Assembly: GCA_031179215.1 (NCBI GenBank)
Contig: JAPSIA010000020.1
Span: forward strand, 1-32,212
Direction of reading: 5' to 3'
DNA: 32,212 bases
Source: Agrococcus sp.
GTDB lineage: Bacteria > Actinomycetota > Actinomycetes > Actinomycetales > Microbacteriaceae
Below the pieces are notes generated by a model, which did no database searches, had not been told where the DNA came from, and worked only from the letters and a program-made list of their open reading frames with translations. The position numbers and the translations under genes were made by a program. Positions 1 through 32,212 of this stretch are shown piece by piece. Every line of letters starts with the position of its first letter. Positions within the stretch are counted from its first letter, which is position 1.

Positions 1-576
1 GTCGCGCTCGCCGCGGCCGCGCGCGACGCGGGCGCCGACGTCACCCTCGTCGGCGCGAACCTCCACGTCGCCGCGCCCGAGGGCGTCGCGCTCGTCGAGG
101 TCGAGACCACGGCGCAGCTGCAGGAGGCGATGGAGGCGCGCGCGAGCGCCGACGTGCTCGTCATGGCGGCGGCCGTCGCCGACTACCGCGTCGACGGCGT
201 CTCCGACGGCAAGCGCACGAAGGAGGAGTGGGGCGAGCGCCCGACGCTCCGCCTCACGCAGAACCCCGACATCCTCGCCTCGCTCGCCCAGCGCGAGCGC
301 GCGAACCTCGTCGTCGGCTTCGCCGCTGAGACCGAGCCCGACGAGGCCGCGCTCGTCGAGCGCGGTCGCGCGAAGCTCGCGCGGAAGGGCGCCGACCTGC
401 TCGTCGTCAACCGCGTCGGCCACGACGAGGGATTCGGCCACGTGCCCACGAGCGTGCGCGTGCTCGACGCGACCGGCGTGATCGCCGAGAGCGTCGGCGA
501 GAAGGCGTCGGTGGCCCGAGACATCATCGACGCGATCGCCGTGCGCCTGCCGGCGCGCGAAGGAGGAGCCCAGTGA
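1..576 (+). CDS. coaBC: Bifunctional phosphopantothenoylcysteine decarboxylase/phosphopantothenate-cysteine ligase CoaBC, C-terminal part (5' end outside window)
   Basis: Coenzyme A biosynthesis. The visible part is the end of the CoaB ligase half, which joins cysteine to 4'-phosphopantothenate using CTP. The frame is open from base 1 and encodes about 191 residues. It carries the CoaB landmarks: an AAAVADYR segment, a lysine-rich GKRTKEEW loop, NPDILASLA, a nucleotide-binding VGFAAET segment and a [11 protein letters not shown] stretch. The CoaC flavoprotein half would lie upstream and cannot be checked. The stop codon overlaps the metK GTG start by 4 bases, so the two are probably translated together. 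coaBC-metK-priA-fmt is a widely conserved actinobacterial order. A stand-alone CoaB cannot be excluded because the 5' end is missing. Confidence 0.93.
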
Positions 577-1760
577 GCCTGCGCCTGTTCACCTCGGAGT
601 CCGTCACCGAGGGGCACCCGGACAAGATCTCCGACCAGATCTCCGACGCCGTGCTCGACGCGATGCTCGCGCAGGACACCGAGGCGCGCGTCGCCGTCGA
701 GACGCTCGTGACCACGGGACTCGTGCACGTCGCCGGCGAGGTGCGCACGACCGGCTACGTCGACATCGCCTCCCTCGCGCGCAAGACGATCATCGACATC
801 GGCTACGACTCGAGCGAGGTCTCCTTCGACGGCCACTCGTGCGGCGTGACCGTCTCGATCGGCGAGCAGTCGAGCGAGATCGCGACGGGCGTCGACACCG
901 CGGTCGAGGCGCGCGACGGCTCGATCGACCCGCTCGACCGCGACGGCGCGGGCGACCAGGGCATCATGTTCGGCTTCGCGACGGACGAGACGCCCGTCTT
1001 CATGCCGGCGACCGCGTGGGCGGCGCACCGGCTCGCCGAGCGGCTCGCCGCCGTGCGCCGCTCGGGCGAGATCCCGTGGCTGCGCCCCGACGGCAAGACT
1101 CAGGTGACGATCGGCTACGACGGCTTCACCCCGGTGAGCGTGGACGCCGTGCTCGTCTCGACGCAGCACGCGCCGGGCGTCACGAACGACGACATCCGCG
1201 ACGCCGTCGTGCAGCACGTCATCGAGCCCGTCGTGAGCGGGCTCGGCCTCGACACGAGCGCGATGCGCACGATCGTCAACCCCTCCGGCTCCTTCCTCAC
1301 CGGCGGGCCCAAGGGCGACGCCGGCCTCACGGGCCGGAAGATCATCGTCGACACCTACGGGGGAGCCGCGCGCCACGGCGGCGGCGCCTTCAGCGGCAAG
1401 GACCCCTCGAAGGTCGACCGCTCCGCCGCGTACGCGCTGCGCTGGGTCGCGAAGAACGCCGTCGCGGCGGGCCTCGCCTCCCGGCTCGAGGTGCAGGCGG
1501 CGTACGCGATCGGCATGGCGCAGCCCGTCGGCATCTACGTCGAGACGTTCGGCACGGGCGTCGTCTCGGACGACGCCATCCAGGCAGCGATCCTCGAGGT
1601 CTTCGACCTGCGCCCGGGCGCCATCGTGCGCGACCTCGAGCTGCGCAAGCCCATCTACCGGCAGACGGCCGCCTACGGGCACTTCGGCCGCGAGCTGCCC
1701 GGCTTCACGTGGGAGCGGCTCGACCGCGTCGACGCGCTGCGCTCCGCCGCGGGGCTCTGA
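573..1760 (+). CDS. metK: S-adenosylmethionine synthase (methionine adenosyltransferase)
   Basis: Makes S-adenosylmethionine from methionine and ATP in the cytoplasm. The 395-residue product is the usual length and all three MetK repeats are present. It begins [20 protein letters not shown], with the catalytic His15 and Asp17. The middle has [10 protein letters not shown], and the P-loop-like [16 protein letters not shown] lies around residue 270. The end ([12 protein letters not shown]) is also typical. The GTG start at 573 overlaps the coaBC stop; AGGAGG a few bases upstream is a strong ribosome binding site. No SAM riboswitch is visible, and none would be expected inside an operon. The downstream gene begins 6 bases after the stop. 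Confidence 0.98.
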
Positions 1761-1765
1761 GCCCC

Positions 1766-3763
1766 GTGGCGGCGCCGTCCGCCGAGGGCGCGGCCGAGCC
1801 CGTCCGCTTCGCGCGCGTCGTGGTCGACTCGCGGCTGCCGCAGCTCGATCGGCTCTTCGAGTACCGCGTGCCGCCCTCGCTCGCCGGTGAGCGGGGCGGC
1901 GTCGTGCCGGGCGTGCGCGTGCGCGTGCCGCTGCGCGGCGACCGGCAGGCGACCGGATGGGTCGTCGAGGTCGCGGATGCCCGCGAGTGGGACGGCGAGG
2001 TCGCCGACGTCGAGCAGGTCGTCTCCCCGGTGCCCGTGCTGCAGCCGGAGGTGTGGGCCCTCGCTCGCGCCGTCGCCGATCGCGCTGCGGGCGGCGCCGC
2101 CGACGTGCTGCGCGTGGCGATCCCCGGTCGCCAGGCGCGCGTCGAGAAGCAGTGGCTCGCGCAGGAGCGCCCGCCGCTGCCGCCGCTGCCGGAGCGCGAC
2201 GTCGCCGAGCAGCCGCTGCCGGGCCTCGTCGAGGCCCGCCGGCGCGTCGCGGTCGAGTGCGCGGGCGGGGTCGCGCAGGTCGACGCGCCAGGGGAGCCGG
2301 GGGGCGCCGCGTGGATCGGGCGCTGGGCGATCGACCTCGCGAGCCTCATGCGGCAAGCGGTCGAGCGGGGCGAGCAGGCGATCGCCGTCGTGCCGGATCA
2401 CCGCGACCAGCGGCAGCTGCGCATCGCGCTCACCGCGGCGCTCGGCGCAGAGCGCGTCGTCGAGCTCGACGCGCGGCAGAAGAACCCCGAGCGCTACCGC
2501 GCGTTCCTGCGCTGCCTCGACGGCGATCCCGTCGCCATCATCGGGCCGCGCTCCGCCGTCTACGCGCCAGCGGCGAGGCTCGGGCTCCTCGTGGTCTGGG
2601 AGGACGGCGATCCCTTGCTCTCCGAGCCGCTCGCGCCGTGGGTGCACGCGCGCGACGCCGCGCTCGTGCGGCAGGCGCAGGCCGGCAGCGCGCTCGTGCT
2701 CGCGGGCCACTCCCGCTCGAGCGAGGCCGAGCGGCTCGTCGAGCTCGGCTTCCTCGAGCACGAGCGCGTCGGCGCGCACCGCGTGCGGGTGCTGCCGGCC
2801 GCGCTCGCCGACGACGGGCGACGGATCCCGGCGTCCGCGTTCGCGGCCGCGCGCACCGCGATCGCCGAGCGGCCCGTGCTCGTGCAGGTCGCCCGGCCCG
2901 GCCACGCGCCGGGGCTCCGCTGCGGCGACTGCGGGGCTCGGGCTCGCTGCACGACGTGCGGCGGGCCCCTCGGGCAGCGCTCCCGCGGCTCCGCACCCGC
3001 GTGCCGGCTGTGCGGCAGGCTCGCCGCCTCCTGGCGCTGCCAGAGCTGCCGCGGCCAGCGCCTCGTCGAGGTGGGTCGCGGGTCGGTGCGCATCGCCGAG
3101 GAGCTCGGCCGCGCCTTCCCGGGCGTGCCCGTCGTGGTCGCCGACGGCGAGCACGAGCGGCTCGCGCTCGACGGCAAGCCGCGGCTCGTGGTCGCGACGC
3201 GCGGCGCGGAGCCGATCGCCGACGGCGGGTACGGCGCCGTGCTCCTGCTCGACGGCGACGCGCTCCTGGCGCTGGAGGGCCTGCGCGTCGCGGAGGAGGC
3301 GGTGCGGCAGTGGGCGACCGCGCGGGCGCTCGCCGCCGACGGAGCCGCGGTCGTGCTCGCCGGCGTCGCCGGCACGGTCGCGACGGCGATCACGGGCGAC
3401 ACGACGGTGCCGTTCGCGAGGGCGGAGCTCGCCGAGCGGCGCGCGCTGCGCTTCCCGCCCGCGGTGCGCACCGCATCCGTCGTCGGCCACCCCGACGCCG
3501 TCGCCGACGCCCTCGCGGCGCTCGCCGAGGTCGAGCACCTCGACGTGCTCGGTCCCGTGCCCGCGCCGGCGGGGATCGTGAAGGGCAGCCGCGAGGGCGA
3601 GCTCGAGCGCGCGATCGCCCGCTTCCCCTACGCCGACGGCGCGCGCGTCGCGGGCATCGCGCGAGGCCGCGTGCTCGCCGCCGCGGCGCGCCCGCGCAAG
3701 CCCGGCGCTCCCGCGCGCCTGCGCATCCGCTTCGACGACCCCGAGCCCTTCGACGGCCTCTGA
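1766..3763 (+). CDS. priA: Actinobacterial PriA-like primosomal protein N', helicase motifs absent
   Basis: Homologue of the replication-restart protein PriA, 665 residues from the GTG at 1766. The N-terminus (FARVVVDSRLPQLDRLFEYR...VPGVRVRVPL) is the 3'-end DNA-binding domain. The centre has four pairs of zinc-binding cysteines between residues 386 and 428 (RCGDCG, RCTTCG, CRLCG, WRCQSCRG). The C-terminal PriA domain is also recognisable (RRALRFPPAVRTASV, GPVPAP). I see no Walker A GxGKT; the place where it should be reads AIDLASLMRQAVERGEQAIA, and the DEAH position reads VVWEDGD. Actinobacterial PriA proteins are known to lack these ATPase motifs, so it probably binds DNA or assembles the primosome without unwinding. 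It is unrelated to the HisA/TrpF isomerase also called PriA. The gene begins 6 bases after metK. Confidence 0.9.
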   Translation: MAAPSAEGAAEPVRFARVVVDSRLPQLDRLFEYRVPPSLAGERGGVVPGVRVRVPLRGDRQATGWVVEVADAREWDGEVADVEQVVSPVPVLQPEVWALARAVADRAAGGAADVLRVAIPGRQARVEKQWLAQERPPLPPLPERDVAEQPLPGLVEARRRVAVECAGGVAQVDAPGEPGGAAWIGRWAIDLASLMRQAVERGEQAIAVVPDHRDQRQLRIALTAALGAERVVELDARQKNPERYRAFLRCLDGDPVAIIGPRSAVYAPAARLGLLVVWEDGDPLLSEPLAPWVHARDAALVRQAQAGSALVLAGHSRSSEAERLVELGFLEHERVGAHRVRVLPAALADDGRRIPASAFAAARTAIAERPVLVQVARPGHAPGLRCGDCGARARCTTCGGPLGQRSRGSAPACRLCGRLAASWRCQSCRGQRLVEVGRGSVRIAEELGRAFPGVPVVVADGEHERLALDGKPRLVVATRGAEPIADGGYGAVLLLDGDALLALEGLRVAEEAVRQWATARALAADGAAVVLAGVAGTVATAITGDTTVPFARAELAERRALRFPPAVRTASVVGHPDAVADALAALAEVEHLDVLGPVPAPAGIVKGSREGELERAIARFPYADGARVAGIARGRVLAAAARPRKPGAPARLRIRFDDPEPFDGL

Positions 3764-3877
3764 GGCGCGGCGCCCGCGAGGGCGGGGCGATGCGGGATGA
3801 TGGAGGATCGGCACGAGCGTCGCCTCGCGCCCGAGCACGCCATCGGCACCATCGCTTCCGCGTCACCGTGAGGAACC

Positions 3878-4840
3878 ATGCGCATCGTCTTCGCCGGCAG
3901 CCCCGCAGCCGCCGTCCCCAGCCTCGAGGCGCTCGCGCCGCGGCACGAGATCGCGGCGGTCATCACGCGCGCCGCCTCCCCGCAGGGGCGCAAGCGCCAG
4001 CTCACGCCCACGCCCGTCGCGGCAGCGGCCGAGGCGCTCGGCCTGCCGGTCATCGAGGCGAACCGGCTCGACGCCGAGACGACGGACCGGATCACCGCGC
4101 TCGAGCCCGAGCTCGCCGTCGTCGTCGCCTACGGCGGCCTCGTCCGCGAGCCCCTCCTGTCGGCGCCGCGGCACGGCTGGATCAACCTGCACTTCTCCCT
4201 GCTGCCCGACTACCGCGGCGCCGCGCCCGTGCAGCGCGCGCTCATCGACGGTCGCCGCACGACGGGCGTGAGCGTGTTCCGGCTCGTGCCGGAGCTCGAC
4301 GCGGGCCCCGTGGTGCGGATGCGCGAGGCCGAGATCCCGGACGGCGCGACCGCGGGCGCGCTGCTCGAGCGGCTCGCGGCGCTCGGCGCGCTCGAGCTCG
4401 TCGCGGCGGTCGACGCGATCGCCGACGGCACCGCGGTGTTCGCCGAGCAGCGGGGTGCGGCGACGCTCGCCCCCAAGCTGACCCTCGCCGACGGCGCGCT
4501 CGACTTCACGCAGCCCGCGCCGGCGCTCCTCGCGCGCTGGCGGGGCGTGACGCCCGAGCCCGGCGCGCACGCGACCCTGGTCGGTGAGCGCGGCGAGGGC
4601 GAGCGCGTCAAGGTGCTCGCGCTCGCGCGCTCCGGCGCCGAGCCGCTGCCGCCCGGGGAGGCAGCCCTCGCCGGCAGGACCGCCGTCGTCGGCACCGGGA
4701 GCGCACCGCTCGAGCTCGTCGAGGTGCAGCCCGCGGGCAAGCGCCCGATGGGCGGCGCCGACTGGCTGCGCGGGCGCGGCGGCGCGGCGCGCTTCGCGAT
4801 CGCCGCCGCATCCGTCGCAGACGCCGGGGCGCGCGCATGA
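3878..4840 (+). CDS. fmt: Methionyl-tRNA formyltransferase
   Basis: Formylates initiator Met-tRNA with 10-formyltetrahydrofolate before translation initiation. The 320-residue product has the family core: MRIVFAGSPAAAVPSLEAL at the N-terminus and WINLHFSLLPDYRGAAP with catalytic Asn103 and His105. Asp141 lies in ELDAGPVV. The C-terminal OB-like domain that contacts tRNA follows (LTLADGALDFTQPA, RWRGVTPEPGAH). The ATG at 3878 is preceded by GAGGAA at close spacing. The 114-base gap after priA holds no clear promoter. Its last 4 bases overlap the start of the rRNA methyltransferase, indicating coupling. Confidence 0.97.
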   Translation: MRIVFAGSPAAAVPSLEALAPRHEIAAVITRAASPQGRKRQLTPTPVAAAAEALGLPVIEANRLDAETTDRITALEPELAVVVAYGGLVREPLLSAPRHGWINLHFSLLPDYRGAAPVQRALIDGRRTTGVSVFRLVPELDAGPVVRMREAEIPDGATAGALLERLAALGALELVAAVDAIADGTAVFAEQRGAATLAPKLTLADGALDFTQPAPALLARWRGVTPEPGAHATLVGERGEGERVKVLALARSGAEPLPPGEAALAGRTAVVGTGSAPLELVEVQPAGKRPMGGADWLRGRGGAARFAIAAASVADAGARA

Positions 4841-6270
4841 GCGAGCGAGACCGCGGCGGCGCCGGCCGGCGCCCGCCAGGACGCCGCTCCCAGCGCGACC
4901 GGACGTCGCCTGCACCGCTCGCGCCGAGCGCGCGGCTCGTCGCCCGCGACGTCGTGCTCGACGTCGACCGCGACGACGCCTACGCCAACCTCCTGCTGCC
5001 GCAGCGCATCCGCGAGGCCGGGCTGAGCGCCGCCGACGCGGGCTTCGCGACCGAGCTCGCGTACGGCACGCTGCGCTGGCAGGGCCAGCACGACGCGCTC
5101 ATCGCCGACGCGGCGGGCAGGCCGGTCGACGAGATCGACCCCGAGACCCTCGCGACGCTGCGCATCGGCTCGCACCAGCTCAGCCGCATGCGCGTGCCCA
5201 CGCACGCGGCCGTGCACGAGACCGTCGCGCTGCTGCGCCACCACCGCGGCCGCGCGGGCTTCGCGAACGCCGTGCTGCGGCGCCTCTCCGAGGTGCCGGC
5301 CGAGGAGCGGCTCGCCGCGATCGCCGAGGGCTTCAGCGACGACGAGCGGCTCGCCCTCGAGACCGGCCATCCCGCGTGGGTGCTGCGCGCGCTGCGGCGG
5401 AGCCTCGAGCGCGAGGGCGCGAGCGACGAGCTGCCCGTGCTGCTCGCCGCCGACAACGAGCCGCCCCTCGTGCAGCTCGTCGCGCTGCCGGGCCTCGCCG
5501 ACCCCGACGAGCTGGGCCTCGAGCCGACCGCGAGCCCGCTCGGCCGCGCCGCGCCCTCCGGCGACCCCGCGCGCATCCCGCAGGTCGCCGAGGGCTCGTG
5601 GCGCGTGCAGGACGCCGGCAGCCAGCTCGCCGCGCTCGCGCTCACGCGCGCACGGCCCGTCGCCGACGGGGAGCGCTGGCTCGACGTGTGCGCGGGCCCC
5701 GGCGGCAAGGCGGCGCTCATGGCGGCGGAGGCCGCGATGGCCGGCGCGCGCCTCGAGGCGAACGAAGTCGCGCCGCACCGCGCGCGGCTCGTGCGCCACG
5801 CGGTGCGCGCGATCGGCGAGCGCTGGCCGGAGCACGCCCCGCGCGTCGTGACCGGCGACGGCCGCCGCTACGGCGAGGGCGAGACCGCGCAGGCGTTCGA
5901 CCGCATCCTGCTCGACGCGCCCTGCACGGGCCTCGGCGCCCTGCGCCGCCGCCCCGAGGCGCGCTGGCGCAAGCAGCCGACCGACGTGCCGGAGCTCGCG
6001 CGCCTGCAGGCCGAGCTGCTCGAGGCGTCGGCTCGAGCCCTCAAGCCCGGCGGCGTGCTCGCCTACGTCACGTGCTCCCCGCACCTCGCCGAGACGCGCG
6101 CGATTGTCGACCGCGCGGCAGCGCTCGGCCTGCGGCCGCTCGACACGCGCGCGGTCGTGGCAGCGCTCGCGCCCGGCATCGCGCTCGGCGAGACGGGCGA
6201 CGCCGTGCAGCTGTGGCCGCACCGCAACGGCACCGACGCGATGTTCATCCAGCTCCTCACGACCGCGTGA
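4837..6270 (+). CDS. rsmB: 16S rRNA cytosine-5 methyltransferase, RsmB (Fmu/Sun) type
   Basis: SAM-dependent methyltransferase that in RsmB methylates C967 of 16S rRNA. The 477-residue product starts with a basic, low-complexity tail of about 30 residues. A NusB-like RNA-binding domain follows (to about residue 165; DAGFATELAYGTLRWQGQHD, RVPTHAAVHETV). The catalytic domain has the SAM motif WLDVCAGPGGKAALMA and motif IV DAPCTGLGALRRRPEARW with Cys363. Motif VI is VTCSPHLAE with the nucleophile Cys413. Both cysteines required by the m5C family are present. The ATG overlaps the fmt stop (ATGA). The specific C967 target is inferred from the NusB domain and family, not shown. Confidence 0.93.
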   Translation: MSERDRGGAGRRPPGRRSQRDRTSPAPLAPSARLVARDVVLDVDRDDAYANLLLPQRIREAGLSAADAGFATELAYGTLRWQGQHDALIADAAGRPVDEIDPETLATLRIGSHQLSRMRVPTHAAVHETVALLRHHRGRAGFANAVLRRLSEVPAEERLAAIAEGFSDDERLALETGHPAWVLRALRRSLEREGASDELPVLLAADNEPPLVQLVALPGLADPDELGLEPTASPLGRAAPSGDPARIPQVAEGSWRVQDAGSQLAALALTRARPVADGERWLDVCAGPGGKAALMAAEAAMAGARLEANEVAPHRARLVRHAVRAIGERWPEHAPRVVTGDGRRYGEGETAQAFDRILLDAPCTGLGALRRRPEARWRKQPTDVPELARLQAELLEASARALKPGGVLAYVTCSPHLAETRAIVDRAAALGLRPLDTRAVVAALAPGIALGETGDAVQLWPHRNGTDAMFIQLLTTA

Positions 6271-6349
6271 CCGACGCGGCGCCGCTGGCGTAGCGTGAGG
6301 CGCAGCGCGCCGCACACCACGGCGGGCGAGGAGGCGGCGCTGCGCCCGA

Positions 6350-6355
6350 TAGGCT
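6350..6355 (+). promoter_or_regulatory. -10 element (TAGGCT) of the rpe promoter, leaderless spacing
   Basis: TAGGCT lies with 7 bases between it and the ATG of rpe, so transcription should begin at or next to the start codon. No clear -35 is seen. The same arrangement recurs at hisE, pdtaR, polA, the LLM oxidoreductase gene and the DUF885 gene. Confidence 0.6.
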
Positions 6356-6362
6356 GGAAGCC

Positions 6363-7103
6363 ATGGTCAGGATCCACCCCAGCATCCTGTCGGCGGACTT
6401 CGTGAACCTCGAGCGCGACCTCGAGAAGATTGCGAGCGCCGACGGCGTGCACGTCGACGTCATGGACGCGCACTTCGTGCCCAACCTCACGTTCGGCCTG
6501 CCGATGGTGCAGCGCATCGCCGAGGTCACGAGCCTGCCCATCGACGTCCACCTCATGATCGACGACCCCGACACGTGGGCACCCCAGTACGCGATCGACG
6601 GCGTCGACTCCGTCACGTTCCACGCCGAGGCCACCCGCGATGCCGTCGCGCTCGCCCGCGAGCTCCGCGCCCGCGGCACGCGCGCCGCGATCGCCATCAA
6701 GCCCGGCACGCTCGTCGACGACGTGCTCGAGCACCTGCGCGAGTTCGACATGGTGCTCGTCATGACCGTGGAGCCCGGCTTCGGCGGCCAGGCCTTCATG
6801 GCCGAGATGATGCCCAAGCTCGAGCGCCTCCGCGGCCGCGCCGAGGAGCTCGGCCTCGAGCTCGCGCTGCAGGTCGACGGCGGCATCACCGCCGACACCC
6901 TGCCCATCGCCGCGGCCTCCGGCGCCGACGTCTTCGTCGCCGGCAGCGCCGTCTATGGCCACTCCTCGCCCGCCGAGCGCATCACGGCGCTCCGCGACGC
7001 CGGCGCGGGCGCGTTCGACACCGGTCGCATCGACCTGCGCGCGATCCACCGCGGCACCGCCGGCACGTCGGGCGCCGCCGCGGCCGGTAGCCTGGAGCAG
7101 TGA
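6363..7103 (+). CDS. rpe: Ribulose-phosphate 3-epimerase
   Basis: Interconverts D-ribulose 5-phosphate and D-xylulose 5-phosphate in the pentose phosphate pathway. The 246-residue TIM barrel shows the diagnostic segments in order: [54 protein letters not shown] and LQVDGGI. A phosphate-binding end follows ([13 protein letters not shown]). About 20 residues after the last barrel strand are alanine/glycine-rich and slightly longer than usual. Their DNA contains a -10-like TAGCCT ahead of hisE. Rpe feeds the ribose-5-phosphate pool that PRPP, the HisG substrate, comes from, which gives a plausible reason for its place at the head of the his genes. The stop overlaps the hisE GTG by 4 bases. Confidence 0.97.
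7088..7093 (+). promoter_or_regulatory. -10 element (TAGCCT) for hisE inside the 3' end of rpe
   Basis: TAGCCT ends 6 bases before the hisE GTG, the spacing seen at the LLM oxidoreductase gene. It suggests a second, leaderless promoter for the his-trp genes within rpe. No -35 is evident; the match in spacing is the main support. Confidence 0.45.
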
Positions 7104-7363
7104 AGACCTTCGACGAGCTGCACGCCGAGCTCGAGCGCACCCTCGCCGAGCGCCGGGAGGGCTCGCGCACCGTCGAGCTCGTCGACGCCGGCGTGCACGC
7201 GATCGGCAAGAAGATCGTCGAGGAGGCCGCCGAGGTCTGGATGGCCGCAGAGCACGAGACCGACGAGGACGCCGCGCTCGAGATCTCGCAGCTGCTGTAC
7301 CACCTGCAGGTGCTCATGCTGGCGAAGGGCATCACGCTCCAGGACGTCTACCGACATCTCTGA
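7100..7363 (+). CDS. hisE: Phosphoribosyl-ATP pyrophosphatase
   Basis: Second step of histidine synthesis: hydrolyses phosphoribosyl-ATP to phosphoribosyl-AMP and pyrophosphate. The 87-residue, all-helical MazG-like protein shows the family acidic helices: [35 protein letters not shown] with the metal-binding EEAAE, and [22 protein letters not shown]. The length equals other stand-alone actinobacterial HisE proteins, and HisI is a separate gene here. The GTG start forms a GTGA overlap with the rpe stop. It is followed 36 bases later by hisG, the order seen in many Actinobacteria. Confidence 0.96.
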
Positions 7364-7399
7364 CGCGCCGCCCACCATCCGTCAGACCTCAAGGAAGTC

Positions 7400-8239
7400 A
7401 TGCTGAAGATCGCCGTGCCCAACAAGGGCTCGCTGGCCGAGACGGCCGCCTGGATGCTCGACGAGGCCGGCTACCGCGGCCGCCGCGACGGCAAGGAGCT
7501 CATCGTCGTCGACGCGCGCAACGAGGTGGAGTTCTTCTTCCTCCGCCCGCGCGACATCGCGACCTACGTCGGCTCGGGCGCGCTCGACGTGGGCATCACC
7601 GGCCGCGACCTGCTGCTCGACTCCGGCTCCCGCGCCGTCGAGGTCGAGGGCCTCGGCTTCGCCCGCTCGACGTTCCGCTTCGCCGGCCCGGCGGGCCGCT
7701 TCGCGTCGGTCGCCGACCTGCAGGGCGTGCGCATCGCCTCGAGCTACACGCTGCTCGTCGAGCAGCACCTCGCGGCCCACGGCGTCTCGGCCGAGCTCGT
7801 GCGCCTCGACGGCGCCGTCGAGTCGGCCGTGCGGCTCGGCGTCGCGGATGCGGTCGCCGACGTCGTCGAGACGGGCGCGACGCTGCGCGCCCAGGGCCTC
7901 GAGGTCTTCGGCGACCCGATCCTCACGAGCGAGGCGGTGCTGATCTCGAACGGCGGCAACCCGCCCGGGCTCGCGACCCTCAAGCGGCGCCTCGACGGCG
8001 TCATGGTCGCGCGCGACTACGTGCTCGTCGACTACGACATCGAGCGCTCGCGTCTCGACGCGGCGGTGAGCATCGCCCACGGGTTCGAGAGCGCGACGGT
8101 GAGCCCGCTCCAGAAGGAGGGCTGGGTCGCCGTGCGCGTGATGGTGCGCCGCGACGACACCAACCACATCATGGACGCGCTCGCCGACGTCGGCGCGCGA
8201 GCGATCATCGTCTCGCGCATCCACGCCGCCCGCATCTGA
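7400..8239 (+). CDS. hisG: ATP phosphoribosyltransferase, long (HisG-L) form
   Basis: Committed step of histidine synthesis: condenses ATP with PRPP. The 279 residues match the long, hexameric form that carries its own C-terminal ACT-like regulatory domain and needs no HisZ. The N-terminal lobe has [13 protein letters not shown] and the [13 protein letters not shown] loop. The PRPP site reads [20 protein letters not shown]. The end ([36 protein letters not shown]) is the regulatory domain, where histidine binds in characterised relatives; feedback inhibition is therefore likely. An AAGGAAG lies directly before the ATG. Confidence 0.97.
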
Positions 8240-8253
8240 GAGGGGACGCACCG

Positions 8254-9012
8254 ATGCTCGCCACGCGCGTCATCCCCTGCCTCGACGTCGCCCACGGGCG
8301 CGTCGTCAAGGGCGTCAAGTTCCAGGGCCTCACCGACCAGGGCGACCCGGTCGAGCTCGCCGCGCGGTACGCCGAGCAGGGCGCCGACGAGCTCACCTTC
8401 CTCGACGTGAAGGCGACCGTCGAGGATGCCGGCACGATGCTCGACGTCGTCGAGCGCTGCGCCGAGCAGATCTTCATCCCGCTCACGGTCGGCGGCGGCG
8501 TGCGCAGCCGCGACGACGTCGCCCGGCTGCTCGCGCACGGCGCCGACAAGGTGGGCGTCAACTCCGCCGCGATCCGCGACCCGCAGCTCATCGACCGCAT
8601 CGTCGCCGACTTCGGCTCGCAGGTGCTCGTGCTCTCGCTCGACGTGCGGCGCTCGAGCGCGATGCCGAGCGGCTTCGAGGTCACGACGCACGGGGGCAGC
8701 CGCGGGGCCGGCCTCGACGCGATCGCCTGGGCGCGCGAGGGCGTCGCCCGCGGTGTCGGCGAGCTGCTCGTGAACTCGATCGACGCCGACGGCACGAAGG
8801 AGGGCTTCGACCTCGAGCTGCTGCGCGCCGTGCGCGAGGCGGCGACGACGCCCGTCATCGCCTCGGGCGGTGCGGGGGAGCCCGCGCACTTCGCGCCGGC
8901 CGTGGCGGCGGGGGCGGATGCGGTGCTCGCCGCGAGCATCTTCCACAGCGGCCAGTGCACGATCGGCGAGGTCAAGGACGCGATGCGCGAAGCGGGGGTG
9001 ACGGTGCGATGA
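8254..9012 (+). CDS. hisF: Imidazole glycerol phosphate synthase, cyclase subunit HisF
   Basis: Cyclase half of the HisFH enzyme that makes imidazole glycerol phosphate and AICAR, using ammonia from HisH. The 252-residue barrel begins [20 protein letters not shown], with catalytic Asp11. The second catalytic Asp130 lies in LVLSLDVRR. The phosphate sites [10 protein letters not shown] and SGGAGEP are present. HisH and HisA are not adjacent, so the complex must draw its partner from another locus. The ATG at 8254 follows a GAGAGGGGA ribosome binding site; a longer in-frame extension upstream would run back through hisG and is not credible. Its stop overlaps hisI (ATGA). Confidence 0.97.
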
Positions 9013-9353
9013 GCGAGCTCGCGATGCCGCAGCTGAAGAAGGACGCCGACGGGCTCGTCGCCGCGGTGATCCAGGACGACGCGACGGGCGACGTGCTCAT
9101 GGTCGGCTACATGGACGACGAGGCGCTGCGCCGCACCGCGACCGAGGGCCGCGTGACGTTCTGGTCGCGCTCGCGCCAGGAGTACTGGCGCAAGGGCGAC
9201 ACCTCCGGCAACATCCAGGTGCCGCGCTCGATCGCGCTCGACTGCGACGGCGACGCGCTCCTCATCCGCGTCGACCAGACCGGTCCCGCGTGCCACACGG
9301 GCGCCCGCTCGTGCTTCTTCACGCCCGTGCCGATGACCGGGGCTGACGCGTGA
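9009..9353 (+). CDS. hisI: Phosphoribosyl-AMP cyclohydrolase
   Basis: Third step of histidine synthesis: opens the adenine ring of phosphoribosyl-AMP. The 114-residue zinc enzyme has [34 protein letters not shown], the acidic metal site [21 protein letters not shown] and the terminal zinc cysteine in RSCF. The length is that of a single-function HisI; the HisE activity is encoded separately at 7100. I chose the ATG overlapping the hisF stop because it gives the family N-terminus (about 20 residues before the first motif). The GTG of trpE overlaps its stop. Confidence 0.97.
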
Positions 9354-10879
9354 GCGGCACGAGCCGCGCGGCCTTCGACGCGCTCCTGGCCGGCCACCGC
9401 ATCGTGCCGGTCATGCGCGAGGTCTTCCTCGACGCCGAGACGCCCGTGGGCATCTACCGGCGCGTCGCGCACGGCGCCGACGGCACGGCGCGCACGGGCA
9501 GCTTCCTGCTCGAGTCGGCCCAGCAGGGCGTGTGGAACCGCTACTCGTTCGTCGGCGTCGCCTCCTTCGGGCAGCTGACCGTCGACCGCGGCCGCGTCGA
9601 GTGGCGCTCGGAGCACGTCTCGGCCGCGCGAGCGCTCGGCGACGACGCCCCCGAGGGCGGCCTCGCGACCGTCGAGCACGTGCTCCGCCGCTGGGCGACG
9701 CCGCGCATCGAGGGCCTGCCGAGGCTCACGAGCGGCATGATCGGCCACATCGGCTGGGAGGCCGTGCGCGAGCTCGAGCGCCTGCCCCAGGCGCCCGAGC
9801 GCGACGTCGACGTGCCCGCGATCGCGATGTCGCTCGCCGCGACGCTCGTCGTGCTCGATCACCTGACGGGTGCGGCCCACCTCGTCGCGAACGTGCTGAA
9901 CGACGGCGCCGACGACGCGGATGCGCTGTGGCGCGACGCGCAGTCGAGGCTCGACGCGCTCGAGGCCGACCTGCTGCGGCCCGCGGCCGGCTCCATCGCC
10001 GTGCTCGACCGGGCCGCGGTGCCCGAGCCGAGCGCGCGCGTGAGCCCCGACGCGTTCCGCGACATGGTCGAGGCCTCCAAGCGGCACATCGTCGACGGCG
10101 ACGTCTTCCAGGTCGTGCTCTCCGCGCGCTTCGACCTGCCGACCGACGCCGATCCGCTCGAGGTCTACCGGGCGCTGCGCGTGCTCAACCCCTCGCCGTA
10201 CCTGTACCTCCTGCGGCTCGAGACGGTCGACGGCGAGCCCTACGCCGTCGTCGGCTCGAGCCCCGAGGCGCTCGTGACGGTGCACGAGGGGCGCGCGACG
10301 ATGCACCCGATCGCGGGCAGCCGGCCGCGCGGCGCCGACGCCGCCGCCGACCGCGACCTCGCGGAGGAGCTGCTGGCCGACCCCAAGGAGCGCAGCGAGC
10401 ACGTCATGCTCGTCGACCTCGCGCGCAACGACCTCGCGAAGGTGTGCGTGCCCGGCACCGTCGCCGTGACGGAGCTCATGGCGATCGAGCGCTTCAGCCA
10501 CATCATGCACATCGTCTCGACCGTCGAGGGCACGATGCGGCCCGACGCGAGCGCCGTCGACGCCTTCCGGGCGACCTTCCCCGCGGGCACGCTCTCGGGC
10601 GCCCCGAAGCCCCGGGCGCTCGAGCTCATCGACGAGCTCGAGGCCGCGCAGCGCGGCGTCTACGGCGGCGTGGTCGGATGGTTCGACCTCGCGGGCGACG
10701 CCGACCTCGCGATCGCGATCCGCACGGTCACGATGCGCGGCGGCGTCGCGCACGTGCAGTCGGGCGCGGGGCTCGTCGCCGACAGCGATCCCGAGACGGA
10801 GCTGCAGGAGGTGCGCAGCAAGGCGGCCGCGCCGCTGCGCGCCGTCGCGGTCGCCGACTCCATGCGGGCGCGGGCGTGA
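9350..10879 (+). CDS. trpE: Anthranilate synthase component I
   Basis: First step of tryptophan synthesis: chorismate to anthranilate, with ammonia from a TrpG partner. The 509 residues are the normal length. The N-terminal regulatory domain has the tryptophan-binding LLES motif ([19 protein letters not shown]), which implies feedback inhibition by tryptophan. The catalytic domain shows [72 protein letters not shown] and GGVVGWFD. The GTG start overlaps the hisI stop, joining the his and trp parts of the operon. No trpG follows, so the glutaminase subunit is encoded elsewhere. Confidence 0.97.
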
Positions 10880-11436
10880 GGAGCCTCCTCGCGCGCGGGC
10901 GGTCGATCGCGACCGCCGGCATGCTGCTCGCCGCCGCGCTCGGCCTGCTCGCCGCGACGCAGCCGTGGGGGAGCGCGACGCTCCTCGACGGCCGCGTGCT
11001 CGCCGCGACGGGGCAGGAGCTCGCGGGCGGCGTGACGGTCATGGCGCTCGCGTGCGCGGTGCTCGCGCTCCTGCTCCCGATCGCGGGTCGCGCGTGGCGC
11101 TACGTGCTCGGCGCGCTCGCCGCGCTCCTCGGCACCGCGCTCGTCGCGCACGTGCAGGGCGCCCGCGCCGGCGTCGCCAACGCGCTCGAGGCGCGCATCG
11201 CCGAGGCCACGGGCCTCGCCGGCACGGCGCAGGGCGCCGAGGTCGCGGCGGTCGGCGCGACCGCCTGGCCCGACGCCGGGCTCGCCGCGGGCGCGGTCGC
11301 GGTCGCGGCGGCCGCGTGGGTGCTCGCGAGCTCGCACCGCTGGCCCGAGCGCGCCCCGCGGGCCGCCCGCTACGAGCGCACCGGCTCGGGACTCGCCTGG
11401 GACGCGATGGACGACGGCGAGGACCCGACTCGGTAG
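10876..11436 (+). CDS. Trp biosynthesis-associated membrane protein
   Basis: A 186-residue membrane protein of the actinobacterial Trp-operon-associated family; function unknown. About four hydrophobic segments are visible, near residues 11-27, 50-69, 75-92 and 132-151. The TQPW shortly after the first helix is a family feature. The C-terminal 30 residues are charged and probably cytoplasmic. It lies between trpE and trpC as in other Actinobacteria, with its GTG overlapping the trpE stop. Context suggests a role near tryptophan or aromatic metabolism, perhaps transport, but nothing in the sequence proves it. A TAGACT hexamer overlaps its stop codon. Confidence 0.88.
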   Translation: MRSLLARGRSIATAGMLLAAALGLLAATQPWGSATLLDGRVLAATGQELAGGVTVMALACAVLALLLPIAGRAWRYVLGALAALLGTALVAHVQGARAGVANALEARIAEATGLAGTAQGAEVAAVGATAWPDAGLAAGAVAVAAAAWVLASSHRWPERAPRAARYERTGSGLAWDAMDDGEDPTR

Positions 11437-11439
11437 ACT
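11434..11439 (+). promoter_or_regulatory. Candidate -10 element (TAGACT) before the HGxxPAAW-trpC-trpB-trpA block
   Basis: TAGACT overlaps the stop of the upstream membrane-protein gene and would start a transcript about 50 bases ahead of the next GTG. A 7-2-7 inverted repeat begins within the expected initiation zone. No convincing -35 is seen. Confidence 0.45.
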
Positions 11440-11444
11440 GGCGA

Positions 11445-11460
11445 GCGGTCGCACGACCGC
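11445..11460 (+). promoter_or_regulatory. 7-bp inverted repeat in the leader of the trpCBA block
   Basis: Perfect palindrome GCGGTCG-CA-CGACCGC just downstream of the TAGACT hexamer. It could be an operator or a short RNA hairpin. No T-tract follows, so it is not an ordinary intrinsic terminator. Confidence 0.4.
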
Positions 11461-11498
11461 GCCCGCATCCGGCAGGGCCCGAACATCCGAGGAGCATC

Positions 11499-11765
11499 GT
11501 GAACGCACGCAACGGCATCAGCGACGACCACGCGACGCAGCAGCACGTGGCCGCCCAGGACGAGGCGTTCGTCGACCCGGGCCACGGCAACTCGAAGGCC
11601 GCATGGATGAGCGTCATCGTGATGCTCATCGCGGTCGCGGCCGGCACGCTCTTCTTCTTCCTCGACATGCCGACGCTCGTGTGGGCGAGCGGCGCCCTGC
11701 TCCTCGTCGGCGCGATCCTGTGGCCCGTGCTCACGAAGGCCGGTCTCGGCCCGCAGGGCCACTGA
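11499..11765 (+). CDS. HGxxPAAW family (DUF6704-like) small membrane protein
   Basis: An 88-residue protein of unknown function found between trpE and trpC in many Actinobacteria. The signature is seen here as HGNSKAAW at about residue 33, with Lys in place of the usual Pro. Two hydrophobic helices follow, WMSVIVMLIAVAAGTLFFFL and VWASGALLLVGAILWPVL. The N-terminus is hydrophilic and rich in Asp, Gln and His. The GTG at 11499 follows GAGGAGC and is the only start giving the family N-terminus. It ends 2 bases before trpC, so it belongs to the operon. The family assignment rests on motif, size and position. Confidence 0.85.
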   Translation: MNARNGISDDHATQQHVAAQDEAFVDPGHGNSKAAWMSVIVMLIAVAAGTLFFFLDMPTLVWASGALLLVGAILWPVLTKAGLGPQGH

Positions 11766-11767
11766 GC

Positions 11768-12556
11768 GTGCTCGACGCGCTCACCGCGGGAGCGCTCGAG
11801 GATGCGGCTCGGCGGCGCGAGAGCCTGCCGACGGCGCGCCTGGAGTCGATCGCGCTCTCGACGCCGCTGCCGCGCGACGCGGCGGCCATCCTCGGCACGC
11901 CCAAGGCCGACTCCGACGGCCCGCACATCATCGCTGAGGTGAAGCGGGCGAGCCCCTCCAAGGGCGCGCTCGCCGACATCCCCGAGCCCGCGTCGCTCGC
12001 CGCCCGCTACGAGGCGGGCGGCGCGAGCACGATCAGCGTGCTCACCGAGGGGCGCCGCTTCCTCGGCTCGCTCGACGACCTCCGCGCGGTGCGCGCGGCC
12101 GTGTCGCTGCCCGTGCTGCGCAAGGACTTCATCGCCGACGAGTACCAGCTGCTCGAGGCGCGCGCCTTCGGTGCCGACCTCGCGCTGCTCATCGTCGCCG
12201 CGCTCGCGCCCGCGCGCCTCGCGGCGCTGCACCGCTTCGCGACCGAGCTCGGCCTCTCGGTGCTCGTCGAGGTGCACGACGAGCACGAGGTCGACGCGGC
12301 GCTCGAGATCGAGGCGCGCATCCTCGGCGTCAACACCCGGGACCTCAAGACGTTCACGATGCACCCCGAGCGCTTCGGGGAGCTGCGCGAGCGCATCCCC
12401 GCCGGCACGGTCGCGGTCGCCGAGTCGGGCGTCCGCGACGCGGACGACGTCGCGCGGTACCGCCGCGACGGCGCCGACGCCGTGCTCGTCGGCGAGGCGC
12501 TCGTGACCCACGGCGACCCCGAGGCCCGCGTGGCCGAGTTCGGAAGGGCAGCATGA
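11768..12556 (+). CDS. trpC: Indole-3-glycerol phosphate synthase
   Basis: Ring closure of CdRP to indole-3-glycerol phosphate. The 262-residue TIM barrel has [14 protein letters not shown] with catalytic Lys59, the second catalytic lysine in [12 protein letters not shown], and [16 protein letters not shown] and VGEALV bind phosphate. It is a TrpC-only protein: there is no fused TrpF domain, and actinobacteria commonly use the bifunctional PriA isomerase for that step. The GTG start lies 2 bases after the preceding stop; starts further upstream would run through the HGxxPAAW gene. The last 4 bases (ATGA) overlap trpB. Confidence 0.97.
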
Positions 12557-13767
12557 CCGGCACTCCGCTCCGCGAGCAGCACGGCCCCTGGTTCGGCGCG
12601 TACGGCGGCGTCTTCATGCCCGAGCCGCTCATGGCCGCGATCGACGAGCTCGCCGCGTGCTACGACGAGTGCCGCGACGACCCCGCGTTCCAGGCCGAGT
12701 TCGCGCGGCTCTCGCGCGACTACACGGGCCGCCCCTCGATGCTCACCGAGGCGTCGCGCCTGAGCGAGCAGGCGGGCGCCCGCATCCTGCTCAAGCGCGA
12801 GGACCTCAACCACACGGGCAGCCACAAGATCAACAACGTGCTCGGCCAGGCGCTCGTCGCGCAGCGGCTCGGCAAGACGCGGCTCATCGCCGAGACGGGC
12901 GCGGGCCAGCACGGCGTCGCGACCGCGACGGCCGCCGCGCTGTTCGGCATGGAGTGCACCGTCTACATGGGCGAGGTCGACACCGAGCGCCAGGCGCTCA
13001 ACGTCGCTCGCATGCGACTGCTCGGCGCGACGGTCGTGCCCGTCACGAGCGGCTCCCGCACGCTCAAGGACGCCATCAACGAGGGCCTGCGCGACTGGGT
13101 CGCCAACGTCGACAGCACCCACTACCTCATGGGCACCGTCGCGGGACCGCACCCGTTCCCGACGATGGTGCGCGACTTCCACCGCGCGATCGGCGAGGAG
13201 GCGCGCGAGCAGGCGATCGCGATGACGGGCGGCCTGCCGGACGCGGTGCTCGCGTGCGTCGGCGGCGGCTCGAACGCCATGGGCATCTTCCACGCCTTCC
13301 TCGACGACGCCGACGTGCGCCTCATCGGCCTCGAGGCCGCGGGCGACGGCGCCGACACCGAGCGCCACGCGCTCTCGATCGAGCGCGGCGCGCCGGGCCT
13401 GCTACACGGCATGCGCACGTACCTGCTGCAGGACCTCGAGGGCCAGACGCTCGAGTCGCACTCGATCTCCGCCGGCCTCGACTACCCGGGCGTCGGTCCG
13501 GAGCACGCGTGGCTCCACGACATCGGCCGCGCCGAGTACCAGCCCGTGAGCGACGCCGAGGCGATGGATGCGTTCCTCGCGCTCACGCGAGCGGAGGGCA
13601 TCATCCCCGCGATCGAGTCGGCGCACGCCGTCGCCGGCGCGCTGCGGCTCGCGAAGGAGGCGCCGGGCTCCACGCTCGTCGTCTCGCTCTCGGGCCGCGG
13701 CGACAAGGACGTCGCGACCGCGGGCCGCTGGTTCGACGTGCTCGACGAGGAGGCGAGGCAGCAGTGA
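12553..13767 (+). CDS. trpB: Tryptophan synthase beta chain
   Basis: PLP enzyme that condenses indole with serine to tryptophan in the alpha2beta2 complex. The 404-residue product has the opening [16 protein letters not shown], the PLP lysine Lys92 in HTGSHKINN, the catalytic-loop AETGAGQHG, and the PLP phosphate loop [10 protein letters not shown]. The C-terminal SGRGDKD is also present. It is the TrpB1 type that pairs with TrpA, and trpA follows with a 4-base overlap (GTGA), fitting equal production of both chains. Confidence 0.98.
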
Positions 13768-14621
13768 GTGCCGCATCGACGTCGAGCCGCACCGAGGCCG
13801 CGATCCGCCGCGCGGGCAACCGCGCGCTCATCGGCTACCTGCCCGTCGGCTACCCCGACCTGGCGACGAGCGTCGAGGCGGCCGTCGCGATCGCCGAGGC
13901 CGGCTGCACCGCGATCGAGCTCGGCGTGCCCTACTCCGACCCCGCGATGGACGGCCCCGTCATCCAGGCGGCGACGCAGTCGACGCTCGAGCGAGGCTTC
14001 CGGCTCGAGGAGCTCTTCGATGCGGTCGCGGCGATCACCGCCCGCACCGATTCGCCCGTGCTCGTCATGACGTACTGGAACCCCGTGCTGCGCTACGGCG
14101 TCGACCGCTTCGCGGCGCGGCTCGCGGCCGCCGGGGGAGCGGGGCTCATCACCCCCGACCTCACACCCGAGAACGCCGGGGAGTGGCTCGAGGCCGCCGA
14201 GCGCCACGACCTCGACCGCGTCTTCCTCGCCGCGCCCTCCTCCTCCGACGCCCGCATCGACGCGGCGGTGCGCGCCTCCCGCGGCTTCGTCTACACCGTC
14301 TCGACCATGGGCACGACCGGTGCCCGGCAGGACGTCGACCGCGCAGCGCGCGCGCTCGCCGACCGCATCGCCGAGCGCGCGGCCGCGGCGGGCACCACGG
14401 CGCTGCGCTGCGTCGGCCTCGGCATCTCCGACGGCGAGCAGGTGCGCGACGTGCTCGACTACGCCGACGGCGCCATCGTCGGCTCGGCGCTCGTGCGGGC
14501 GCTCGGCGAGGGCGGCGTGCCCGCGGTGCGCGAGCTCGCCGCATCCCTCGCGCTGGGTACACTCGACGGCGGCGCAGACGATGCAGCGCCCGCACCAGAC
14601 CAGAAGGGCGCGAACGCGTGA
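13764..14621 (+). CDS. trpA: Tryptophan synthase alpha chain
   Basis: Cleaves indole-3-glycerol phosphate and passes indole to TrpB through the intersubunit tunnel. The 285-residue barrel has the catalytic Glu52 in [11 protein letters not shown] and Asp63 in MDGPVIQ. It also has the phosphate loop region [15 protein letters not shown] and [10 protein letters not shown]. The GTG at 13764 overlaps the trpB stop. The C-terminal 20 residues are low-complexity and Asp/Ala-rich, and their DNA holds a TACACT hexamer that may be a promoter for lgt. The stop overlaps the GTG of lgt. Confidence 0.97.
14558..14563 (+). promoter_or_regulatory. Candidate -10 element (TACACT) for lgt within trpA
   Basis: TACACT is a good match to the actinobacterial TAnnnT consensus in a region where A/T-rich hexamers are rare. 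It would give a transcript beginning about 50 bases before lgt, so lgt could be expressed when the trp genes are off. No -35 is visible. Confidence 0.35.
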
Positions 14622-15790
14622 CCGACCTCCTCCAGAGCCTCCCGAGCCCGTCGTCCGAATGGCGCCAGGTGCCGGTCGGTCGATGGCTCGACGACCTCGG
14701 CGTGCTGTCGCTCGTGCAGGGTTCGATGGTCGGGACCATCGGCGTCGCCGCGGCGATCGCGGTCGTCCTGTTCGTCGTCCTCTCGGCGGGCGCACTGGTC
14801 CGGGGCGGTCTCACGAGGGCTGTCGCGCTCGAATCGCTGCTCTGGTCGGCGATGTTCGGCGCGGGCATCGCGGTGCTGCTTCGCTTCATCACGCCGGCCT
14901 GGGGCATCCAGTCCTACGCGCTCTGCATCCTGGCGGGCATCATCGTGGCTGCGGTGCTGACCGGGCTGCGCCTTCGTCAGCGCGGCGTCCCAGCCGACGA
15001 CGTCATCGTGGTCGCGTTCTTCGCGATCATCTTCGGGATCGTCGCCGCTCGCATCTTCCACGTCGTCTCGCACCCGGATGACTACTTCGCCCCCGGCCGC
15101 GACCCGATCACAGCGCTCTTCATCTGGGAGGGCGGCATCGCGATCTTCGGGTCGCTCATCGGTGGAGCGATCGGCATCTGGATCGGCTGCCGCCGACTCG
15201 GCCTGCGCTTCTCGACCTTCGTCGACGCGCTCGCGCCCGGCCTGCTGCTCGCGCAGGCCTTCGGCCGCCTCGGCAACTGGTTCAACCACGAGCTCTTCGG
15301 CCAGCCGACCGACCTCCCGTGGGGCCTCGAGATCGAGGCGACCAACCCCGCGTTCCCCGTCGGCCTCCCCGCCGACACGCTCTTCCACCCGACCTTCGCG
15401 TACGAGATCGTCTGGAACGTGCTCGGCGCGGCGCTGCTGCTGTGGCTCGACCGCAAGCGCGACGTGCAGTGGGGTCGCCTCATCGCCCTCTACCTCATCT
15501 GGTACGGCGCGGGCCGCTCGGTCTTCGAGACGATCCGCCTCGACCCGTCCGAGCTCATCCTCGGCATCCGCACGAACGTCTGGATGGCCTTCCTCGCGAT
15601 CGCGGTCGGCGTGGTCGTCTGGATCGTGCAGTCGCGCCGCCACCCGGGGCTCGAGCCCTCGCCGTGGGAGCCCGGTCGCGAGCCGGGTGCCGAGGATGGC
15701 GTAGACTCAGACGTCTACACCGAGCTCCCGGAGTCCCGCACCCAGGACGAGGCAGAGCCCGCCGCAGATCCCGCGGCCGCAACCAGGTAG
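14618..15790 (+). CDS. lgt: Prolipoprotein diacylglyceryl transferase with an extra N-terminal membrane segment
   Basis: Transfers diacylglycerol from phosphatidylglycerol to the lipobox cysteine of prolipoproteins in the cytoplasmic membrane. The Lgt signature GRLGNWFNHELFG, the WEGGIAIFGSLIGG loop and the C-terminal WYGAGRSVFETIR (matching E. coli Tyr235, Arg239, Glu243) are clear. The position of E. coli His103 is Phe here; actinobacterial enzymes often vary there. Odd feature: the usual opening SLPSPSSEWRQVPVG should run almost directly into WGIQSYALCILAGIIVA. Here about 73 residues (roughly 22-94) separate them, with two hydrophobic stretches (about 36-61 and 69-90). The 390-residue length and acidic C-terminal tail are also long. 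GTG start overlaps trpA. Confidence 0.93.
   Translation: MTDLLQSLPSPSSEWRQVPVGRWLDDLGVLSLVQGSMVGTIGVAAAIAVVLFVVLSAGALVRGGLTRAVALESLLWSAMFGAGIAVLLRFITPAWGIQSYALCILAGIIVAAVLTGLRLRQRGVPADDVIVVAFFAIIFGIVAARIFHVVSHPDDYFAPGRDPITALFIWEGGIAIFGSLIGGAIGIWIGCRRLGLRFSTFVDALAPGLLLAQAFGRLGNWFNHELFGQPTDLPWGLEIEATNPAFPVGLPADTLFHPTFAYEIVWNVLGAALLLWLDRKRDVQWGRLIALYLIWYGAGRSVFETIRLDPSELILGIRTNVWMAFLAIAVGVVVWIVQSRRHPGLEPSPWEPGREPGAEDGVDSDVYTELPESRTQDEAEPAADPAAATR
15702..15707 (+). promoter_or_regulatory. Candidate -10 element (TAGACT) for gltB within the end of lgt
   Basis: GTAGACT repeats the hexamer seen before the trpC block and lies in a 6-6-6 inverted repeat (GTAGAC...GTCTAC, 15701-15718). If used, the gltB mRNA would have a leader of about 145 bases containing the hairpin at 15794-15810. 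No -35 is clear. Confidence 0.35.
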
Positions 15791-15793
15791 GAC

Positions 15794-15810
15794 CGCGCGC
15801 CTTGCGCGCG
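15794..15810 (+). terminator. Hairpin after lgt
   Basis: Stem CGCGCGC with loop CTT and GCGCGCG begins 3 bases after the lgt stop. It would suit termination of the his-trp-lgt transcript, but no T-tract follows. It might instead be an attenuating structure in the gltB leader. Confidence 0.45.
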
Positions 15811-15859
15811 CTGCGGGCCGACGGCGTCCCGCTCCTCACGCAGTGACGACAGGAGCACG

Positions 15860-20417
<4,558 letters not shown>

Positions 20418-20425
<8 letters not shown>

Positions 20426-21872
20426 TCCTCGCGGATTCCTGAAGGTGACGGAGCGCGAGCTCCCGAAGAAGCGGCCCGTGCCCGTGCGCATCCTCGACTG
20501 GCGCGAGATCGGCGAGCCGGGCGACAAGGCGGTGCTCAAGCGCCAGGCCGGCCGCTGCATGGACTGCGGCGTGCCGTTCTGCCACCAGGGCTGCCCGCTC
20601 GGCAACCTCATCCCCGAGTGGAACGACCTCACGTGGCGCGGCGAGGGCCGCGCGGCGAGCGACCGCCTGCACGCGACGAACAACTTCCCGGAGCTCACCG
20701 GGCGGCTCTGCCCCGCGCCGTGCGAGTCGTCGTGCGTGCTCGGCATCAACCAGCCGGCCGTGACGATCAAGTCGGTCGAGCAGGCGATCGCCGACGAGGC
20801 CTTCGCGAACGGCTGGACGGAGCCGCACCCGCCGGCGCGCCTCACGGGCAAGACGGTCGCGGTCGTCGGCTCGGGCCCCGCTGGCCTCGCCGCCGCGCAG
20901 CAGCTCACGCGCGCCGGGCACACGGTCGCGGTCTACGAGCGCGACGACCGCATCGGCGGCCTGCTGCGCTACGGCATCCCCGACTTCAAGCTCGAGAAGC
21001 GCACGCTCGAGGCGCGGCTCGCGCAGATGCAGGCGGAGGGCACGCGCTTCCGCGCCGGCGTCGAGATCGGCCGCGACCTGAGCTGGGAGGACCTGCACGA
21101 GCGGTTCGACGCGATCGTCGTCGCCACCGGCGCCCCGGTCGCCCGCGAGCTCGACATCCCCGGTCGCGACCTCGACGGCGTGCACCTGGCGATGGAGTAC
21201 CTCGTGCAGCAGAACCGCGCCGTCGCCGGCACCGCGCCCGTCAACCAGATCAGCGCGGCGGGCAAGCACGTCGTCGTCCTCGGCGGCGGCGACACCGGCG
21301 CCGACTGCATCGGCACCGCGCACCGCCAGGGCGCGCTCTCGGTCACGAACCTCGCGATCGGCGTGCAGCCGCCCGCCGAGCGCCCCGCCCACCAGCCCTG
21401 GCCCGTGCACCCGACCCTGTTCGAGGTGCAGTCGAGCCACGAGGAGGGCGGCGCGCGCGAGTACCTCGTCTCGACCGTCGAGTTCCTCGCGAGCCCGGCT
21501 GGCGAGGTGCGCGCGCTCAAGGTCGCCGACACCGAGATCGTCGACGGCATCCGTCGCCCCAAGTCCGGCACCGAGCGCGAGATCCCCGCCGACCTCGTGC
21601 TGCTCGCCCTCGGCTTCACGGGCGCGGATGCCTCGATCGGCGAGGCGCTCGAGGTCCCGTTCGAGCGCGGCGTGCCGCGCCGCGCCGCGGACTTCTCGAC
21701 CGACCGCCCCGGCGTGTTCGTCGCGGGCGACGCCGGCCGCGGCGCCTCGCTCATCGTGTGGGCGATCGCCGAGGGCCGCGCGGCGGCCGCGGCGGTCGAC
21801 GCGTACCTCGAGGGCTCGACCGAGCTGCCCGCCCCCGTGCGGGCGAGCGACCGCCCGTTCGTGGCGGCCTGA
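20418..21872 (+). CDS. gltD: Glutamate synthase (NADPH) small (beta) subunit
   Basis: Supplies electrons from NADPH through FAD and two 4Fe-4S clusters to GltB. The 484 residues carry the N-terminal cysteine clusters [14 protein letters not shown] and [20 protein letters not shown]. The FAD site is [15 protein letters not shown], followed by [15 protein letters not shown], the NADPH site [16 protein letters not shown] and the C-terminal FAD contact [19 protein letters not shown]. The GTG at 20418 lies inside the end of gltB and is preceded by GGAGGTGA, an unusually strong ribosome binding site. The overlap fits equimolar synthesis of both subunits. Confidence 0.98.
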
Positions 21873-21966
21873 GAACGAGGTCGGGTGCGTCGCGCGCCCG
21901 CCTGGCAGGATGGAACCGTTCGTGCCGATCCCACCCAGGCGGCGCGATGACGAAAGCGAGTGACGT

Positions 21967-23457
21967 GTGAAGAGAGCCAAGATCGTCGCGACGTGGGGGC
22001 CGGCACTCGCCGGCTACGAGAGCACGAAGGCCGCGATCGCGGCCGGCGTGAACGTCGCGCGGATGAACCTGAGCCACGGTGACCGGAGCGTCCACGAGGA
22101 GGTGTACGCGAACATCCGACGGGCCTCGGACGAGCTCGGCAAGCCCGTGGGCATCCTGGTCGACCTGCAGGGCCCCAAGATCCGGCTCGGCAAGATCCCC
22201 GGCGGGCCGTTCGAGCTCGCCCAGGGCGACCGGTTCACCATCACGACCGACGAGGTCGAGGGCGACGGCCAGCGCGCCGGCACGACCTTCAAGGGGCTGC
22301 CCGCCGACGTGCAGCCGGGCGACCCGCTGCTCATCGACGACGGCCGCATCGTGCTGCGCGCCGTCGAGGTGAGCGAGACGGATGTCGTGACCGAGGTGGT
22401 CGTCGGCGGTCCCGTGAGCTCCAACAAGGGCATCAACCTGCCGGGCGTCGCCGTCAACGTGCCCGCGCTGAGCGAGAAGGACGAGTCCGACCTGCGCTGG
22501 GCGCTCGACCTCGGCGCCGACATCATCGCGCTCTCGTTCGTGCGCGACGCGAGCGACATCCAGCGCGTGCACGAGATCATGGCGGAGGAGGGCAGGAAGC
22601 TGCCCGTCGTCGCGAAGATCGAGAAGCCGCAAGCGGTCGAGAACCTCGCCGACATCATCGACGCCTTCGACGCGATCATGGTCGCGCGCGGCGACCTCGG
22701 CGTCGAGCTGCCCCTCGAGCAGGTGCCGCTCGTGCAGAAGCGCGCGATCGAGATGGCGCGGCGCTGGGCGAAGCCCGTCATCGTCGCGACGCAGGTGCTC
22801 GAGTCGATGATCGAGAACCCGCGGCCCACGCGCGCCGAGGCGAGCGACTGCGCCAACGCGATCCTCGACGGCGCAGACGCCGTGATGCTCTCGGGCGAGA
22901 CGAGCGTCGGCAAGCACGCCATCACGACGATCCAGACGATGTCGCGCATCGTCGAGGCCGCGGAGGAGCAGGGCCTCAGCCGCATCCCGCCGCTCGGCAC
23001 GAAGCCGCGCACGCAGGGCGGCGCCGTGACCGCCGCGGCGCTCGAGGTGGCGGAGTTCGTCGAGGCGAAGGCCATCGTCGTCTTCACCGAGTCGGGCGAC
23101 TCGGCGCGGCGCATGTCGCGCCTGCGGCCGTCGATCCCGATGTTCGGCTTCACGCCCGACCCCGAGATCGAGTGCAGGATGCAGATGATCTGGGGCATGA
23201 ACACGCACCTCGTCGACCGCGTCACGCACACCGACGAGATGATCGCGCAGGTCGACGACATCCTCATCGGCAAGCAGCTCGCGGCGCCGGGGGAGAAGGT
23301 CGTCGTGATCTCGGGCATGCCGCCGGGCATCTCGGGCTCGACGAACGACCTGCGCGTGCACCGCGTCGGCGACGTCCACGCCGAGGCCGCGCCCGCGTAC
23401 CACGGCAAGCGCCGCATCGAGGTCGTGCACTCCGTGCCGCACCCCGGCGAGGCGTAG
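21967..23457 (+). CDS. pyk: Pyruvate kinase
   Basis: Last step of glycolysis: phosphoenolpyruvate plus ADP to pyruvate plus ATP. The 496-residue product shows KIVATWGPALAGYES, VARMNLSHGD, VDLQGPKIRLG, LPGVAVNVPALSEKD, the catalytic VVAKIEKPQAVENL and MVARGDLGVELPLEQV. Further landmarks are KPVIVATQVLESMI, PTRAEASDCANAILDGADAVML and SGETSVG. The usual ATLGPA opening reads ATWGPA. The GTG at 21967 gives the family N-terminus; another GTG two bases earlier is out of frame. Ninety-four bases separate it from gltD. A strong hairpin follows its stop. Confidence 0.97.
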   Translation: MKRAKIVATWGPALAGYESTKAAIAAGVNVARMNLSHGDRSVHEEVYANIRRASDELGKPVGILVDLQGPKIRLGKIPGGPFELAQGDRFTITTDEVEGDGQRAGTTFKGLPADVQPGDPLLIDDGRIVLRAVEVSETDVVTEVVVGGPVSSNKGINLPGVAVNVPALSEKDESDLRWALDLGADIIALSFVRDASDIQRVHEIMAEEGRKLPVVAKIEKPQAVENLADIIDAFDAIMVARGDLGVELPLEQVPLVQKRAIEMARRWAKPVIVATQVLESMIENPRPTRAEASDCANAILDGADAVMLSGETSVGKHAITTIQTMSRIVEAAEEQGLSRIPPLGTKPRTQGGAVTAAALEVAEFVEAKAIVVFTESGDSARRMSRLRPSIPMFGFTPDPEIECRMQMIWGMNTHLVDRVTHTDEMIAQVDDILIGKQLAAPGEKVVVISGMPPGISGSTNDLRVHRVGDVHAEAAPAYHGKRRIEVVHSVPHPGEA

Positions 23458-23474
23458 GCGCTCCTCGCGCGCTC

Positions 23475-23507
23475 GGGGCGCGAGCCGGCTGTGCCGGTTC
23501 GCGCCCC
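23475..23507. terminator. Strong hairpin between pyk and tRNA-Leu, probably bidirectional
   Basis: A 15-bp stem (GGGGCGCGAGCCGGC paired with GCCGGTTCGCGCCCC, one G-U pair) with a 3-base loop lies 17 bases after the pyk stop. It also lies 12 bases past the tRNA-Leu 3' end on the other strand, so it can serve both converging transcripts. A short TTCC follows on the plus strand. Confidence 0.85.
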
Positions 23508-23519
23508 TTCCGCGTGCCG

Positions 23520-23601
23520 TGCCGGTGGTGGGACTCGAACCCACACTCCTCGCGGAAGCGCAGTTTGAGTGCGCCGCGTCTGCCAATTCCGCCACACCGG
23601 C
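23520..23601 (-). tRNA. tRNA-Leu, anticodon CAA
   Basis: Read on the minus strand, the acceptor stem GCCGGTG pairs with CACCGGC, with discriminator A at 23520. The D arm reads TGGCGGAATTGGCAGACGC. The anticodon stem GCGCA/TGCGC holds the loop CTCAAAC with anticodon CAA (decodes UUG). A class-II long variable arm (TTCCGCGAGGA) and the T arm GTGGGTTCGAGTCCCAC follow. CCA is not encoded, since the next bases are CGG. The long variable arm and CAA anticodon agree on leucine. UUG is a rare codon in DNA this GC-rich. Confidence 0.97.
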
Positions 23602-23634
23602 GTCGAGGGCGAGGGGAGGCGCGCGCCCGACGAA

Positions 23635-23647
23635 CACTAGGCTAGTG
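23635..23647. promoter_or_regulatory. Palindrome holding overlapping divergent -10 elements for tRNA-Leu (-) and pdtaR (+)
   Basis: CACTAG-G-CTAGTG is a 6-1-6 palindrome. On the plus strand it contains TAGGCT (23638-23643), ending 7 bases before the pdtaR ATG. On the minus strand it contains TAGCCT (23644-23639), placing a start about 30 bases upstream of mature tRNA-Leu. Both polymerases cannot occupy it at once. Confidence 0.55.
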
Positions 23648-23650
23648 GTC

Positions 23651-24289
23651 ATGACCGATGACCTCTTCGCAGAGCCGCAGCTCGACACGACCGATGCCGC
23701 GAGCGCGTCGACCGCCCGCACCGTCCTCGTCGCCGAGGACGAGTCGCTCATCCGCCTCGACATCGTCGAGACGCTGCAGGCGGCCGGCTACGAGGTCATC
23801 GGCGAGGCCGGCGACGGCGAGCGCGCCGTCGAGCTCGCGACCGAGCTCAAGCCCGACCTCGTCGTCATGGACGTCAAGATGCCGAAGATGGATGGCATCA
23901 CGGCGGCCGAGAAGATCGGCGCCGCGAAGCTCGCGCCCGTCGTGCTGCTGACCGCGTTCAGCCAGAAGGAGCTCGTCGAGCGCGCGGGCGAGGCCGGGGC
24001 GCTCGCCTACGTCGTCAAGCCCTTCACGCAGAACGACCTGCTGCCGGCGATCGAGATCGCGCTCGCGCGCTGGGACCAGATCCGCGCGCTCGAGAGCGAG
24101 GTCGCCGACCTCGCCGACCGCTTCGAGACCCGCAAGCTCGTCGACCGCGCCAAGGGCCTGCTCAACCAACGCATGGGGCTCGCGGAGCCCGAGGCGTTCC
24201 GCTGGATCCAGAAGGCGTCGATGGACCGCCGCCTGACGATGGGCGAGGTCGCGCAGGCCGTCATCGAGCAGCTCGGCTCGAAGAAGTAG
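23651..24289 (+). CDS. pdtaR: ANTAR-domain response regulator, PdtaR type
   Basis: A 212-residue two-component response regulator that in mycobacteria (PdtaR, partner PdtaS) acts by binding RNA and preventing termination. The receiver domain (about 23-140) has the acidic pocket VLVAEDES, the phospho-acceptor Asp74 in VVMDVKMPKMDG, the LLTAFSQ switch residue and Lys123 in YVVKPF. A helical linker leads to the ANTAR domain (about 148-208; LVDRAKGLLNQRMGLAEPEAF, then RRLTMGEVAQAVIEQL). No histidine kinase gene is adjacent, which is usual for this family. The ATG at 23651 is set by the TAGGCT hexamer 7 bases upstream, predicting a leaderless mRNA; an in-frame extension upstream would run through the tRNA. 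Confidence 0.93.
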   Translation: MTDDLFAEPQLDTTDAASASTARTVLVAEDESLIRLDIVETLQAAGYEVIGEAGDGERAVELATELKPDLVVMDVKMPKMDGITAAEKIGAAKLAPVVLLTAFSQKELVERAGEAGALAYVVKPFTQNDLLPAIEIALARWDQIRALESEVADLADRFETRKLVDRAKGLLNQRMGLAEPEAFRWIQKASMDRRLTMGEVAQAVIEQLGSKK

Positions 24290-24292
24290 CCC

Positions 24293-24320
24293 GCGAGCGG
24301 CGCGTCCGCGCGCGGCTCGC
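24293..24320 (+). terminator. Hairpin after pdtaR
   Basis: GCGAGC-G-GCGCG, loop TCCG, CGCGC-G-GCTCGC: an 11-bp stem with one G-G mismatch starting 4 bases after the pdtaR stop. It has no T-tract, as is common for actinobacterial hairpins. Confidence 0.5.
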
Positions 24321-24350
24321 CGGGCGCCCGCACCGCTCGGCGCCCCGCGC

Positions 24351-24550
24351 CCGAGTGGCGCCTCCGGTGCCCGAGTGGCGCTTCCGGTGCTCGAGTGGCG
24401 CTTCCGGTGCTCGAGTGGCGCTTCCGGTGCCCGAGTGGCGCCTCCGGTGCTCGAGTGGCGCCTCCGGTGCTCGAGTGGCGCCTCCGGTGCCCGAGTGGCG
24501 CCTCCGGTGCCTGAGTGGCGCCTTCGGCGCCTGAGCGGCGCCCCGGCGCG
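24351..24550 (+). repeat. Tandem array 1: about ten copies of a 20-bp unit
   Basis: Unit CCGAGTGGCGCCTCCGGTGC, repeated at exactly 20-base steps. The first eight copies vary almost only at position 1 (C/T) and position 12 (C/T); copy 9 is diverged and copy 10 degenerate. Each unit can form a small hairpin (GGCGCC, loop TCC, GGTGCC with one G-U pair). Because 20 is not divisible by 3, the frame changes with each copy, so it is not a protein repeat. There are no unique spacers, so it is not CRISPR. It lies between pdtaR and the DUF559 gene. The reverse complement is related to array 2. Confidence 0.93.
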
Positions 24551-24585
24551 GGCCGCCTTCCGTTGAGACGATCAGGCACGGAGCA

Positions 24586-24626
24586 TGGACAGCGCAGCTT
24601 GTCCACAGCAGCGCCGCGACGCTGCT
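24586..24626 (+). promoter_or_regulatory. Two short inverted repeats and a DnaA-box-like TTGTCCACA upstream of the DUF559 gene
   Basis: TGGACA-8 bases-TGTCCA (24586-24605) is followed by AGCAGCG-6 bases-CGCTGCT (24607-24626). TTGTCCACA at 24599-24607 spans their junction and equals the DnaA-box consensus used in high-GC Actinobacteria. A single box is no origin. It could be an operator for the DUF559 gene, which starts at 24659. A weak -10-like CACGAT (24647-24652) sits 6 bases before that ATG. Confidence 0.4.
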
Positions 24627-24658
24627 CGCGCAAGCAACGGCTCGCGCACGATGTCCGC

Positions 24659-25540
24659 ATGGACTCCTCTTCCGGCTTCACGGTCCGTGCCGGGCTCGAG
24701 CGCGGGTACTCCGCCGCCGAGCTGCGCTCGGCCGCGTTCACGAGACCGGCGCGCGGGGCACGCGTCTCGGCGGCGGTCGGCGACGAGGGCAGCGCGTTGC
24801 TCGAGGCGGTGCGCGCGCTCGCGCAGCGCGACCAGTTCTTCTCCCACACGACGGCCGCCCGCCTCCATGGCATGCCGTTGCCGCCGCGCCTGCAGGCGGA
24901 GGGCCGTGTGCACATCGCATCGCCGACCGGCCGGGCACGCATGCAGCGGCCCGGAGTGGTCGGGCACCGCATCAAGTCGCGCACGGTCGAAGTCGACGGC
25001 ATGCGCGTGGAGTCCCGAGCAGATGCGTTCGTGCACCTCGCGACGATGCTGAGCGTCGAGGAGCTCGTCACGATCGGGGACTGGCTGGTCTCTCCGAGCC
25101 GGCAGGAACCGCTCACGGTCGAGGACCTCAGGGATGCGGTGCGTCGATACGGCGGAGCACGCGGCCTCAACCGAGCGCGCCGGGCGCTCGCGCTCGTCCG
25201 GGTGGGCGCCGAGTCGCCGCGGGAGTCGCTGCTGCGCCTGCTCATCATCGGGTCCCTGCCCGAGCCGGTGCTGCAGCACGAGGTCTTCGACACCTCCGGC
25301 ACGTTCATCGCGCGGCTCGACCTCAGCTGGCCGAGCCTGAAGCTCGGCGTCGAGTACGACGGCGAGCACCACGAGGATCCTGAGCAGCGGGCGCGCGACG
25401 AGCGCCGGCTCGAGCGGCTTCGGGCGCAGGGGTGGCACATCATCGTGGTGACGAAGCACGACCTGCGCGACGGCGGCGCGGCGATGCTCGAGCGGATCGT
25501 CGCCGCGCATCGGCGCTACTCCTCGTGGGCGGCCGCCTGA
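24659..25540 (+). CDS. DUF559-type (Vsr/PD-(D/E)XK-like) nuclease-domain protein with AbiEi-like N-terminal region
   Basis: A 293-residue protein of a family common in Actinobacteria, function not established. The N-terminal half resembles AbiEi-type antitoxin/winged-helix regions (FFSHTTAARLHGMPLPPR near residue 60-77, then ESRADAFVHLATMLSVEELV). The C-terminal part looks like a DUF559 nuclease fold: ESPRESLLRLLIIGSLPEPV, then Asp221 in RLDLSWP, Glu232 and Asp234 in VEYDGEHHED, and the helix-strand GWHIIVVTKHDL. Asp221 and Glu232 are the candidate metal-binding residues. No toxin partner is adjacent. The ATG at 24659 was chosen because upstream in-frame sequence runs into repeats. It is isolated between two 20-bp repeat arrays and converges on the thioesterase gene. 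Confidence 0.75.
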   Translation: MDSSSGFTVRAGLERGYSAAELRSAAFTRPARGARVSAAVGDEGSALLEAVRALAQRDQFFSHTTAARLHGMPLPPRLQAEGRVHIASPTGRARMQRPGVVGHRIKSRTVEVDGMRVESRADAFVHLATMLSVEELVTIGDWLVSPSRQEPLTVEDLRDAVRRYGGARGLNRARRALALVRVGAESPRESLLRLLIIGSLPEPVLQHEVFDTSGTFIARLDLSWPSLKLGVEYDGEHHEDPEQRARDERRLERLRAQGWHIIVVTKHDLRDGGAAMLERIVAAHRRYSSWAAA

Positions 25541-25690
25541 GCGACGGCGCGAAGAGGCGGCTGCGCTGCAGCGGCCAGCGGACGCGCGCCGGCGCGGTGC
25601 GCGCGTTCGTCGACGCTCCGCGGCGCTACGGCTGCCGTGGAGGCGCGACGCGCGGTGCGCGGGTGCTACCCCGTGCCGGACGACGCCGAT

Positions 25691-25870
25691 GGGTGCGCGG
25701 ACGCGCCACTCGGTGCTGGGAGATGCCAGTGGGTGCTGGGAGCCGACAGTGGGTGCTGGGAGACGCCAGTGGGTGCTGGAAGCCGCCACTCGGTGCTGGG
25801 AGGCGCCACTCGGTGCTGGGAGCCGCCACTCGGTGCTCGGAGCCGCCACTCGGTGAGGCGCCAGTCGGCG
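25691..25870 (+). repeat. Tandem array 2: about seven clear plus two degenerate copies of a 20-bp unit
   Basis: Unit CGGTGCTGGGAGCCGCCACT at exact 20-base steps from 25711 to 25850, with degenerate copies at each end. Units 1-3 end in AGT and units 4-7 in ACT. The copy at 25791 (CGGTGCTGGGAGGCGCCACT) matches the reverse complement of an array-1 unit at 15 of 20 positions, all differences falling in positions 4-8. The two arrays are therefore related in opposite orientation, either side of the DUF559 gene. The array occupies the convergent gap before the thioesterase gene. Bases 25541-25690 before it show nothing else beyond a weak GCCGCCT/AGGCGGC pairing at the DUF559 stop. Confidence 0.9.
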
Positions 25871-25925
25871 GGGCGGGGCGGTGCTGGCGGGAGGGGCGCG
25901 CGGGGAGGGCGGCGCGCCCGGCGGG

Positions 25926-26357
25926 TCAGCGGGACTTGATGAAGTTGGTGATGCGCAGCGTCGAGGCGCGGCGGCCCTCGTCGTCGGTGCACACGACCTC
26001 GTGCACCGTCATGGAGCGGCCGAGGTGCACGGCCTTGCACTCGGCCGTGACCCATCCGCTCTCGATCGAGCGCGTGTGCGTCGCGTTGATGTCGGTGCCG
26101 ACCGCGTAGCGGCCCTCGCCGGCGTGGATGTTCGCGCTCACCGAGCCCAGCGTCTCGGCGATCACGCAGTACGCGCCGCCGTGCACGAAGCCGACCGGCT
26201 GCTTGTTGCCCTCCGCGGGCATGCGCGCGATCGAGTGCTCGGCCGAGAGCTTGAGGAACTCGATGCCCATCCGCTCGGCGAGCTGGCCGCCGGGCCTGCC
26301 GTCGCGCCGCTCGAGCAGCGCGCGCGTCGCCTCGTCGGTGTCGTGGGGCAGGGTCAT
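25926..26357 (-). CDS. PaaI/YbdB-like hotdog-fold thioesterase
   Basis: A 143-residue acyl-CoA thioesterase of the PaaI/EntH/MenI group. The key helix reads GFVHGGAYCVIAETLGS, with His59 and the catalytic acid Glu68 in the places used by 4-hydroxybenzoyl-CoA-type hotdog enzymes. The GTDINATHTRSIESGWVTAE and VHLGRSMTVHEVVC strands complete the fold. The substrate is not determined; hydroxynaphthoyl-CoA, phenylacetyl-CoA and general housekeeping are all possible. It is transcribed away from polA with only 51 bases between them. A CAGCCT hexamer (26402-26397 on this strand) overlaps the polA -10. An upstream extension on this strand would run antisense to polA and is rejected. Confidence 0.9.
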   Translation of the reverse strand: MTLPHDTDEATRALLERRDGRPGGQLAERMGIEFLKLSAEHSIARMPAEGNKQPVGFVHGGAYCVIAETLGSVSANIHAGEGRYAVGTDINATHTRSIESGWVTAECKAVHLGRSMTVHEVVCTDDEGRRASTLRITNFIKSR

Positions 26358-26395
26358 CGTCGCTCCGTCCGCGAGGGGGTGTCGGCTGCCCGGGC

Positions 26396-26402
26396 TAGGC
26401 TG
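26396..26402. promoter_or_regulatory. Divergent -10 region between thioesterase and polA
   Basis: Plus strand TAGGCT (26396-26401) ends 7 bases before the polA GTG, giving a leaderless mRNA. The minus strand of nearly the same bases reads CAGCCT, a weaker -10, for the thioesterase gene about 40 bases away. Confidence 0.5.
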
Positions 26403-26408
26403 ACTGCC

Positions 26409-29054
26409 GTGTCGGACACGAAGCCTACCCTCATGGTCATCGACGGGCATTCGCTCGCGTTCCGGGCGTTCTTCGCCCTCCCGCTCGAGAACTTCGTCAA
26501 CGCCGAGGGGCAGCACACGAACGCCATCCACGGCTTCCTGTCGATGCTGCTCAAGCTGCTCCAGGACCACAAGCCCACCCATCTCGCGGTCGCGTTCGAC
26601 ATCTCGCGCCACTCGTTCCGCACGCGGGAGTACCCCGAGTACAAGGGCACGCGCGACGAGACCCCGAAGGAGTTCAAGGGGCAGGTGCCGCTGCTCGAGG
26701 AGGCGCTCCACGCCATGGGCGTGCGCACCATCTCGAAGGAGGACTACGAGGCCGACGACATCCTCGCGACGCTCTCGGTCGAGGGCCCCAAGGCCGGCAT
26801 GGACGTGTACGTCGTCTCGGGCGACCGCGACACGATCCAGCTCGTCAACGAGCACGTGACGCTGCTCTACCCGGCGGTCCGCGGCGTCTCGGAGCTCAAG
26901 CACTACACGCCGGAGACCGTGCGCGAGCGCTACGGCATCGAGCCCGAGCAGTACCCCGAGATCGCCGCGCTCGTCGGCGAGACGAGCGACAACCTCGTCG
27001 GCATCGACAAGGTGGGCGAGAAGACGGCCGTCAAGTGGATCAAGGAGTACGGCACCGTCGAGAACCTGCTCGCGCACGCGGAGGAGATCAAGGGCGTCGT
27101 CGGCAACAACCTGCGCGAGCAGCGCGAGCGCGCCGAGCGCAACCGCCGGCTCAACAAGCTGCTCACCGACGTCGACCTCGGCCTCGAGCTCACGGAGCTC
27201 GAGCGCGGCAAGGTCGACGAGGCGAGGCTGCGCGAGATCTTCCAGCGCCTGCAGTTCCGCACGCTGCTCGACCGCGTGCTCAAGCAGGAGGGCAGCGGCG
27301 AGGCAGCCGCGGCGCTCGAGCCCGAGGTGCGCGCGCCCGCGGTGCAGAAGCTCGTCGACGAGGAGCTCGACCTCTGGCTCGAGCGCGCGACCGACACGGT
27401 CGCCGTCTCCATCACGCCCGACGACGCCGACGGCATCGCCGGCTTCGGCCTCGCGACCGAGGGGCTGAGCGTGTACGTCCCCTACAAGGCGGGCACGGGC
27501 GACTACGTCGGCTTCAAGCGCTGGCTGGCATCGGATGCGCCCAAGGCGGTGCACGACGCGAAGGTCGTCATCAAGGCGCTCGAGCGCGCAGGCCTCGAGA
27601 TCGGCGGCGTCGTGCACGACACGCGCATCCTCGCGTGGATGACGACGCCGACCGCGCCGCCGAAGACCTTCGAGCTCGACTGGCAGACCGAGGCGCTGCT
27701 CGGTGCGCCGCTGCCGACGCCCGACCCCAACCAGCTCGTGCCGGCGGTCGACCCCGAGCAGGTCGCCACGGTGGCGTGGCTCACGGGCGAGCTCGCCCGC
27801 GCCCAGCGCACGCGCGTCGACGAGGGCACGCTCGGCGTGTTCGACCGCATCGAGCTGCCGCTCACGCCCGTGCTCGCCCGCATGGAGCGGCAGGGCGTCG
27901 CGATCGACCGCGACGTGCTCCAGCGCATCCACGCGGCGATGCGCGAGCAGGCCGCGCTCCACGCCGAGGCCGCGTACGCCGAGATCGGCCGCGAGGTGAA
28001 CCTCGGCAGCCCCAAGCAGCTCCAGGCGGTGCTGTTCGACGAGCTGCAGATGCCGAAGACCCGCGCGACGAAGACGGGGTACTCGACCGACGCGCAGGCG
28101 CTCGCCGACCTGCAGGAGACGAATCCGCACCCCTTCCTGGGCCTCCTGCTGCAGCATCGCGAGACGACGAAGCTCGCGCAGATCATCGAGACGCTCCTGA
28201 AGGCGATCCACCCCGACGGCCGCATCCGCACGCGCTACGACCAGACGGGCTCCGCCTCCGGTCGACTCTCCTCGAACGACCCCAACCTCCAGAACATCCC
28301 CGTCCGCACGGAGGTCAGCCGCGAGATCCGCTCGGCGTTCGTGCACGGGGAGGGCTTCGAGACGATGCTGACCGCCGACTACTCGCAGATCGAGATGCGC
28401 ATCATGGCGCACCTCTCGGGCGACGAGGGGCTCATCGAGGCCTTCAACTCGGGCGAGGACCTGCACCGCTTCGTCGGCAGCCGCATCTTCGGCGTCGACC
28501 CGAGCGAGGTGACGGCGCTGCAGCGCGTGAAGGTCAAGGCGATGAGCTACGGGCTCGCCTACGGCCTGAGCGCGTTCGGGCTCTCGAAGCAGCTGCGCAT
28601 CTCGCAGGCCGAGGCCAAGCAGCTCATGCTCGACTACTTCCAGCGCTTCGGCGGGATCCGCGACTACCTCCGCGGCGTCGTGCAGCAGGCCAAGGAGGAC
28701 GGCTACACGACCACGATCTACGGTCGTCGCCGGCCGTTCCCCGACCTCGCCTCCTCGAACCGCGTGCTGCGCGAGAACGCGGAGCGCGCGGCGCTCAACT
28801 CGCCGATCCAGGGCTCCGCCGCCGACATCATCAAGCGCGCGATGCTCGCGATCGACCGCCGCATCACCGAGGAGGGGCTCGGCTCGCGCATGCTGCTGCA
28901 GGTGCACGACGAGCTCGTGTTCGAGGTCGCGACGGGGGAGCGCGAGGCGCTCGAGGCGATCGTGCGCGAGGAGATGGGCGGTGCCGCCGAGCTCTCGGTG
29001 CCGCTCGACGTGCAGGTCGGCGTCGGCGCCAACTGGGACGCCGCCGCGCACTGA
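26409..29054 (+). CDS. polA: DNA polymerase I
   Basis: Gap-filling and Okazaki-fragment polymerase, 881 residues. The N-terminal 5' nuclease has LMVIDGHSLAFRAFFAL, the acidic EDYEADDILAT and VVSGDRDTIQLVN, and the GEKTAVKWI helix-hairpin-helix. The middle exonuclease-like domain lacks the DxE and other metal ligands of E. coli, so 3'-5' proofreading is expected to be absent, as in other actinobacterial PolA. The polymerase domain has motif A DYSQIEMRIMAHLSGD (Asp657), motif B with Lys710 and Tyr714 (KAMSYGLAYG) and motif C QVHDELVFEV (Asp834). Tyr714 stands where E. coli has Phe762. The GTG at 26409 is set by the -10 element 7 bases before it; upstream in-frame sequence belongs to the minus-strand thioesterase. 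Confidence 0.97.
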   Translation: MSDTKPTLMVIDGHSLAFRAFFALPLENFVNAEGQHTNAIHGFLSMLLKLLQDHKPTHLAVAFDISRHSFRTREYPEYKGTRDETPKEFKGQVPLLEEALHAMGVRTISKEDYEADDILATLSVEGPKAGMDVYVVSGDRDTIQLVNEHVTLLYPAVRGVSELKHYTPETVRERYGIEPEQYPEIAALVGETSDNLVGIDKVGEKTAVKWIKEYGTVENLLAHAEEIKGVVGNNLREQRERAERNRRLNKLLTDVDLGLELTELERGKVDEARLREIFQRLQFRTLLDRVLKQEGSGEAAAALEPEVRAPAVQKLVDEELDLWLERATDTVAVSITPDDADGIAGFGLATEGLSVYVPYKAGTGDYVGFKRWLASDAPKAVHDAKVVIKALERAGLEIGGVVHDTRILAWMTTPTAPPKTFELDWQTEALLGAPLPTPDPNQLVPAVDPEQVATVAWLTGELARAQRTRVDEGTLGVFDRIELPLTPVLARMERQGVAIDRDVLQRIHAAMREQAALHAEAAYAEIGREVNLGSPKQLQAVLFDELQMPKTRATKTGYSTDAQALADLQETNPHPFLGLLLQHRETTKLAQIIETLLKAIHPDGRIRTRYDQTGSASGRLSSNDPNLQNIPVRTEVSREIRSAFVHGEGFETMLTADYSQIEMRIMAHLSGDEGLIEAFNSGEDLHRFVGSRIFGVDPSEVTALQRVKVKAMSYGLAYGLSAFGLSKQLRISQAEAKQLMLDYFQRFGGIRDYLRGVVQQAKEDGYTTTIYGRRRPFPDLASSNRVLRENAERAALNSPIQGSAADIIKRAMLAIDRRITEEGLGSRMLLQVHDELVFEVATGEREALEAIVREEMGGAAELSVPLDVQVGVGANWDAAAH

Positions 29055-29131
29055 GCCACGAGCGTGCGGTGCTGCGCGGAGGTCGCCTGCACAGCAGCGC
29101 CCGGCCGCAGGTCGCGGGGGATGTCGCAGGC

Positions 29132-29137
29132 TAGCCT
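29132..29137 (+). promoter_or_regulatory. -10 element (TAGCCT) of the LLM oxidoreductase gene, leaderless spacing
   Basis: TAGCCT ends 6 bases before the ATG at 29144 and is half of the palindrome AGGCTAGCCT (29128-29137). No -35 is evident. The remaining 29055-29131 gap after polA shows no clear hairpin. Confidence 0.55.
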
Positions 29138-29143
29138 GGCGGC

Positions 29144-30157
29144 ATGAGCACTGACGCACTGCAGTTCGGCCTGTTCATCCCGCAGGGCTGGCGCCTCGAC
29201 CTCGTCGGCATCGAGCCGGCCGAGCAGTGGCGGCGGATGCTCGAGGTCGCGCGAGCGGCGGATGCGGGCGCCTGGGCGTCGGTATGGGTCTACGACCACT
29301 TCCACACGACGCCGCAGCCGACGATGGAGGCCACGCACGAGGCGTGGTCGCTCATGGCCGCGCTCGCCGCCTCGACCGAGCGCGTGCGGCTCGGCCAGAT
29401 GTGCACGTGCATCGGCTACCGCAACCCCGCGTACATGGCGAAGGTCGCGGCGACCGTCGACGTCATCTCCGGCGGTCGCGTCGAGTTCGGCATCGGCGCC
29501 GGCTGGTACGAGCACGAGTGGCGCGCGTACGGCTACGGCTTCCCGGGCGTCGGCGAGCGCATCTCGGCGCTGCGCGACGGGGTGCAGATCATCCAGCGAC
29601 TGTGGGCCGACGGCGAGGCGACGCTCGAGTCGGAGACGTTCACCGTCGACGGCGCGATCTGCAGCCCGCAGCCGCTGCAGCGCGGCGTCGACGGGCGGCC
29701 GCGCATCCCGACCTGGATCGCCGGCGGCGGCGAGCAGCGCACGCTGCGCTACGCCGCGAAGTGGGGCGACGCGACGAACTTCGGCGGCGGCAGGCTCGAG
29801 ACCTTCAAGCAGAAGCGCGACGTCCTGCTGCGCCACCTCGATCGCGAGGGCCGCGACCCCGCCGCGGTGCGGCTGACGACGAACCTCAACGTCGTCGTGC
29901 GCGAGAACGAGGCCGAGGCCCGCCGCGTCGTCGAGGAGGTCAACGCGCGCGCCGACCGGGCGCTGCCCGCCGAGCACGCCGGCACGGGCTTCTCCACGAA
30001 GGGCGCCGTCATCGGCACGCCGCAGCAGCTCCTCGACCACGTCGGCGCCCTGCGCGACGCGGGCCTCGGCACGCTCATCGCCTACATGCCCGACGTCGCC
30101 CACGACCGCACCGGCATGGAGCTGTTCGAGCGCGAGGTCATCGGCCGCCTGGCCTGA
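29144..30157 (+). CDS. LLM-class, probably F420-dependent, oxidoreductase
   Basis: A 337-residue luciferase-like monooxygenase-fold protein. The pattern is of the F420-dependent actinobacterial subgroup: QFGLFIPQGWRLDL at the N-terminus, then GAWASVWVYDHFHT and STERVRLGQMCTCIGYRNPA. These are followed by VDVISGGRVEFGIGAGWYEHE and the C-terminal RIPTWIAGGGEQRTLRYAAKWGDATNF. The subgroup commonly uses F420 rather than FMN, but cofactor and substrate cannot be read from sequence alone. It stands as a single gene with its own leaderless promoter, 36 bases ahead of the DUF885 gene, which also has its own promoter. Confidence 0.88.
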   Translation: MSTDALQFGLFIPQGWRLDLVGIEPAEQWRRMLEVARAADAGAWASVWVYDHFHTTPQPTMEATHEAWSLMAALAASTERVRLGQMCTCIGYRNPAYMAKVAATVDVISGGRVEFGIGAGWYEHEWRAYGYGFPGVGERISALRDGVQIIQRLWADGEATLESETFTVDGAICSPQPLQRGVDGRPRIPTWIAGGGEQRTLRYAAKWGDATNFGGGRLETFKQKRDVLLRHLDREGRDPAAVRLTTNLNVVVRENEAEARRVVEEVNARADRALPAEHAGTGFSTKGAVIGTPQQLLDHVGALRDAGLGTLIAYMPDVAHDRTGMELFEREVIGRLA

Positions 30158-30180
30158 TCGGCGCGCGCCGCGGTCGGCCC

Positions 30181-30186
30181 TAGGCT
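30181..30186 (+). promoter_or_regulatory. -10 element (TAGGCT) of the DUF885 gene, leaderless spacing
   Basis: TAGGCT ends 7 bases before the ATG at 30194, identical in sequence and spacing to rpe, pdtaR and polA. No -35 is clear. Confidence 0.6.
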
Positions 30187-30193
30187 GGGGAGC

Positions 30194-31897
30194 ATGACAG
30201 ACCAGACCGTCGGCGCACCGTCGCGCCCGCAGACCGACATCGACCGCATCGCCGAGGACTACGTCCACCGCGCCGCCGTGCTGAACCCCGAGCTCAACGT
30301 CTGGACGGGGCTCGAGGGCGACAAGGCCGGCTACGGCGACTACTCGCCCGAGGGCCGCCAGGCCATGGCGGAGCTCGCCCGCGACGTGCTCGCGAGGCTC
30401 GAGGCGGCAGAGCCCGCCGACGACATCGACTGGGTCACCAAGACCGACCTCGCGCGCGAGCTGCGCCTCGAGCTCGACATCGACGCCGCGGGCTGGGGCG
30501 ATCGCGACCTCAACAACCTCGCGAGCCCCGCGACCGCCATCCGCGACATCTTCGACGTCATGCCCACGGCCACCGAGCACGACTGGGACGACATCGCGCA
30601 GCGGATGCGCAACGTGCCCGGCGCCATCGAGGGCTACATCGCGTCGCTGCGCGCGGGCATCGCGAGCGGCAACACGCCCGCTGCGCGCCAGATCGACAAC
30701 GTGCTCGAGCAGTACGCCGACTACGGCGCGGGCAAGGGCTTCTTCCACGACTTCGCGAGCGGCGCGAGGGCGGGCGGGAGCGAGCTGCCCGAGTCGCTGC
30801 GTCGCGATCTCGCGACCGCTGCGGTGCAGGCGACGGAGGCGCACGAGCGCTTCGCGACGTTCCTGCGCGAGGAGCTCGCCGCATCCGCCAACCCCGTCGA
30901 CGCCGTGGGGCGCGAGTTCTACTCGCTCATGTCGCGCCGGTTCCTCGGCGCGGAGGTGGACCTCGACGAGACGTACGCGTGGGGGATCGAGGAGCTCGAC
31001 CGCATGCGCAGCGAGCAGGAGGCGGTCGCCGACGAGATCAAGCCGGGCGCGAGCGTGCAGGAGGCGATCGAGCACCTCGACGGCGACGCGAGCCGGAAGC
31101 TCCACGGCACCGAGGCGCTCCGCGAGTGGATGCAGCGCACGAGCGACCAGGCCATCGAGGAGCTCGGCAGGACGCACTTCGACATCGCCGAGCCCATCAA
31201 GGCGCTCGAGTGCATGATCGCGCCGACCGAGACGGGCGGCATCTACTACACCGGCCCCGCCGACGACTTCTCGCGCCCCGGCCGCATGTGGTGGTCGGTG
31301 CCGAAGGGCATCACCGAGTTCGACACGTGGCGCGAGCTCACGACCGTCTACCACGAGGGCGTGCCCGGCCACCACCTGCAGATCGCGCAGCAGACCTACA
31401 ACCGCCGGGAGCTCAACCTGTGGCGCCGCGCCCTCGCCGGCACGTCGGGCCACGCCGAGGGCTGGGCGCTCTACGCCGAGCGCCTCATGGAGTCGCTCGG
31501 CTACCTCGATGACCCCGCCGACCGGCTCGGCATGCTCGACGGGCAGCGGATGCGCGCCGCGCGCGTCGTGCTCGACATCGGCGTGCACCTGCGCAAGCCG
31601 CGCCTCGATGGCACGGGGGAGTGGGACTTCGACTACGCGTTCGAGTTCATGAAGCAGAACGTCAACATGAACGAGCCGTTCGTGCGCTTCGAGGTGAACC
31701 GCTACTTCGGCTGGCCCGGCCAGGCGCCCTCGTACAAGATCGGCCAGCGCATCTTCGAGCAGATCCGCGATGCCGCCGCGGAGGCGGAGGGCGATGCGTT
31801 CGACCTCAAGCGCTTCCACATGCGCGTGCTCAACATCGGCGGCGTCGGCCTCGACACGCTCCGCGCAGCCGTGCTGCGCGGGGGAGCGCAGGGCTGA
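30194..31897 (+). CDS. DUF885 family zinc metallopeptidase-like protein
   Basis: A 567-residue predicted cytoplasmic protein; there is no signal peptide or lipobox at the start (MTDQTVGAPSRPQTDIDRIA). The C-terminal half has the DUF885 zinc motif YHEGVPGHHLQ, with His387, Glu388 and the His393/His394 pair. A third ligand is probably in the following GTSGHAEGWALYAERLM segment. ETGGIYYTGPADDFSRPGRMWW and the closing YFGWPGQAPSYKIGQ are also typical. The fold is gluzincin-like and peptidase activity is inferred from the motif. Many relatives are lipoproteins, whereas this one looks soluble. A strong terminator follows its stop. Confidence 0.9.
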   Translation: MTDQTVGAPSRPQTDIDRIAEDYVHRAAVLNPELNVWTGLEGDKAGYGDYSPEGRQAMAELARDVLARLEAAEPADDIDWVTKTDLARELRLELDIDAAGWGDRDLNNLASPATAIRDIFDVMPTATEHDWDDIAQRMRNVPGAIEGYIASLRAGIASGNTPAARQIDNVLEQYADYGAGKGFFHDFASGARAGGSELPESLRRDLATAAVQATEAHERFATFLREELAASANPVDAVGREFYSLMSRRFLGAEVDLDETYAWGIEELDRMRSEQEAVADEIKPGASVQEAIEHLDGDASRKLHGTEALREWMQRTSDQAIEELGRTHFDIAEPIKALECMIAPTETGGIYYTGPADDFSRPGRMWWSVPKGITEFDTWRELTTVYHEGVPGHHLQIAQQTYNRRELNLWRRALAGTSGHAEGWALYAERLMESLGYLDDPADRLGMLDGQRMRAARVVLDIGVHLRKPRLDGTGEWDFDYAFEFMKQNVNMNEPFVRFEVNRYFGWPGQAPSYKIGQRIFEQIRDAAAEAEGDAFDLKRFHMRVLNIGGVGLDTLRAAVLRGGAQG

Positions 31898-31917
31898 GGC
31901 CCGATCCTCCTCGCCGC

Positions 31918-31958
31918 GACGCCGGTGCCGTCGCCCGTCCGGGCGCGGCACCGGCGTC
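31918..31958 (+). terminator. Terminator hairpin after the DUF885 gene
   Basis: A perfect 13-bp stem (GACGCCGGTGCCG with CGGCACCGGCGTC) is extended by an inner 6-bp stem (CGCCCG/CGGGCG) around a 2-base loop. It lies 21 bases past the stop and isolates rpsA from upstream transcription. T-rich bases are few. Confidence 0.8.
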
Positions 31959-31965
31959 TCGTCGG

Positions 31966-31995
31966 TTGTCTGCCCCTCCGAGCCGGGTGTAGGCT
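31966..31995 (+). promoter_or_regulatory. rpsA promoter: -35 TTGTCT, 18-base spacer, -10 TAGGCT
   Basis: TTGTCT (31966-31971) and TAGGCT (31990-31995) form the most complete promoter in the window. The start should lie near 32002, giving a leader of about 95 bases. A 5-4-5 hairpin (GTCAC-GCGT-GTGAC, 32002-32015) lies at its 5' end. Confidence 0.7.
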
Positions 31996-32095
31996 TGCCC
32001 GGTCACGCGTGTGACGCACGACCACTCCGAATCGCCGACGATGCATCCGCATGCCCGCCGGCCCGACATCCCCCATCAAAGGCATCTTGAACTCT

Positions 32096-32212
32096 ATGAC
32101 CACTGCAACGACCACGGCTCCCAAGCAGGTCGCTGTGAACGACATCGGCTCGGCCGATGACTTCATGGCCGCCGTTGAGAAGACCCTGAAGTTCTTCAAC
32201 GACGGCGACCTC
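32096..32212 (+). CDS. rpsA: 30S ribosomal protein S1, N-terminal fragment (3' end outside window)
   Basis: The last 39 codons read MTTATTTAPKQVAVNDIGSA, then DDFMAAVEKTLKFFNDGDL. This is the start of actinobacterial S1 just before the first S1 RNA-binding domain. S1 helps mRNA binding to the small subunit. The frame runs off the window. The leader has only a distant AAAGG (32078-32082), no good Shine-Dalgarno at normal spacing. It uses several T-ending codons (GCT, GTT, GAT), unlike its neighbours. Confidence 0.92.
   Translation, partial: MTTATTTAPKQVAVNDIGSADDFMAAVEKTLKFFNDGDL

Follow-up and report, generated by a model that had tools for sequence, protein, structure and literature searches.

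A DUF559 gene between inverted 20-bp repeat arrays in Agrococcus: a candidate gene-bearing locus of a REP/RAYT-like repeat system

The analysed stretch of DNA (the window) comprises 32,212 nucleotides of contig JAPSIA010000020.1 from Agrococcus sp. (assembly GCA_031179215.1; genome G000 below, 2.56 Mb, 88% complete). It carries a gene of the DUF559/MTES_1575 type between two arrays of 20-bp units, bordered by a response regulator gene on the left and by a thioesterase gene on the right, after which polA follows at 26409 (Table 1). Both arrays are intergenic with respect to the predicted genes and flank a single CDS, with no other predicted gene between them; the isolated gene between non-coding arrays reported in a preliminary description of the sequence was thereby borne out. 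The sole match in an Rfam scan of the window was a tRNA.

Table 1. Features at the DUF559 locus and its surroundings (window coordinates).
Feature	Position	Strand	Remarks
tRNA gene	23520-23601	-	Rfam match; directly before the response regulator gene
Response regulator with ANTAR domain (left neighbour)	23645-24289	+	Present at the site across the genus
Left array, 10 units x 20 bp (GAGTGGCGCCTCCGGTGCYC)	24353-24552	+	Points towards the gene; final unit degenerate
DUF559 / MTES_1575-type gene, 293 aa	24659-25540	+	Predicted AbiEi-like N-terminal domain and homing-endonuclease-like C-terminal domain (~200-290)
Right array, ~8 units x 20 bp (GAGTGGCGSCTCCCAGCACC)	25699-25855	-	
4HBT (PaaI-like) thioesterase (right neighbour)	25926-26357	-	At the site in 24/24 Agrococcus genomes

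TRF placed array 1 at 24349-24546 (period 20, 9.9 copies, 93% matches) and array 2 at 25699-25855 (period 20, 7.8 copies, 86% matches, with a 40-bp period too), and a degenerate copy extends the right array to 25866. The units follow one another head-to-tail without spacers. Left and right arrays have a common core and differ in a 7-bp tail. The core GAGTGGCGCCTCC, allowing up to two mismatches, was matched 17 times in the window against 4.7 expected, a number reached in none of 100 shuffles, and its matches lie on the plus strand within array 1 and on the minus strand within array 2. TRF and the strand search together confirmed two 20-bp arrays, inverted relative to each other, around the DUF559 gene. 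The 15-of-20 match previously given between the two unit types holds for array-1 units ending in GTGCCC, whereas units ending in GTGCTC match at 14 of 20 positions (hand count). A CRISPR array was ruled out by the 20-bp units without spacers and by the absence of cas genes among the neighbours, and type III toxin-antitoxin repeats by the lack of spacers and by the presence of arrays on both sides of the gene and at sites without it.

In searches against Pfam the protein reached 22.5 bits for DUF559 (PF04480), above the cut-off of 20.6, and 28.4 bits for MTES_1575, below the family cut-off of 38.2. No match to a Y1 transposase was found for the window protein. The full-length structure model had a pLDDT of 93 and a pTM of 0.87, and Foldseek returned no solved structure matching it at E ≤ 0.001. 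The C-terminal part matched the catalytic domain of I-Bth0305I (3r3p) at rank 2 in Foldseek, with a probability of 1.00, a TM-score of 0.72 on the target and E = 0.035, and 3hrl was matched with a probability of 0.69 in the structure search. Sequence profiles matched 3hrl (E = 1.9e-5), I-Bth0305I (a weak match, E = 0.022) and PvuRts1I (E = 0.038). Residues D221, E232, G235, H238 and D247 were invariant in an alignment of 31 sequences, which left out L068 and L092 (in-frame stops), L100 (a fragment), L073, L076, L102, L103 and L106. The motif D-x(8,12)-E-[YF]-[DEN]-G-x2-H was present in 48 of 57 further loci, in a search that covered all six frames of whole loci and could thus include a chance match.

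Residues 1-190 were modelled with a pLDDT of 88 and best matched the AbiEi antitoxin 6y8q (E = 9.7e-5, probability 1.00), at a TM-score of only 0.43 and an rmsd of 8.4. When three proteins were scanned with the PADLOC AbiEi profile, the L089 paralogue alone matched (E = 1.3e-5), and the window protein did not. Judging from the models, the product is probably a two-domain protein, AbiEi-like in its N-terminal part and Vsr-like or homing-endonuclease-like in its C-terminal part. The predicted fold of the catalytic domain and the conserved acidic and histidine residues resemble those of Vsr-like (EDxHD) homing endonucleases such as I-Bth0305I. Unlike these, the DUF559 gene is intergenic and splits no target, and whole copies of its repeat stand on both sides. 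The resemblance to AbiE type IV toxin-antitoxin systems lies in the predicted N-terminal fold and in inverted half-sites of about 20 bp; however, no AbiEii nucleotidyltransferase adjoins the gene, and a nuclease domain is fused instead. AbiEi is described as binding two 23-bp inverted repeats with 3 bp spacing (23-3-23; PMC3985639).

The site defined by the response regulator, the thioesterase and polA was compared in 23 other Agrococcus genomes and G000. The DUF559 gene occupies it in 19 of the 24 genomes (G000 included) and is missing in G002, G003, G009, G012 and G015. The preliminary description had held that close relatives with the gene and without the arrays would speak against a link; matching inverted repeats were present on both sides of the gene in 19/19 genomes, with scores of 24.5 to 206. 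TRF arrays were detected on both sides in 14 of these 19, on one side in G014 (whose sequence stops at a contig end), G017 and G023, and on neither side in G007 and G008, where only a few repeat copies match around the gene. In the five gene-less genomes the two neighbours are separated by a gap of about 15 to 215 bp, in some cases with a plain hairpin, and no arrays lie between them, so that gene and arrays are absent together. Insertion of the gene into a pre-existing gene-less pair is unsupported, since the five gene-less sites carry no arrays.

In a small tree of the three neighbour genes, G002 joined G010 and G018 (0.90), G009 joined G001 (1.00), and G003, G012 and G015 formed a separate clade. 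Because the gene-less genomes are split across this tree, absence of the gene seems to have arisen more than once. Over 12 orthologues, identity was 73-78% for the DUF559 protein; the regulator reached 90-95% and the thioesterase 80-93%. The unit at the gene varies by species: it is TGGCGCC in most genomes, TGGTCA-like in G001, G005 (as CGGTCA) and G020, and TGGCCA in G010, G018 and G021. An earlier view that arrays exist only in the TGGCGCC form was dropped after the orthologous loci had shown these other variants. At the orthologous site of G005 (L068), the DUF559 gene is broken by a stop and both arrays are retained, possibly a recent loss of the enzyme.

Beyond this site, the tandem core pattern matched 95 + 87 times in G000, compared with 16 + 14 matches for the reversed pattern. 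Fourteen further places in the genome were read: 12 are arrays between predicted genes, and two (L020 and L022) are single matches inside predicted genes. A genome-wide search of the kind that had been suggested located the unit at a minimum of 12 further loci (at least 12 gene-less array loci, between unrelated genes). At 11 of these 12 the arrays form pairs facing each other (-> <-) around a centre of 0 to ~130 bp, and L012 is a single array. Among the G000 array loci read, the window alone has a gene between the arms. Since the unit is dispersed between unrelated genes, the arrays are not exclusive to DUF559, and the idea of DUF559-exclusive arrays was ruled out by these copies. Arrays scattered between unrelated genes with no excess near DUF559 had been named as grounds for doubting a link; the scattered arrays do exist, but DUF559 genes are enriched for matching flanks, as detailed below.

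A search of 60 genomes (24 of Agrococcus, including G000, and 36 outside it) found abundant core matches in the genus only; the 36 others had 0 to 3 matches per strand, like the reversed control (0 to 4). When named genomes were scanned with a pattern of 20 specified bases, 42 stretches were returned: 39 from Agrococcus, and single ones from Methylobacterium soli, a member of Opitutaceae and a member of Prevotellaceae. The stretch from Methylobacterium soli, a bacterium of a different phylum (L042:3296-3405), contains three exact matches to the tandem core of Agrococcus, one every 40 bp, and may reflect chance, convergence or transfer.

Within the genus, forward matches to tandem TGGCCA numbered 45 in G010, 21 in G023, 19 in G021, 13 in G008, 9 in G018, 4 in G007 and 1 in G017, with none in the other 17 of the 24 genomes. 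Tandem TGGTCA occurred in 9/24 genomes, most often in G001 (20 + 17). In these variant searches the reversed control gave 7+7 matches in G016; its high counts in G021 (22+28) and G008 (17+18) arise because the arrays of these two genomes fit the reversed pattern too. In most cases the genome-wide variant equals the one at the gene; G020 departs clearly from this, with TGGTCA arrays at the gene and mainly TGGCGC tandem matches genome-wide, and G007 is mixed. Recent expansion, one of the two sources that had been proposed for the internal homogeneity, is not the whole account of the arrays, because unit variants vary with the species and are mostly those found in arrays at other sites of the genome.

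The five gene-less genomes were searched with a general pattern and with three variants of the core: the general pattern gave 0 or 1 match, TGGCCA and TGGTCA gave 0, and the TGGCGC pattern gave 0 to 2. The resulting contrast between genomes with and without the gene (arrays in 19/19 against 0/5; Fisher's test, p = 2.4e-5) is overstated by this p-value owing to kinship among the genomes, the incompleteness of G009 and G003 (65% and 78% complete), possible further unit variants, and G018, where the repeat matches may sit largely at the gene itself.

Association with flanking repeats was then scored at DUF559 genes elsewhere. For Microbacteriaceae loci, 450 bp to the left of the gene were matched with the reverse complement of 350 bp to the right, and the threshold score of 14 was the maximum among 150 cross-locus controls. 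In the Agrococcus, G000-control and within-genome tests the gene end was located with a crude stop rule, under which L092 scored 9 although its flanking repeats match by eye. Close Agrococcus paralogues (44-58% identity) at other sites, whose neighbours are presumably typA, ispG/rseP and purK/purE, scored above 14 at 11 of 13 loci, and some have units of 31-32 bp. A distant Agrococcus DUF559 clade (33-39%), which includes the second G000 copy, has flanking repeats in 2/7 loci only.

Relatives at E ≤ 1e-15 were found in 51/80 Microbacteriaceae genomes. In a first set of 28 loci, which includes L135 with a right flank of 21 bp, 20 scored above 14 and 10 above 19. A further 20 loci read with their surroundings exceeded 14 in 15 cases, compared with 4/216 control genes (Fisher's test, p = 2.9e-16), and exceeded 19 in 9 cases, compared with 1/216. 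Control genes of G000 scored above 14 in 6/75 cases, with a maximum of 19. One Microbacteriaceae control gene (L155:5923-6726 in G105), HAD-phosphatase-like and not DUF559, lies between similar palindromes with a score of 34. In view of the G000 controls above 14 and of this control gene, scores near the threshold are weak. In a class-wide sample, homologues were present in 136/197 Actinomycetes genomes, and 21/29 loci scored above 14 (16/21 outside Microbacteriaceae), in a set that comprises DUF559 loci only, among them L167 and L181, whose left flanks are short. The matching element in the stronger cases is a hairpin with a stem of about 20 bp, found on both sides.

Flanks were also compared within genomes. 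In 30 genomes with at least two loci read, same-locus flanks scored above 14 in 52/70 cases and cross-locus flanks in 6/108 (p = 1e-22, a value that treats the loci as independent, which they are not); above 19 the counts were 37/70 and 0/108. The remaining 18/70 loci have no same-locus match above 14. A favourable subset of 17 picked genomes gave 39/41 versus 5/70, and only the 30-genome figure is taken as evidence. Each DUF559 gene tends to have its own flanking element, hereafter its cognate repeat X. Gene and repeats are strongly linked, by inverted X on the flanks, by an X specific to the paralogue, by dispersed X with the same core and by their joint absence from five genomes. The functional link to the gene, offered originally as an inference, has now gained comparative support from the orthologous site, the control genes and the paralogue-specific flanks.

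One way to explain the arrays without such a link is to regard them as selfish or neutral minisatellites, grown by slippage and gene conversion, which DUF559 genes just tolerate or whose hot spots they mark. Variable copy number and internal homogenisation of the arrays agree with this, as does the patchy occupation of the gap between hisS and eno, which holds an array pair in G000, arrays in G004 and G013, and none in 18 of the 20 other genomes read (3/21 occupied, G000 included). G003 and G015 lie outside this reading; in G019 a match sits a short way upstream of eno, judging by its coordinates. We nevertheless consider minisatellites very unlikely: such flanks are rare at control genes, X differs per paralogue, the unit variants mostly track species genome-wide, and the arrays are absent together with the gene. 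In the same hisS-eno gap, G010 and G018 (L189 and L190) have in common a different hairpin (TGAGGTGG..CCACCTCA), perhaps the palindrome that goes with another DUF559 paralogue.

Outside Agrococcus, dispersal was followed in the genus g139, for a single arm. This arm, GTYGATCATGGAGAAG, which comes from the sequences flanking loci L163, L164 and L168, occurred 4 to 87 times in 8/10 g139 genomes and in 0/8 genomes of other genera, and its reversed form was never found. Most copies (42+45) are in G254, where at least 31 pairs (62/87 arms) are arranged plus then minus about 45 bp apart; G264 has four such pairs among 38 arms. Seventeen chosen G254 pairs form 60-61 bp hairpins between predicted genes, 10 of them between convergent genes. 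At five of the 17 (L224, L226, L233, L236 and L238) the hairpin overlaps the predicted end of the adjoining gene by about five bases and may thus provide its stop codon. Where arms bracket 0.7-1.2 kb, a DUF559 gene lies between them at L222 and none was found at L220 or L221.

G254 itself has only one weak DUF559 match (E = 1.6e-17; 12 of 135 candidates scored), which, in the genome with the most arms, argues against a simple dependence of copies on the gene. Such a copy-rich genome would suit a different enzyme, for example a RAYT/IS200-type transposase, moving the repeats, with DUF559 as a passenger or a palindrome repair factor. This is the least probable of the explanations considered, given that the window has no further predicted gene between its arrays and that X is alike on the two sides of a locus and varies among DUF559 paralogues within a genome.

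The hairpins themselves raise the question of transcription: X could be a bidirectional terminator or an RNA-stabilising hairpin that fences the gene by chance. Four gene-less pairs are predicted to fold into very long hairpins (-227 to -421 kcal/mol for 320-531 nt, computed without a shuffle control), and the convergent neighbours seen in G254 recur at 3 of the 9 array loci of G000 that have a gene on either side. However, one G000 pair (L009) stands between divergent genes, and the match between the two palindromes that flank a gene, as measured by the within-genome test, is left without an account. The left and right arrays of the window, moreover, differ in their 7-bp tail, and the property conserved is therefore not perfect pairing of the arms. 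A role confined to transcript ends is accordingly judged improbable.

If the protein were instead a regulator or autoregulator, X would represent AbiEi-type operators and the dispersed copies a regulon, with the sequence kept by selection for binding and without copying. The predicted AbiEi fold of the N-terminal part favours this, and AbiEi represses its own promoter via inverted repeats (PMC3985639). Unit positions 1-13 are also better kept between the G000 arrays (identity 0.785) than positions 14-20 (0.47), in a set of 33 'arrays' that includes some reverse-strand echoes, and proteins bound in a row would fit a 20-bp period. Against this stand the presence of X downstream of the gene as well, the location of those 10 G254 copies away from promoters, between convergent genes, and the conserved nuclease motif and the turnover of the hisS-eno position, for which regulation alone does not account. 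We regard operators as an unlikely explanation of the whole pattern.

A closer parallel is offered by REP and REPIN palindromes, which are common bacterial repeats and to which, in the papers cited here, RAYT is the only enzyme class tied. According to those papers, RAYT genes are located between two inverted REPs with which they co-evolve, their presence correlates with REP abundance, their position is stable while the protein evolves fast, and the E. coli rayt has BIME-2 on its flanks (PMC2817692); RAYTs are inherited vertically (PMC8049555), and the CGTC family of REPs has no association with transposase genes (PMC3733652).

DUF559 loci resemble REP/RAYT systems (PMC2817692, PMC8049555) in that the gene is enclosed by its palindrome in two inverted copies, if not at every locus; in that the palindrome differs among paralogues and changes while the gene position stays; and in the dispersal of inverted-pair copies between genes, seen in G000, other Agrococcus and g139. 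The gene is likewise less conserved than its neighbours, and it is rare on phages (1/50,697 records) and plasmids (4/72,556 records). A phage or plasmid element was ruled out by this near-absence of matches. The systems differ in their enzyme, here AbiEi-like with a nuclease domain by prediction rather than an IS200/IS605-type Y1 tyrosine transposase, in the long tandem arrays formed by the half-sites in Agrococcus, and in the absence of a GT(A/G)G head, the arms starting with GAGTGG, GATTGG, GTYGATCATGG and others (by eye, without a statistic). Since the enzyme is unrelated, the DUF559 system is not a member of the REP-RAYT family; by analogy, it may work like RAYT. The BIMEs of enterobacteria are similar in combining REP-type units into intergenic mosaics and different in unit sequence, in enzyme and in lacking the strict 20-bp period.

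We therefore favour, with a probability of roughly 60%, the reading that the window contains the gene-bearing locus of a REP/RAYT-like repeat system built on a nuclease that is unrelated to RAYT and both recognises its own palindromes and propagates them. The gene for the putative two-domain protein sits between two inverted copies of its cognate X, whose half-site of about 20 bp would have grown into tandem arrays in Agrococcus; inverted pairs of these arrays without the gene are dispersed between other genes. In the most likely mechanism, the protein would bind X half-sites and nick or cut DNA at X, after which repair copying would spread and homogenise X, as is held for RAYT on REP/REPIN. 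The core of such a mechanism would be an inverted-repeat binder fused to a nuclease and encoded between inverted repeats. Binding, cutting and copying, and with them the direction of causation, are what we infer from the comparative pattern. Of the roles offered in the preliminary description, the evidence best fits sites recognised by the enclosed protein and the termini of a small mobile islet.

The comparisons suggest a previously undescribed enzyme-driven repeat system, and no description of DUF559 with flanking palindromes was found in the open-licence literature searched. Chances seem evenly balanced that AbiEi-DUF559 fusion nucleases constitute, across Actinomycetes, a second, RAYT-independent class of palindrome-propagating enzymes, whose private palindromes would be recognised via the AbiEi domain and spread by nicking or cutting and repair copying. 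DUF559/AbiEi proteins, which are widespread, would gain a testable role through such private cognate palindromes, and several natural enzyme-site pairs within one genome could be used for specificity work.

Other repeat types were noted among the Agrococcus paralogues. L106 and L107, of the distant clade, have flanking hairpins with GGTACC. In a purK/purE-like neighbourhood, L098 (whose left flank is low-complexity sequence close to a contig end) and L100 have a 32-bp unit (TGGTCACGACACGCCG...) beside DUF559 paralogues, one of which is a fragment.
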